This document shows, one piece after another, positions 1-64,000 of a stretch of 64,000 nt of DNA. This DNA comes from an uncultured Verrucomicrobiota bacterium (GTDB lineage Bacteria; Verrucomicrobiota; Kiritimatiellia; Kiritimatiellales; Tichowtungiaceae). The notes beneath the pieces were generated by a model. It was not told where the DNA came from, ran no database searches, and saw only the letters and a program-made list of their open reading frames with translations. Where the stretch lies: assembly GCA_903826865.1 (NCBI GenBank), contig CAIKGD010000016.1, positions 25,885 through 89,884 of the forward strand, given 5' to 3'. The first letter of the stretch is position 1, and each line of letters starts with the position of its first letter. A program made the translations under genes and the position numbers.

Positions 1-64
1 ACAACCTGTCGATATCTCCCCTCGAATTGTTAATTGTTTTCTAACTGTGCCGATTTGGAGCCCT

Positions 65-1432
65 ATGCGCAAAGATAAAGATACGCTTTGGAAAGAGGCC
101 TGTCACCATTTGGAGGCCACTCTGCCAAAGGATATTTTCGAAAAGTGGATTGCTGTCATCCAGTGCCGCAGTATCGAAGAGAACACGGTTATCCTTGTGG
201 TCGGCAATGATTTTTATCAGTCGTGGCTTGAAGAACATTACATTCCGCTTATCCGGACGGCACTGGCCGTGGTCTCCGGCCGTGAGATGCGGATTGATTT
301 GACGGTGGACTATTCATTGATTGCCGAGCTGCCGGAAGAAAAGAAGGAGAAGGCGCCTTCTTCCCCGGCGACGAAGAAACCGGCAGAAACGAATCTGAAT
401 AAAAACTACACGTTCGATGCCTTTGTGGTCGGCCCGTCAAACCAGTTTGCACACGCAGCCTCGATTGCGGCGGCACAAGCACCGGCGCGTACATACAACC
501 CGCTCTTTATCCACGGCGATGTCGGTTTGGGCAAAACCCACCTGATGCAGGCCATTGGAAATTTTATGCATTCCAAAAGCTCACGCGGCAGCGTTTGCTG
601 CACGAACTGCGAAAGTTTCGTTAATGAGTATATTGAAGCGCTTACAACCCGCTCGCTGTCCAAATTCCGGAAAAAATACCGGACCGTGGATGCCCTGCTG
701 ATCGATGACATTCATTTTCTCGCGGGCAAAGATCAGATGCAGGAGGAATTTTTCCATACCTTCAATGCCATTTTTGAAAATCATAAGCAGATCGTGATGA
801 CGTCCGACCGGCCGGCCGGTGAATTGGCGGGTCTGGCTCCGCGTCTGGTGTCACGCTTCGAGTGGGGCCTGGTGGTCGAGCTCGAAAGCCCGGATGTCGA
901 AACCCGCGTGGCGATTCTGCGCAAAAAGTGTGAGCAATTGAATCTTACGATCGAACAAAGCCTTCTTTTCTATATTGCGGAACGGATTTCATCCAATATC
1001 CGCCGGCTGGAAGGCGCGCTGATCCGCGTAGCTTCTTATGTTTCGTTAACGGGGCTGAAAATGGATCGCACGAAACTGGAGTATCTGCTGCGCGACACGC
1101 TGGATCAGGAGCGTAAACACGCCATCAGCATAGAAGGAATCCAGAAAGCCGTTGCAGAACATTTTGAAATACGGCTGGGAGACCTGGTTGGGCCGAAACG
1201 CCCTCAAAATATTGCCTGGCCGAGACAAATTGCCATGTATTTGTCCCGTACCATGACCGGGCAGTCTTTCCCGGTCATAGGCGATGCTTTCAGCCGGAAC
1301 CATGCCACGATTGTCCACGCCTGTCAGTTGGTGGAGCGGCGGCAAAATGAGGATATGAAGCTGAAACATACGCTCTCCTTGCTTCGTCAGCGCGTCAGCC
1401 ATAACTCCCAAAAGGCCGGACAGGAGCAGTGA
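65..1432 (+). CDS. dnaA: Chromosomal replication initiator DnaA
   Basis: Walker A GDVGLGKTHL, Walker B LLIDDIHFL, C-terminal DnaA-box binding motif FSRNHATIVHA; start likely at MRKDKD (65) rather than 47. Confidence 0.97.
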   Translation: MRKDKDTLWKEACHHLEATLPKDIFEKWIAVIQCRSIEENTVILVVGNDFYQSWLEEHYIPLIRTALAVVSGREMRIDLTVDYSLIAELPEEKKEKAPSSPATKKPAETNLNKNYTFDAFVVGPSNQFAHAASIAAAQAPARTYNPLFIHGDVGLGKTHLMQAIGNFMHSKSSRGSVCCTNCESFVNEYIEALTTRSLSKFRKKYRTVDALLIDDIHFLAGKDQMQEEFFHTFNAIFENHKQIVMTSDRPAGELAGLAPRLVSRFEWGLVVELESPDVETRVAILRKKCEQLNLTIEQSLLFYIAERISSNIRRLEGALIRVASYVSLTGLKMDRTKLEYLLRDTLDQERKHAISIEGIQKAVAEHFEIRLGDLVGPKRPQNIAWPRQIAMYLSRTMTGQSFPVIGDAFSRNHATIVHACQLVERRQNEDMKLKHTLSLLRQRVSHNSQKAGQEQ

Positions 1433-1450
1433 ATAAACTTCTTATAACCC

Positions 1451-1459
1451 TGTGGATAA
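1451..1459 (-). promoter_or_regulatory. Perfect DnaA box (TGTGGATAA = reverse complement of TTATCCACA) in the dnaA-dnaN intergenic region
   Basis: Exact consensus match; AT-rich stretch follows (ttatataaattataatcctattaaataaa, ~1620-1650). Confidence 0.7.
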
Positions 1460-1656
1460 ACTGGGTACAGAAACAATAACTTCAGGTTACTGAAACCAAT
1501 CCGGATTTGTACCTGTTTTTTTAACAAAGATGTTCACAGGGGTAAGTAAGGCAACCAAACAGGGTTGAGAGAAAAAAGAGGCTGACTACGCGATCTATTT
1601 ACAGTACTAATAATAATACGGGTTATATAAATTATAATCCTATTAAATAAAGAGGG

Positions 1657-2757
1657 GTGTTGATGAAACTCACAATAGAAAAAGATGTTCTGCTCGAAGC
1701 TCTCCAAAAAGTTCAGTCCATCGTCGGACAACGCAGCACGCTTCCCATCCTTTCAAATGTTCTTTTGAAAACGGAAGGGGAAACCGTTTCATTAACCACT
1801 ACCGATATGGAGGTTTGTGTAAAAACAAGCGCGGCGGCTGAAATTGCTGAACAAGGCGGAACCACGCTGCCCGCCCGCCGGTTTTTTAATATCTGCCGTG
1901 AACTGCCCGCCGGTCAGGTAGAAATAGAAGTGGATGTTAAAGATGTAGCCACGATCCGGTGCGGCCCATCATTTTTTAAACTGGTCGGGTTGACGGAAGA
2001 GGATTTCCCGCCGCTTCCTGAATTTGAAGAAAGCGCGGTTTACACCATTGATCAGAATGTTTTTAAAGAAATGCTTCAAAAGGTTTCGTATGCTTCTTCT
2101 ACGGATGAAACCCGTTATATTCTTAATGGCTCACTGCTTAGTTTTAAGGATGAAAAGCTTACGGTTGTAGCTACGGACGGGCGGAGGCTCGCACTGGTCG
2201 AACAGGAAGTAGAGTTTTCAGAAGATGCACAGGCCAGTCTGGTTGTTCCCACTAAAACACTGAATGAATTGATAAAAACGCTTGGTGAAGAAGGACTTTT
2301 AAGAATACGAGTGTCAGCGGCGCAAGTGGCATTTGATTTTGACCGGATTCTTATCATTTCAAAACTGATCGAAGGAACCTACCCGAACTTTCAACAGGTA
2401 ATTCCGGCGCAATGTGAGGAGCGAATCGCCATTGATCGTGAAACCTTATTGAATGCCGTGCGCCGAGTATCATTACTTACCGATGACCAAACCGCTTCCA
2501 TCCGGCTTACTTTTGGAAAAAACAAGCTCGAACTGGTCACGAACAGTCCGGAAATCGGAGAAGCGCGCGAAACCATACCTGTTAAATACGAAGGAAAAGA
2601 AATTTCCATCGCGTTCAATCCAGGGTTTTTAATGGCGCCGCTTCGTCACTTAGACTCCGACGAAATATTTTTTGAACTGTCGGACGAGTTGAGCCCGGGT
2701 GTGATAAAGACCGGTGTACCGTTCCTGTATGTGCTGATGCCGATACGGGTATCGTAA
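1657..2757 (+). CDS. dnaN: DNA polymerase III beta subunit (sliding clamp)
   Basis: Follows dnaA; MKLTIEKDVLLEALQKVQSIVGQRSTLPILSNVLL and C-terminal YVLMPIRVS typical of DnaN. Confidence 0.97.
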   Translation: MLMKLTIEKDVLLEALQKVQSIVGQRSTLPILSNVLLKTEGETVSLTTTDMEVCVKTSAAAEIAEQGGTTLPARRFFNICRELPAGQVEIEVDVKDVATIRCGPSFFKLVGLTEEDFPPLPEFEESAVYTIDQNVFKEMLQKVSYASSTDETRYILNGSLLSFKDEKLTVVATDGRRLALVEQEVEFSEDAQASLVVPTKTLNELIKTLGEEGLLRIRVSAAQVAFDFDRILIISKLIEGTYPNFQQVIPAQCEERIAIDRETLLNAVRRVSLLTDDQTASIRLTFGKNKLELVTNSPEIGEARETIPVKYEGKEISIAFNPGFLMAPLRHLDSDEIFFELSDELSPGVIKTGVPFLYVLMPIRVS

Positions 2758-2765
2758 GGGAAAAA

Positions 2766-2839
2766 TGGTTGCCCGACTAGGATTTGAACCTAGACAAGCA
2801 GATTCAGAGTCTGCTGTGCTACCATTACACCATCGGGCA
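2766..2839 (-). tRNA. tRNA-Gln(CTG), encoded CCA
   Basis: Cloverleaf on minus strand: TGCCCGA...CTCTGAA anticodon loop...GGTTCAAATCC...TCGGGCA-A-CCA. Confidence 0.93.
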
Positions 2840-2899
2840 GAAGAACGGAAAATAAGCCAGAGATTACCGCAGAGTGCAAGAGGGAACAGATAAAAAGAG

Positions 2900-3139
2900 A
2901 TGAGTGAGACCGGACAGAGCCGGGTTATTGGACTGCTCGGCGTCGGATTTGACAACGAAGACGGGCATATCCGAATCACACAAGCGGATACTTACCACGT
3001 ACTCATGGGCACTGGAAAAACCCATGAAGAACTGAAAAAAATATGTCACCGGATCGATGAATCCCTGAAAGCCGCCGGGCGGAAGCTGAACGACTGTTCC
3101 CCTGAAGAATTCATGACGATAGTGCAGGATTTGTTCTGA
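2900..3139 (+). CDS. Hypothetical protein (79 aa)
   Basis: ORF between tRNA-Gln and a glycosyltransferase; no recognised family. Confidence 0.55.
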   Translation: MSETGQSRVIGLLGVGFDNEDGHIRITQADTYHVLMGTGKTHEELKKICHRIDESLKAAGRKLNDCSPEEFMTIVQDLF

Positions 3140-3152
3140 AACAGGCACCGGC

Positions 3153-4358
3153 ATGAAAATACTTTTTCTTACCAATAAACTTCCTCACGCCGAAGTGGCT
3201 GGCGGACACCGAATCATTTATGAGCGCATCCGGTGCTTGTCTGAGCACGGACACCAGGTCGGGCTGTTAACTTTTATTCAGGACGAAAAAAAGGAACAAA
3301 TAGAGTCGCTGAGGCCGCTGTTGATCGAACTTCGCACGCTGCCTCACCCGCGCCGCAATATTCTTGTCCGCGCCTTTCACGATTACTTGTCTTTAAGCCG
3401 TCCGGCGGTCTTCTGGAAGAGCTATTCTGCTGACATGATGAAAAAAGCCGGCGAAGCGGCGGAACAGGGGAAATACGATCTGGTGGTGGCCGAGTTTTCT
3501 GAAATGGGACAATACCTGCATAAAAATTCCTATCTCTCGGCCGTACACACAGTAATTTCCTGTCACCGGTGTGTAACGGACTCCTATGAGAAATACACCG
3601 AACTCGGTGAAGTAAAATGGAGACTTCACCTCAAAAGCATCCCTCAGTTGCGCGGACTTCAAAAATACGAGTTCAACATGTATCGCAGCGCCGACCGGAT
3701 TCTGGTGCTCACGCCGCAGGATCGCTTCACCATGCAATATTATGCGCAGGATCTCGCGATTTCCGTTGTGCCGGCCGGCGTGGATGTCCGGTATCTGCAG
3801 GCGCATCCTCCCGTACCCAAAGAACCGATTGTCCTGCTGACCGGCTTCATGAGCGACCCTGCGAACGAAGACGGTGTCGAATGGTTCTGTCATCATGTCT
3901 GGCCGCGCCTCAGCGAACGGCACCCCGAAGTTAAATTTTACATTGTCGGCGCCTCGCCGGGGCGCCGTATCCGGCGGCTCGCGCAGAAAGACAGCCGCAT
4001 CATCGTTACCGGCAGCGTTAAAGACCTGCGCCCGTACCGCAACCGTGCGCGCGTCTTCGTTTCTCCGGTCCGGCTGGGTTCCGGTATGCGCACCAAAGTG
4101 CTCGAAGCCATGGCGGGCGGCCTGCCGGTCGTATCCACCTCGCTCGGCATGGCCGGTATCGAAGCGCAGACCGGCGTAAACTGCCTGGTCGCCGATACCC
4201 CGGAGCTTTTCACGCAGAGCGTCGAATGGCTGCTCACCGACCGCGCGCTGGCCGCCAGAATGGCCCGCAGCGCCCGCGAGCTGGTCGAAGAGAAACACTC
4301 GCTGGAAAGCGGCCTGCGCCGCTTTGAAAACATCCTCAACGCCATCGTGGAAGGATGA
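3153..4358 (+). CDS. Glycosyltransferase family 4/1-like (GT-B)
   Basis: LFLTNKLPHAEVAGGHRIIYERIRCLSEHGHQV N-terminus; C-terminal SPVRLGSGMRTKVLEAMAGGLPVVSTSLGMAGIEA. Confidence 0.88.
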   Translation: MKILFLTNKLPHAEVAGGHRIIYERIRCLSEHGHQVGLLTFIQDEKKEQIESLRPLLIELRTLPHPRRNILVRAFHDYLSLSRPAVFWKSYSADMMKKAGEAAEQGKYDLVVAEFSEMGQYLHKNSYLSAVHTVISCHRCVTDSYEKYTELGEVKWRLHLKSIPQLRGLQKYEFNMYRSADRILVLTPQDRFTMQYYAQDLAISVVPAGVDVRYLQAHPPVPKEPIVLLTGFMSDPANEDGVEWFCHHVWPRLSERHPEVKFYIVGASPGRRIRRLAQKDSRIIVTGSVKDLRPYRNRARVFVSPVRLGSGMRTKVLEAMAGGLPVVSTSLGMAGIEAQTGVNCLVADTPELFTQSVEWLLTDRALAARMARSARELVEEKHSLESGLRRFENILNAIVEG

Positions 4359-4387
4359 CGGGCCGAACCTGCAAACAGTTTTGAATC

Positions 4388-4999
4388 ATGAACAACACGT
4401 ACTTCAACAGCAGAGCCGCAGCCTGGGATGACAATCCGGTGCGTATAGAAAACGCCCGGCGGATTGCCGCAGCCATCAGGGCGCAGCTTCCATTTTCACA
4501 AACCTGGACAGCGCTGGAGTTCGGATGCGGAACCGGACTCATCAGCCGCGAACTGCTTCCCGGTCTGGGAAGTATTCTGGCTGTTGATCTTTCTTCCGGC
4601 ATGATCGAACAGCTTCAAAAACGGATCGAAGAAGACGGCATGAAAAATATAAAGGCGCGTTGTCTGAATATCCTGACCCATCCGCCGACCGGCACAGTTG
4701 ATCTGATTTTCAGTTCCATGGCGCTTCATCATGTGCCCGAAACGGGGCTGCTGCTGGACGCGCTTACCGCACAGCTGAATCCCGGCGGCTTCATCGCGCT
4801 CGCCGACCTCGACAGCGAAGACGGAAAATTTCACGACGAAGAGGCCGGACCGGTTCATCATGGATTCAACCGCGCCGAACTGATGCAGCGGCTGCGCGAC
4901 CGGGGCTGCGAAGCCGTCGCCGCTGTTACGGCCAATACCATCCGCAAAAACGGCCGGGACTATCCGGTATTCCTTATCACCGCCCGCAAAGCGGCCTGA
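4388..4999 (+). CDS. Class I SAM-dependent methyltransferase
   Basis: Motif I ALEFGCGTGLISREL, SSMALHHV. Confidence 0.9.
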   Translation: MNNTYFNSRAAAWDDNPVRIENARRIAAAIRAQLPFSQTWTALEFGCGTGLISRELLPGLGSILAVDLSSGMIEQLQKRIEEDGMKNIKARCLNILTHPPTGTVDLIFSSMALHHVPETGLLLDALTAQLNPGGFIALADLDSEDGKFHDEEAGPVHHGFNRAELMQRLRDRGCEAVAAVTANTIRKNGRDYPVFLITARKAA

Positions 5000-5111
5000 T
5001 AATTTTCCGTCCTCTGGAAGAATCAGCTCGCTATTTTTCTCTGTTTGGAAAGAATGGGTTGCATTTTTCCCGCCTGTTAAGCCAGGTGCTGCGAGAGAGG
5101 CAAAACAGAGA

Positions 5112-8100
5112 ATGGCGCTACCGTTTACACAGAAAATTCTGCAAGACTGGGCCGGCTGGAAGGCGTTCCGGGACGGCAAACTGCTGTTCGAGCGCGGAGT
5201 TGTCGAGAAAGTCGAATACAACCACCCGTTTATTTCCGGCGAACTCGCCGTCGGTATCCGCGGGATGCGCACCAAGTTCGAGCTTCTGCCGGACGGTTTC
5301 GTAGACAATCACTGCCCGTGCCGCGAAAACCGGGAAAAAGGACTCATTTGCGCGCATCTTGTCGCGCTCGGACTCGAAGCCGTCAAACAGTACAGCGATC
5401 CGTTGCGGCAGGAAAAAGCGCTCAAAGAAAAACGCCGCGCCGAGCGGCTGCAGCAGCACGACGAAACCAAATACATCACCCGCGTTCCTGCCAATCATCC
5501 CAAAGCGGTTTCGGCGGTGCTGCGCATCACACTCGAACAGAACTGGCGCGAGCAGGCGCGCGGCGGGCGCTTCCCGCTGCGCTGTTTTGCCAATTACAAC
5601 GGGAGGAACATTCCGCTCAACGATGTACCGGCGGATATTCCGCTTTCGTTTACGCCGCGCGACGAAAACCTTCTTTTTGTCCTCGAAGATATTTCTGAGG
5701 GGCCCGCTAAAGGACGGCTGGTTGCACGCGAGGCGGATTTCATCAATCTGCTGCAGCTCTTCAGCAACAAGCCGCTCTACGAAGAGAACGCGGAAACGCC
5801 GCTCGCCGTTCTGCCTGAAACCGCCGGTACGCGCCTGCGCATGGAACTTGACGAAGCGAGCGGCGAACTCAACCTTTCGATGATCGCCGACCTGCCGGTG
5901 CAAAACGAAAAACCGCTTTTCATCATAGGCGCCCGCGAAGGATGGATTTTTGCGCAGAACACGTTCAGAAAACTGAACGAACTGCTGCCCGGCCCGCTGC
6001 GCAGCATCTACCACAACCCGACACGCATTGCCCGGCCCGCTGTGCCGCATTTCCTGAACCACGAACTTCCGACCCTCGGAAGTCTCATTCCGGTTGATAC
6101 GGAGGTGTCGCCTGATCTCTTCACGCTGAAGCCCGCCGAACCGCACTTCCGCCTCGTGGTCAGCGGCAGCCCGGCTTCGCTGGCCGCCAAGTTTTTTGCC
6201 GAATACGAAGACAACATTCTCATTGCCTGCCGGGACGAAGCCGCCGGCAATTTTGCCATTCCTTCACCCGGCGACATTCTCGAATACGGCGTACGCAACC
6301 CCGACGCAGAAAAACAGGCGCTCGAAAAGCTGGCCTTTTCCGGCTTCCGCGGAAACCGCGGCGATCTGCTCACCGCCATTGTCGGCCCGCGCGAAGTATT
6401 GAATTTTCTCGGCGGGGCCGTTCCGCGGCTGCGCCGCTACGGCTGGCGCGTCGAACTCGAAGGCCGCGTCGCGCCGTTCATGGAGGAAGCGGAATTCACC
6501 ACGCCCGTTATCCGCATCCATGAAGCGCCGGCCAACGGATTTTTCGATGTCGGCTACGCCTACGAAAACAGCGGCGGGCAGAGCCTGACGGAAAGCGAAA
6601 TCCAGCGCGCACTCAACATGGGCGAGGCGTTTGTCGAAAAGAACGGCCGCACCATTCTGCTCGACATCGACGCCATTGAAACCGCCCGCGAAGTGTTCAG
6701 CGACTGCGCGTTCGGCGCGGGCGGCGCGGCGGGCACTTTCCGCATGAACGATATTTATGCCGCCTACGTTCAGGCTTCGCTCCACTCTCTTGACGGCGTG
6801 GATGTCGAAGCATCGCCCGACTGGATGAAAATGGCGCAGACGCAGAACCGCGTGCAGAAAATAGAACCTGAACCGCTCGGCGCAAAACTCGAAAACACCC
6901 TGCGCTTCTATCAGAAAGAAGGCGTCTACTGGCTGCGTTTTCTCGAACGCAGCGGGTTCTGCGGACTTCTGGCCGACGAAATGGGACTTGGCAAAACACT
7001 GCAGGCGCTCGTCTGGCTTCAGCTGGAGAGGCATAATGAAAAGGCGCGCGGCAAACCGGCGCTCATCGTCTGCCCGACCAGTCTGGTGGACAACTGGGCC
7101 GAGGAAGCCGAGAAATTCACGCCGGAGCTCCGTGTACTGAAACTGCACGGCACGGAGCGCCACGACCTCTGGGGAAAAGTCGGCGAAAGCGATCTGGTCA
7201 TCACGTCCTACGCGCTGCTCCGCCGCGACATCGAAAAATATCTGGAGTATGACTTCGCCGTTGCCGTGCTCGACGAGGCGCAGCACATCAAAAACCGCTC
7301 TACGCAGAACGCCGTCGCCGCCAAAAAAATCCGCGCGGTGCACAAACTCGTGCTCACCGGTACGCCGATTGAAAACAGCGTCGCCGATCTCTGGTCCATC
7401 ATGGACTTTCTGATGCCCGGCTACCTCAGCAACCACAAAGCCTTCCGCGAAAACTACGAACTGCCGATCAGCCGCGGCGGCCCCGACGGCGAACTCGCGC
7501 AGCTGAAACTGCGCCGCAAACTGCATCCGTTCCTGCTGCGCCGCCTCAAACGCGAAGTAGCCAAAGACCTGCCCGAAAAAATCCAGCGTGTCGCGCACAG
7601 CACGCTCAGCAAGGATCAGTATCTGGTCTATAAAGAACTGCTCGAAAGTTCGAAACGCAAAATCAGCGACATGGTCGCTGCACAAGGATTCAACCGTTCG
7701 CGCATGCAGATTTTCAAAACACTGCTGCGCCTGCGCCAGACCTGCTGCCATCTCGATCTGCTCAAGCTGCCGAATCTCAAGAGCGAATTCCCGTCCGCCA
7801 AAATGGAACTTTTCTTCGAACTGGTGGACGAAGCGCTCGATGCGCGCCACCGCATTCTGGTCTTCAGCCAGTTTACCTCGATGCTCGCCATTCTGCGGCG
7901 CGAGCTGGAAACGCGGGAACTGAAATACTGCTATCTCGACGGCTCCACCAAAGAGCGGCAGAGCATCGTGCGGCAGTTCAACACCGACCGCTCCATACCG
8001 GTTTTCCTTATCAGCCTGAAAGCGGGCGGAAGCGGACTCAACCTTACCGGCGCCGACATGGTTATCCACTACGACCCGTGGTGGAACCCGGCGGTGGAAG

Positions 8101-8303
8101 ATCAGGCCACCGACCGCGCCCACCGCATCGGACAGAAAAACACTGTTTACAGCGTCAAGCTCATCACCAAAGACACCGTCGAAGAAAAGGTTCTGCAGAT
8201 GCAGCAGCGCAAGCAGGGCGTCATCAATGCCACGCTCGAAAAAGAAGGTGCCTTCATGCAGGCGCTCACCTGGAACGATGTCCAGGAACTGCTGTCGCTC
8301 TAA
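5112..8303 (+). CDS. SNF2-family DEAD/DEAH helicase with N-terminal SWIM-type zinc finger
   Basis: CPCRENREKGLICAH (SWIM CxCxnCxH), LLADEMGLGKTLQAL, DEAQHIKN, LTGTPIEN, DRAHRIGQ. Confidence 0.93.
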   Translation: MALPFTQKILQDWAGWKAFRDGKLLFERGVVEKVEYNHPFISGELAVGIRGMRTKFELLPDGFVDNHCPCRENREKGLICAHLVALGLEAVKQYSDPLRQEKALKEKRRAERLQQHDETKYITRVPANHPKAVSAVLRITLEQNWREQARGGRFPLRCFANYNGRNIPLNDVPADIPLSFTPRDENLLFVLEDISEGPAKGRLVAREADFINLLQLFSNKPLYEENAETPLAVLPETAGTRLRMELDEASGELNLSMIADLPVQNEKPLFIIGAREGWIFAQNTFRKLNELLPGPLRSIYHNPTRIARPAVPHFLNHELPTLGSLIPVDTEVSPDLFTLKPAEPHFRLVVSGSPASLAAKFFAEYEDNILIACRDEAAGNFAIPSPGDILEYGVRNPDAEKQALEKLAFSGFRGNRGDLLTAIVGPREVLNFLGGAVPRLRRYGWRVELEGRVAPFMEEAEFTTPVIRIHEAPANGFFDVGYAYENSGGQSLTESEIQRALNMGEAFVEKNGRTILLDIDAIETAREVFSDCAFGAGGAAGTFRMNDIYAAYVQASLHSLDGVDVEASPDWMKMAQTQNRVQKIEPEPLGAKLENTLRFYQKEGVYWLRFLERSGFCGLLADEMGLGKTLQALVWLQLERHNEKARGKPALIVCPTSLVDNWAEEAEKFTPELRVLKLHGTERHDLWGKVGESDLVITSYALLRRDIEKYLEYDFAVAVLDEAQHIKNRSTQNAVAAKKIRAVHKLVLTGTPIENSVADLWSIMDFLMPGYLSNHKAFRENYELPISRGGPDGELAQLKLRRKLHPFLLRRLKREVAKDLPEKIQRVAHSTLSKDQYLVYKELLESSKRKISDMVAAQGFNRSRMQIFKTLLRLRQTCCHLDLLKLPNLKSEFPSAKMELFFELVDEALDARHRILVFSQFTSMLAILRRELETRELKYCYLDGSTKERQSIVRQFNTDRSIPVFLISLKAGGSGLNLTGADMVIHYDPWWNPAVEDQATDRAHRIGQKNTVYSVKLITKDTVEEKVLQMQQRKQGVINATLEKEGAFMQALTWNDVQELLSL

Positions 8304-8315
8304 AAGGTCCGGCAG

Positions 8316-9647
8316 ATGACAGCCAAAAAACAAATCGGTCTGGATGAAATGTCTCGGTGGCAGCTGCTGTTCCGGGCGCTGCAACACCGGAATTTCCGTC
8401 TGTTTTTTCTGGGGCAGACAGTTTCGCTGCTCGGCACCTGGATGCAGATGACGGCCGTGGCCTGGCTGGTCTGGCGGCTGGAACACAATGCGTTTCTGCT
8501 GGGGTTCACCGGGTTTGCGGCGCGGATCCCTGCGTTCATCATGGCTCCGCTGGCCGGCGTACTGGTGGATCGCTGGAACCGCCACCGGCTGGTGATCATC
8601 ACGCAGACGCTCTCGATGGTTCAGGCGCTGCTGCTGGCGGGGCTGATGTTTTCGGGACACATTGCCATCTGGCAGATTATCCTGCTGTCACTGCTGCTCG
8701 GCTTCGTTGATGCACTGGACATGCCGGCGCGCCAGTCTTTCATGATCCAGATGCTGGACCGGCGGGAAGATCTGACCAGCGCGATTGCGCTGAATTCATC
8801 CATGGTGAACGGCGCGCGCCTGCTGGGTCCGGTGATTGCGGGTCTTATCATTGCGGCCTCCGGCGAAGGATTCTGTTTTCTGATCAACGGCCTCAGCTAC
8901 ATAGCCGTTATCGCGGGGCTTCTGATGATGCGGGTGCCGCTGCACCGCCGCGCCGCGTCGAAACCGGCGGTTTTCCAGCATTTGAAAGAAGGCTTCGTTT
9001 ACGCTTTCGGGTTCCCGCCGATCCGGTCGCTGCTGCTGCTGCTGGCGCTGGTCAGTCTGACCGGCGCATCGTATGCCCAGCTGTTGCCGGTTTTTGCGCA
9101 GCAGATTCTGCACGGCGGCGCACGGACGCAGGGACTGCTGGCCTCTGCGGCGGGGCTCGGTGCGCTGGCCGGCGCCATGCTGCTTGCCATGCGCCGCAGC
9201 GTCCGCGGGCTGGGGGTATGGATTGCGTGGGCACCGGCGGTTTTCGGCGCAGGACTGATCGGTATGGGGCTGTCTTCCGCGCTCTGGCTAACGCTGACGG
9301 TGATGACGGTGATCGGATTCGGCTTTCTCGTGTTAATGGCCGCAACCAATACCATTCTTCAAATGATCGTGGATGATGACAAAAGAGGCCGGGTGATGAG
9401 TTTTTATACCATGTCGTTTATGGGAACTGTTCCGCTGGGCAGTCTGCTGGCCGGATCGCTCGTCCATCTCATTGGCGCGCCGGCAACCGTTATTTCCGGC
9501 GGCGTCTGCTGTATAGCCGGAGCGCTTGTTTTCGCCGCCCGGTTGAAGAACCTGCGGCGACTGCTCCGCCCGATCTATATCCGGAAAGGAATTATTCCGG
9601 AAGTGGCCGCCGGGCTTCAATCCGCTTGCGGCGAAACACCGCCGTAG
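8316..9647 (+). CDS. MFS transporter (MFS_3/enterobactin exporter-like)
   Basis: ~12 TM segments; FRLFFLGQTVSLLGTWMQMTAVAWLVWRL; DDDKRGRVMSFYTMSFMGTVPLGSLLAG. Confidence 0.88.
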   Translation: MTAKKQIGLDEMSRWQLLFRALQHRNFRLFFLGQTVSLLGTWMQMTAVAWLVWRLEHNAFLLGFTGFAARIPAFIMAPLAGVLVDRWNRHRLVIITQTLSMVQALLLAGLMFSGHIAIWQIILLSLLLGFVDALDMPARQSFMIQMLDRREDLTSAIALNSSMVNGARLLGPVIAGLIIAASGEGFCFLINGLSYIAVIAGLLMMRVPLHRRAASKPAVFQHLKEGFVYAFGFPPIRSLLLLLALVSLTGASYAQLLPVFAQQILHGGARTQGLLASAAGLGALAGAMLLAMRRSVRGLGVWIAWAPAVFGAGLIGMGLSSALWLTLTVMTVIGFGFLVLMAATNTILQMIVDDDKRGRVMSFYTMSFMGTVPLGSLLAGSLVHLIGAPATVISGGVCCIAGALVFAARLKNLRRLLRPIYIRKGIIPEVAAGLQSACGETPP

Positions 9648-9678
9648 AATTTAGAGCGTTTTAGGAAAAGCTGTAGCC

Positions 9679-9877
9679 GTTCGCCTGAGGCGAACGAAGT
9701 CGCCCGCAGGGCGACTGCTACAAGCGAAACTCCCCGTGGCAAGCCACGGGGCATCTTTAGCGCAAGCACGCTTGCGCAGCCCGCCCACCATGCGGGCTTG
9801 TCGGGAAAGGGGGACGCTCCTCTTCCCCTTACAGCCCTCTTGCTATCGGACTCAGTCATCTCCGCGACAAGTCGCGG
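9679..9877. repeat. Cluster of six short perfect hairpins in the mfs-lipoprotein intergenic region
   Basis: GTTCGCCtgaGGCGAAC, GTCGCCCgcaGGGCGAC, CCCCGTGGcaagCCACGGGG, GCGCAAGcacgCTTGCGC, GCCCGCccaccatGCGGGC, CCGCGACaaGTCGCGG. Confidence 0.8.
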
Positions 9878-9975
9878 GGTATTCTGCGACGGGTTTGATA
9901 AATCTTGATTTTGATAGAACCGCAACTTAGATTGACTTGAAATTATGATGCCCCTGCGGCTCGGAAAGGACTTTA

Positions 9976-10830
9976 ATGAATCGAATAAAGGGGTTAAACG
10001 CCGGTCTGCCGAAGTTGTTTATCTTATTGCTGGTTCTCTTGAGTTGCGGGTGTGCAACGCGTGTTGCCGTGCGCCCTGGGTTTTGGTTCGTTAAGGAAAG
10101 TACTGCTCCCAATGGCTCCTCGGCAGTTACTATAAAGAAAGTTCATCCGGCGTCGATTGTAGGAAAAAGTACAAGCTTTACAACCGATTTCGAAACTCAT
10201 ATCAGAGGGTATGCTCATGACTTTGATCATTCTGGTGGCAGTGCCACGCCCTTCATTCCAATCTATACGCCTAAGAGTGTTGATTTCTATACTTCTGGCA
10301 CGACGGCCACGACAACATACGACGCCGAACACATAAGGCAACGCTCTGGGGTCATCCTTGTTCGAAAATTTAAAGATGTTCGCGAGGCAGATCATAATTG
10401 TATCGGGGTAAAGCGTAATGTATTTAATATGCCAATAGCGGATATTTGTTTAAAGAATGCTGCGTCACTCGACTCAGTTGTTACAGAGTGTATTGCTGAG
10501 GCATTGAGACATGTCGGATACACTGTTATTATGGAGGGGTCGTCAGGCGCTATCGATCTGAAGCCGAATGCTGTTGTGGACGGCCAAATTCAAGACTTCT
10601 GGTCAAACATGAATGCCATACTCCGGCATAATATAACCCTGAAAATGTCGTTGCTAGATGATGATGGTCAGATTGTGTGGAAGAACACAGTAGGAGGAGA
10701 TGCTTCGGCGCTCATTTTTGTCACGCACAGGGAATATGAAGCCGTCATTGATCGCGCGATGGAAATTGCGTTGGAAAAAGCAATGCGGAGCTTTTCTTCA
10801 GATGAGTTCGCGCTCAAAGTGAAAAAGTGA
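9976..10830 (+). CDS. Putative lipoprotein, hypothetical
   Basis: Signal peptide with lipobox LLVLLSCGC. Confidence 0.65.
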   Translation: MNRIKGLNAGLPKLFILLLVLLSCGCATRVAVRPGFWFVKESTAPNGSSAVTIKKVHPASIVGKSTSFTTDFETHIRGYAHDFDHSGGSATPFIPIYTPKSVDFYTSGTTATTTYDAEHIRQRSGVILVRKFKDVREADHNCIGVKRNVFNMPIADICLKNAASLDSVVTECIAEALRHVGYTVIMEGSSGAIDLKPNAVVDGQIQDFWSNMNAILRHNITLKMSLLDDDGQIVWKNTVGGDASALIFVTHREYEAVIDRAMEIALEKAMRSFSSDEFALKVKK

Positions 10831-10847
10831 TGGGGGAGAATCGGGCT

Positions 10848-10895
10848 CTATTCCGTCCATCTACCCCGCTGAGCCAAATCCTTCAAACGGAATAG
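10848..10895. other. tRNA-like remnant / inverted repeat between convergent genes
   Basis: Minus strand reads GGATTTGGCTCAGCGGGGTAGATGGAC (tRNA 5'-half/D-arm-like), bounded by CTATTCCGT...ACGGAATAG. Confidence 0.3.
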
Positions 10896-10942
10896 CGGTA
10901 AGCGTTACGGTGTTTCGGAAACCGAAGGAGTTTCAAGAGCGT

Positions 10943-11773
10943 TCATCCGAGCGCGACATCGAGCATCATCATCACCGCGAAGCCGAGCATGGCACCCATG
11001 GTGGCAATATCGGTGTTTTTATTCGACTGCGATTCGGGAATCAGCTCTTCGACGACCACAAAAATCATTGCCCCGGCGGCGAAAGAAAGCGCGTACGGCA
11101 GAATCGGGCGCATCAGCAGGACGGCGGCCGCACCGATCACCCCGGCGACCGGCTCAACAAAACCCGAAAGCTGTCCGTACCAGAAACATTTGCGGCGCGA
11201 CAGGCCTTCGCGGCGCAGCGGCACAGAAACCGCAGCGCCTTCCGGAAAATTCTGAATGCCGATACCAATGGCCAGCGCGATCGCTCCGGCCAGCGAAGCG
11301 GACGGCAGGTTATACGCCACCGCGCCGAAAGCGACGCCGACCGCGAGGCCCTCGGGAATGTTGTGCAGCGTAATCGCCAGCACCAGCAGAATACTGCGCC
11401 TCCAGGTTGTAGGAACGCCTTCCGCGTTTTCAATCGGTTCGCCCAGATGCAGATGCGGCAGAATCAAATCTATGCCGCGCAGAAAAAGGCCGCCGAGCAG
11501 AAACCCGACTACAGCGGGAACCCACGGCGGAACCGCCGGATTCTCCTTCGCCATTTCTATACACGGTGCCAGCAACGACCAGAAACTGGCGGCAAGCATT
11601 ACGCCGGCCGCAAAGCCGAGCATCGCGTCGAGCACCTTGCGGTTGATTGTTTTGAAAAAGAAAACCATCGCCGCGCCGAGCGCGGTGACGCCCCACGTGA
11701 AAAGCGTGGCGAGCAGCGCCTGAACCACCGGATGCAGTCCGGTAAACCAGTCAGCAATCATGGAGCCCTCCAT
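10943..11773 (-). CDS. ZIP family metal transporter
   Basis: [16 protein letters not shown] and [19 protein letters not shown] signature motifs; start likely at MEGSMIADW rather than 11848. Confidence 0.88.
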
Positions 11774-11832
11774 TTTTCCAATGACCGGAAGCCCGCCGTC
11801 CTCTGTGACTTCCGTTCTCTGTCCTCCGGCTG

Positions 11833-14800
11833 TTACGCTCCGCAGCACTTCTTATATTTTTTGCCGCTTCCGCAGGGGCAGGGGTCATTGCGGCCGATGT
11901 CAGGACCGGCGCGGCGGATCGGCTGCGGAGCCGGAACCGCGCCGGACGGCGCGCCGTGACCGGGCTGTGCAGCCTGCTGCTGGGCAAGGGCCATCGCGGA
12001 GTCCTGCTGCTGCTGTGCCCGGCTGTTCTCCATCATTTTATTGACGGATTGCCAGAAACCCTGCAGCGCCTCCATCGAGGAGCCGGTGCGGAAGATGTTC
12101 TGCCCGATTTCATTTTTGATGCGATCCATCAGATCGCCGAAAAGGTTGAAGGCTTCGCGCTTGTATTCAACCAGCGGATCGCGCTGGCCGTAGGCGCGCA
12201 AACCGATGCCCTCGCGCAGGCTGTCCATGTTGCGCAGATATTCCTGCCAGTGTTCGTCCACCGACTGCAGAATGATCATCTGCTCAAGGCCTTTGATGCG
12301 CGCCGGGTCTTCGTGCGATATTTTCAGCTCATAGGCTTCTTTAACTTTCGCGAGCACCAGCTCTATCCGCGCTTCGGTATCGACGGCCTCAGGCAGGTCG
12401 GTCACGCGCAGGCCGATCGGAAAGGTTATGTTGGCCCAGGCGACAAACTCTTCGGCGGGCGCGCCGGCGTTTTCATCTATGATGTCGCTGAGAACGGCAT
12501 AGAGCTCTTCGCGCGGGTTTTCACTGCGCAGAACAGTCTGGCGGAAGCCGTAGATCACGGTGCGCTGCTGGTTCATCACGTCGTCGTAGCGCAGGGTGTT
12601 TTTGCGGATGCCGAAGTTCATCTGTTCGACGCGCTGCTGCGCTTTCTCGATGGATTTGTTCAGCCACGGATGTTCGAGCACTTCGCCCTCTTCGATGCCG
12701 AGCTTTTCCATAATGCTGGCGATGCGGTCGGAGCCGAACAGGCGCATCAGGTCGTCTTCGAGCGAGACATAGAAACGCGAAAGGCCGGGGTCGCCCTGCC
12801 GCGCGCAGCGTCCGCGGAGCTGGCGGTCAATGCGGCGCGCCTCGTGGCGTTCCGAGCCGATCACATAAAGCCCGCACGGTTTTTCCATCAGCAGTTTTTT
12901 CAGTGTCTGCGTTTCGCCTTCCGGCTTGTCGCTGAGCGCAAGCTGCGAACAGATCTGATCGCGTTTGATCCAGACCACTTCCGCGCCGAGTTTAATGTCG
13001 GTACCGCGGCCAGCCATATTGGTGGCAATGGTGATGGCGCCGGGCTGCCCGGCCAGCGAGACGATTTCGGCTTCGCGCGCATGGTTCTTGGCGTTGAGTA
13101 CGTTATGCGGAATGCCCTGCCGGTCGAGCATCCGGCTGATCACTTCGGACGTTTCGACCGTGGCGGTACCGACCAGCACCGGCTGTCTGCGGCCGTGGCA
13201 CTCTTTGATCTGCTCGATCACCGCGTGGTACTTCTCGCGCTTGGTTTTATAAATCTGGTCGTTGATATCCACGCGGCGGATCGGGCGGTTGGTGGGGATC
13301 ACCACCACGTCGAGCTTGTAGATTTCGTGAAACTCGCCCGCTTCGGTGTCGGCGGTACCGGTCATGCCCGCGAGTTTTTTGTACATGCGGAAATAGTTCT
13401 GAATGGTGATCGTTGCCAGCGTCTGCGTTTCGCGTTCGATGCGGACGCCTTCCTTCGCTTCGACAGCCTGGTGGAGTCCGTCGCTCCAGCGGCGGCCTTC
13501 CATCAGACGGCCGGTGAATGTATCGACGATAATCACCTGATTGTTCTGCACCACGTACTCGACATCCTTTTCATAGATGCAATGGGCGCGGATCAGCTGG
13601 TTCACCGCATGGATGCGCTCGCTGCGGTTGGTAAACTCGTCCTGCAGCTTCTGGCGGATCACCAGTTTTTCCTGCGGTGCCAGACCGACGCGGCCTTCGA
13701 GTTCCGAAAGCGCCGTGGCCAGATCGGGCATCAGGAAACTTTCCGGATCTTCGGGGCTGAGTGTTTCACAACCCTTGTCCGTCAGACCGGCGTCGTGACC
13801 TTTTTCGTCCACCGTGAAGAAAAGCTCCTCGCGAAGTTCGCGCGCCTCCTCCTTGTAGGAGTCGGTGATCATCATATTATTCACCTGCTCCAGCAGGCGG
13901 CGGTTGGCGGGCTCCTCGATCAGTTTTGAAAGCGGTTTGCTCTTCGGCATGCCCTGATTCACCTGATAAAGCTTACGCTGGGCATCATCCTTTTCGCCCT
14001 TGGCGAGCAGCTCCTGCGCTTCTTCGATCAGCTTCGCGCAGATATCCTGCTGTCGCCGGACCAGCTTCTGCACCGTGCTGTTGAGCCCGCGGTACTGCTC
14101 GTCCGCCGAATAGGGCGCGGGGCCGGAAATAATCAGCGGCGTGCGCGCTTCATCGATCAGGATAGAGTCGATTTCGTCGACGATCGCATAGGCATGGCCG
14201 CGCTGCTGCACCATATCCTCGGGGCGCATCGCCATATTGTCGCGCAGATAGTCGAAGCCGAACTCGCTGTTGGTGCCGTAGGTGATATCGCAGTCGTACT
14301 GCGCGCGGCGGTCCGGCGGCGGCATCTGTCCTTTCAGACAGCCGACCGTCAGGCCGAGGTACTGGTAGACATAGCCCATCCAGGTTGAGTCGCGTCCGGC
14401 CAGAAAGTCGTTGGTCGTCACCACATGAACCCCGTTGCCCGCCAGCGCATTGAGATAGACCGGCATGGTTGCCACCAGCGTCTTACCTTCGCCGGTCGCC
14501 ATTTCCGCGATCTTTCCGTGATGAAGCACCATTCCGCCGACGAGCTGGACATCGAACGGCACCATATCCCATTGGAGCGTGCGGCCGGAAACTTCGAGCG
14601 ATGTTCCGCACAGGCGGCGGCAGGCGTTTTTAACGGTTGCAAACGCTTCGCAGAGAATATCATCCAGTGTTTCGCCCTGCGCGAGACGCGCCTTGAACCC
14701 GGCGGTCTTGGCTTTCAGCTGATCCTCGGAGAGCTTTTGATATTCCTCCTCCAGCTGATTGATGCGCGCCACCAGCGGCATCATCTTCTTGATATCGCGC

Positions 14801-14844
14801 TCGTTCTTCGACCCGAAAATTTTTCTTAAAACTGCATTGATCAT
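11833..14844 (-). CDS. secA: Preprotein translocase subunit SecA
   Basis: [46 protein letters not shown]-terminal SEC-C motif [18 protein letters not shown]. Confidence 0.98.
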
Positions 14845-14873
14845 AGTCTCTCCTGAAAAGGGGGAACAAATTA

Positions 14874-14945
14874 CCCGCAGAACGCGCAGAATACACGGAA
14901 AAAAGCATTCCTAACCGCGAATGAACACGAATAGACGCGAAAAGG
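14874..14945. repeat. Degenerate 9-bp-period repeat
   Basis: CCCGCAGAA CGCGCAGAA TACACGGAA ... CCGCGAATG AACACGAAT AGACGCGAA. Confidence 0.7.
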
Positions 14946-14948
14946 CCG

Positions 14949-15962
14949 TCAGCTACTTTTGATTCGGTAATAGCCCGTCTTTCGCGTTCCTTCACGGACG
15001 ATGAGTTCGCTATCCAGCAGAGGTTGCAGAATTTTGATTGCGCCCTGTCTGGAAATTTTTAAAGCGGCCCAGATTTCCGCCGGAGTCATGCGACCCTTTT
15101 GCTGAAGCAGGGCGAGCAGCTGTTCCTGTTTCGGGCGCAGCGTCAGTCTGGTTGCTGCCCCGTCAGCGCGCAATTTCTGTATGCGGTGCCAAACCCGCTC
15201 CAACGTCTGGTGAAGTCCTTCGGCGCAATAATCAATCCACGAGGTCAGCTCGCCTTTGCCCTGCTGAACAGTTTGAAGCTCGGCATAATAGCGCGGACGG
15301 TTTTCCCAATAGAATTCATCCACTGAAAAGATATGCTGTGTATCAAAGCCCCGGCGGTAGAGCTCCCACAGCGCCAGCGCACGGCCGACCCGCCCGTTAC
15401 CGTCTGCAAACGGATGAATCTCTTCAAACCGGTAATGCAGAATGGCCGAGGAGATCACAGGCGACAAAGTCGCAGCAGCGCCGTTCCACCAGCTCAACAG
15501 ATCAAACATCAGCACCGAAACATCCTGCCAGGCCGGCGGGAAATGCGCTCCGACCCTCACATTGATGGTGCGATAGCGACCCGCCTCCCCCTGATCCATC
15601 ACGCCGCCGCCGGCGAGAATGCCATGGAGATCGAACAGATCCTCATGGCGCACGGGTTTCATATCCGCCCGTTTTTCAATATGCCGGAGTCCGGCGAAAT
15701 AATTCACCACTTCACGTTTGGCGCGGTCAGTTACATCTGGAACCTCCCGGCCGTCTTCGACCGCCCGCACCTGCTCCAGCGTCAGCGGATTTCCCTCAAT
15801 CGCGGTGGAGCAGTGTGCATTGCGGGCCTTGGAATCCATTTGCAGGACAGGAATCCATGAGACATTTACCGTTGCATGGTTAATCCGTTCTCGAAGAGCA
15901 GAAATTTGCTCTATCCGGTTGACGAGACCGCTGTTTACAGAAAACACAGGCTGGTAGTTCAT
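14949..15962 (-). CDS. Fic family protein (class II-like, N-terminal inhibitory motif)
   Basis: HPFADGNGRVGR Fic motif; upstream STAIEGNPLT inhibitory helix; C-terminal winged-HTH-like region. Confidence 0.93.
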   Translation of the reverse strand: MNYQPVFSVNSGLVNRIEQISALRERINHATVNVSWIPVLQMDSKARNAHCSTAIEGNPLTLEQVRAVEDGREVPDVTDRAKREVVNYFAGLRHIEKRADMKPVRHEDLFDLHGILAGGGVMDQGEAGRYRTINVRVGAHFPPAWQDVSVLMFDLLSWWNGAAATLSPVISSAILHYRFEEIHPFADGNGRVGRALALWELYRRGFDTQHIFSVDEFYWENRPRYYAELQTVQQGKGELTSWIDYCAEGLHQTLERVWHRIQKLRADGAATRLTLRPKQEQLLALLQQKGRMTPAEIWAALKISRQGAIKILQPLLDSELIVREGTRKTGYYRIKSS

Positions 15963-16050
15963 GGAGAAAAGGGTGCCACATCAGACAACCATAAGTCAAC
16001 TCATAAGACAACCGGAAAATAAAACCATGGGCAGGAAGGCTTCCAAACGC

Positions 16051-16080
16051 AACTACGGAACCTGCGGATTTACACGGAAA
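16051..16080. repeat. Degenerate 9-bp-period repeat
   Basis: ACTACGGAA CCTGCGGAT TTACACGGAAA. Confidence 0.5.
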
Positions 16081-16106
16081 AAAAGGGAACTAACAGCAAG
16101 AGGATA

Positions 16107-16141
16107 CAGGTCACAGACTGTAGACTATAGACCTTGGGTTT
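16107..16141. repeat. Degenerate 7-bp-period repeat
   Basis: CAGGTCA CAGACTG TAGACTA TAGACCT TGGGTTT. Confidence 0.6.
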
Positions 16142-16355
16142 GACTGGCGCATTTAACGGGTCGGGCGGTTGTCTGATGGTAGACTTATAGTTGTCTGATT
16201 TCTTCATGGCGCGACAACAAGCGGTACGTATCGCCGCCGTCCCGGCGGCCTTGAAATCCGGGCAGTGAAAGAAAAACTCTCGCAAAGCCGCAAAGACGCC
16301 GAGCCGTTTCAAAGTGGAAGCGTGCTGGACTAAGGTGCGGATCCTGTCGCAACTT

Positions 16356-16381
16356 GACTCATCGTCCGTGGACTTATCGTC
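16356..16381 (+). promoter_or_regulatory. Restriction-modification controller operator (C-box)
   Basis: GACTCATCGTC-CGTG-GACTTATCGTC: two GACTnAT(c)GTC half-operators with CGTG spacer, just upstream of the XRE gene. Confidence 0.8.
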
Positions 16382-16396
16382 CATGAAGCGGGCATC

Positions 16397-16657
16397 ATGC
16401 ACCGCATGAAAAAGAATCCCGTTCTTCTCGCGCTCGGCAAAAATGTCAGCGAATTTCGCAATAAAAAAGAGCTTACGCAGGAACAACTCTCGGAGCGTTC
16501 CGGCCTTGATCCGTCCTACATCAGCGGCATTGAACGCGGCGTTCGTAACCCCAGCGTTTTAAGCCTCGTTCGTTTAGCAAGCGGGCTCGGGACAACCACA
16601 TCTGAAATTTTCCGCGGTGTTGCTGTGGTTGCGGCCAAGAAGGCAGAAGCAAAGTGA
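16397..16657 (+). CDS. XRE-family HTH regulator, probable R-M controller (C) protein
   Basis: ELTQEQLSERSGLDPSYISGIERGVRNPSVLSLVRLASGL; C-box upstream; overlaps downstream methyltransferase start (GTGA). Confidence 0.88.
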   Translation: MHRMKKNPVLLALGKNVSEFRNKKELTQEQLSERSGLDPSYISGIERGVRNPSVLSLVRLASGLGTTTSEIFRGVAVVAAKKAEAK

Positions 16658-17859
16658 AGTACCCTCTTCCACAATCGGATATTGACGATCTTGTTCAAGA
16701 GATGTCCGTCGCCTACGGAGCCGGGCAAGCCGCAGCATTGCTTGATATTTCTCCTTCGACTTTTCGGAGATGGGTGCGGGGCGAAAGCGCGCCACGAGAG
16801 AACGTAGTGCCGATTTTGCGGCAACTTTTAATGGATTATCGCGCAGATGAAAAAGCAGGGTTCAAATTTATTGATCTCTTTTGCGGCATAGGCGGGTTTC
16901 GATTGGCTTTTGAAAAGGCCGGAGGACAGTGCGTTTTTTCAAGTGACTGGGACAAATACTCGCGGCAAACCTACGCAGTAAACTTTGGAGAAGAGCCATA
17001 TGGCGATATTCATAAAATTGCTGTTGCCGACATTCCCGCACACGATATTTTGTGCGCGGGGTTCCCTTGCCAGCCGTTTAGCATCGCCGGGGTTTCTAAG
17101 AAAATCAGTCTTGGTCGGAAACACGGGTTTGATGATGAAAAACAAGGCAATTTGTTTTTCTCCATAGCTGAAATCATTAATTGTCACCAGCCAGCCGCGT
17201 TTGTACTGGAAAATGTGAAAAACCTCTGCCGACATGACAAGGGGCGCACCTTTCAGATCATTTATAATACACTGACAGAGGCGTTGGGCTATCAGGTTTA
17301 TTGGAAGGTAATCGATGCCAAAAAAGTCGTGCCGCAGCATCGCGAGCGCATTTTTCTCGTTGGGTTTAAGCCCGGACGCAAATTTAAGTTTCCGGAATTT
17401 CCTGCCGAAGGGCCAAAACTCGCGAGCATTCTCGAACCCAAGGTGCCAGAGAAATACACGCTTACTGATCACCTTTGGACCTATCTTCGAAACTACGCAG
17501 AGAAGCATCGGCTAGCTGGCAATGGGTTCGGCTTTGGTCTGGTTACCGGCAAAGATTCGACGCGAACGCTGAGTGCTCGCTATCACAAGGATGGCTCTGA
17601 AATTCTGGTTTCGCAGGGCGCAAAAAAGAATCCTCGCCGTCTTACGCCGCGCGAATGCGCACGCCTAATGGGATATCCTGAAACTTTCAAAATAACTGTT
17701 TCAGATACACAAGCCTACCGGCAGTTCGGAAACTCGGTTGTGGTGCCTGTTGTCGAACGCGTCGCAAAAGCAGTTGTTGAGGCGTTGAATGTGACAGTCT
17801 CTTTACCACGGATTTCATACATCAAGTCAGGAGCTAAAACTCAGCAAAAGGCCTCATGA
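16654..17859 (+). CDS. DNA (cytosine-5-)-methyltransferase with N-terminal HTH extension
   Basis: FIDLFCGIGGFRLAFEKAGG, GFPCQPFSIAG, FVLENVKNL, QFGNSVVVPVV; GTG start. Confidence 0.95.
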   Translation: MKYPLPQSDIDDLVQEMSVAYGAGQAAALLDISPSTFRRWVRGESAPRENVVPILRQLLMDYRADEKAGFKFIDLFCGIGGFRLAFEKAGGQCVFSSDWDKYSRQTYAVNFGEEPYGDIHKIAVADIPAHDILCAGFPCQPFSIAGVSKKISLGRKHGFDDEKQGNLFFSIAEIINCHQPAAFVLENVKNLCRHDKGRTFQIIYNTLTEALGYQVYWKVIDAKKVVPQHRERIFLVGFKPGRKFKFPEFPAEGPKLASILEPKVPEKYTLTDHLWTYLRNYAEKHRLAGNGFGFGLVTGKDSTRTLSARYHKDGSEILVSQGAKKNPRRLTPRECARLMGYPETFKITVSDTQAYRQFGNSVVVPVVERVAKAVVEALNVTVSLPRISYIKSGAKTQQKAS

Positions 17860-19178
17860 TGAATGTACACCAACTGTTATCAGTCTATCGCGACCATAAT
17901 TGTTCTGCGGTGTATGCAAAACGTTTGGCAGACAATGATAACTCAAAAAACCAGGTGTATTTTGGTTCAGATTTCCAAACATTGAATATGTTTCCAAACT
18001 TGGATATAGCGTCGGCAAGTACGGGCTCGTATGAAAAACCCATTTTTAAAGCGAAGCTAAATTTCAAGTGGATTGATCAAGATGGAGCCGTTTGGGAGGC
18101 ACCTGCGGCGCAAATAATATTCTATCCGCAATATCCGGAAGTGCGCTTCTCGGGATTTCTTAAAGGGTGTAAACATGCGCCGTCTGAACTTATGACTGTG
18201 CGCGAAGCAGGGCGGTGGCTTGTTTTTGGCATAAAAACCGATGGAGAAGTGCTGGGAATCGTTGTTGGACCCAAACACGGAATAGCCAAGGAGCTTGAGC
18301 ACGAATTCACGAAGGAGGCTCTTTTTTACGATCTAACTGCGCGATTAAAGGACGGAAGCACGACGGACACCAAAAGCGCGCTGCTGAAAAAGCTGAAATG
18401 TATTTGCGAAAAGGAATGGATAACTTCCAAACGGTTGTTGGCAGACGGAACCCTTGGTCCTTGCAACGCCCCGAACTGCGGCGGATATACGCTGGAAGCC
18501 GAACTGGGCATTACTCCCAACGGATTTTCTGAGCCAGATTATCTTGGTTGGGAAATAAAACAATACTCTGTGCCCCGCCTTGACCGGGTGGATTTCGGAA
18601 GGATTACACTTATGACGCCCGAACCTACAGGCGGATATTACGTTGAGCACGGTGTAGTGGATTTCCTTCGGAAATACGGATATCCCGACCGCACCGTAAA
18701 AGATCGGCTGAATTTCAGTTCTCCGCATTACACGAATAAACCCAACAACAAAACTAACTTGCGATTGCTCGTTGATGGGTATGACGAAAAAAACGCAAAA
18801 ATTACCGATGCATATGGCGGCATCGTCGTGATGGATAATGCCGAGCAGATTGTTGCAAGGTGGGATTTCAACGGACTGATGAAGCACTGGAACAGGAAAC
18901 ACGCGCTCGCGGCATATATTCCATCGTGCATGCGAACCGATCCTATTCTGCAATACCAGTATGGGCATTTGGTGCGGCTTGGTATAGGAACGGACTTTTT
19001 ACGACTCATTAAAGCCGTCTCTGCCGGGCATGTTTACTACGATCCCGGAATCAAAGTTACGGATTTACATGGCAGTCCCAAAACAAAACGGCGGAATCAG
19101 TTTCGCATTCTAACGCGAAACGTGACCGTTCTCTACAAGGCTGTTGAAACAGTAAACTTGTTTCAATGTGGCCAATGA
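17856..19178 (+). CDS. Type II restriction endonuclease, MvaI/BcnI-like
   Basis: GGYTLEAELGITPNGFSEPDYLGWEIKQYS (E...PDxxGWExK-type catalytic region); ATGA overlap with the C5-methyltransferase. Confidence 0.8.
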   Translation: MMNVHQLLSVYRDHNCSAVYAKRLADNDNSKNQVYFGSDFQTLNMFPNLDIASASTGSYEKPIFKAKLNFKWIDQDGAVWEAPAAQIIFYPQYPEVRFSGFLKGCKHAPSELMTVREAGRWLVFGIKTDGEVLGIVVGPKHGIAKELEHEFTKEALFYDLTARLKDGSTTDTKSALLKKLKCICEKEWITSKRLLADGTLGPCNAPNCGGYTLEAELGITPNGFSEPDYLGWEIKQYSVPRLDRVDFGRITLMTPEPTGGYYVEHGVVDFLRKYGYPDRTVKDRLNFSSPHYTNKPNNKTNLRLLVDGYDEKNAKITDAYGGIVVMDNAEQIVARWDFNGLMKHWNRKHALAAYIPSCMRTDPILQYQYGHLVRLGIGTDFLRLIKAVSAGHVYYDPGIKVTDLHGSPKTKRRNQFRILTRNVTVLYKAVETVNLFQCGQ

Positions 19179-19184
19179 AATTTT

Positions 19185-19604
19185 CTATCTGCGTTCATCT
19201 GCGGGGAACTCCCGCTCCAGTCTGCGGAGTGCGGCGTCCGGCTTTTTGAGCTGGCAGCTCCAGACGGTGATAACTTTCCAGCCGAGTTTCCGGAGTTCGC
19301 GGGCGTGCTTCCGGTCATTGGCGGTATTGCGCTCGAACTTCTTTTTCCAGAAGGCTTTGTTGCTTTTGGGCGTCGTGGCGTCTTTACACCCCTTATGCCG
19401 GTGCCAGAAACAGCCGTGGACAAAAATCACGGTTTTATATTTCGGCAGGACGATATCCGGTTTGCCCGGCAGGGTGCTGACGTTTTTCCGGAAGCGGTAT
19501 CCGGCGCGGTGCAGCATGGAGCGGACGAGAACTTCCGGCCTGGTGTCTCTGCCGCGTATCCGCGACATGTTCCAGCTGCGCTTTTCTGGAGTCAGGTGAT
19601 CCAT
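19185..19604 (-). CDS. vsr: Very short patch repair endonuclease Vsr
   Basis: MSRIRGRDTRPEVLVRSMLHRAGYRFRKNV, LPGKPDIVLPKYKTVIFVHGCFWHRHKGC. Confidence 0.97.
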   Translation of the reverse strand: MDHLTPEKRSWNMSRIRGRDTRPEVLVRSMLHRAGYRFRKNVSTLPGKPDIVLPKYKTVIFVHGCFWHRHKGCKDATTPKSNKAFWKKKFERNTANDRKHARELRKLGWKVITVWSCQLKKPDAALRRLEREFPADERR

Positions 19605-19655
19605 TTCCGTGGTTTAAACTCAGCGGACTTGGCGGCTTTGCGAGGGATAATTTTT

Positions 19656-20069
19656 CTATTCCGCTTTTTTCACGCGGCGGAGTTCGCCGATGTTTTTCCA
19701 GACCGTGCCGTCGGTCCACCAGCCCTCGCCGTTGTCGGCGTTGAGCACATAAACGCCGCCGGCCCGGTCAGACAGCAGCTGATAGGTTCCCCTGCGCCCG
19801 GTGTTCGCGCCGCGCGGACTGCCGAGGAAGTTCCATTCCATATTCGGAGGAGCGACCCGCCACAGGTTGCCGGTGACGGTATCGGTCCAGAAAAAGCCGG
19901 TTCCGCCGATATTTTCGCAGGCCTGAAACCGGGTTTTTTCTTCTATGGCGAACGGCTGATCAGACGCGGACGGCTGGACAATCACGGGCGGTACCGGCGT
20001 AAACGTTGTGGTTTGCGCGCCGGCGGTGAGGGCGGCGAGCAGAACGGCGGACAGCAGCAGCTTTTTCAT
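19656..20069 (-). CDS. Hypothetical secreted protein
   Basis: MKKLLLSAVLLAALTAGAQ signal peptide with RBS aggaggt just upstream. Confidence 0.7.
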   Translation of the reverse strand: MKKLLLSAVLLAALTAGAQTTTFTPVPPVIVQPSASDQPFAIEEKTRFQACENIGGTGFFWTDTVTGNLWRVAPPNMEWNFLGSPRGANTGRRGTYQLLSDRAGGVYVLNADNGEGWWTDGTVWKNIGELRRVKKAE

Positions 20070-20239
20070 GGCAGACCTCCTGTTGACCTGGAACAGCAAG
20101 ATAGTGGAACGATGAAAGCGGGAATGCAAGAAGCGGATTAGACGGAAACCGGCCGCCGTAAGCCTTGAAGTCCGGATCCGGCGGAGCATTCCTCCAATCC
20201 GGACTTGTCAATGCCGCACGTTATAACTACCGTTCCCAC

Positions 20240-20470
20240 ATGGCCTACAAAACTAAAGTCAGAAAGATCGGTAATTCGCTGGGGATCGTGCTCCCCAAAG
20301 AAGTGCTGCAGGCGATGAAGGTCGAAGAGGGTGCAACGCTGTACATCACCGAAGCGCCGGAGCACTCGGTTCAGATGACACCGGAGCGTCCTGGTTTTGC
20401 GGAGAAAGCAAAACTGGCCGACGATCTTATGAAGCGTTATCGCAACGCCCTGCGGGAACTGGCGAAATGA
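20240..20470 (+). CDS. AbrB/MazE-type antitoxin
   Basis: TKVRKIGNSLGIVLPKEVLQAMKVEEGATLYI SpoVT-AbrB motif; ATGA overlap with doc-like toxin. Confidence 0.92.
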   Translation: MAYKTKVRKIGNSLGIVLPKEVLQAMKVEEGATLYITEAPEHSVQMTPERPGFAEKAKLADDLMKRYRNALRELAK

Positions 20471-20862
20471 AAGAGCCGGTTTGGATTGATGCGGCCGATG
20501 TGTATTCATTTCAACTCGAAATGCTCGCGGCATTTGGCGGACTTGCCGGTGTGCGGGACGAAGGACTTCTGCATTCCGCTTTAAGCCGCCCGCAGAATCT
20601 TTTTGCCTATGGGAAGCCGACGCTGTTTGAGCTGGCGGCGGAATATGCATTGGGCATTGTTAAGAACCATCCTTTTCTTGACGGCAACAAGCGCGCCGGC
20701 TTCATGGCGTCTGCGCTGTTTCTGGAGGCAAACGGACGGCGTTTTTCTGCACCCGAAGAAGAGGTTGTTCTGCAAACGCTGGCGCTGGCCGCCGGAGAGA
20801 TTGATCAGAAAGAATACGCGCTCTGGCTGAAAGCCTCCTGTCAGAAGAGAAAAAGGCTGTAG
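20467..20862 (+). CDS. Doc-type (Fic-fold) toxin
   Basis: KNHPFLDGNKRAGFMASALFLEANG = Doc HxFxDGNKR motif. Confidence 0.93.
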   Translation: MKEPVWIDAADVYSFQLEMLAAFGGLAGVRDEGLLHSALSRPQNLFAYGKPTLFELAAEYALGIVKNHPFLDGNKRAGFMASALFLEANGRRFSAPEEEVVLQTLALAAGEIDQKEYALWLKASCQKRKRL

Positions 20863-20890
20863 GCTTTAGACCTGAGGCTGGAGGTTTCAG
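20854..20890. repeat. Degenerate 7-bp-period repeat overlapping the toxin stop codon
   Basis: AGGCTGT AGGCTTT AGACCTG AGGCTGG AGGTTTC. Confidence 0.6.
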
Positions 20891-20922
20891 AGCATGTTCT
20901 GTCTGGTTAGTCGCAATTCATA

Positions 20923-20976
20923 GGTAGGGCGCTTTCGCCGAAAGCGCCGCGGACGGCTCGGCGAGCCGTCCCTACC
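20923..20976. repeat. Palindromic element, nested three-way-junction shape
   Basis: GGTAGGG...CCCTACC outer stem enclosing GGCGCTTT/AAAGCGCC and GGACGGCTC/GAGCCGTCC hairpins. Confidence 0.75.
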
Positions 20977-21074
20977 CAATCGAATAAATACCGAATTCTA
21001 CACGGAACTGGTATCAGTTCATGAAAAGACGAACCGTTTTCATAGTTCATCTTTCATAATTCATCATTTCTCCC

Positions 21075-22286
21075 TCAATCTCCGTAGCCGTAGTTGTCCA
21101 CCACGAAGTCGAGGTCTTTGTCGCCGCGGCCGGACAGGTTGACGAGAATGGTGCCGGACTTCATCTCTTTGGCTTTTTTCATGGCGAAGGCGACGGCGTG
21201 CGCGCTTTCGAGCGCCGGGATGATGCCTTCCGAGCGGCAGAGGGTGAAGAATCCGTTGAGGCATTCCTTGTCGTCGATGGCGGTGTATTTTATGCGGCCT
21301 TCATCTTTAAGGTGGCTGTGTTCGGGGCCGACGCCGGGATAGTCAAGTCCGCTGGCGATGGAGTAGACCGGCGAGGGCTCGCCTTTTTCGTCCTGCAGGA
21401 GGTAGCACTTGAAGCCGTGGATGATGCCGGGTTTGCCGTAGGTCGCGGTGGCGGCGTGGTCGCCGGTTTTCGGTCCGCGGCCCAGCGGTTCAACACCCCA
21501 GATTTCGCACGGGTCGTTGAGGAAGCCGGAGAAGAGGCCCATCGCGTTGCTGCCGCCGCCGACGCAGGCGGTGATGAGGTTCGGCAGTCCGCCGGTCATT
21601 TCCAGAAACTGTTCGCGCGCTTCGACGCCGACGACGTGCTGGAAGTCGCGCACCATCATCGGGAACGGATGCGGGCCGACGACAGAGCCGATGCAGTAGA
21701 TGGAGTTGACCGGATCGGTCAGGTAGGCCACGAACGCGGAATCAACGGCTTCTTTCAGGGTTTTGAGTCCGGCGGAAACCGGCACAACTTTAGCGCCGAG
21801 CAGTTTCATGCGCACGACGTTCGGATGCTCTTTGATGATGTCCACTTCACCCATGTGGATTTCGCATTCAAGGCCGAAGTAGGCGGCGGCGGTGGCGAGC
21901 GCGACGCCGTGCTGGCCCGCGCCGGTTTCGGCGATGAGCTTTTTCTTGCCCATATATTTAGCCAGCAGGCCTTCGCCCATGCAGTGGTTGATTTTGTGCG
22001 CGCCGGTGTGGTTCAGGTCTTCGCGCTTGAGGTAAATCTGCGCGCCGCCGCATTTTTCGGAAAGCCGGGCGGCGTGATAGACGGGCGTCGGGCGGCCCTG
22101 ATAGTGCTTGCGGATGGAGCGCAGTTCTTCGATAAAGCGGTGCGAGCGGCTAATTTTAAGGTAAGCGTCGTTGATTTCTTTCATCGGGCCGACGAGCTGC
22201 GGCGGGATATAGGCTCCGCCGTACTGTCCGAAACGGCCTTCTGCATCGGGGGTGTTCTCCAGATAATGGCGATAATCTTTTTTCAT
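21075..22286 (-). CDS. trpB: Tryptophan synthase beta subunit, paralog 1
   Basis: [28 protein letters not shown] lysine motif, [21 protein letters not shown]. Confidence 0.96.
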
Positions 22287-22469
22287 CGGGCAGCTCCTTT
22301 AAAGGTTGTTGAGAAAACAGGGCCGGAGCGTAGGATAAAAACCGGCGGTGGGCAAGTCTGCCCTTCTATCCTCCAAGTCCCTAAAGAAACGCTTGTGCCG
22401 CGCCCCGCGCCGCTGTTACAGTCCACACGTTGATTTCATAAACCGAACGAAACCAAGGAGTATCCGCGA

Positions 22470-23117
22470 ATGAATATTTTGCATGTGTGCGCCAACCCGA
22501 AGCCTATCGAGCAGTCTGTCTCTAAACAGCTCGCCGCACGCTTTTTCGGCAAACTGATGGAGCTTAATCCTGACGTTGAACTCAATAACGTCGACCTCTA
22601 TCAGGATAAACCGCCATACTACTCCAACGATCTCTACCGCCGCTGCTGGATGCCGGTCTTCGACGCGGCCTACGAACCGACCAAAGCCGAAGAAGCCGCA
22701 GCGAACTATGCGCAGAAACAGGCCGAAGCCTTTAAACAGGCGGACGTCCTTGTGCTCACCATGCCGATGTGGAACTTCGCCATGCCGGCCGTGATGAAGG
22801 CGTGGATGGATCAGGTGATTACTCCCGGCCTGACCTTCGAACTCAGCGCCACCGGCCCGAAACCGCTGCATAACGTTACCAGTATCGTATTGCTGGTTGC
22901 CTCCGGCGGTATCTATAAGGAAGACGACGACCGCGACGCGCTGACCCGTCAGGTGCGTGCCGCCTTCGGATTCATCGGAATCAAAGATGTCCGGATCGCC
23001 TGGGCCGACGGCCAGAACCCGCTTTTCTTCAGCGACAGCGAAGTCCGCCGCGAAACAGCCTTTGAAGCGGCCGAAGAACTGGCCGAGGAGCTCGCGGAGG
23101 AAAGCGCAGAAGGATAG
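22470..23117 (+). CDS. FMN-dependent NADH-azoreductase / flavodoxin-like oxidoreductase
   Basis: MPMWNFAMPAVMKAWMDQVITPGLTFEL, LVASGGIY. Confidence 0.88.
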   Translation: MNILHVCANPKPIEQSVSKQLAARFFGKLMELNPDVELNNVDLYQDKPPYYSNDLYRRCWMPVFDAAYEPTKAEEAAANYAQKQAEAFKQADVLVLTMPMWNFAMPAVMKAWMDQVITPGLTFELSATGPKPLHNVTSIVLLVASGGIYKEDDDRDALTRQVRAAFGFIGIKDVRIAWADGQNPLFFSDSEVRRETAFEAAEELAEELAEESAEG

Positions 23118-23147
23118 CGCTCCGGCCTTCCACCGCTCTATTGTTCC

Positions 23148-23792
23148 ATGGATGTTTCTATGAGCGTGTTTGTTAAAATCTGCGGAATCTGCTCCAAGAA
23201 CGATCTGGAGCAGATTTGCGCTTTAGAGCCGGACGCGATCGGCTTTATTTTCTGGCCGCGGGCCAAACGCTACGTGCGCCCCGAGCAGGTCGCCAGCTGG
23301 CTGAAAAGTATTCCCGAGCAGATTAAAAAGGTCGGTGTCTTTGTGGAACCGCCGCCCGGCGAGGTCGAAGCGGTGGCTATCGCCTGCCACCTCGACATTA
23401 TTCAGATCCATCTGATTTCCAATGACTGGAAAATCGAGCGCCCGCTTTTTCAGGGGCTGGAAACCTGGATCTCGCCGCGCATGGGCGAAGGAGTCACCCG
23501 CAGTATTCTGCACGCGGTTGAGCCCGAACCTTCCGTATTGCTGGCCGATTCGTTTGATCCGGCCACGGTCGGCGGCACCGGCAAGCTCAGCAGCTGGGAC
23601 CGCGCGATCGCCCTGAAAACCGAAGTCAGAATACCGGTCATGCTGGCGGGCGGCCTCACGCCCGAAAATGTGCGCGATGCGATCACCGCAGTAAAACCGT
23701 GGGGCGTAGATGTCAGCTCCGGTGTCGAAAAAGAGCCGGGCGTCAAAGAACTCCGCAAAGTAAAGCAGTTTATAGAAAGAGCAAGACAATGA
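23148..23792 (+). CDS. trpF: Phosphoribosylanthranilate isomerase
   Basis: [52 protein letters not shown]. Confidence 0.96.
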
Positions 23793-24991
23793 AATCAGCC
23801 CGGCCCGATTCGCAGGGGCACTTCGGCCCGTACGGCGGCATCTTTGTTCCTGAAACCCTGATGGAGCCGCTCCGCGAACTGACGCGGGTTTACAAAGTTG
23901 CACAGAAAGATCCCGCTTTCAAAAAGGAACTCGATTACTACCTGCGCGAGTATGTCGGCCGTCCGTCGCCGCTCTGGTTCGCGCAGCGGATGACCGCACA
24001 GCTCGGCGGTCCGAAAATTTATCTCAAACGCGAAGACCTCAACCACACCGGCGCGCACAAAATCAATAATGTGGTCGGACAGGCGCTGCTGGCGCGGCGG
24101 CTGGGCAAAACGCGGCTGATCGCCGAAACCGGCGCAGGCCAGCACGGCGTCGCTACCGCCACTGCTGCCGCGCTCTTCGGTATGGAGTGTACCGTTTACA
24201 TGGGCAAAGTGGATATGGAGCGGCAGGCGCTGAATGTTTTCCGCATGGAAAGCCTCGGCGCGAAAGTCGTTGCCGTTACCGCCGGACAGCAGACGCTCAA
24301 AGAGGCGATTAACGAAGCGATGCGCGACTGGGTCAGCAACCTGCGCAACACGCACTATGTTCTCGGCACCGCTTTCGGCCCGCATCCGTACCCGATGATC
24401 GTGCGCGATTTCCAGAGCGTCATCGGCAAAGAAGCGCGCAAACAGATTCTGAAAGCCGAAGGACGCCTGCCGGCCGCCGTCATCGCCTGCGTCGGCGGCG
24501 GCAGCAACGCGATCGGCATTTTCAGCGCCTTTATAAAAGATGAAGGCGTCCGTCTGATCGGCGTCGAAGCCGGCGGACTCGGCATTGTACCCGGCAAACA
24601 CGCCGCGCGTTTCGCCGGCGGCAAAGTCGGCGTGCTGCAGGGCACAAAAAGTTACGTTCTGCAGGATGATGACGGACAGATTCTGCTGACGCACTCCGTC
24701 AGCGCCGGACTCGATTACGCCTCCGTCGGCCCCGAACACGCGATGCTGCACGACACCGGCCGCGCGGAATACACCTACATAGAAGACGCCGACGCCGTGG
24801 CCGGATTCGATCAGCTCGCGCAGTGGGAAGGCATTCTGCCCGCGCTCGAAAGCTCGCATGCCATCGCATGGGTCGTAAAAAATGCCGGGCAGTTTGCCAA
24901 AAACGACATTGTCATCATCAACGTTTCCGGCCGCGGCGACAAAGACGTTCAGCAGATCGCAGAGTGGAAAAAGGGACAGAGTACAAAATAA
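23789..24991 (+). CDS. trpB: Tryptophan synthase beta subunit, paralog 2
   Basis: [53 protein letters not shown]; overlaps trpF end. Confidence 0.97.
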
Positions 24992-25002
24992 GAAAGGATG
25001 CC

Positions 25003-25851
25003 ATGCACAGAGCAAAGAAGGTTGAGCGGTGGTTAGGTGTCGCAATCAGCGGATTCTTTATTCTTACTGCAACGGCCGAAAAACTGCCGCTTCCGGCAGA
25101 CGGGGAATATATTGCCAACGACATGGAGAGTCAGCAACTCGCTCTGGCCGGGAAAATTGTAAAAATAAAGTTCAACCGGATATCCTATGCAGAAAAAGCA
25201 AAGGGTGAGCTGTACGCCGGCAATCTGCGTTCGTGTGTAAAACCGCAAGGGGACAGCTATGGCGACGTACCGGGAGTTCAGGTGCGGTTTCCAAAGGAAG
25301 GAGTGGGCTTTTTTTCAAAATTTATTCCTAAACCCGGAATTGGAACAGAAGAGTGGATTGCTTCCATGATCGCGTCTGATCGCGGGGAAGTCTACGTTCA
25401 GATCAGCACAAACGCCAAGGCAGGCTTTCTAGCCCTCGGGGATCGTTGTGAAAAGGACGGCGACGAAGCAAAATACGGATGGTCCGCAGACACAGAAGTT
25501 CCGGATTTAGCGGGTCAGAAGAAAGTATCCGTCAGCGATCTGGCTCTTTTTCCGGAACAACTGAATGGAAAAGTTGTGCAGCTGGAGTTTTACCAAGTAA
25601 AACGCATCAAGCAGAAAACGGCTGAAGAATTCAGTGCCTTCGTTTCTTGCGGCAGCGGACACGCTATGATTCCGATTACATTTCCGGCCGCGGCAAGCGT
25701 GTTCTTTAAGGAAATAGCGGATCGGCAAACGGATCCTAAAGCGTGCAGCGTATATGCCCAAGTAACGGTCAGCCCGAAAGGCCTGGTTTCTTTGGAGGCA
25801 AAAGGCCGGCGCGCAATCGGGGAAGGCGTAGATGCCGCATATAAGTGGTAA
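25003..25851 (+). CDS. Hypothetical secreted protein with two copies of a '..YxW'-ending domain
   Basis: Signal-like N-terminus; two segments resembling the C-terminal repeats of the 40943-42970 protein. Confidence 0.7.
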   Translation: MHRAKKVERWLGVAISGFFILTATAEKLPLPADGEYIANDMESQQLALAGKIVKIKFNRISYAEKAKGELYAGNLRSCVKPQGDSYGDVPGVQVRFPKEGVGFFSKFIPKPGIGTEEWIASMIASDRGEVYVQISTNAKAGFLALGDRCEKDGDEAKYGWSADTEVPDLAGQKKVSVSDLALFPEQLNGKVVQLEFYQVKRIKQKTAEEFSAFVSCGSGHAMIPITFPAAASVFFKEIADRQTDPKACSVYAQVTVSPKGLVSLEAKGRRAIGEGVDAAYKW

Positions 25852-25863
25852 AGGGGTTCCGCA

Positions 25864-26742
25864 ATGCCCATTAAAAGCATGACAGGCTTCGGCGCGGCCT
25901 CTGCGCGTTCAGAAAGCGCGCTGGTAACGGTCGAGCTGAGCGCGGTAAACCGCAAACAGCTTGATGTCGTAGTTCGTCTGCCGCCGCCGCTCACGGCGCT
26001 CGAGTCGCGCGTCCAGAAAATCATTCAGGAACATATTTCACGCGGGCGGATCAGCGGCGCGGTTCTGCTGGAGTCCGCGAACGGCGGCGCGATGATGCAG
26101 ATTGATGAGAAACGCGCTGCCGAAACGATCGGCAGGCTGCGAAGCGCAGCGAAAAAACTGAACCTCAAGGACGATTTGAGCGCCGGAGTGCTTTTGCAGA
26201 TTCCCGGGTTGCTGAAAATGCAGACGGCCGAACAGCATCCGGAAGAAATTTTCCAAACACTGGAAAAAGCTCTGCTGGCCGCGCTGAAGAAGCTTGATGT
26301 AATGCGGCTTCGTGAAGGCAAAGCGCTTGAAAACGATCTGCTGGCGCGGCTCAAGCTGCTTGAACAGATGCTTGCGGCCGTTAAACCCCGCGCGCCGCAG
26401 ATTGTTTCCGGTTACCGGAAAAAACTTTTACAGGGACTGGATGCGGCGGGACTGAAAAATGCCGCCATGGACGAACGGATCATCAAAGAGATCGCGCTGT
26501 TCGCCGAGCGCAGCGATATTGCAGAAGAGATTACGCGGCTGGAAAGCCACCTGCAGCAGTTTAAAAAAATTCTGCGCGGCGGCGAGCCCGCCGGACGTCC
26601 GCTCGATTTTCTGGCGCAGGAGCTTTTCCGCGAAATCAACACGATCGGTTCGAAAGCGAACGATCTGAAAATCACGGAACAGGTGGTGCGTTTTAAAACC
26701 GAGCTCGAACGCATCCGGGAGCAGATTCAGAATGTCGAGTAA
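25864..26742 (+). CDS. YicC family endoribonuclease-like protein
   Basis: IKSMTGFGAA N-terminus; C-terminal EINTIGSKANDLKITEQVVRFKTELERIREQIQNVE. Confidence 0.95.
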   Translation: MPIKSMTGFGAASARSESALVTVELSAVNRKQLDVVVRLPPPLTALESRVQKIIQEHISRGRISGAVLLESANGGAMMQIDEKRAAETIGRLRSAAKKLNLKDDLSAGVLLQIPGLLKMQTAEQHPEEIFQTLEKALLAALKKLDVMRLREGKALENDLLARLKLLEQMLAAVKPRAPQIVSGYRKKLLQGLDAAGLKNAAMDERIIKEIALFAERSDIAEEITRLESHLQQFKKILRGGEPAGRPLDFLAQELFREINTIGSKANDLKITEQVVRFKTELERIREQIQNVE

Positions 26743-27337
26743 GTGCAACCCGCTGCTGCTGGTAATTTCCGCGCCGTCGGGCGCGGGGAAATCATCGCTG
26801 TGCAACCGGCTGATCGAAAAATTTCCGGAGATGGTGTATTCGATTTCCTGCACAACGCGCGCGCCGCGCGGCAGTGAACAGAACGGCGTGCATTATCATT
26901 TTCTTTCCGAGCAGGAATTCTGCGCGCGCATCGCCGCCGGCGATTTTCTGGAGCATGCGCTGGTGCACGGCAACCGCTACGGAACCCTGAAGCAGACCGT
27001 GTACGACGCGCTGGCGCAGGGCCGTGACATCATTATGGATATTGATGTACAGGGCGCACAGCAGATCCGCCGCGCGTGTGAAGCGCTACCCGATGATGAT
27101 GTGATTAAAAAAAGTTTCGTTGATATTTTTATCGCGCCGCCTTCCATGGAGGAATTGCGCCGCCGTTTGTGCGGACGTTCCACCGACAGTGACGAAGTGA
27201 TTGAGCGGCGCATGCGCAACGCGCACGAAGAAATGAAGCATCAGCCGCATTATCAGCACACGGTTATCAATGATGTTTTTGAAAAAACGGTCGATGAACT
27301 TGCAGAAATCATCACGCGCGGACACCACAACCGGTAG
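26732..27337 (+). CDS. gmk: Guanylate kinase
   Basis: LLVISAPSGAGKSSLCNRLIEKFP; SCTTRAPRGSEQNGVHYHF. Confidence 0.97.
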   Translation: MSSKCNPLLLVISAPSGAGKSSLCNRLIEKFPEMVYSISCTTRAPRGSEQNGVHYHFLSEQEFCARIAAGDFLEHALVHGNRYGTLKQTVYDALAQGRDIIMDIDVQGAQQIRRACEALPDDDVIKKSFVDIFIAPPSMEELRRRLCGRSTDSDEVIERRMRNAHEEMKHQPHYQHTVINDVFEKTVDELAEIITRGHHNR

Positions 27338-27415
27338 TAAAATTTTTTTTGTTTTCCACAAACTGTAGTTGCAAGTAAAAAAAATTACCGCTATACCTTC
27401 GCATGTACAGGGACA

Positions 27416-27466
27416 GGCTGACGTGAAGAAGCGAGAGAGAAGCGGGTAGTAGAAGTGACGTCAGCC
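27416..27466 (+). promoter_or_regulatory. Leader inverted repeat upstream of the KAV-only small protein
   Basis: GGCTGACGT (27416-27424) / ACGTCAGCC (27458-27466), perfect 9-bp arms. Confidence 0.5.
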
Positions 27467-27505
27467 GGATAGAAGGGTTAACCCAAGTCACAAAGGAGAC
27501 AGGAA

Positions 27506-27619
27506 ATGGCAGCTAAGAAAAAAGTAGCGAAGAAGAAAGTAGCGAAGAAGGCCGTTAAAAAAGTAGCGAAAAAGAAAGTCGCGAAAAAGGCCGTTAAAAA
27601 AGTCGCTAAAAAGAAATAA
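27506..27619 (+). CDS. 37-aa lysine-rich histone H1-like small protein (MAAKKKVAKKKVAKKAVKKVAKKKVAKKAVKKVAKKK)
   Basis: Short ORF below the ORF-track cutoff; RBS aaaggagacagg; own rho-independent terminator; 39-bp internal tandem repeat. Confidence 0.8.
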   Translation: MAAKKKVAKKKVAKKAVKKVAKKKVAKKAVKKVAKKK

Positions 27620-27643
27620 CAGCCTCGGCTGATTAATTCTGAA

Positions 27644-27671
27644 CAGCCCCGGTTTCCGGGGCTGTTTTTTT
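27644..27671 (+). terminator. Rho-independent terminator
   Basis: CAGCCCCGG-TTT-CCGGGGCTG then TTTTTTT, perfect 9-bp stem. Confidence 0.95.
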
Positions 27672-27749
27672 ATATCCGCAGTTTTTCGTTTCCTTTGAAA
27701 AAACCACCCGCTATCCTCACGCCAATTTAACAGAAGCAGGCCGCGCCGT

Positions 27750-28205
27750 ATGAAATGTCCGAAGTGCGAGCATCGTGAAAACAAAGTTATAGACAGCCGC
27801 GAAGTGCGGGAAGGCACCGCCATCCGCCGCCGCCGGCTTTGCCTGAACTGCGGGCACCGGTTCACCACCTATGAAGAAGTTCTGCGCGCCGCGCTGCAGG
27901 TCATCAAGCGCGACGGCCGCCGCGAAGAGCTTTCCCGCGAAAAACTGATGCAAAGCATCGTGGTTGCCTGCCAGAAACGGCCGATCAGCATCCAGCAGAT
28001 CGAGCAGATGACCAGCAGTGTCATCACACAGGGCGAAGCCGAATACGAACGCGAAATTCCTTCCACCGCGCTCGGCACCAAAGTAATGGCGCTGCTCGAA
28101 AAACTTGATGAAGTCGCCTATGTGCGTTTTGCCTCCGTTTACCGGCGCTTCAAAGACGTCAATCAATTCATGAACGAAGCCGAAAGGCTGATCGGGCGCG
28201 AATGA
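27750..28205 (+). CDS. nrdR: Transcriptional repressor NrdR
   Basis: MKCPKCEHRENKVIDSREVREGTAIRRRRLCLNCGHRFTTYE Zn-ribbon plus ATP-cone. Confidence 0.98.
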   Translation: MKCPKCEHRENKVIDSREVREGTAIRRRRLCLNCGHRFTTYEEVLRAALQVIKRDGRREELSREKLMQSIVVACQKRPISIQQIEQMTSSVITQGEAEYEREIPSTALGTKVMALLEKLDEVAYVRFASVYRRFKDVNQFMNEAERLIGRE

Positions 28206-28855
28206 TTGATATGTACCAGAGCCGCCGGCTTGATGAACGCCGTCTTTGGTCCGGCCATGTACAGCAGCTTTTCCAAACACTGGAAATCGACGGCCGCGCC
28301 GCCGCGCAGGACATCTCCGAAAGTGTGGCGGTTTTCTGTCAGCATCACGCGCACATGCCGGAGCACACGCTTTCGCTGCTTATGGCCCGTTCGTTCTGCA
28401 TCGCCGGCGACGCCGAAGCCGCCGGACGGATTCTCCGCCATGACCGTACGCACTGTTCGCATACCGGATCGTGGCTCGAAGTGCTTTCCTCCGGATATCC
28501 GTTTCCCGAACTCTATCCTCTTTTTTCCTCCCGCGCCTTGCGGCCGCAGAGTCTGACTTCCGCGGGGCCGCTCTGGGTGCTCGATTTCGACCGGATCCAG
28601 CTGACCGAGGCCGACCGCCATGAACTGATTCTGTTTCAAACCGTGCGGACGCTGACGGAAAAAGTTTCCAACGTCTGGAAAAAAACAGACGGGCGGGGCA
28701 CGCTCGGCGTAAAGGGGCTTCTGCGGCTGACACAATTTGTCCGCGGCAGACAGGACTCGCACCAGCTTTCCGGCCACATTCGCGATGTGCTGGCGCTCCG
28801 CGCGCGCAAAAACGGCTGGGCTGCCTCGCCGTCTGTGCTCCTCTTAGACCTTTGA
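28202..28855 (+). CDS. Hypothetical protein
   Basis: ORF overlapping nrdR stop and lnt start; operon-like spacing. Confidence 0.6.
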   Translation: MIDMYQSRRLDERRLWSGHVQQLFQTLEIDGRAAAQDISESVAVFCQHHAHMPEHTLSLLMARSFCIAGDAEAAGRILRHDRTHCSHTGSWLEVLSSGYPFPELYPLFSSRALRPQSLTSAGPLWVLDFDRIQLTEADRHELILFQTVRTLTEKVSNVWKKTDGRGTLGVKGLLRLTQFVRGRQDSHQLSGHIRDVLALRARKNGWAASPSVLLLDL

Positions 28856-30420
28856 ACAACCGGATATCTGTCGTGAAAAAAACACTTCCCACCCTTGCGG
28901 CCGTTTTCAGCGGCATTCTGTTTTTCCTGAGTTTCCCGCCGTTCAGCGTTTCTTTTTGCGGCTGGATTGCGCCGGTTCCGCTGATTCTGGCCTGTGCAGG
29001 AAAAACTCCGCGCCGCGCGGCGTTTCTCGGCTGGCTGGCCGGCACGGTCTTTTTTCTGAGCTCGCTCTACTGGCTGCGGCATGTCACTTGGCTGGGCACG
29101 ATCGGGCTGGCGATGTACTGCGCACTTTATTTCATTCCGTTCGCGGTGTTTATTTCGCTCCGCCGCTGTGCGTGGCGCAGTGCAAACGGATGGAAAAACA
29201 CCGGCTGGATGCTGGGCGCGGCGGCCGTCTGGGTTTCCGGAGAGTATCTGCGCGCGCATATCATCACCGGCTTTCCGTGGAATCTGCTCGGCGGCAGCCA
29301 GTATAAAGAACTGCCGTGCATTCAAATTGCGGAATGGGGCGGGGTCTATGCCGTTTCAGCGCTGATGGTTTTTGTCAGCGCGGCGGTCGCCGTCACGGTT
29401 CTCCAATACGCAACCGGTTTGCGGCGCACCTACCGGATGCACATCGAGTTGATGTGTTCACTGCTGGCCGTCGCGGCGGTCTGGTCGCTTGGTATTCAGA
29501 AACTGCTGCACAAACCGGAATCCAAAGGAACGCCGGTGCGCGCAGCGCTCATTCAGCCGAATATTCCTGAGGTTGGAAACTGGGAGGTGGCTGATCCGGA
29601 AGTGGTTTATGAGCGGCTCGAGCGGCTCACCGCATTCGTACAGCATACGCCGGATCTCGATCTCATCATCTGGCCGGAAACCGCGCTGCCTGACTTTGTC
29701 CGTTACAGCGAACGCAGTGCGGGGCTGGTGAAAAAGCTGGTCACCAACGGCGTTCCGCTGCTGGCCGGGAGCATGGACATGACCTGGCTCGCGAACGGTC
29801 AGCCGGAGTATTACAACGCCAGCATGCTGTTTAATACGCGCGGCGAGCTGCTCGGCGCTTATTACAAACAGCATTTGGTGCTCTTCGGCGAATATATTCC
29901 GTTCGAAGGGAAAATTCCGCTGATCAATGCGCTGACGCCTATCGGCTCCAGCTTTACGCCGGGCCGCTCGGCGGTGCTGTTCAAGCGCCCCGGGGATGAT
30001 CGCCGGTTCAGCGTGCTGATCTGTTTTGAAGATTCGCTTCCGTACCTTGCGCGCCGCGCGGCGCGTGCCGGCGCGACCTGGCTGATCAATCAAACCAACG
30101 ATTCGTGGTTCGATCCGGACTGCGGCTCGGTGCAGCATCTGGCCAACGCAGTGTTCCGCTGCATAGAGACCCGCCTGCCGATGCTGCGCTGCGCCAACAC
30201 CGGCATCACCTGCGCGGTTGATCCGTTCGGACGGATTAATCAGGCGCTCAAACCCCGCACCGAAGGATTCCAGGTTGTGGAAACCGTTCCGGCCGATCCG
30301 GCGCGCGCGGCGACCTTCTATGTCCGGTTCGGCGACCTTTTCGCGCAGGCTTGCCTCGCCGGGAGCGTTGCGTTATTTATCGTTCTCTTTATCCAACGCC
30401 GGAAAACAAAAAATGCTTGA
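28852..30420 (+). CDS. lnt: Apolipoprotein N-acyltransferase
   Basis: LIWPETALPDF; KQHLVLFGEYIPF; ICFEDSLPYLARRA; multi-TM N-terminus. Confidence 0.95.
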   Translation: MNNRISVVKKTLPTLAAVFSGILFFLSFPPFSVSFCGWIAPVPLILACAGKTPRRAAFLGWLAGTVFFLSSLYWLRHVTWLGTIGLAMYCALYFIPFAVFISLRRCAWRSANGWKNTGWMLGAAAVWVSGEYLRAHIITGFPWNLLGGSQYKELPCIQIAEWGGVYAVSALMVFVSAAVAVTVLQYATGLRRTYRMHIELMCSLLAVAAVWSLGIQKLLHKPESKGTPVRAALIQPNIPEVGNWEVADPEVVYERLERLTAFVQHTPDLDLIIWPETALPDFVRYSERSAGLVKKLVTNGVPLLAGSMDMTWLANGQPEYYNASMLFNTRGELLGAYYKQHLVLFGEYIPFEGKIPLINALTPIGSSFTPGRSAVLFKRPGDDRRFSVLICFEDSLPYLARRAARAGATWLINQTNDSWFDPDCGSVQHLANAVFRCIETRLPMLRCANTGITCAVDPFGRINQALKPRTEGFQVVETVPADPARAATFYVRFGDLFAQACLAGSVALFIVLFIQRRKTKNA

Positions 30421-31534
30421 GGAACTGAAAGGGAAAATGACAGTTGTCCGCGCACGCATGGAAGAAATGCGCGGATACCTCGGCATCAACGAAAAGATCG
30501 CCGAACTCAGCCGCCTTGAAGCGGAAACGCTTTCACCCGGCTTCTGGAGCGACCAAACCCGGACGGCGGTCAATATTGCCGCCACCAAAGCCGCCAAAGC
30601 CGTGCTGGGCCCTTTTCAGAAAATCGAAGCGTCGCTCGGCGACGCCGGAGTGATGCTGGAACTCGCCGAAGCGGAAGACGAGACCGGCCGGGAGCTGGCC
30701 GCAAAAGAAATCGAACAGATGCTTTCCGACTGCGAAAACAGTTTCCGGGCATTGGAAATGCAGTCGCTGCTTGGCGGACCGATGGATTCCAAAAACGCCT
30801 ATCTCAGTTTGCACGCGGGTGCGGGCGGCACCGAGTCGTGCGACTGGGCGGACATGCTCTATCGCATGTACCGCCGCTATGCCGAGCGCAACGGATTTAC
30901 TGTGGACATCCTTGATATGCAGCCGGGCGAAGAGGCGGGGCTTAAGAGCGTGGCTTTTCAGGTTTCCGGCGACTACGCCTATGGTAATCTCAAAAGCGAA
31001 CGCGGCGTTCACCGGCTGGTGCGTATCAGCCCGTTTGACTCCGCCGCCCGCCGCCACACCTCGTTCGTCGCGCTCGATGTCACCGCAGAAATCGACGACG
31101 ACGTTGAGGTTGAGATTGAAGAAAAGGATCTGCGGATCGACACCTACCGCTCAAGCGGCAAAGGCGGACAGCACGTTAACACCACCGATTCCGCTGTGCG
31201 CATCGTCCACATTCCGTCCGGCATTATCACGCAATGTCAGGCCGAACGCTCTCAGCACAAGAACCGCGACAAAGCCATGAAGATGCTGCGCGCCAAAGTG
31301 TACGAGTACGAGCTGGACAAAAAGAAACAGGCCGCAGAGCAGTTTTATGGAGCCAAGGGGGAAATTGCCTGGGGCCATCAGATCCGCTCGTACGTCATGC
31401 AGCCCTATACGATGGTGAAAGATCACCGCACAGACGAGCAAACCGGTAATGTGCAAAGTGTACTCGACGGCAATCTGAGCGCGTTTATGGAAGCGTATCT
31501 TAAAATGCAGCAAAAAGAGGCGGCCGGCGGATGA
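30413..31534 (+). CDS. prfB: Peptide chain release factor 2 (no programmed frameshift)
   Basis: SSGKGGQHVNTTDSAVRIVHIPSGI GGQ motif; RGYLG...FWSD N-terminus in one continuous frame. Confidence 0.95.
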   Translation: MLEELKGKMTVVRARMEEMRGYLGINEKIAELSRLEAETLSPGFWSDQTRTAVNIAATKAAKAVLGPFQKIEASLGDAGVMLELAEAEDETGRELAAKEIEQMLSDCENSFRALEMQSLLGGPMDSKNAYLSLHAGAGGTESCDWADMLYRMYRRYAERNGFTVDILDMQPGEEAGLKSVAFQVSGDYAYGNLKSERGVHRLVRISPFDSAARRHTSFVALDVTAEIDDDVEVEIEEKDLRIDTYRSSGKGGQHVNTTDSAVRIVHIPSGIITQCQAERSQHKNRDKAMKMLRAKVYEYELDKKKQAAEQFYGAKGEIAWGHQIRSYVMQPYTMVKDHRTDEQTGNVQSVLDGNLSAFMEAYLKMQQKEAAGG

Positions 31535-32349
31535 ACATATTAGAAGAAATCATCGCCAATAAACGGCGCGAGATCGAGACGCCCGGATATTTTCAGACGC
31601 TGGAAAAAGTGATCGAAAACCTTCCGCACGTTGGTACTGCTTGTACCGCTTGCGACGGAAACCCGGCGCGCCAGCCCGTCCCGGACTTCATCGCGGCGCT
31701 GAAAGCTGCGCCTATCGGCTTGATTGCCGAAGTGAAGCGGAAATCGCCGTCGGCCGGGCCGATCCGCGAGCCGTTTGATCCTGCCGCGATCGCCTGTGCT
31801 TATGAAAAAGCAGGCGCGCGAGCCGTTTCGTGTCTGATGGATTCCGCCTATTTCGGCGGCGGCGAAGAGCAGTGGAACACGGTGCGCGCGGCAACTTCCC
31901 TGCCGATGCTTTATAAGGAGTTCGTCATTGATCCGCGCCAGATCTTCCTTGCCGAAGCGCTCGGCGCGTCAGCCGTTTTGCTGATTGCCGCCGCACTCAG
32001 TGATGCCGAACTTAAAAAATATATCCGGCTGACGGAGGCGTCCGGCATGACGCCGCTGGTGGAGGTGCATACGGCAGAAGAAATGAAGCGGGCCGCCGCC
32101 GCCGGCGCGGACTGCATCGGCATCAATAACCGCAATTTGAAGACCTTCGAAACGAAAATTGAAACCACGCTAAATCTTCGCCAATTGTCACCGCAAGGCT
32201 GCACCCTGATCAGTGAAAGCGGCATCCGGAACGCGGAAGATATTAAAATGCTGCGCGAGGCGGGGATTTCTGCGGTTCTGGTCGGCGAAAGTCTGCTGCG
32301 GCAGTCCGATATCGGCGCGGCGGTTCGAGCGTTAATGAACTTATCGTAG
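31531..32349 (+). CDS. trpC: Indole-3-glycerol phosphate synthase
   Basis: IAEVKRKSPSAGPIREPFDP; GINNRNLKTFE; LISESGIRNAEDI. Confidence 0.97.
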   Translation: MNILEEIIANKRREIETPGYFQTLEKVIENLPHVGTACTACDGNPARQPVPDFIAALKAAPIGLIAEVKRKSPSAGPIREPFDPAAIACAYEKAGARAVSCLMDSAYFGGGEEQWNTVRAATSLPMLYKEFVIDPRQIFLAEALGASAVLLIAAALSDAELKKYIRLTEASGMTPLVEVHTAEEMKRAAAAGADCIGINNRNLKTFETKIETTLNLRQLSPQGCTLISESGIRNAEDIKMLREAGISAVLVGESLLRQSDIGAAVRALMNLS

Positions 32350-32401
32350 TTTGCGCTTGAAATACAAAGTCCGCCGACTATTCTCCTTGTCTCTTTCTTG
32401 C

Positions 32402-32477
32402 GGGGGCGTAGCTCAATGGTTAGAGTGCCAGCCTGTCACGCTGGATGTTGCGGGTTCGAGTCCCGTCGCTCCCGCCA
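32402..32477 (+). tRNA. tRNA-Asp(GTC), encoded CCA
   Basis: GGGGGCGTAGCTCAATGGTTAGAGTGCCAGCCTGTCACGCTGG...GGTTCGAGTCC...CGCTCCCGCCA. Confidence 0.95.
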
Positions 32478-32526
32478 CTTTTTCCCACCGCATCGGCCTG
32501 TCTTCGGGAAAGACGATTCAAAGATA

Positions 32527-32600
32527 TCGGGGAAACAGGATTCGAACCTGCGACTTCTTGGTCCCAAACCAAGCGCTCTACCAGACTGAGCTACTCCCCG
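32527..32600 (-). tRNA. tRNA-Pro(TGG), no encoded CCA
   Basis: Minus strand CGGGGAGTAGCTCAGTCTGGTAGAGCGCTTGGTTTGGGACCAAG...GGTTCGAATCC... Confidence 0.95.
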
Positions 32601-32704
32601 TTCTCAAAGAGCGCGATAATATCGGGTAAGCTTCCGGCAAACGCAATATTAAACCGGCTTCGGCTTGCGTTTGGCCCCTCTTTCCAAGTAACCTTTGCGG
32701 CATT

Positions 32705-33499
32705 GTGACTGACACGCTGATCATTATTCCGACTTACAATGAGTGCGAAAACATTCGCGCGGCGGCTGCCGCTGTTTTTGCAAATTCGCCGGACGTGGAT
32801 ATTCTTTTTGTCGATGACAACTCTCCGGACGGCACCGGCGACATTGCGGATGAAATGGCTGCTGCCGATCCGCGCGTGCAGGTGATGCACCGCAAAGAGA
32901 AAAACGGATTGGGGCGCGCCTATATTGCCGGCTTCAAATGGGCGCTGGAGCGACAGTACGAATTCATTTGCGAAATGGACGCCGACCTTTCCCACGACCC
33001 GGCGGATATTCCCAAACTGCGCGCTGCGGCCAAAGACGCGGGACTGGTTCTTGGCTCGCGTTATCTCAACGGCATCCGCGTCATCAACTGGCCGTTACGA
33101 CGGCTTGTCCTGAGCCGCGGTGCCGGCCTTTATGTGAAATTTGTTACAGGCATGCACTTCACTGATCCAACCGGCGGCTTCAAGTGTTTCCGGCGCTGTG
33201 TACTGGAGACCATTCCGCTCGACAGGATTGAATCCAGCGGCTACTCCTTTCAGGTTGAGATGACGCATTTGGCCTGGCGCATCGGCTGCCGGATTGTCGA
33301 AGTGCCGATTGTTTTCGAAGAGCGCCGTTCCGGCGCTTCAAAAATGTCGAAGAACATCATTTTCGAAGCGCTCGGAATAGTCTGGAAGCTTTACTTCCGT
33401 GCGCGCTTCAGCCGTGCGCCGGTGTGTCCTGTTCAACCCGGCTCCGGGCGCTTCAAATGCTGTCAGCCGCAGCGCCGGCCAGCGCGACCCACTGTTTAA
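32705..33499 (+). CDS. Polyprenol monophosphomannose synthase-like glycosyltransferase (GT2)
   Basis: TLIIIPTYNECENIRAAAAAVF; DNSPDGTGDIADEM; CEMDADLSHDP. Confidence 0.93.
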   Translation: MTDTLIIIPTYNECENIRAAAAAVFANSPDVDILFVDDNSPDGTGDIADEMAAADPRVQVMHRKEKNGLGRAYIAGFKWALERQYEFICEMDADLSHDPADIPKLRAAAKDAGLVLGSRYLNGIRVINWPLRRLVLSRGAGLYVKFVTGMHFTDPTGGFKCFRRCVLETIPLDRIESSGYSFQVEMTHLAWRIGCRIVEVPIVFEERRSGASKMSKNIIFEALGIVWKLYFRARFSRAPVCPVQPGSGRFKCCQPQRRPARPTV

Positions 33500-34298
33500 T
33501 GGGTATCTGTTCCGGGCGCGTCGCCGGATCAATTCCGCATTTTTCCAAACACGGGAAAAATTCCGGCGCATTTTTCCGGAGGTTGGAACCGATCTGCTTG
33601 CGGCGCTGCGTAAAGCAGAGTTTTATCAGTTTTTTAAAACGGGAATAATCGGCGACTTCAGCCAGCGGCCCGGCGCGCTTCTCGAAACGGACGACCGATG
33701 ACCATACTTTCGGCGCGGGCATAAAGCAGGTCGGACTGACCTGCTTTATGTTTTTCACGTCGTAGTTCAGCTGCGACCAGATGGCCAGCGGCCCGTAGTC
33801 TTTACCGCCCGGCTGTGCGGTCAGACGGTCGGCCACTTCTCGCTGCACCATAAATATCATCCGCACCGGCAGCGGGTGCGCTTCGAGCGCGTTAACAATG
33901 AACCGGCTTCCCACGGAGTAGGGCAGATTGGCAACGACCTTGTTGATGCCGCCAGAAAAAAGCGCACTCAGATTCACATCGAGCACATCCTGCTCAATCA
34001 ACGGAAGATTTTTAAAATGAGCCAGCAGGTGAGCCGCCATGGTTTTATCTTTTTCAATGGCGGTGAGCCTGGTGCCGGTTGCCAGCAAGGCCTGTGTAAG
34101 CGCGCCGAGGCCGGGACCGATTTCAAGCAGCTGATCGGCCGGAGAAATTTCTGCGGCCGCGACGATGATGCCGAGAATGTTTCCATCGATCAGATAATTC
34201 TGCCCGAGTCCTTTATTCGGACGGTGATCGAGTGAGTCGAGCAGCGCACGGATCACAGAAGGGCTGGTGAGTTTGCCGAGGGCTTTCATTTTTTCCAC
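33453..34298 (-). CDS. rsmA: 16S rRNA dimethyladenosine transferase
   Basis: KGLGQNYLIDGNILGIIVAAAEI; LEIGPGLGALTQALL; NLPYSVGSRF; C-terminus overlaps the GT2 gene end. Confidence 0.95.
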   Translation of the reverse strand: MEKMKALGKLTSPSVIRALLDSLDHRPNKGLGQNYLIDGNILGIIVAAAEISPADQLLEIGPGLGALTQALLATGTRLTAIEKDKTMAAHLLAHFKNLPLIEQDVLDVNLSALFSGGINKVVANLPYSVGSRFIVNALEAHPLPVRMIFMVQREVADRLTAQPGGKDYGPLAIWSQLNYDVKNIKQVSPTCFMPAPKVWSSVVRFEKRAGPLAEVADYSRFKKLIKLCFTQRRKQIGSNLRKNAPEFFPCLEKCGIDPATRPEQIPIKQWVALAGAAADSI

Positions 34299-35209
34299 GG
34301 GCTTGAAACATGCGCGAGCCGGATCGCTGTTTCGATTGCGGCGATCATACTGTCGGGTCTGGCGACGCCCTTACCCGCAATGTTGAAGGCAGTGCCGTGG
34401 TCGGGAGAAGTGCGTACAATCGGCAGGCCGAGCGTCAGGTTTACGCCGCAGTCAAATGCATGCATTTTAAGCGGGCCGAGCCCCTGATCGTGATACATGG
34501 CCACGACGGCGTCGTATTGTTTATTCAGGGACTGGAAAAAAATTACATCAGCCGGAACCGGGCCGCTGGCGTTAAAGCCGTTGGCGCGCGCTGCGGCGAT
34601 AGCGGGCGCGATGACGGTTGATTCTTCATCGCCGAGCGTGCCGCCGTCGCCCGCGTGGGGGTTTAGTCCGCAGACGCCGATGTGTCCGTTTTCGAGGCCG
34701 AACCATTTCAACGCTTCACCGGTCAGCTCAATTGCTTCTTGAACCTTTGCTCTGGTAAGCGCGGCGGCAACCGCGCGCAGCGGCAGATGGCGCGTGGCAA
34801 GCATCACGCGAAGTCCTTTACCCATCAGCATCATGCCGTAGCGGTTGGTTCCGGTGAGTTCAGCGATCATTTCGGTGTGGCCCGGGTAAGGCACTCCGGC
34901 GAGCTTGAGGCCTTCTTTGCAGATCGGTGCCGTGACCATCGCATCGAGTTCGCCATCGAGGCATCCGCGCACCGCACGCTCAATGGCGGCAACGGCGGCC
35001 GTCGACGCTTCAGCGGTGATTTTTCCCGGCATCAGTTTACCGACGAACGGAATTTTCCAATGGCTGGCGGCGTCGAAGATCCGGGCAGGGCCTATAAAAG
35101 TGAATGCAACCTTTTTGTCCCAGCGGCCGGAGGCAACGGCTTTGATGGCGATTTCAGGGCCGATGCCGTTGACATCACCGCAGGTGATACCAATATGGAT
35201 TGGTTTCAT
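34286..35209 (-). CDS. pdxA: 4-hydroxythreonine-4-phosphate dehydrogenase
   Basis: GITCGDVNGIGPEI; VAMYHDQGLGPLKMHAF; RTSPDHGTAFNIAGKG. Confidence 0.97.
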   Translation of the reverse strand: MKPIHIGITCGDVNGIGPEIAIKAVASGRWDKKVAFTFIGPARIFDAASHWKIPFVGKLMPGKITAEASTAAVAAIERAVRGCLDGELDAMVTAPICKEGLKLAGVPYPGHTEMIAELTGTNRYGMMLMGKGLRVMLATRHLPLRAVAAALTRAKVQEAIELTGEALKWFGLENGHIGVCGLNPHAGDGGTLGDEESTVIAPAIAAARANGFNASGPVPADVIFFQSLNKQYDAVVAMYHDQGLGPLKMHAFDCGVNLTLGLPIVRTSPDHGTAFNIAGKGVARPDSMIAAIETAIRLAHVSSPWKK

Positions 35210-35243
35210 ATAATCCAGCGCTCCGGTACTTCATAACCCCGGG

Positions 35244-36224
35244 TTAATACCGTTCTATAAAGTGTTTGACGGTGATGCGTTTTATCAGCGCGTCGTGCAG
35301 GCGGGCTTTTTCCGCATCCAGCAGTTTGGTTTCGATACTTTTCTGCACCTCTTCGAAGGCGGAGTATCCTTCTTCGCGGCGTTCTTCGACTTTGACAATA
35401 TAGAATTCGGCAGGTGTTTCGATAAGGTCGCTGACCTGTCCGGCCGGTGTTTTGAGCAGTGCGGGACGAAGTTCTGCTCGTATATCGTCGAGAACCCGCC
35501 ACGGGGCTTCACCGGCATCGCCTTCAGAAACCTCTTTGGCGACCGCCATGAAATCCGCGCCGTTGAGCAGTTTCTGCACGGTGTTTTCAGCCTGCGTGCG
35601 TTTTGCAGCGCGGTCTTCGTCCGTTTTACCTTTGTTGATGAGAATAAAGCGGTATTTGACTTTGAAGGGGACGAGGTAGTCCGCTTTGGTGCGTTCATAT
35701 TCGTCACGCACAGCTTGTGCCGGTATCTTGGCGCGGCGGGTGACTTCCTGATTGTAGAACATGCCGACGGTAATCTGGTCGGTTACTTCCTTTTTCCATT
35801 CCTCAAAAGTCATACGGCGGTCGGCGAGTGTACGGGACAACAGGGCGCGGTCATTGTTGAACCTCTCGCGAATAAGCCGGGAGATCTCGTCGTCGGTGAA
35901 CTTTTCAGGCAGAGAAATGCCGAGAGTTTTGGTTTCAGCTTTGAGCAGCGCTTCTTCAATAAGCGACTCACGGCCGTCGAAATAGGCCGCCTGTATGCGC
36001 TCAGCGAGCTCCTTGCCCTTGTATTTGCGGGGGATCTGCTGCAAAAAGGGACCGATGCTTTGGCGCACATCGCCGTAAGTGATAATGGTGCTGTCAACGC
36101 GCGCGGCGTAGCCGTCGATAGCGGTGATCAGCGGTCCGTTGGTTGAGGGTGCCGCCGGGGTCCCGTTGGTTTGTGCGAAAAGAACCGGAGCCGCCAATGT
36201 AAAAAGCAGAAATATTTTTTTCAT
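35244..36224 (-). CDS. SurA-like periplasmic chaperone/peptidylprolyl isomerase
   Basis: Signal peptide MKKIFLLFTLAAPVLFAQ; SurA-N-like region; parvulin-like C-terminus. Confidence 0.75.
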   Translation of the reverse strand: MKKIFLLFTLAAPVLFAQTNGTPAAPSTNGPLITAIDGYAARVDSTIITYGDVRQSIGPFLQQIPRKYKGKELAERIQAAYFDGRESLIEEALLKAETKTLGISLPEKFTDDEISRLIRERFNNDRALLSRTLADRRMTFEEWKKEVTDQITVGMFYNQEVTRRAKIPAQAVRDEYERTKADYLVPFKVKYRFILINKGKTDEDRAAKRTQAENTVQKLLNGADFMAVAKEVSEGDAGEAPWRVLDDIRAELRPALLKTPAGQVSDLIETPAEFYIVKVEERREEGYSAFEEVQKSIETKLLDAEKARLHDALIKRITVKHFIERY

Positions 36225-36364
36225 AAGAGCGGCATTATGCGCAAAGAGGCCGTTCAGTGCAACGGCATTTCCCGCCGGCATCGAACGGGGTTCGACCCGG
36301 CGGATGTGCGAAGTCGCGTCCCGCCTGAATCTCAGATAAGGAACTGGTTTTCCATAGCGCAGAA

Positions 36365-37723
36365 ATGCAAAATCAGGCCGTGGAAATCGAGTCAAAAAAA
36401 CGGGCGGACGATCCGGTCCGGGCTATGAACCGGAAAATCAGATTATGCGCGGCTGAGGCTGCGGTTCTCAGTATCGGAATTCACCTCTTAGTGCTGTTCT
36501 TCGCCGGCTCTCTGGTGATCTGGCGGGTCGTCCATACACCGGCCGCAGAGTTCAAAAGCGAAAACATTGAACGGCCGAAGCTGGAAGACCGGGCGGCGCA
36601 ACTGCCGGTTAAAATCGAAGAATTTCAGAGACATGGCGCGAAACCTAAATTGGCGAAGCGGTTGGCAAGTACTGTTGAACGGCCTTTTGCGCTCCCGGCG
36701 ATGAGCCTTCCGGAAATGAAATTTGAAGGAGCCGGCAGCAGTCTGGATTCATTAAATCTGAGCAGCCGCAGTCTGCCCGGCGGGCTGGACCTGGGCGTTA
36801 CCGGTGTCAATTTTTTCGGCACCCGCTCCAGCGGCGAAAAAATGGTGTTCATCCTGGATGCCTCCAGACAGATGATGGAAGACGCCAAGGGCGGTTATTA
36901 CACCTATAAATTTGCCAAAGACAAAATCCACCAGCTGGTTGATGCGATGCCGGCGGCCACGCTGTTCAATGTCATGGTGTACAACGATAATAATGTCGAT
37001 ATGTTCCGCCCGCAGCCGGTACCCGCCACGCAGGCCAACCGGGATGCCCTGAAAGAGTGGCTGGCGCCGATTAACAGTAATCCGCAGTCTGTCGGACAGG
37101 TCTCCGCAAATTACCGGCCGAGGCTTGTTTACCAGTCGGAAATCGGCGGCGGAGCCCGGCACTGGCTGAAAGCGGCTCAGGCGGCGATGGAACAGACCGC
37201 GGATAATATCTTTATATTGTGCGGCGGTTTCGGGCGGTACCCCGTCCGGCAGTCCGGCGAGGCTCCGGCACGGGATGAAAATAAAATGGCTGAATACCGC
37301 GCAAAACTGAGCGCGGTGAATGAAAAAGCCCGTCAGGCTTTCAGCGCGGAAAATGAAGCGCGCGCTGCCCGAGGACTTCCGCCTAAAATTGTTTACGACT
37401 GGAACGATTACATGACGCAGGAACTGCGGCTGGTGCTTCCGGATCCTCCGGTCACAACCGGAGGCAGCAGACGGACGGTAGACCGGGAGCGGCTGGTTTT
37501 GGAGCATCTGGACGCCGTCTGGGAATCTCAATACACTCCGAAAGAACTGATGGCGCCCAGAATCCATTTTGTCTATCTGATCGCAGAAAACGCCAGTTTA
37601 AGCGAAGGCTATCTGGATGTTATGGCGATGAAAAAAACGGCGGACGCATTCCGGGGCGAGTTTGAATTGCTGCGCGGCGCAAAAGCCATGAAGAATCTGA
37701 TCCGGTACAATTCAGGATTCTGA
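36365..37723 (+). CDS. Membrane-anchored von Willebrand factor A-like protein
   Basis: One N-terminal TM; GEKMVFILDASRQMM vWA-like motif; start could be 36425. Confidence 0.65.
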   Translation: MQNQAVEIESKKRADDPVRAMNRKIRLCAAEAAVLSIGIHLLVLFFAGSLVIWRVVHTPAAEFKSENIERPKLEDRAAQLPVKIEEFQRHGAKPKLAKRLASTVERPFALPAMSLPEMKFEGAGSSLDSLNLSSRSLPGGLDLGVTGVNFFGTRSSGEKMVFILDASRQMMEDAKGGYYTYKFAKDKIHQLVDAMPAATLFNVMVYNDNNVDMFRPQPVPATQANRDALKEWLAPINSNPQSVGQVSANYRPRLVYQSEIGGGARHWLKAAQAAMEQTADNIFILCGGFGRYPVRQSGEAPARDENKMAEYRAKLSAVNEKARQAFSAENEARAARGLPPKIVYDWNDYMTQELRLVLPDPPVTTGGSRRTVDRERLVLEHLDAVWESQYTPKELMAPRIHFVYLIAENASLSEGYLDVMAMKKTADAFRGEFELLRGAKAMKNLIRYNSGF

Positions 37724-37724
37724 A

Positions 37725-39272
37725 TCAGTGGCGCGGACCTGAGCGGCGGGGCGGCGGACGGCTGCCGCCGCGACGGTTGTCACGTCCGCCTTCCGGCGGG
37801 CGGCTGTCGCGGTAAGGCGATTTGCGCACCGGCGGAGGCAGTATCAACATGTCCGGCTCGGGCTGGATGCAGGAGAGGCGTTTGCCGAGCAGTTCTTCAA
37901 TCGCCGGCAGCTCGAACGATTCTTTTTCGCAGGCAAAGGTGACGGAAATGCCTTTTTTGCCGGCACGGCCGGTGCGTCCGATGCGGTGGACGTAGTCGTC
38001 GGGCTGCGCCGGGATGTTGAAGTTGATGACGTGGGTGATGTCGTCCACATGGATGCCGCGTCCGGCGACGTCCGTGGCGACGACGAGTTTGCAACGCCCG
38101 TCTTTGAAGTCGGCCAGAATACGCTGGCGTTTGTTCTGGGCGACAGCGCCGGAAAGCATTTCGCTGTCGATTCCGTAGCGGTAAAGCGCGTCGGAGAGAC
38201 GTTCGGCCTGATCCCGGCGGTTGGTGAAGATGAGTGCCGTGCCTTCGACGACTTCTTTTTTGAGGATGTTGTAGAGCAGAGCGAATTTCTGATCATCGGT
38301 GACGATATAAACCTGCTGGTCAATCAGTTTGGTGGCGGCGTTGTCCTGCGCGATTTCAATTTTACCGGGATCAACCATCCAGGCGGCGGCGAGGCGCATG
38401 ACTTCATCATCGAGAGTTGCGCTGAAGAGCAGCGTCTGCCGGTTTTCTTTGGGCGGGGTTTTGTAGACGATTTTGCGGACGTCGGGAATAAAGCCCATAT
38501 CGAGCATGCGGTCGGCTTCATCGATCACCAGAACTTCAACTTCGCGCAGATTGATGACACCCTGACTGGCAAAGTCGATGAGGCGTCCGGGCGTGGCGAC
38601 GATAATATCGACGGGCTGTTCAAGCATCCGGCGCTGTTTGTCGTAGTCTATGCCGCCGTAGATCGCGACGGTTTTAAAAGGAGTGTATTTGCTGAGCTTT
38701 TCGGCATCGTCGCGAATCTGCATGGCCAGTTCGCGTGTCGGAGCCAGAATGAGCGCGCGGGGTGTTCCGGGTTTCGGCGCTTCCTGCCTGCTTTTAATGA
38801 AGCGGGTGAGGATACCGAGCAGGAAGGCGGCGGTTTTTCCGGTTCCGGTCTGCGCTTTACCGGCCATATCTTTGCCGGCGAGGGTAAGCGGAAGAATTTC
38901 CGCCTGAATGGGCGTGCAGTACTGGAAGTTGAGGTCAGCGATGGCATGAAAGACCTCGGCGGGCAGGTTCATGTCCTGAAAACGGGTTTTGCCTTCCTGC
39001 GGCTCGACTTGGAATGAAGCCGGATTCCAAGGTTCGGCCGTTTTGCGGGGTGGCGCGGGATGCTGTTCCTGCTGCAGAACGACAGAGCCGGGTTTACGGT
39101 CATGGCCGCCGCGATGAGTGCTGTGTTTGCGGGGAGCGTCCGCTTTGGGCTGGTGTTTTGGCACCTGTTTTCCGGGTTCAGCGACCGGCTTTACACCGGT
39201 TTTTGACAGCGAGGGGCGATAGGGGTCCTGCTTTTTGAACAGTTTTCCGATTTTTTCGATAAAAGAAGGCAT
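37725..39272 (-). CDS. DEAD-box RNA helicase (RhlE/RhlB-like)
   Basis: AQTGTGKTAAFLLGIL, VIDEADRMLDMGF, FSATLDDEV, HRIGRTGRAG; basic C-terminal tail. Confidence 0.95.
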   Translation of the reverse strand: MPSFIEKIGKLFKKQDPYRPSLSKTGVKPVAEPGKQVPKHQPKADAPRKHSTHRGGHDRKPGSVVLQQEQHPAPPRKTAEPWNPASFQVEPQEGKTRFQDMNLPAEVFHAIADLNFQYCTPIQAEILPLTLAGKDMAGKAQTGTGKTAAFLLGILTRFIKSRQEAPKPGTPRALILAPTRELAMQIRDDAEKLSKYTPFKTVAIYGGIDYDKQRRMLEQPVDIIVATPGRLIDFASQGVINLREVEVLVIDEADRMLDMGFIPDVRKIVYKTPPKENRQTLLFSATLDDEVMRLAAAWMVDPGKIEIAQDNAATKLIDQQVYIVTDDQKFALLYNILKKEVVEGTALIFTNRRDQAERLSDALYRYGIDSEMLSGAVAQNKRQRILADFKDGRCKLVVATDVAGRGIHVDDITHVINFNIPAQPDDYVHRIGRTGRAGKKGISVTFACEKESFELPAIEELLGKRLSCIQPEPDMLILPPPVRKSPYRDSRPPEGGRDNRRGGSRPPPRRSGPRH

Positions 39273-39421
39273 AGGCTCAGTTTCAGATTTAATATCCCGG
39301 ATTTCCGATACAATCGGTAAATCCTGCGGGAAGGGCTTGGATTAAAAAGGTTTCCTAATTATTTTGCCATAAATAAATTAGAATTTAAAATCGGGCGCTT
39401 TCGAGGGTGGAAAGGAAATTA

Positions 39422-40030
39422 ATGCAGATTGCCTGTTTAGACTTAGAAGGAGTGCTGGTTCCGGAGATTTGGATCAACGTAGCGGAGCGCACCGGTATCA
39501 AAGAACTGCGCGCCACAACCCGCGACATTCCGGACTATGACCGGCTGATGCGCCAGCGTCTGCGCCTGCTGGACGAGCACGGACTGAAACTCGCCGATAT
39601 CCAGAAGGTCATCGCCGGCATGGGCCCGCTGCCCGGCGCGCCCGAGTTTATCAACCGGTTGCGGGAAAAGTTCCAGGTCATTATTCTTTCCGACACCTTC
39701 TATGATTTTGCCGCCCCGCTGATGCGGCAGCTCGGCCACCCGACGCTGCTGTGCCATCGCCTCAAAATAGCCGACGACGGGCGTGTGGCTGATTATCACC
39801 TGCGCATGCCCGACCAGAAACGCGAGGCGGTCAAGGCGCTGCACCACCTTAAGTTCCGGGTAATTGCTGTAGGCGATTCCTACAACGACACCGCCATGCT
39901 CGCCGAAGCCGATGCCGGCATCCTGTTCCGCCCGCCGCAGAACGTGATTGATGAATTTCCGCAGTTTTTAGTCACCGCCACTTACGATGAGCTGTACGAT
40001 GCAGTTCTCGAAGCCAGTTCAGAAATTTAA
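39422..40030 (+). CDS. thrH: Bifunctional phosphoserine phosphatase/homoserine phosphotransferase ThrH
   Basis: MQIACLDLEGVLVPEIWINVAERTGI; VGDSYNDTAMLAEADAGILF. Confidence 0.93.
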   Translation: MQIACLDLEGVLVPEIWINVAERTGIKELRATTRDIPDYDRLMRQRLRLLDEHGLKLADIQKVIAGMGPLPGAPEFINRLREKFQVIILSDTFYDFAAPLMRQLGHPTLLCHRLKIADDGRVADYHLRMPDQKREAVKALHHLKFRVIAVGDSYNDTAMLAEADAGILFRPPQNVIDEFPQFLVTATYDELYDAVLEASSEI

Positions 40031-40042
40031 AGGAGAATCCCA

Positions 40043-40891
40043 ATGATCCGCAAAGAAAGAGCCACAATAAAACACCTGATCCAGCTGCAGGATCTGGTAG
40101 CCGCCCGCGCCCAGCAGCAGGCCTCTATGCCTTCGCAACGGCTGCAGCAGCTCGACAAGAGCATCAAAACGCTCGATGACGAACTGCCGATCGAACTCAA
40201 GACGCACTTCAACCGCCTCCTGCAGAAAAGCATTGAAGCCATTGTTCCGGTTACCGGAGACAACTGCTCCGGCTGCGGTTTTGCGCTGACCAAAACCATG
40301 GTTAACAGCATTCATGCCGGCGATGAGCTCAACCGCTGTCCAAACTGCACCCGGATCCTCTACGCGCCCGCCGTACCGCTCACCCGCCGCTCGCCGCGCC
40401 GCCGCTGGGGCGATCCCGTCAAGCGCGGCGTCGAACGCTTTTCCGCACCTGAACTGATGATTGCTTCACTCAAAGGAACAACCAAAGAAGATGTTCTGCT
40501 GGAAATGTGCGAAACCCTGCGCGCGGAAGGGTATATCGAAAACTGTACCGACCTGCACGACGCAGCGTTGCGTCGTGAAGCGATTGTCGCTACTGCGGTT
40601 GAAAACGGCATCGCTTTCCCGCACGTGCGCGGGGTCGAAGGTGGCGGGCTGACACTGACGCTGGGCATCAGCAAAAAAGGCATTAAATTCGGAGCACCGT
40701 CCGACAAGCCCTCGAAAATTTTCTTCTACATGGTCATTCCGACCGCCGCGAGCGCCTTCTACCTGAAACTGCTTTCCGGTCTGACGAAAAGTTTCGCAAC
40801 CAAAGAAGCGCGCGACTCACTGCTTAATGCCAAAACGCAGGAAGATCTGTGGAAGGCGCTGGTTAAAGCCACCAAAAAAATGATCCAGTAA
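40043..40891 (+). CDS. Coiled-coil Zn-ribbon fused to PTS EIIA (fructose/mannitol type) domain
   Basis: CSGCGFALTKTMVNSIHAGDELNRCPNC zinc ribbon; IVATAVENGIAFPHVRG EIIA active-site-like His. Confidence 0.8.
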   Translation: MIRKERATIKHLIQLQDLVAARAQQQASMPSQRLQQLDKSIKTLDDELPIELKTHFNRLLQKSIEAIVPVTGDNCSGCGFALTKTMVNSIHAGDELNRCPNCTRILYAPAVPLTRRSPRRRWGDPVKRGVERFSAPELMIASLKGTTKEDVLLEMCETLRAEGYIENCTDLHDAALRREAIVATAVENGIAFPHVRGVEGGGLTLTLGISKKGIKFGAPSDKPSKIFFYMVIPTAASAFYLKLLSGLTKSFATKEARDSLLNAKTQEDLWKALVKATKKMIQ

Positions 40892-40942
40892 TTTCGGGAT
40901 AAACTTCTCCGGCGGTGAAAGCTTTATTCCGCAAGGCGGATG

Positions 40943-42970
40943 TTACCAGCCGTATTCATTTTTGCTTTTGCTGTAACGGGTGCCAACAGCCTCCAGCTGA
41001 AAGGAATGGTCTTTTCCAACCTTGATGGGGCGCTTGCCATGCACGCGCAGGTAAACAGTTTTATAGCCGACATCTTGCTTGTCTGGAAGAGGCTCAAAAA
41101 ACTTTTTCCCCTCTTCAGGGATCAGCACGGGGGGGGCCAATATATAGCCGTTTTTACTATAGCCGCAGTAGACCTTATAAAGCCCGGCGGCTATTTTTTC
41201 AAAATGAAGAACATAGTTAAAAGAGGTTTTAACAACCTTCCCGTCCAAATTAAGACAAGCGGCCTTTAGTTCATTTATATCCATTTCCTTTTTATAGGGG
41301 GCCGGGGGGAGGCCGGAAGCAGCCTCTGCCTCCGGGGCGGTTTCTGAGCTGGGTTGCCGTACAAACTCTTCGCTCTGTGCGGGCATCGTCGTCGGCCAAG
41401 TGTATTCATTTTCGCTTTGGCTGTAACGGGAGCCAACAGCTACCAGCTGAAAGGAAGTGTTTCCAATGCGTATGGGGGTTTTACTGTGTACCTGCACGTA
41501 AACAACAGTTTGGTCGTTATCGCCCGGTACGCCAGAAGTGGCTTTTACGGATAACGCCGCAAAAATCTTTTTACCATTTTCCGGTATCAGCATGAGGCAA
41601 GTTTGAGGGTGAACACCTCTTGAGTAATTAATGGGCGTCATGTTGCCGCAGACGGCACCGTACAGGGTTTCACTCACTGGCGAAAATCTTTGAACGTAGT
41701 TGATAGTTAGCTTAATAATTTCCCCGTCCAAATAGGGGAGCGTCGACTTTAAATCATCCACGCATATTTCTTTTTTATGAGGTGCCGGCAACAGCTCGGG
41801 GGCGGCAAAGCTGCTGGAATTTTTCTTTAAGGAGACAAATTTTTTTACATATGTCTTTGACAGCGCTTGTCCTTCGGCGATTTGTGCTGGTGTCATGTCT
41901 TTTACAATCAGCGGCAGACGATCCGTTGCTTGCTTATTCCCTTGAGTTGCTGCGGCACTTATCCATGCATACGCTTGTACAGGGTCATACGAAACGCCAC
42001 CGCTCGTGGCGTAAGCCCGCCCCATCGAAAATTGCGCCAGTGCATGTCCCTGCTCAGCTGCACAGCGATACAGCCGCACCGCCTCTTTGTCGTCGCGAGA
42101 AACCCCCAGCCCGCGGCGATAGAAATCTCCTAGTATGAATTGCGCCTCTGCATTTCCCTGTACAGCTGCAGGCTGGAGCCACTTTATCGCTTCCGCATAG
42201 TCCTTTGGGACGCCATCGCCTTTGGCGTAAGCAACTCCTAGATCGACCCGCGCTTTTTCATTTCCCTGTTCTGCCTTCTGCCGCAGGACAGATAAATCTT
42301 TTCTTTCTTTGGCGGGATCAACTGGCGTCGCATTATCGTTCTCGGCAAGTGCAGGCGGCGACGACGGAACTGATGGCGGAATTTGTTCTGTTTCAGGCCT
42401 CTGGGATAATGGAGCGCGACCAGCAACAGGGGCTGTTTTATCGCCGGAGGGTCTTCCTGACCCTGTTTCGGGCACCATCGTCATCCATTTTTGGTAAGCC
42501 GCCAAACCGGCATCCCGCACATCTGTTACTCCGCGTTCTGTGACGAGTTGCCCGTCTCGTATTATTATCAGCGCGGGAATGCGCACGCCGCAAAATCCGG
42601 CTCTCTTGATCTGCTTCAGAACCTTGGTTTCTTCGGAGTCATAGGGAACGGCCAGCCACGGCATTTTGGTATTCTGCATACACTGCAGCATTTCCTTCGA
42701 ACTATTAACGGCACCGACATAGATGATTTCAAAGTCACAGCCTGTTTGTTTGAGGCTGGAATAAAGATCAAGAAGCTTCGTTGTAAAGCTTTTGCAAGGC
42801 TCAGCCTCTCCGGCAAAATAGAAACCAACGATTTTCCCAGAGAGCACGGCTTCTTTTTTTTCGCCAGCTGAATTGATAAACACCGTGCCCGCCGCTTTGA
42901 TCATGTCCTCGGCCGGTACAATGTTCGTCAGACAAAAGACAAGAAGCAGAACAAAACGCAGCTTTTTCAT
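40943..42970 (-). CDS. Secreted thioredoxin-like + Sel1-repeat protein with two C-terminal '..YxW' repeats
   Basis: Signal peptide; Sel1 repeats (KARVDLGVAYAKGDGVPKDYAEAIKWLQPAAVQGNAEAQFILGDFY); duplicated C-terminal ~120-aa segment. Confidence 0.85.
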   Translation of the reverse strand: MKKLRFVLLLVFCLTNIVPAEDMIKAAGTVFINSAGEKKEAVLSGKIVGFYFAGEAEPCKSFTTKLLDLYSSLKQTGCDFEIIYVGAVNSSKEMLQCMQNTKMPWLAVPYDSEETKVLKQIKRAGFCGVRIPALIIIRDGQLVTERGVTDVRDAGLAAYQKWMTMVPETGSGRPSGDKTAPVAGRAPLSQRPETEQIPPSVPSSPPALAENDNATPVDPAKERKDLSVLRQKAEQGNEKARVDLGVAYAKGDGVPKDYAEAIKWLQPAAVQGNAEAQFILGDFYRRGLGVSRDDKEAVRLYRCAAEQGHALAQFSMGRAYATSGGVSYDPVQAYAWISAAATQGNKQATDRLPLIVKDMTPAQIAEGQALSKTYVKKFVSLKKNSSSFAAPELLPAPHKKEICVDDLKSTLPYLDGEIIKLTINYVQRFSPVSETLYGAVCGNMTPINYSRGVHPQTCLMLIPENGKKIFAALSVKATSGVPGDNDQTVVYVQVHSKTPIRIGNTSFQLVAVGSRYSQSENEYTWPTTMPAQSEEFVRQPSSETAPEAEAASGLPPAPYKKEMDINELKAACLNLDGKVVKTSFNYVLHFEKIAAGLYKVYCGYSKNGYILAPPVLIPEEGKKFFEPLPDKQDVGYKTVYLRVHGKRPIKVGKDHSFQLEAVGTRYSKSKNEYGW

Positions 42971-43078
42971 TTTTACTCCTTGGTTGCTAGCTTACGGCGG
43001 AACTTAAACGCTTTTGGGGTAATTGTGTCAATCTTCCGATTCCCACAAGGGTGGGAGCCTGAAACAGAACGGCGCGGG

Positions 43079-45973
43079 CTATTCCGCGAGGCGGACGGTG
43101 ATACGATAAAAGCCTTTGGTGTCGGCGCTGTGAACGGTGTCGGTCCAGCAGTTTTGCGGCCAGACGATTCCGGTTTCCAGTGTTTGGAACCTTTCTGTCA
43201 ACGACGGCGTCCATTCGATGGTATAAACGCGATCTTCAACGGCGTTCCAATTCAGCACATAGCGGTCGGTCTGACGAAGTTCAAAGCGGGATTGTGAATC
43301 AAGCGGACTGAATCCGGCCAGTACTTCCGCCGCGTTACTCAAACCGTCGCGGTCGGCGTCAAGCGCCGGATCCACAACTGTACAGTTTCCGATGATAACG
43401 TCTTTGCTGTCGCGCACCAGCATGCTGGTTTTTGTTCCGTCAAGCCAGAGCAGGATCTTAGGCCCCGGTACATTGGTGCGGACATTTTCAAAGCTGAGCT
43501 GCATCCGGTTTTCGCCGCCGGCAAGCCTGTACACGTTGCCGTAGTGCAGCCCGGTGAATGTGTTGGTGACGGCGCTTTCCTGAAGCACATTCAGTTTTTC
43601 GGCGGCGACCCGGCGGCCTTCGTCGGGCAGTTCGAGATAATCGGCGCCGCCCTCACTCCAGATAAGAATTTCCGGGTTAAGGCGTGTGGAGGCCGAATAC
43701 TCAAGCGAAGTCTGTTTCCACCACGTTCCGTCGGCAAATTTGAAAATGCGCCCGTTGCCGAATCCGTAAAAGCAGCCGCTGATGGCTGTGCGGGTGACAT
43801 TGGTAAGTCGCTGAACTTCCACGTACCCGTTTAAGCCGCTGACATTCATTCGCCACCGGCCGGTTTGCAGCCAGTTGGTAATAGTGACGGCCGGGCGGTA
43901 GAGTGTATGCGAAGAGCTGTCGGGCGCGGTTTGCTGCCAGCACTGTCCGTTGACAAGTGCGAAAACCCGTTTGTTCTGCCAGCCGCGGAAGTAGCCGTCG
44001 ATTTCGCTGACAACCGGAGCGTTGACCGGCGCGCCGCAGAGTTCCGCAGTGCAGGTGCCGATGACGGCACCGTCGCGGCCGAGAAACCGCAATATCTGCT
44101 GGCCGTTTTTGAGCCAGCGCCAGACGGTAACCGGCGGGGCGGTGCTGGAAATATTTTCGAACGAAATTTGTTTCCATAGAGTGCAGTCGGCCAGTTGATA
44201 GATATTTTGATAATGCAGTCCGGTGAAGGTTCCGGTAATGGCGCTTTCGGTAACGGCCAGCGGATTCACCACCACATAACCGGTGACATTAGTTACCATC
44301 AGCCGCCGCTGATGGAAGACGTTAGTGATGGTCATATACGGCCGGTACAGCGCCGGACTGACCGTTTTTGACCCGGCTGTGCTCTGCTGCCAGAACTGTC
44401 CGTTTTCAAGTTTAAAAATAGTGTCGCCGCTCCAGCCGTAGAAATTTCCGGCAATACGCGAGCGGCTGGAAACGGTGATAGTGACGGATGCGGTATTGGT
44501 TCCTGCGAGTCCGGCTGCAGCGAAAGTTGCGGTATACGTTCCGGACATCGGACGGTTCCAGTTCAGCGTACTGCTGGCCGTGCCGGTGCCGGTGACGGCA
44601 GAGAAAGTTGCGCCGGCGGGCAGAGCAGTCGCGGAAAGCGTGATGACATCGGCGCGGACGGTATTAACAGCGGTGACGGCCAGACTTAGGCTGTCGCCGA
44701 GAAAAACAAACGGATTGGTCAGGAGCTCAAACTGCGGCAGCGAACCGTGTCTGCCAGGCGTCATGTCTCCGGTCTCGGCGCCGGATGTGATAACCCATTC
44801 CGAAGCGATCCAGACGGGCGATGGTTGCAGGACGCTGTTATTGCGCACGGCCCGGCTGTCTTCGTAATCCCATGCGGCATCTGTTCCGTCGGTGTCTTTT
44901 TCTCCGTAAACATCAATCAGTGTGCCGTTGGTATGAGTTCCGCCGCAGAAAAGGAAATACGCATCATCGCCGTTTCCGTTGGCAGCTCCGCTCTCCTGTT
45001 CCGGCACGCGGTCGTATGCCGCTTGAAAGTCTGTTGCGCTGCAGGCGATGACCCATGCGGAGGCTTGCGGGACAGAACCTGCGAGCGGAATGTCGCACCA
45101 TGTTCCGCCGTTCACCTGTTTGCTCAAGTGCCAGCTGTCCGCCGACAAATTAATCGTGTGGTTACCGGCGTTGTACAGCTCGACAAAACGGCAGCTGTCG
45201 CCGCCGGTTCCGGCGGGGTCGGCAATTTCTGAGATCATCAGGTTCGGACGCGGCGAAACCGTGATGACGATCGTTTCGCTGTCGGCTCCGTCTTTATCTG
45301 TGGCACAGAAAGTAACCGCATAAGCTCCGGCCGGTGCGGCACTGTTCCAGATGAAGGTGCCGTTTATAAAAACGGCGCCGGCCGGCAGATTGAGCGCGGT
45401 CAGTGTGACAGGATCGTTGTCCACCGGATCGGCGGCCGTAACGGTGAAGGACAGCAGACCGCGTTCAATTACTTCGCGGGTTCCGACCGGATCGAGTACC
45501 GGCGGACGGTTGCCTGCCGCGACGCTGTTTTCTACAGACACATCGTCAAGGTACAGTGTGCCGGAGCCGGTTTTGCGGAAACGGATGTATATCATATCCA
45601 GGCTGGAAAGGGGGATGATCCGCCGGTTCCACTGGTCGGTATATCCCGAGAAGGGACTGCCTGCGGCGGCTGTCCACGGGCCGTTTGTACTGGCCGAATA
45701 TTCCACAACAACGGCCGGGTCGGCGGCGGTGGTGTAACTCCAGAAAAGCAGAGTCTGCGCATGGCTGATTGGCGGAGTGATCAAATAGTCGCCGGTTGCA
45801 TTCAGCCGCGCACTGGAACTGCCGTTAGCGGCATAGGTTGTGTTTTGTTCCACGGAATTGGTGATCCAGCCTGCGGGTGGAAATGCGCCTTCAAACCCTT
45901 CCGTCCAGAGCGTTTCCGCCGGAACGGAGGAAAGGCTGCAAAAACACAACCAGATGGGCAGGAGCCGTTTCAT
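43079..45973 (-). CDS. Large secreted protein with lamin-tail-like domain and five degenerate ~65-aa repeats
   Basis: Signal peptide; LMISEIADPAGTGGDSCRFVELYNAG; repeats GxFxGxxxxxIFxLxxGxxWxQ; DADRDGLSNAAEVLAG Ca-loop. Confidence 0.75.
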   Translation of the reverse strand: MKRLLPIWLCFCSLSSVPAETLWTEGFEGAFPPAGWITNSVEQNTTYAANGSSSARLNATGDYLITPPISHAQTLLFWSYTTAADPAVVVEYSASTNGPWTAAAGSPFSGYTDQWNRRIIPLSSLDMIYIRFRKTGSGTLYLDDVSVENSVAAGNRPPVLDPVGTREVIERGLLSFTVTAADPVDNDPVTLTALNLPAGAVFINGTFIWNSAAPAGAYAVTFCATDKDGADSETIVITVSPRPNLMISEIADPAGTGGDSCRFVELYNAGNHTINLSADSWHLSKQVNGGTWCDIPLAGSVPQASAWVIACSATDFQAAYDRVPEQESGAANGNGDDAYFLFCGGTHTNGTLIDVYGEKDTDGTDAAWDYEDSRAVRNNSVLQPSPVWIASEWVITSGAETGDMTPGRHGSLPQFELLTNPFVFLGDSLSLAVTAVNTVRADVITLSATALPAGATFSAVTGTGTASSTLNWNRPMSGTYTATFAAAGLAGTNTASVTITVSSRSRIAGNFYGWSGDTIFKLENGQFWQQSTAGSKTVSPALYRPYMTITNVFHQRRLMVTNVTGYVVVNPLAVTESAITGTFTGLHYQNIYQLADCTLWKQISFENISSTAPPVTVWRWLKNGQQILRFLGRDGAVIGTCTAELCGAPVNAPVVSEIDGYFRGWQNKRVFALVNGQCWQQTAPDSSSHTLYRPAVTITNWLQTGRWRMNVSGLNGYVEVQRLTNVTRTAISGCFYGFGNGRIFKFADGTWWKQTSLEYSASTRLNPEILIWSEGGADYLELPDEGRRVAAEKLNVLQESAVTNTFTGLHYGNVYRLAGGENRMQLSFENVRTNVPGPKILLWLDGTKTSMLVRDSKDVIIGNCTVVDPALDADRDGLSNAAEVLAGFSPLDSQSRFELRQTDRYVLNWNAVEDRVYTIEWTPSLTERFQTLETGIVWPQNCWTDTVHSADTKGFYRITVRLAE

Positions 45974-45983
45974 GGAATGCAGA

Positions 45984-47924
45984 CTACTTGACGATCTTCT
46001 TGCAGCCGGAAGCGTCCACCTGACTGGCGGTGACGAAAATCAGCAGATTGCGTTTCACGCTGCGTTCGCCTTCTGAGCGGAAGAGGCGGCCAAGCAGCGG
46101 AATTTTTCCAAGGATTGGAACGCTGTCCTTGAAGGTTTCAAGCTGTTCTTTGATCAGCCCGCCCATCGCGATGGTACTGCCGTCTTCGATTGTTATGGTC
46201 GTGTCCACCTTGCGGGTTTTAAAAACCGGACGGCGGGCAATCAGGCGGTCGGCGTTAACGGTGCGGCTTTCTTCGCGGCGGGTTAAAAAGTCGATCAGGT
46301 TATTATTGGCCGGCGTATCGCTGTTCATGTCCAGCGTTTCGTCCCCGTATTCGGGCCAAATCGTGCTGACATGCTGTTCGTCAAAGCCTGCCAGTTCGCG
46401 GATTTCCGGCGCGAGCTTCATGTTGATAATTCCGTTTTCCGGATCAAGCGAAGGGGTGACTTCCAGCATAACCCCGGTTTTTTGTTCTTCATAATTCAGG
46501 GGGACAAGGGCGGGCGGCGCATAACGTTCCATTTCGACATCGTAGCCCGTCGGGAACCAATGAACTTCACCGACATGAATGCGGGCGGTTTCTCCGCTCT
46601 TGGTGAGGATCTTCGGCGCGGAAAGCAGGTCGGAACCGGCGGTACGTTCCAGCGCGCGGATGAGCAGGTCTATTTTCAGGTTGCCTTTTACTTTCTGAAT
46701 CAGCAGTTCACCGGCTGTTCCAATCATGCCGGCGCCGGTTGGAGCGGCCGCAGCGCCGGCATAAGTATTGAACGAGGTTGCGCGGCCGGCGGCATTCACC
46801 GGCGCGCTGAACGCCTCCTGACCGGCGCGCAGGCTGTCTGTGAAAAGATGCTGTCCGCCCGGCATGGTCCAAACATCGGAAGTGATGTTCTCGCCGGGCG
46901 TTCCGATCGTCCAGTCGAAGCCGAGTTCATCCAAAGCGCCCTGTGAAACCTCAATAAATTTGGTTTCAATTTCGACCTGCCGCGAACACTCCTCAAGCGC
47001 CTTGCGGTTATAGCGGGCAAGCAGCTCGGTTATCTTTTCAACATGCTTCGGTATATTGCGCACCAGCAGCACATTAAACTCCGGATTATATCGTGCGCTC
47101 GCACCGGACGGGAAGGGCACCGTACTGAAAAAACTGCGCACATCCGGCAGCCCGCCGGACGGTTCGCCGGCACGTGCGGCCATTTTGCTGCCGACCGGCG
47201 GCATCACATCGAATTCCACTGACACCATTTGCTGCGGCGGGTCATAGTTAACGGGAGTCAGGCTGACCATCCCCGGGCCGATTTCATATTTCATGCCCGA
47301 CATCTGCGTGACGACATCCAGCGTTTCGAGCACGGAAAGGTCGGCTCCGGAAAAGGTGATGAATGGCAGTTGAGTCTCAGAAGCGCCAAAGACAACCAGA
47401 TTGACGCCTTTGTGCTCAGGGTCGAGATTGCGGCATAGAGCAGAAACCTCCAGCACCACTTGCTGAATGGCAGCATCCTGAAACGCAAGAACCGGAAGGC
47501 GGAGGCTTTCCAGCTTGTTGTGCAAAGCGGCAGCTTGTTTCGCGTCCGCCTCCGGTTCACGAGCGATTGCGGCCTCCGGCGCGGCCCCCGCTGCTTTTGG
47601 AGTGTTCCAGGCCGCCTGTACGTTTTCCAGCATCCGGGCGCGGGTCGTGTTGTAACTTTTTGTTTCGCGTCCGGCCTTTTTTTCCGCAATGCGCCGGAGC
47701 CAGCTGATCGCGGCGGTATTATACGGGTCGTTTTGGAGCGCGGCCTCGAAGAACCTCTGGGCGCCGTCCCAGTCGTCATCAGCATAAGCGGCTTTCCCGC
47801 TCGAGATATATGCCTCGGCATTGATCGGTTCCGCCGGTGCAACAGCGGCGGTATCACCTTGCGCAGAGGCGGCAATCCACATCAAGACGAGCGCGACGGA
47901 CAAACGGCTGAAGATTTTTTTCAT
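45984..47924 (-). CDS. Secretin (GspD/PilQ-like)
   Basis: Signal peptide, TPR-like N-terminus, C-terminal VDTTITIEDGSTIAMGGLIKEQLETFKDSVPILGKIPLLGRLFRSE. Confidence 0.9.
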   Translation of the reverse strand: MKKIFSRLSVALVLMWIAASAQGDTAAVAPAEPINAEAYISSGKAAYADDDWDGAQRFFEAALQNDPYNTAAISWLRRIAEKKAGRETKSYNTTRARMLENVQAAWNTPKAAGAAPEAAIAREPEADAKQAAALHNKLESLRLPVLAFQDAAIQQVVLEVSALCRNLDPEHKGVNLVVFGASETQLPFITFSGADLSVLETLDVVTQMSGMKYEIGPGMVSLTPVNYDPPQQMVSVEFDVMPPVGSKMAARAGEPSGGLPDVRSFFSTVPFPSGASARYNPEFNVLLVRNIPKHVEKITELLARYNRKALEECSRQVEIETKFIEVSQGALDELGFDWTIGTPGENITSDVWTMPGGQHLFTDSLRAGQEAFSAPVNAAGRATSFNTYAGAAAAPTGAGMIGTAGELLIQKVKGNLKIDLLIRALERTAGSDLLSAPKILTKSGETARIHVGEVHWFPTGYDVEMERYAPPALVPLNYEEQKTGVMLEVTPSLDPENGIINMKLAPEIRELAGFDEQHVSTIWPEYGDETLDMNSDTPANNNLIDFLTRREESRTVNADRLIARRPVFKTRKVDTTITIEDGSTIAMGGLIKEQLETFKDSVPILGKIPLLGRLFRSEGERSVKRNLLIFVTASQVDASGCKKIVK

Positions 47925-48082
47925 ATAGCTCCCGACTTTTTAAACACGGTTAAAACTTACTAAAAATAAATTGTTTAAACACAAATAAGCAAGAAGTTAT
48001 CGCCGGCTGCGCAAAAATAAATGATGGCGGGCCGGTTGATTTTCGTATTGGGAAGTGATAGCTTGCCCGCCCCTTTAAATGC

Positions 48083-48170
48083 GGAGGAGTGGCTGAGTGG
48101 CTGAAGGCGCGCGACTCGAAATCGTGTGTACCGCAAGGTACCGGGGGTTCAAATCCCTCCTCCTCCGCCA
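48083..48170 (+). tRNA. tRNA-Ser(CGA), encoded CCA
   Basis: GGAGGAGTGGCTGAGTGGCTGAAGGCGCGCGACTCGAAATCGTG...long variable arm...CTCCTCCGCCA. Confidence 0.95.
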
Positions 48171-48522
48171 GTCTTCTTTGCAGCAGAGCAGATGATCGAA
48201 ATATGGGCGGCGTTACTTAAGGTCGTTCGCCGGCGGGCTATTCTTGTGCTTCTTTTTAAAAACCAGCCAGAGCTGAAAACGAATCCGCTGCCAAAAGGAC
48301 GGCTTAGCGATGCGCGAACAGGCCGATGGCGCTTTCATGTAATCTCTGTCGTAAATTCCCACGGCCGAATGATTTCAACTCGGGGCATATTCCGCAAGCG
48401 AATCTTTGCGCGGCAGCACCTTACACGGGGATTAATTTTCTTTAATAATATTCCTATTTGAGAGCAATTCGGGCATTATCCATCGGCAAGTCCAAATACA
48501 ATTAAACGAAAACAGGTTAACA

Positions 48523-48786
48523 ATGCTTCCGATGGGCGACAGAGTACCGATGTTCAAGTTGCGACCGTATCGAGGAATGCTATGGGGCGCATTGTTTGCT
48601 TTTGTTGTTGGCGGATTGCTTTCTGCGTATTTTTTCATAGAAGACAGCTACTGCACGGCAACCCATCGCGGTCTTTTTGTTCTGATTATCACGCTGATTC
48701 TTACGACATTGCTGATTATTGTGGCTTTTTCGCGCTACGGGTTTCGCCACCTCCGGCACCATCGTCCCGGCTATAAACGCGGCTGA
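48523..48786 (+). CDS. Small hypothetical membrane protein
   Basis: Two predicted TM segments. Confidence 0.5.
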   Translation: MLPMGDRVPMFKLRPYRGMLWGALFAFVVGGLLSAYFFIEDSYCTATHRGLFVLIITLILTTLLIIVAFSRYGFRHLRHHRPGYKRG

Positions 48787-48835
48787 GGATTTGACTTTTT
48801 CCCGGCTTCCCACATAATCCCGCCTCTTTTCAAAC

Positions 48836-48910
48836 GCCGGCGTAGCTCAGTGGTAGAGCAGCTGATTTGTAATCAGCTGGTCGGGGGTTCAAATCCCTCC
48901 GCCGGCTCCA
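48836..48910 (+). tRNA. tRNA-Thr(TGT), encoded CCA; probable island attachment site
   Basis: GCCGGCGTAGCTCAGTGGTAGAGCAGCTGATTTGTAATCAGC...GGTTCAAATCC...CGCCGGCTCCA. Confidence 0.95.
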
Positions 48911-48926
48911 GTCTTAGCATTTGATG

Positions 48927-48960
48927 AACAGCACTTTGCAAAAGGTGCTGTTTTTGTTTT
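48927..48960 (+). terminator. Rho-independent terminator after tRNA-Thr
   Basis: AACAGCAC...GTGCTGTT followed by T-rich run. Confidence 0.75.
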
Positions 48961-49066
48961 TCCGCCTCGTTCGGTCCGACTTCGGGGGAAACTTCGGGTT
49001 TGGCCGGTTGATTCGCCCTGTTTGATTAAGGGCATTTCATATGAACGCAAAATAAGGAGGCTGAAA

Positions 49067-50416
49067 ATGGGACTGGAAATTACACGGAAGAAAGACGGAT
49101 CACTTCGGGCAAAATGGTGGTACGGGCGGTTCGAAATAAACGGGAAATCAACCTGCGTTAATCTCGGGATAGAGATTAAAGGCGAGATTCCTGAAACGCT
49201 CAAAATGCGCGGAGATTCGCTCTTTGAGCATTCCCGAATGAAGGCTCAGGTTAAGCTCGAAGAACTGCGGAGCGAGGCACACAGCCGCAAATCGGCGGCG
49301 CATCATCTGGAAGAACTTTATGAGATTAAGTCAGGAGAAGGGCTTACGCAGATTCCTTTGACCGAAATGGAAATACGGTGGGCGTTTCTGCCTGCTAAAA
49401 AAACGCGTACGGAAAAGGCAGAGACGGCCCAGAAAGCAAATATCCGCGAGTTCCGCGAGGTTATGCAGGCAAAGTATCCGGCCGTCAAAAATATGTCACA
49501 GGTCTCCCGTCCCATGGTGCTGGCCTGGCTGACAACCCTGAACGAGCGCAAGCTGTCTGGCGCCAGCTACAACGTGAAGCTCTCCGTCATGCGAGGGCTG
49601 TTTGAGCAGCTTGGTCACGATGCCGGGATTCTGAAAAATCCTTTCGCGGGTATCCCGCACCGGTCTCTGCGCACTGTCCACCGCCAGCCGTTCTCGGAAA
49701 AGGAGTTGAATGACATTCTTGAGCACTGCGACGCCATCATCCGCCCCGTTGTTCTGACGGCCATGTGCACAGCCATGCGACGTGGCGACTGCTGCAAACT
49801 CAAATGGGAATCGATCGATATAAAAAACGGGTTCATTTCCGTAAAAACTTCGAAGACCGGCGAAATGGCTGAAATCCCGTTATTCCCGCTGTTGCGGGCC
49901 GAATTGGCGAACCGTCCGCGGGACAGTGAGTATGTCTTTCCTGAAGCTGAGGAAATGTATCGCACCAATGATCACGGTCTCACATGGCGGTTTAAGAAAG
50001 TTTTGCGTGATGCGGGTATCAAAAACATCCGGACGGTAAATGAGAACGCCAGCCAGAAAGCCAGCGTGAAGGATTTCCACTCCCTGCGGACGACATGGAT
50101 CACCATGGCGCTGACCGCCGGAGTGCCGATGGAACTGGTACGGCGCGTCACCGGTCATTCCACTGTCGAAGTCGTCTTGAAGCACTACTTCCGCCCGAAG
50201 CGTGAGGAATTCCGCCACGCGCTGGAATCTTCATTGCCGAAAGCGCTGACCGGCGGCATCGAAGAACGCTTTGATCTCCCTCAGGCGGTATTGGATCTCG
50301 GTAAAGAGGCGGAATCGTTGCAACCGGAAGAGGTCGTAAAAAAATTCAAGGCGTTGGTCGAAACTGTCGCCCGAATGACGGATGAGGAAAAAGCCGCCGC
50401 CGTCATCGCCGCCTGA
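49067..50416 (+). CDS. Tyrosine recombinase/phage integrase
   Basis: TAMRRGDCCKLKWESI (R), DFHSLRTTWITMALTAGVPMELVRRVTGHSTVEVVLKHYFRP (HxxR...GH...Y); RBS aaggagg. Confidence 0.95.
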   Translation: MGLEITRKKDGSLRAKWWYGRFEINGKSTCVNLGIEIKGEIPETLKMRGDSLFEHSRMKAQVKLEELRSEAHSRKSAAHHLEELYEIKSGEGLTQIPLTEMEIRWAFLPAKKTRTEKAETAQKANIREFREVMQAKYPAVKNMSQVSRPMVLAWLTTLNERKLSGASYNVKLSVMRGLFEQLGHDAGILKNPFAGIPHRSLRTVHRQPFSEKELNDILEHCDAIIRPVVLTAMCTAMRRGDCCKLKWESIDIKNGFISVKTSKTGEMAEIPLFPLLRAELANRPRDSEYVFPEAEEMYRTNDHGLTWRFKKVLRDAGIKNIRTVNENASQKASVKDFHSLRTTWITMALTAGVPMELVRRVTGHSTVEVVLKHYFRPKREEFRHALESSLPKALTGGIEERFDLPQAVLDLGKEAESLQPEEVVKKFKALVETVARMTDEEKAAAVIAA

Positions 50417-50445
50417 GCAGGGAGGTGAAACAAGGTGAGCAGAGC

Positions 50446-50459
50446 CCCGTTTGATTTTT
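50446..50459 (+). repeat. 14-bp direct repeat copy 1 (CCCGTTTGATTTTT)
   Basis: Identical to 61048-61061; lies between integrase and defense cassette. Confidence 0.6.
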
Positions 50460-50592
50460 CGTGGTTTTTGGAAAAATAATTCAGAATATTTTTTGTGCTC
50501 AAAAAAGAAACGCCCCAAAGGGAGTGGCAATGGCTGAAAGAAATCGGTAAAACGAGTTCCATCTTTAGAACTTTGAACCGGAGTAGGAATAC

Positions 50593-53500
50593 ATGGCGCA
50601 AACAGATAGACAGAAGGCGGTTCTGGAAATCCTTCAGAATTTGCGCAATTTAGACGGCCTGAAGAGGCTTTTCTGGGAAGAACTGAACTACGAGCGTGAA
50701 AACAAGCCGCTCAGCATTCGCAACTGGCCGGAGAGCGCGAAGGAATGCCTTGCCGAAGACCCGGTTCTTTTCGCCGGTGGCGGTGAAGGCGGCGACTTTC
50801 ATGTGGTGTACTGCCGTCTGGCTTCAAAGGATTTAAGCCGCGGGCTTCAACGCCCGGTGGTGAACCAGTTGCTCAAGGATCATCCTTACGCCCTGTTTGT
50901 CTTCTCGAACAAGGATCAATCCGCCTGGCACTTCCTGAATGTTAAATTTGATGAAAAGGCGGAGAACAGACGGCTTTTCCGCAGAATTACGGTCAGGCCG
51001 GGTGCCGGACTGCGCACGGCAACCGAACGCGTTCAACTGCTGGATTTGGCCGGGATCAGTCCCGAATTATTCGGCATCTCGCCGCTGGCGATTCAAGGCC
51101 AATGCGATACGGCGTTCGATGTTGAAGCGGTCACCAAAGATTTCTTCCGCGAAATTGCCAACTGGTACTTCTGGGCGCTGAAAAACGTCCAGTTCCCGAA
51201 AGATGCGCCCAAGGAAGCGGACGGCCACGACCATATCAGCGTCATCCGCCTCATCACGCGCCTGATCTTCTGCTGGTTCCTGAAAGAAAAAGGGCTCATC
51301 CCGGAAACGCTGTTCGACGAGCGGATGCTTGCCAAGACGCTGACCGGCTTTGAGCCGACCAAGGCCGACGAAAAGGAGTCCGTTTTTTACCGTGCCATCC
51401 TGCAGAATCTCTTTTTCGCCACACTCAATACCGAAATGGATAAACGCGGCTGGACGAAGGAAGAGCAGAATTTCATGGCGCACAGCCTCTACCGTCACCG
51501 CGACTGTTTCAGCGAGCCGAAATCGGCGCTCGATCTGTTCAAAGAGATCCCGTTCCTCAACGGCGGACTGTTTGAATGTCTCGATAAAGACCTCGGCGAA
51601 AACGCCAAACCGCGCTATGTCCGCATCGACGGATTCTCTCGGCGCGAAGACAGTCAGCCCGTTGTACCGGATTTCCTTTTCTTCGGCCCCGAGCGCGAAA
51701 TGGATTTGAGCGAGGACTATGGCGACAAGAAGTTTAAAAAAGTCCGGGTACGTGGGCTGATTGACACACTCCAGCGCTACCACTTTACGATTGAGGAAAA
51801 CACGCCGATTGAGCAGGAAGTCGCGCTCGACCCGGAACTGTCCGGCAAGGTGTTTGAAAACCTGCTGGCGGCCTACAATCCGGAAACCGGTGCAACCGCC
51901 CGCAAGCAGACCGGCTCGTTCTACACCCCGCGCGAGATCGTCAACTACATGGTGGACGAGGCGCTCATCGCCTGTCTGAAAGAAAAATTAACCACGGAAC
52001 ACACTGAAAACACGGAAAAGAAATTGAGGCATCTCTTTGCCTACAACGACGAGCCGCACCGATTTACCTCAAAGGAAGTCGAGGCGCTGATCGCCGCCAT
52101 TGACAGCCTGAAGACGATTGACCCGGCGGTCGGTTCCGGCGCGTTTCCGATGGGTATTTTGCACAAGCTGGTTTTCATCCTCGGCAAGCTAGACCCGCGC
52201 AACGAGAAATGGAAGGAACGGCAGATTGCCCGCGTCCGCGACACAATGAAGGTGGCGGAAAAGATTGATGATGCCACGGCCCGCGAACGCGCCGTGCAGG
52301 AACTGGGACAGCAGATTACCGGCATCACCGAAGCCTTTGAGCGCAACGAACTGGATTACGGCCGCAAGCTCTACCTGATTGAAAACTGCATTTACGGCGT
52401 GGATATCCAGCCCATCGCCGTCCAGATCTCCAAGATGCGCTTCTTCATCTCGCTCATCGTGGATCAGAAGATTGACGACACCTTACCCAATCGCGGGGTT
52501 CGCCCGCTGCCGAATCTGGAAACCAAGTTTGTCGCCGCCAATACGCTGATTGGTGTGAACCGGCCCGGCCAGCAACTATTGCGCAACCGCGACATAGACA
52601 CGAAGGAAGCCGAACTGCGCGACGTGCGCCGGAGGCACTTTCTCGCCCGGAATCTCCGCGACAAACGCAAATGCCGTGACGACGATGCCCGGCTCCGCAC
52701 CGAAATTGCCGAACTGCTCAAAGGCGACGGCTGGGACACCGCCACCGCCCGCAGGCTCGCCTCATGGAATCCTTACGACCAGAACGCCTCCGCCGATTTC
52801 TTTGACCCGGAATGGATGTTCGGCCTCACGAGCGGTTTCGATGTGGCGGTCGGAAACCCGCCCTATGGCGCGGAAATTGCGCCCGATGTTCAGCTGCTAA
52901 TTGCTCGGCTTTATACACATCAAAACAGCCCGACAGACAGCTATCTGCTCTTCATGGAGAAAGCCCATCAACTGCTGAATCCTAATGGGGTGGTAAGTTA
53001 TATCGTTTCGAACACATGGTTGCCATCGCTTACATTCCAGAAAATCAGACGGTTTCTTACTTCGTCATTTGTTTGGCGCAGCTTGCTTGTTATTCGCACA
53101 AAAGTGTTTGCTGCCGTAGTTGACACCAATGTGTTTTTGTTTCAGAAATCGAAGCCGCAACCAAACGGCGTGTTGCCAATTCATTTCTTCACCTCAGAGG
53201 GAGTGCAGTTTGCTCATAATTTACCATGGGCAGAGATCCCCAAAAACGGGGACGCAATTAACGTGATTTTTAATCCAGCGGCCCAGACTCTCTTCCGTAA
53301 GATGAGGACGGCCAGCAAATTATTGAAGGACATAGCGAGTGTTTATAACGGCGTGAAGCCTTTCGAGAAAGGAAAGGGACACCCACCTCAAACCGCAAAG
53401 ACCATGCGAGACAAACCGTTCGTGGTTGAAGGTTGCAATAAACCATCGGGAAGGCATTGGATGCCGCTTTTGCGCGGCAGCTTAATTCATCGGTATATAA

Positions 53501-54036
53501 CGTATTGGAACAAGGATTCATGGATACAATATGGTGAATGGCTCGCGGCGCCGCGTGACTCTGCTATTTTTGAAGCACCTGAAAAACTTTTGGTTCGGCA
53601 AACGAGCGATTCTATCATCGCAACACACGGAATCGCGGGCTTCATCGCGAGAGACAATCTTCATATTATTTTGCCCTCTGGTGAATCCGATTTGATGTTC
53701 TTGCTCGGAGTATTGAATTCCCGAGCCATAGATTTTCTCTATTCCTTTATCAACCCCGAAAAGGGTGAAGTTCTCGCCCAAGTAAAAAAGAACCACGTTG
53801 AGGAACTTCCGATTCCTAACGCGACCGCTACGCAGAAGAAAGCGATTAGATATTCTGTCAAAACCATTCTCGCCGCGAAAAAAAAAGATGTGGACGCCGA
53901 CACATCGGAATTGGAGCGGGAGATCGACGAACAGGTTTACGCTTTGTACGGGCTGACGGCGGAGGAGATCAAGATTGTTGACCCGGCCTTCGTTCCGTCA
54001 GGAGGAACTCCGGCGGGCAAGGGAACGACAAAATGA
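50593..54036 (+). CDS. Eco57I-type N6-adenine DNA methylase (large, R-M/defense associated)
   Basis: SGKVFENLLAAYNPETGATARKQTGSFYTPREIVNYMVDEAL; DPAVGSGAFPMGIL; NPPYGAEI (NPPY). Confidence 0.93.
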   Translation: MAQTDRQKAVLEILQNLRNLDGLKRLFWEELNYERENKPLSIRNWPESAKECLAEDPVLFAGGGEGGDFHVVYCRLASKDLSRGLQRPVVNQLLKDHPYALFVFSNKDQSAWHFLNVKFDEKAENRRLFRRITVRPGAGLRTATERVQLLDLAGISPELFGISPLAIQGQCDTAFDVEAVTKDFFREIANWYFWALKNVQFPKDAPKEADGHDHISVIRLITRLIFCWFLKEKGLIPETLFDERMLAKTLTGFEPTKADEKESVFYRAILQNLFFATLNTEMDKRGWTKEEQNFMAHSLYRHRDCFSEPKSALDLFKEIPFLNGGLFECLDKDLGENAKPRYVRIDGFSRREDSQPVVPDFLFFGPEREMDLSEDYGDKKFKKVRVRGLIDTLQRYHFTIEENTPIEQEVALDPELSGKVFENLLAAYNPETGATARKQTGSFYTPREIVNYMVDEALIACLKEKLTTEHTENTEKKLRHLFAYNDEPHRFTSKEVEALIAAIDSLKTIDPAVGSGAFPMGILHKLVFILGKLDPRNEKWKERQIARVRDTMKVAEKIDDATARERAVQELGQQITGITEAFERNELDYGRKLYLIENCIYGVDIQPIAVQISKMRFFISLIVDQKIDDTLPNRGVRPLPNLETKFVAANTLIGVNRPGQQLLRNRDIDTKEAELRDVRRRHFLARNLRDKRKCRDDDARLRTEIAELLKGDGWDTATARRLASWNPYDQNASADFFDPEWMFGLTSGFDVAVGNPPYGAEIAPDVQLLIARLYTHQNSPTDSYLLFMEKAHQLLNPNGVVSYIVSNTWLPSLTFQKIRRFLTSSFVWRSLLVIRTKVFAAVVDTNVFLFQKSKPQPNGVLPIHFFTSEGVQFAHNLPWAEIPKNGDAINVIFNPAAQTLFRKMRTASKLLKDIASVYNGVKPFEKGKGHPPQTAKTMRDKPFVVEGCNKPSGRHWMPLLRGSLIHRYITYWNKDSWIQYGEWLAAPRDSAIFEAPEKLLVRQTSDSIIATHGIAGFIARDNLHIILPSGESDLMFLLGVLNSRAIDFLYSFINPEKGEVLAQVKKNHVEELPIPNATATQKKAIRYSVKTILAAKKKDVDADTSELEREIDEQVYALYGLTAEEIKIVDPAFVPSGGTPAGKGTTK
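51991..52020 (+). repeat. In-frame 9-bp-period repeat inside the methylase gene (encodes TTEHTENTEK)
   Basis: ACCACGGAA CACACTGAA AACACGGAA AAG. Confidence 0.75.
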
Positions 54037-54139
54037 ATTGGGTCAACGCCACGATCTTTGATGTCAAATCGCTGGACGCAACTGGAGAGATTGAAGACAA
54101 TCCGAACAAGAACGCATAGGCAGAAACCGGAGAGAAGTC

Positions 54140-55891
54140 ATGATCACAAAACTTGTACTGAAAAATTTTAAAAGCATTTCAGAGCAGACCTATGATCTAA
54201 CCGACTTTGATTTGCTGGTCGGGCGGAACAACTGTGGCAAGAGCACCATTCTGCAATCCTTGGCGATTTGGCAGTTTTGCGTGGATGAATTCCATCGCGC
54301 ACGCCGAAGCGGGGCCAATGGCATTCAGGTTGTTCTCCCGAATTTTACAGCCCTGCCGGTGCCGGAGTTTAACCTTCTCTGGCATGAAAAGGTTGATCGG
54401 AAATATCCCATGGTGGCGGGCAAGAGATCCAAGAAGCCCGAATATGTTTTAATTGAGATTGAACTCACCTGGCTGGCTCCTAACCGCGAGCTCCGGACTT
54501 TCGGGGTGCAGCTTCGCTATACCACAGCACAATCCGTTTATGCGATTCCCATGCAAGGCTGGAAAACATTTCGGGAGATGGAGAAGGAGCCGGATTTCCC
54601 GAAAATCGCCTATGTGCCTCCGTTCTCGGGTCTTGAGCCCAACGAGGAATGGAGAGACGAGGGCCCGCTTAGAAAACAGGTCGGCAAGGCCCAGCCGGGA
54701 AGCATTCTACGGAATCTTTTACTGAAAGTCTGTCCGGCACCCCCGCGTGATGACACAGGGCGCATTGATAAAACGTATGAGCCTCCTGCGGAATGGAATG
54801 AACTGAAACAGGCTATAAAGCGCTGGTTTTCTGTGGAGCTGGTGGAACCCCGGTATGAGCGCGGTGTGGATACGCAGATTCTTTGTGAATATAAACAAAG
54901 AGGAAAGTCGTACGACATTATATCCGGTGGAAGCGGATTCCATCAGGCTTTAACCCTTTTGGGGTTTCTCTACGGCTACCGTCCGACAACGCTTCTTCTG
55001 GATGAGCCCGACGCTCACATGCATGTAAACCTTCAACGTGAAATACTGGACTATTTTAAGAAAAAATCCGGCGAAACAGGAGTTCAATTTCTCGTGGCGA
55101 CTCATGCGGAGGAGTTGATTAAAGGTGTTGATCCGAGTCAGGTTGTGTCCATATTGCAACATAAACCGCATCGGCTGACTTCGGCCACTGGCGTTCTGAC
55201 TGCGATGGCTGACGTATCCAATGCCGAACTCAGCCAGCTTGCGGCTTCGCCATTTGTCCTTTATGTGGAAGGCGAAACAGATGAACGCATTTTGCGGGCT
55301 TGGGCTTCAGTCTGCAAGGCCGACGATGTGCTTCCAAAGGTATGTTTTCATACCATGGGCGGTGGCACCAAAAAGCTGATGAAAGACCATGCGGACAGGC
55401 ATTACGAAGGAGTTCGGCAGGTGTTCCCGCAGGTGAGTCGCTTGATGCTGTTCGATTATGACAGCGAAGAAAATGCATTCCATCCCACAGCAAGCAATTC
55501 TGCTTTGTTTGAGTGGGGTCGTAAAAATATTGAGAACTATCTGCTTGTTCCTGATGCGTGGATGCTTGCCGTCTCAAAAGATTTGGGGCTTCCAGACGAT
55601 GATTTAATGGCGGAGCCAGCCCGGCAAGTCATCAGAGACTTCTTTTCCAATGAGAATCTCACTCTGCCCCGCGGACAGACTTGGCAAACCGTGACGGCAA
55701 ACATCTTTAAAGTGGTGGACGGTAAAAAACTGCTTTTTGACTCGGATGTTGCTCTATTCACGAAACTTGAAGCCATGAACCCTCCTGTAAAGGCAATCCG
55801 GGAGAAGGTCGCGGGCTTCATGAAAGAAAACGAGATACACGAAGATGTTAACAGGTTTTTCACCAAGCTGCGTGAAGCGGTTGAAGCCTAG
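54140..55891 (+). CDS. AAA ATPase with TOPRIM-like C-terminal region (OLD-family-like)
   Basis: KNFKSISE...LLVGRNNCGKSTILQSL Walker A; LLLDEPDAHMH; FVLYVEGETDERILRAW; MLFDYDSEEN. Confidence 0.88.
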   Translation: MITKLVLKNFKSISEQTYDLTDFDLLVGRNNCGKSTILQSLAIWQFCVDEFHRARRSGANGIQVVLPNFTALPVPEFNLLWHEKVDRKYPMVAGKRSKKPEYVLIEIELTWLAPNRELRTFGVQLRYTTAQSVYAIPMQGWKTFREMEKEPDFPKIAYVPPFSGLEPNEEWRDEGPLRKQVGKAQPGSILRNLLLKVCPAPPRDDTGRIDKTYEPPAEWNELKQAIKRWFSVELVEPRYERGVDTQILCEYKQRGKSYDIISGGSGFHQALTLLGFLYGYRPTTLLLDEPDAHMHVNLQREILDYFKKKSGETGVQFLVATHAEELIKGVDPSQVVSILQHKPHRLTSATGVLTAMADVSNAELSQLAASPFVLYVEGETDERILRAWASVCKADDVLPKVCFHTMGGGTKKLMKDHADRHYEGVRQVFPQVSRLMLFDYDSEENAFHPTASNSALFEWGRKNIENYLLVPDAWMLAVSKDLGLPDDDLMAEPARQVIRDFFSNENLTLPRGQTWQTVTANIFKVVDGKKLLFDSDVALFTKLEAMNPPVKAIREKVAGFMKENEIHEDVNRFFTKLREAVEA

Positions 55892-55906
55892 ACCGGGGTT
55901 CTTCGT

Positions 55907-57664
55907 ATGACCGACACAACCCGACAGAATATCGCCCGCTGGATCGCCGCTGAAGAAGGCCAGTTCTTTGAGCGGAAGTCTGCGCTGGATCGCTCGTCTG
56001 AAAAGGTGAAGCCGCGCAAGGCGGCAGAGATCGCCCATGATATTGCTGAAACGCTTTGCGCAATGGCAAATGCGGACGGCGGCGAATTGGTGATTGGCAT
56101 CGAAGACAACGGGACGCTTTCCGGCGTTCCGCACGCAGAGGACAAAATCAATTTACTGCTGGGGATTCCGAAAGACCGGAATTACGTCAATCCGCCGCTC
56201 CCTTGCCGAGCCAGCAAAGTTGCCGCTCCGGATGGAATGACGCTTCTCCATTTTGAGGCAGATTGGAGCCCGGATGTGCATCTGCTGGCGGACAGCCGTT
56301 GTCTGTTGCGCATCCGCGACCGGAATGAGCCTTTCGACAAGGATAAGGTCAAAGCGCTGAAAGAGTCCAAGACTCAGGGACTGTTTGAACGCACGTTTCC
56401 CGCCGGGGCCCGGATGGAGGATTTAGACGAAACCTTATTGGCCGCGTTTGCCGGAAAAGTTTCTGTGGAAAGTGCGCCCCGCGAGGTGCTGTCCCGGTTT
56501 CGGCTGGTTGAAGGGCGCAACGGGCATGCTGTGCCGACGCTGGCGGCACTGCTGCTGTTCGGTCGTGATCCGTCGCGCTGGCATGACCGCTGCGGCATTG
56601 ATTTTGTCCGCTGGGAAGGTAAGGAGCGTAAGTCCGGTGCGGAGTTAAATATTTCCAAGCGATTCCGGGTCGAAGCGCCGCTGTCGGTTCTGCCGGAAAA
56701 AGCGTTTGAGTCTATCAAGCCCTTTATCCGCGAACGGCAGCAGTTGCATGACCTGTTTTTTGCCGAGAAACTGGAATATCCAACCTTTGCATGGCAGGAA
56801 GCCATCGTGAATGCAGTTGCCCATCGCGATTACAGCATCCGGGGTCTTGGAATCGAGGTCTGGATGTTTGACGACCGGATGGAAATCCGCAGTCCGGGTC
56901 TGCCTCCGGCACCGGTCACATTAGATGCCTTGGCAAAGTGCCGGCACATGCACTGTTCCCGCAATCCTTTAATGGTGCGGGCGCTGACTTCGCTGGGCTA
57001 TATGCGGGAACTCGGCGAGGGCGTGCCGCGTATGTTTGACGAGATGGAGCGCGCCGGTTGCTATCCGCCGCGTTTCGAGGCGGTCGGCGGCGCTGTTGTG
57101 CGGGTTACTTTGCGCAATGAGCCGATCTATGATCAGGCAACGCTGGAGTGGCTCGCTCAATTTAAAGAAGTTGAGTTGTCCGGCGACCAGAAGCGGATGC
57201 TGGCCTATGCTCATGCGCACGGGGATTGCTTTACCAGCCGTGAATACCAGAAGGTTGTCGAAGCGGACATCTATGGCGCCTCGAATGCCATCAAGGACAT
57301 GATCCGCAAAGGGATCGTTCGTTCTGAAGCCAAGGGCGGTAGAGTTTACAGTGTTGTGATTCCGCTTATGGCAGTAGACGGTATGCCGGACGATTTAAAG
57401 GCTCTCTTGAAACAATTAACAAAAGCCGGGTGTATCAGAAATGTAGATGTTCAGAAGGTTCTGAAGGTGTCCCGCATATCGGCATGGAGAATCATAACTG
57501 GCTTAATTGCAGATGGTTGGCTCGCTCCAAAAGGGTCTGGTAAGGGGCGGAGCAGTTCGTATGTGCCCGGTTCCCGTTTATTGTTTCAGGCTCAAAGTAG
57601 CAAAAACGAGCGTGAGGCTGAAACAATAGGTGCTGAGGCTGAAACATTAAAACCACAGGAATAG
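55907..57664 (+). CDS. AlbA_2 (Schlafen-like) + HATPase domain protein, COG2865-like
   Basis: EEGQFFERKSALD...AMANADGGELVIGIEDNG; EAIVNAVAHRDYSIRGLGIEVWMFDDRMEIRSPG. Confidence 0.88.
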   Translation: MTDTTRQNIARWIAAEEGQFFERKSALDRSSEKVKPRKAAEIAHDIAETLCAMANADGGELVIGIEDNGTLSGVPHAEDKINLLLGIPKDRNYVNPPLPCRASKVAAPDGMTLLHFEADWSPDVHLLADSRCLLRIRDRNEPFDKDKVKALKESKTQGLFERTFPAGARMEDLDETLLAAFAGKVSVESAPREVLSRFRLVEGRNGHAVPTLAALLLFGRDPSRWHDRCGIDFVRWEGKERKSGAELNISKRFRVEAPLSVLPEKAFESIKPFIRERQQLHDLFFAEKLEYPTFAWQEAIVNAVAHRDYSIRGLGIEVWMFDDRMEIRSPGLPPAPVTLDALAKCRHMHCSRNPLMVRALTSLGYMRELGEGVPRMFDEMERAGCYPPRFEAVGGAVVRVTLRNEPIYDQATLEWLAQFKEVELSGDQKRMLAYAHAHGDCFTSREYQKVVEADIYGASNAIKDMIRKGIVRSEAKGGRVYSVVIPLMAVDGMPDDLKALLKQLTKAGCIRNVDVQKVLKVSRISAWRIITGLIADGWLAPKGSGKGRSSSYVPGSRLLFQAQSSKNEREAETIGAEAETLKPQE

Positions 57665-57668
57665 TCCG

Positions 57669-60600
57669 ATGCCAACGCACGACATCATAGATAACCGCAC
57701 CGAGAAGCTGGTTGACCACCTCAACCAAATGCTCGGTTCAAGCGAACGCGCCCGGTTTGCGGTCGGCTACCTTTTCCTCTCCGGTCTGACCAGCGTGGCA
57801 AAACGGCTTCTGGCCATGAAGGAACTCCGCCTGCTGATTGGCAATACGACGAACAAGGAAACGGTTGAGCTGTTGGCCGAGGGTTACAAGCGGCTTGATC
57901 TGGCTGCTGAGGAGATGGAGAAGCAAGTTTATCCAAAACGCACTGAGGCCGGAAAGATGGCCGGTGAAACGGCCGGCAATCTTCGCAATGCCGTGGAGTG
58001 GATGGATCAGACCGACGAGGCGCAGGAGCTGATTGAGGGGCTTATCCGGATGATTGAGGAGAAGCGGCTGAAAGTCCGCGTGTACACCAAGGGCCGTCTT
58101 CACGCCAAGGCCTATATCTGCGACTACGGGAAGGTTTTTGATCTGGTGGGTAAGGAAATGGATCGGCACGAAAAAGGAATCGCCGTCGTAGGCTCCTCCA
58201 ATCTGACGCTCGCCGGACTGACCCATAACACGGAGTTGAACGTGGTCGTACAAGGTAACCAGAACCATAAGGAACTGGTTCGCTGGTTCGATGCTCTTTG
58301 GGATGAATCACCTGATTTTGACGAAACGTTGATGGCGGAGCTCAAAGAATCCTGGGCGGCGGCGCAGGTGCGGCCTTACGACATTTACATGAAGACGCTC
58401 TATGCGCTCGTGCGTGACCGGCTGGAGAACGAAGACGATCAGGAACTGCTTTGGGACGATGATATTTTCCGCAAGCTGGCGAGCTTCCAGAAGGTAGCCG
58501 TCCGGCAAGCCGTCCAGATTGTGCGCGACTACGGCGGGGCTTTTGTTTCCGATGTGGTCGGGTTGGGCAAGAGCTATATCGGCGCGGCGATTGTGAAACA
58601 TTTCGAGCGCACGGATCACGCCCGGCCTCTCATTATCTGTCCGGCTCCGCTCGTGGAGATGTGGGAACGCTACAACGAGTTCTATCAACTGAATGCCCGT
58701 GTACTTTCAATGGGCTTCCTGAGGGAAGACGACGATGCCGGAGTCACCATGTTGCTGAACGACGTTAAGTTCAAGGATCGTGATTTTGTGCTGATTGATG
58801 AAAGCCACAATCTGCGGCATTCGGACACGCAACGCTATAAGGTGGTGCAGTCCTTTCTTTCAACGGGGCGGCGCTGCTGTCTGCTCACCGCAACTCCCCG
58901 CAATAAGAGCGCATGGGATGTTTATCATCAGATCAAATTGTTTCATCAGGACGACCGAACCGACTTGCCGGTTGACCCGCCGAACCTGAAAGAATACTTC
59001 AAACTGATTGATAAAGGTGAACGTAAGCTACCCGACCTGCTGACCAACATTCTCATCCGGAGAACCCGTCAGCATATTCTGCGTTGGTACGGCTTCGATT
59101 CAGAAACTCACGAGCCGGTTGATCCGGGCCGGTTTCAGGAGTATCTGCAAGGACGGCGCAAGGCGTATGTATTGGTGGCGGGAAAGCACCAGTTTTTCCC
59201 GAAGCGGGAATTGGAAACCATCGAGTACAGCATCGAAGATACCTATCAGGGGCTCTATCAGGAGTTGCGCGGTTACCTCGGGAAACCCCGCAAGGATAAG
59301 GGACAGAAATTGCGGGCGGGCGAGCTGACGTATGCCCGTTTTGGCCTGTGGCATTATGTTAAAGATGGGAGTCAGAAAAAAGAACCCTATCTCAGCCTTC
59401 AGCGGGCCGGAGCCAATCTGCGCGGGCTGATGCGCGTTCTGCTTTTCAAGCGGTTTGAGTCCAGCGTTTTTGCATTTCAGCAAACCATAAAGCGCTTGCT
59501 TCTGGTTAACGAACGGTTTCTTGCGGCATTGAACGGCGGAATGATTCCCGCAGGCGAGGACGCTCAGGCCATCCTCTATGAAAGCGACAAGCTGAACGAA
59601 GAGCAAATCGTGGACGCCCTCCGCAAACTGCCCGGGCGATATTCGGTAGAAGATTTCAACGTCGATCTGCTCAAACAGCATGTTGAGCACGATATTGAGC
59701 TGCTCAAGAAAGTTCAGGCGCTCGTTCTGCCCATAACGCCGGAAAAAGATGCAAAACTTCAGACCCTGAAGACTCGGCTTTCCGCCGTTCCTTTGAAGGG
59801 GGCAAAGCGGTTAATCTTTACGGAGTATGCAGACACAGCCAGATACCTTTACGAAAACTTGAATCCAGACGGCAAGTATCCGGACATCGAAGTCATCTTC
59901 AGCGGCGACAAGAGCAAGGAAAAGGTAGTGGGTCGGTTTGCGCCAAAGGCAAACCCGGAATACCGCTTTGCTAAAGACGAGGCGGAGCTGATGATGGTGA
60001 TCGCTACCGACGTGCTCGCTGAAGGGTTGAACCTTCAGGACTGCGACAACATTATCAATTACGACCTGCACTGGAATCCGGTTCGCCTGATTCAACGCTT
60101 TGGGCGCATTGACCGTATCGGATCGGAGCACCAGAAAGTTTTCGGGTTTAACTTTTTACCCGAACTCGGCATTGAGAAGAATCTCGGCCTGCGGGAAAAA
60201 CTGCACAACCGGATTCAGGAAATTCACGATACAATCGGTGAGGACGCCGCCATTCTGGATTTGTCTGAGCAAATCAATGAAGAGGCGATGTTTGCCGTTT
60301 ATGAGACGCAAGGTGGAAAAGCAGTGCAACTGGATCTGTGGGGCAGTGCGGATGACGACGGATTTCTTGACCTGAACGAAGCGGAAGAAATTTTGCGGCA
60401 GTTGCGGAAAGACAATCCGGCGGAATATGACCGGGTCGCCAATCTGCGCGACGGTATTCGAACAGCCCGCTCGTCGCTGGAACGCGGGCTCTATGTTTTT
60501 TGTCAGGCTGGGCGTTTTCAGCAACTGTTCTTGCTTGATGAAAAAGGTGAGATTGTTTCCAGAGATATTCCCCGGGTCGTCGGGGCCGTAAAGTGCGCGC

Positions 60601-61016
60601 CTGATGCCAAAGCCGCGCCTTTGCCGGATGGATACAACAAGACCGTTATGGAGATTCAGTACCGGTTCGCGGAAGAAGTTCGCCATCGTGAGGCCGAACG
60701 CGCTTACACGGCCAACCTGACCCACGGCCAACATTACGTTTTGCGGGAATTGCGGATGTTGTTTGAAATCACTGAAAACGAGGAAATCAAACAGAACGTC
60801 AACATTCTAGAAAAGGTGCTTCGTGGCACTCTGACCGGTGCGGTGCAGCGGGAACTGAATCAAATGCGCCGCAATAGTGTGACGGGTGACAGCCTCCTCA
60901 AAAGCCTGATCAGAATCTATGACCAGCATAATTTGAAGGACGCCTCCACCCGACGCAGTCTTGAAGCGGAAGACCGCCCGGTTCCCCGGATCATTTGTAG
61001 CGAAGCGTTCGTGTGA
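57669..61016 (+). CDS. PLD-nuclease/SNF2-type helicase fusion
   Basis: PLD motif LHAKAYI...VGSSNLTLAGL; SDVVGLGKSYIGAAI, LIDESHNLR, LTATPRNKSAWD, RFGRIDRIG. Confidence 0.93.
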   Translation: MPTHDIIDNRTEKLVDHLNQMLGSSERARFAVGYLFLSGLTSVAKRLLAMKELRLLIGNTTNKETVELLAEGYKRLDLAAEEMEKQVYPKRTEAGKMAGETAGNLRNAVEWMDQTDEAQELIEGLIRMIEEKRLKVRVYTKGRLHAKAYICDYGKVFDLVGKEMDRHEKGIAVVGSSNLTLAGLTHNTELNVVVQGNQNHKELVRWFDALWDESPDFDETLMAELKESWAAAQVRPYDIYMKTLYALVRDRLENEDDQELLWDDDIFRKLASFQKVAVRQAVQIVRDYGGAFVSDVVGLGKSYIGAAIVKHFERTDHARPLIICPAPLVEMWERYNEFYQLNARVLSMGFLREDDDAGVTMLLNDVKFKDRDFVLIDESHNLRHSDTQRYKVVQSFLSTGRRCCLLTATPRNKSAWDVYHQIKLFHQDDRTDLPVDPPNLKEYFKLIDKGERKLPDLLTNILIRRTRQHILRWYGFDSETHEPVDPGRFQEYLQGRRKAYVLVAGKHQFFPKRELETIEYSIEDTYQGLYQELRGYLGKPRKDKGQKLRAGELTYARFGLWHYVKDGSQKKEPYLSLQRAGANLRGLMRVLLFKRFESSVFAFQQTIKRLLLVNERFLAALNGGMIPAGEDAQAILYESDKLNEEQIVDALRKLPGRYSVEDFNVDLLKQHVEHDIELLKKVQALVLPITPEKDAKLQTLKTRLSAVPLKGAKRLIFTEYADTARYLYENLNPDGKYPDIEVIFSGDKSKEKVVGRFAPKANPEYRFAKDEAELMMVIATDVLAEGLNLQDCDNIINYDLHWNPVRLIQRFGRIDRIGSEHQKVFGFNFLPELGIEKNLGLREKLHNRIQEIHDTIGEDAAILDLSEQINEEAMFAVYETQGGKAVQLDLWGSADDDGFLDLNEAEEILRQLRKDNPAEYDRVANLRDGIRTARSSLERGLYVFCQAGRFQQLFLLDEKGEIVSRDIPRVVGAVKCAPDAKAAPLPDGYNKTVMEIQYRFAEEVRHREAERAYTANLTHGQHYVLRELRMLFEITENEEIKQNVNILEKVLRGTLTGAVQRELNQMRRNSVTGDSLLKSLIRIYDQHNLKDASTRRSLEAEDRPVPRIICSEAFV

Positions 61017-61047
61017 TCTAAGGCGCACGGACTGTTTATCCGACCCT

Positions 61048-61061
61048 CCCGTTTGATTTTT
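61048..61061 (+). repeat. 14-bp direct repeat copy 2 (CCCGTTTGATTTTT)
   Basis: Identical to 50446-50459; immediately after the last cassette gene. Confidence 0.6.
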
Positions 61062-61281
61062 AGACGGTGGCTTAGAAAAAATTTTACTTTTTTTTCCGCC
61101 CGTTAATTCCGTTCCATTCCGCCCCATGTCGCGTCATTCCATTTCGTGTCGGTTTCTTCCTGTTGCACCCCGGCTGCGTTCCATTTCCTTTATATAGTAA
61201 AGGCCGCTTCCTCCGGTTGATTCCGCCCCTTTGGGTAGAGCCCCATGTTTTTTTTAACTCTAACCTATAAGGAGCGGACAT

Positions 61282-63384
61282 ATGCTACACGCCATTAAAA
61301 ATCTCGCATCGAACCAAACCAAACCGTGCAACCCCTGGGAGGTCAAAACAGTTGCCCCGCCGAAATCCGAATGGAGCAGGCCCGATCTCGACCACTGCTT
61401 TTATTCCGGATTCGAGGGTTTGCTTTCCGGGATGCGCATCGACTCAAAAAACAATCCCGCCGTCCGTCTGCACTGGATCGTTGCCGACTACGATGGCCGG
61501 ATTGATCAGCATGCGCGTGACACTGTTCTCGACCACTGCGTTGATTTCCGTCCGCAGTATATCAGCAAAACTATTTCTGGCGGTGCCCGGCTGCTCTGGC
61601 GGCTCGAAGCACCTTTCCTGCTCCATAGCAACGACCTGACTATCCGGCTCATGCAGCATGTCCGCAAAAAGCTGGGGCTCTCTAAGATCATGGTCGGGCT
61701 GGACACCGCCGCCTTTGGAAATCCCTGCCAGTACTACGAAGCCGGCACGGACTGGGTTCAGCTTTCCGGCGGCGTGATCCCGGCAAACTTTATGATGCAG
61801 TGGGCTGTTGAATCCTCTCATCAATACGACTGGCACAAACTGGGCCCTGTTATTCCTATCGAACCCATCGCCGACGAAGTGGAACGGCAATATCCCGGTC
61901 GGTGGACCGGCGATTTTGACATCGGCAGACGCGGCGTTCGCTTTTGGGATTCCTCGGCGGACAACGAGACGGCGGCGATCGTGCGTGATTCCGGTATGCA
62001 ATGTTTCACCGGTGGACAGGCCTTTGTTCCGTGGTCGGCAATTCTCGGGCGTTCCTTCGTCAATAAATTTGAAGCGGATCGTGTTGGCGGCGCCATTGAA
62101 GACATCTGGTTTGACGGCCGCGATTATTGGCACCGGCATCCTGACGGCACATGGAATTCTTTGTGCAAAAACGATACCGGCCTCGAACTCAAAGTTGCCA
62201 AGGGTCTGCGGATGTCTAAATCCCGCAACGACAACTTTACCGAAATCGACAAAGCCCTCCAGCATATCCATAAATATCAGCGTATTACTTGTGCTGCGCC
62301 TCTGATTCATCGTCCGAAAGGCATTATTCACCTTAATGGTCTCCGCATCCTCAACACCTCCACCGCTTCAGTTTGCCAACCTTCGGAAAAACAGGGGATC
62401 GATCCCGCCGCCGATTTCCCGTGGTTACTTTCGTATTTCTCCACCTTCTTCGATCCGGTTGAGCAGTTGGATTATTTTTATGCGTGGTTGCGCCGCTGGT
62501 ATAAATCCGCCCTCGACAACCGCATGCTTCCCGGACAGGCTTCCTTCTTCGCCGGCGTTCCGAACACTGGAAAGACGCTGCTCTCTACCGTTATCCTTTC
62601 CCGTATCTTCGGTGGGCATACGGATGCGTCATCATTCCTCTCCGGCGACGACAATTTCAACTCCCACCTTTTCCAGTCCGCCGTCTGGGCAGTCGACGAT
62701 ATTGTCCCGCTGACCGACCATCGCTCGCATCAGAAATTTTCAGCGCTGATCAAAAAAATGGCGGCCAACCGTACCTTTTCCATCCGGGAAAAATTCAAGG
62801 TCGATAAAACAATCGAATGGAACGGGCGAGTGGTTGTCACCTGTAACACCGACCCCGAATCCATACGAATCCTGCCGGACGTTGACCTTTCCAACCGCGA
62901 CAAGATCAACCTTTTCCGAGTGGCGGAGCGGGACACATTCGCATTTCCGCGCGATGTCGCCGATATCATCCAGACTGAATTACCGTTCTTTCTGCGTTGG
63001 CTTCTTGACTGGACACCGCCGGATCACGTTCTGGGCGATTCACGCTACGGGGTTCAAACGTACTGCGAAGCGTCTTTGTTTGAAGCGGCACGGCATTCAT
63101 CCAGTGCCTATTCCTTCCTCGAGGTCTTACTGAAGTTTTTCGAAGGCCAGACTTCCAATGTGTGGACAGGTTCGGCGACGGATTTGTTAACGGCTATGCT
63201 CAGCGATCAGGACGGCTTGGCCGGTATTGCTGCTAAATACACCACCCGCCAAGTCGGCCGGGAATTATCCAAGCTGGCATCTCAGGGTTATCCGCTTACT
63301 CAGCGACGACATCATGCTACGCGGATTTGGGATATTGACATCGTTCGGATTCGCGAAGGTGAAGGGGATACGACGCCTTTTTAA
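61282..63384 (+). CDS. Primase-helicase of a mobile element (AEP-like N-terminus + SF3/AAA helicase)
   Basis: HWIVADYDGR acidic motif; FFAGVPNTGKTLLSTVILSRIFGG Walker A; AVWAVDDIVPLTD; VVVTCNTDPESIRILPDVDLSNRDKINLF. Confidence 0.8.
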   Translation: MLHAIKNLASNQTKPCNPWEVKTVAPPKSEWSRPDLDHCFYSGFEGLLSGMRIDSKNNPAVRLHWIVADYDGRIDQHARDTVLDHCVDFRPQYISKTISGGARLLWRLEAPFLLHSNDLTIRLMQHVRKKLGLSKIMVGLDTAAFGNPCQYYEAGTDWVQLSGGVIPANFMMQWAVESSHQYDWHKLGPVIPIEPIADEVERQYPGRWTGDFDIGRRGVRFWDSSADNETAAIVRDSGMQCFTGGQAFVPWSAILGRSFVNKFEADRVGGAIEDIWFDGRDYWHRHPDGTWNSLCKNDTGLELKVAKGLRMSKSRNDNFTEIDKALQHIHKYQRITCAAPLIHRPKGIIHLNGLRILNTSTASVCQPSEKQGIDPAADFPWLLSYFSTFFDPVEQLDYFYAWLRRWYKSALDNRMLPGQASFFAGVPNTGKTLLSTVILSRIFGGHTDASSFLSGDDNFNSHLFQSAVWAVDDIVPLTDHRSHQKFSALIKKMAANRTFSIREKFKVDKTIEWNGRVVVTCNTDPESIRILPDVDLSNRDKINLFRVAERDTFAFPRDVADIIQTELPFFLRWLLDWTPPDHVLGDSRYGVQTYCEASLFEAARHSSSAYSFLEVLLKFFEGQTSNVWTGSATDLLTAMLSDQDGLAGIAAKYTTRQVGRELSKLASQGYPLTQRRHHATRIWDIDIVRIREGEGDTTPF

Positions 63385-63406
63385 TCAAATCCTGGACACC
63401 TGTTTC

Positions 63407-63436
63407 GACCGCCTGCATCAGGGCGGTCTTTTTATT
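63407..63436 (+). terminator. Rho-independent terminator after primase-helicase
   Basis: GACCGCC-tgcatcag-GGCGGTC-TTTTTATT. Confidence 0.85.
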
Positions 63437-63443
63437 GTCGGGC

Positions 63444-63624
63444 GCGTCATTTGCGTCGTTTGTGTCGTGCGTCATCATCATTTAAAAAGTTACCCTGTAA
63501 TTGCACGGTATGCAGAACGGCAGTTATCTCTATTCTCTATACTTCTATTTATAATGGTAATAATGACGCAGATGACGCAGACCAATAGGGACGGGGGTTT
63601 CCTGCGCGTCATCATCCGCGTCAT
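63444..63624. repeat. Iteron-like GCGTCAT array in both orientations
   Basis: GCGTCAT at 63444, 63469, 63606, 63618; ATGACGC at 63563, 63572; near-copies at 63453 and 63462. Confidence 0.7.
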
Positions 63625-63700
63625 TTCTCCCATAACTCCCATCTGTCCTATTTAGGTTTCAGGTTCCGATTTTCAGGTTTCCAAACTCCGGAGGATTCCT

Positions 63701-64000
63701 ATGCGTTGTCATAATTGCCGTCACCACGAAGCCATCCTGCGAGGCGACTTCGATTCCAAACCTTGGAACGAGACTCCTTGTGCCGCCTGCAAGCTGGGTG
63801 AGGATACGTTCTATTCCGTTCCGTTTGACGAAGAGAATCCTCCTGTCGTTGCAACGCGGCAGGCTTCCGACAGTCCGTTGATTCCCGCGGATGTGCTGGC
63901 TCAATTCGTACAGGGGTTTCTTTCTTTGCCTTCCGAGCTGCGCGACATCGTTGCTTGGCGTTATCAGGGTGTGTCGTACAAAGAGATTGCACAGCGTCAG
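63701..64000 (+). CDS. Partial ORF: CxxC...CxxC zinc finger plus sigma-70 region 4-like HTH (runs off window)
   Basis: MRCHNCRHHEAIL...CAACKLGED...LSLPSELRDIVAWRYQGVSYKEIAQRQ; RBS ggagg; not in ORF track because no stop in window. Confidence 0.75.
   Translation, partial: MRCHNCRHHEAILRGDFDSKPWNETPCAACKLGEDTFYSVPFDEENPPVVATRQASDSPLIPADVLAQFVQGFLSLPSELRDIVAWRYQGVSYKEIAQRQ

Follow-up and report, generated by a model that had tools for sequence, protein, structure and literature searches.

The window analysed here, a stretch of 64,000 nucleotides from an uncultured Verrucomicrobiota bacterium of the class Kiritimatiellia, holds two genes whose products, P0001 and P0002, each carry two copies of a domain that ends in Y-x-W (the YxW domain). 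P0001 starts 12 nt past trpB and ends 13 nt ahead of a yicC-like gene. The features are listed below with their coordinates in the window.

23789-24991, + strand: trpB, upstream border of the cargo slot (Pfam PALP, E 3.2e-41).
25003-25851, + strand: P0001, 282 aa, predicted to be secreted; two tandem YxW domains of predicted OB fold and little else.
25078-25482, + strand: P0001 YxW copy 1, residues 26-160, ending ...KYGW; profile iE 4.6e-33, with the copy itself in the profile.
25498-25848, + strand: P0001 YxW copy 2, residues 166-282, ending ...YKW and stop; profile match and AlphaFold2 model.
25864-26742, + strand: yicC-like endoribonuclease gene, downstream border of the cargo slot (Pfam YicC-like N and C).
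40943-42970, - strand: P0002, 675 aa, predicted to be secreted; thioredoxin-like domain, Sel1 repeats and two YxW domains of predicted OB fold.
42557-42838, - strand: Thioredoxin_8 domain of P0002, residues 45-138, E 9.8e-12.
42044-42151, - strand: best Sel1 repeat of P0002, residues 274-309, E 1.7e-24, one of three stretches.
41396-41791, - strand: P0002 YxW copy 1, residues 394-525, ending ...EYTW; iE 1e-11 with the hold-out HMM of P0001-type copies.
40946-41308, - strand: P0002 YxW copy 2, residues 555-675, ending ...EYGW and stop; hold-out HMM iE 2.9e-12; AlphaFold2 model.

All four copies show a whole-domain profile match, the invariant glycine and the terminal Y/F-x-W, the three features by which the YxW family is defined here. 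The preliminary description had called both proteins secreted in appearance, and by eye the N-termini of P0001 (MHRAKK...WLGVAISGFFILTATA, ending TATA) and P0002 (MKKLRFVLLLVFCLTNIVPA) do look like signal peptides.

The YxW gene that separates trpB from yicC is accessory cargo: it is absent from some relatives, and an esterase-like gene takes its place in others. A YxW gene adjoins trpB in the present genome and in four others of the same genus (G005, G008, G012 and G013), and the order trpB-YxW-yicC was found in the present genome, G005 and G013. In G002, G006 and G010 trpB runs straight into yicC with a gap of 8-25 nt and no insert, and in G001, G003, G007, G009 and G011 the slot is occupied by an ORF of 283-318 aa that is esterase-like by eye. 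The slot (24992-25863 in the window, L126-L134 in the relatives) is a site of exchange flanked by two housekeeping genes, holding a YxW gene, an esterase-like gene or nothing according to species within one genus. Two TrpB-type genes are close to each other on opposite strands, at 21075-22286 (-) and 23789-24991 (+), with a gene for a flavodoxin-like oxidoreductase and trpF between them.

The thioredoxin-like domain of P0002 probably does not act as a normal thiol oxidoreductase, because the first cysteine of the redox motif is gone: the sequence reads AEPC in place of the usual CxxC, which the same-genus relative L031 keeps as WCLPC. Near P0002, the gene at 40043-40891 (+) encodes a C4 zinc-ribbon domain (Zn_ribbon_9) fused to a PTS EIIA type 2 domain, and that at 43079-45973 (-) encodes a secreted protein of 964 aa with Ig-like and lamin-tail domains, followed by several repeats of the form F.G......I[FY].L..G..W.Q that are without a Pfam name.

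Homology, predicted fold and range of the YxW family

Two tandem segments of P0001 had been described as following the same pattern as two segments of P0002. HMMs were built from one group of copies only, which avoids circularity, and were run against the 623 ORFs of at least 50 aa in the window. The HMM of P0001 and its orthologues matched P0002 at E 1.4e-25, and that of the two P0001 copies alone at E 2.3e-13; in the other direction, the HMM of the two P0002 copies alone matched P0001 at E 2.2e-8, and that of P0002-type copies matched P0001 copy 1 at iE 1.3e-7. An HMM of a third, single-copy group matched both proteins at about 1e-14. None of these HMMs matched a further ORF among the 623 at E<=10. 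The profile score of P0002 was 85.6 bits, in comparison with 10.3 for the best of 5000 shuffles. The hold-out HMMs and the shuffles thus bore out the proposed pattern. Pairwise identity between the copies of P0001 and those of P0002 is only 20-30%, as would be expected of a chance likeness between unrelated secreted proteins, but that explanation is already refuted by the hold-out E-values (down to 1e-25), the shuffles, the conserved orthologues and the identical predicted fold. The two proteins share one domain, as had been claimed, although its copies, at 117-135 aa, are slightly longer than the roughly 110 aa first given.

An alignment of 42 YxW copies from 21 genomes was used to examine conservation. 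The terminal W, one glycine and a Y or F at -2 from the W are present in 42 of 42 copies, and three further positions are nearly invariant: the Y of the 'VY' strand, an F in strand one and the 'L.GK' glycine. The shared positions are mostly hydrophobic or glycine, and no conserved set of polar residues with a catalytic look was seen in the 42 copies. Where no second copy follows, the stop codon comes directly after the W (33 of 33 copies), while in the nine internal copies the W is kept and the chain runs on past it. Outside the 42, the internal copy of a divergent G012 protein (in L059) ends in YSW, and broken or truncated copies occur in L020, L031 and L045.

In the tree of the copies, the first copies of P0001-type proteins all group together (100/98), and the second copies all form a clade of their own (98/92); because they form separate clades, this duplication predates the species split within the genus. 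The two copies of P0002 are sisters (98/94), and their tandem pair is read from the tree as a separate, later duplication.

A comparison of AlphaFold models had been set beforehand as a test of the shared domain. The AlphaFold2 model of P0001 copy 2 (28 alignment rows) reached pLDDT 93.2 and pTM 0.84, and that of P0002 copy 2 (17 rows, no P0001-type row among them) reached pLDDT 92.1 and pTM 0.86. The predicted folds agree, with an identical order of elements: an N-terminal helix, three strands, a helix, further strands and a short C-terminal strand at YxW. In both models this is the order of an OB fold, in which a barrel of five strands has a helix inserted between strands 3 and 4. Foldseek searches of the PDB with both models returned OB domains of Lys-, Asp- and Asn-tRNA synthetases, RecG, SSB, ExoVII, MCM and Cdc13 (OB4), and the lipoprotein 3f1z, which is filed near the family tRNA_anti-like (PF12869). 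The best matches were anticodon-binding OB domains of class II tRNA synthetases (E 1e-4 to 1e-2, TM about 0.5 or less), but these belong to cytoplasmic RNA-binding enzymes with 7-20% identity and no sequence-profile relation to YxW. From the element order and the PDB matches, the YxW domain is predicted to be an OB fold; because the TM-scores are only 0.3-0.5 and the E-values of the second model (P0002 copy 2) are weaker (best 1.1e-3), this assignment rests partly on element order and is made to the fold class, with no closer kin claimed.

A match to a known Pfam family had been named in advance as evidence against the domain. Scans of 28-42 members with Pfam, NCBIfam and PHROGs assigned them to no curated family and gave scattered weak hits in one or two members. 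A sequence search of the PDB with two profiles returned nothing convincing (one designed repeat protein, E 0.0025, of which no single stretch was significant), and a literature search found no paper on the YxW domain. The description of the domain as new therefore holds for the sequence family, which has no curated match, but not for the fold, a common OB barrel that was already known; YxW is a real but divergent family of that fold.

The range of the family was determined by profile searches of genomes at successive taxonomic ranks (up to 388 genomes per rank). The present genome has six YxW copies in four proteins; the two carriers other than P0001 and P0002 are a protein encoded beside gltX (contig C55) and a Sel1-YxW protein (contig C7). 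Matches were found in 25 of 346 genomes of the Kiritimatiellia class, from 12 of its 121 genera, and 11 of the 25 belong to the present genome's own genus, itself counted. Sampling across the phylum (388 genomes) gave 13 genomes with a match, every one of them of the Kiritimatiellia. The YxW family is restricted to this class in the genomes searched. The alignment, searched against named genome contigs, matched three records, titled Verrucomicrobia, Kiritimatiellaeota and Pontiellaceae bacterium; a single-protein query of named genome contigs had no match, and no YxW match was found in viral contigs. Locus L059 (G012 contig 65) is a local gene amplification, a tandem row of three or more YxW genes, of which one has a diverged second half.

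Carriers and comparison with known families

The YxW domain stands at the end of proteins with very different N-terminal parts. The P0001-type carrier has a signal peptide and two YxW copies only, while others have one copy after Sel1 or after an EF-hand-like part, the match of the latter being just below the Pfam cut-off. In two Ser/Thr kinase carriers that were checked, a TM segment lies between the kinase and the YxW domain at the far end; nine genomes of the class have an open frame of 813-864 aa with the YxW domain at its end, and the kinase and TM segment were verified in two of these. Further carriers are small and secreted, and nothing recognised as a domain precedes YxW in them. The signal peptides and TM segments, which were seen by eye, would place the domain outside the cytoplasmic membrane in the carriers read. 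Extracytoplasmic sensor domains of Ser/Thr kinases such as PASTA likewise end kinase-TM proteins, but differ from YxW in sequence and predicted fold.

We compared YxW with two families of secreted OB proteins, tRNA_anti-like (PF12869) and BOF (PF04076; YgiW, SipA). BOF proteins are single small proteins. They are exported and have an OB fold, as is predicted of YxW, but YxW is fused to diverse carriers, and the profile-profile probability between the two is 0.1%. The tRNA_anti-like domain is also a small OB barrel predicted to be secreted and in other genomes of the class is fused to Sel1-like repeats, but it is N-terminal there and YxW is C-terminal in its carriers. Two such proteins (L095 and L096, in genomes G291 and G100) are predicted to be secreted or lipoprotein-like and carry many Sel1-like repeats behind a tRNA_anti-like OB domain at the N-terminus, the reverse of the order of the OB and Sel1 parts in P0002. 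The hhalign probability between YxW and PF12869 was 8% (P 0.004), with a profile of only three sequences on the PF12869 side; one of 40 column-shuffled controls scored 130.6, which is unexplained, and no conclusion rests on the controls.

That YxW is a divergent member of either family is unlikely. The fold class is common to all three, 3f1z is among the Foldseek matches, the tRNA_anti-like proteins of the class share the Sel1-like partner repeat, and a short initial helix followed by 'GKVI/GKVV' recurs on both sides. However, none of the 42 members matched either curated profile above its cut-off, PF12869 was not found in the present genome or in the same-genus genomes listed, and BOF was not found in the present genome. 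Together with the profile-profile values, these searches do not support placing YxW in tRNA_anti-like or BOF.

Possible function of the YxW domain

The reading that we favour, and hold to be fairly probable, is that YxW is an extracytoplasmic, non-catalytic OB-fold binding or docking module, restricted to the class and carried on the C-termini of different proteins. The analysis shows that the copies are homologous, what fold is predicted for them, that they are placed C-terminally on a range of carriers, and that a conserved polar catalytic set is lacking; that the domain is exported, that it works by binding and what sort of ligand it has are inferred. A point against this reading is that nucleic acids, too, are ligands of OB domains. 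Lying beyond the cytoplasmic membrane and fused to its carrier, the domain would grip a cell-envelope ligand (a peptide, a glycan or a partner protein) with the face of its barrel, and the ligand would hold or inform the carrier, whether a Sel1 scaffold, a thioredoxin-like domain or a Ser/Thr-kinase sensor. The last strand of the predicted domain is the invariant Y-x-W. Binding of periplasmic ligands by an OB protein may be compared with a precedent in a different OB family: SipA, a periplasmic BOF-family protein of Vibrio cholerae, binds antimicrobial peptides and OmpA (PMC6370654).

The strict placement of the tryptophan suits another explanation as well, that YxW is a C-terminal sorting signal, comparable to the CTD of type IX secretion or to the aromatic end of an outer-membrane barrel, whose machinery reads Y-x-W-COOH. 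The YxW end, a terminal aromatic residue with another one two positions ahead of it, recalls the beta-signal of the outer membrane and the ligand of the DegS PDZ domain, and the 33 copies that are not internal, on unrelated carriers, without exception stop right after the W. However, the nine internal copies still keep the W, the kinase carriers are membrane-anchored, and AlphaFold2 predicts a compact domain. Sorting domains are usually found on many proteins, but the present genome has only four carriers and most relatives have none. Por_Secre_tail (PF18962) matched one of the 42 copies (E 0.0031), and the full-length carrier L093 scored 16.8 bits against its cut-off of 27. We consider a sorting signal slightly less likely still than membership in a known secreted OB family.

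Binding of nucleic acid outside the cytoplasm, for DNA uptake or scavenging of extracellular DNA, is highly improbable. The closest structural matches are nucleic-acid-binding OB folds, but any OB fold searched against the PDB draws mostly matches of that kind; moreover, the conserved positions include no evident set of basic surface residues, and no uptake genes were noted next to the copies examined.

The obligatory C-terminal tryptophan is an odd and testable trait of the family, and it allows a bolder proposal, which we regard as quite improbable: YxW might be an envelope address tag specific to the class, with a dedicated receptor that reads the free C-terminal tryptophan. If so, kinases, Sel1 scaffolds and small secreted proteins would be gathered at one site of the Kiritimatiellia envelope.

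For the OB folds, which are common and in which new divergent families are expected, these results overturn nothing. In a poorly studied phylum, they set the limits of a domain, supply its profile and predict its fold in sequence that was blank in curated libraries. The shared outer domain ties secreted proteins to Ser/Thr kinases, which suggests a common type of ligand or partner.
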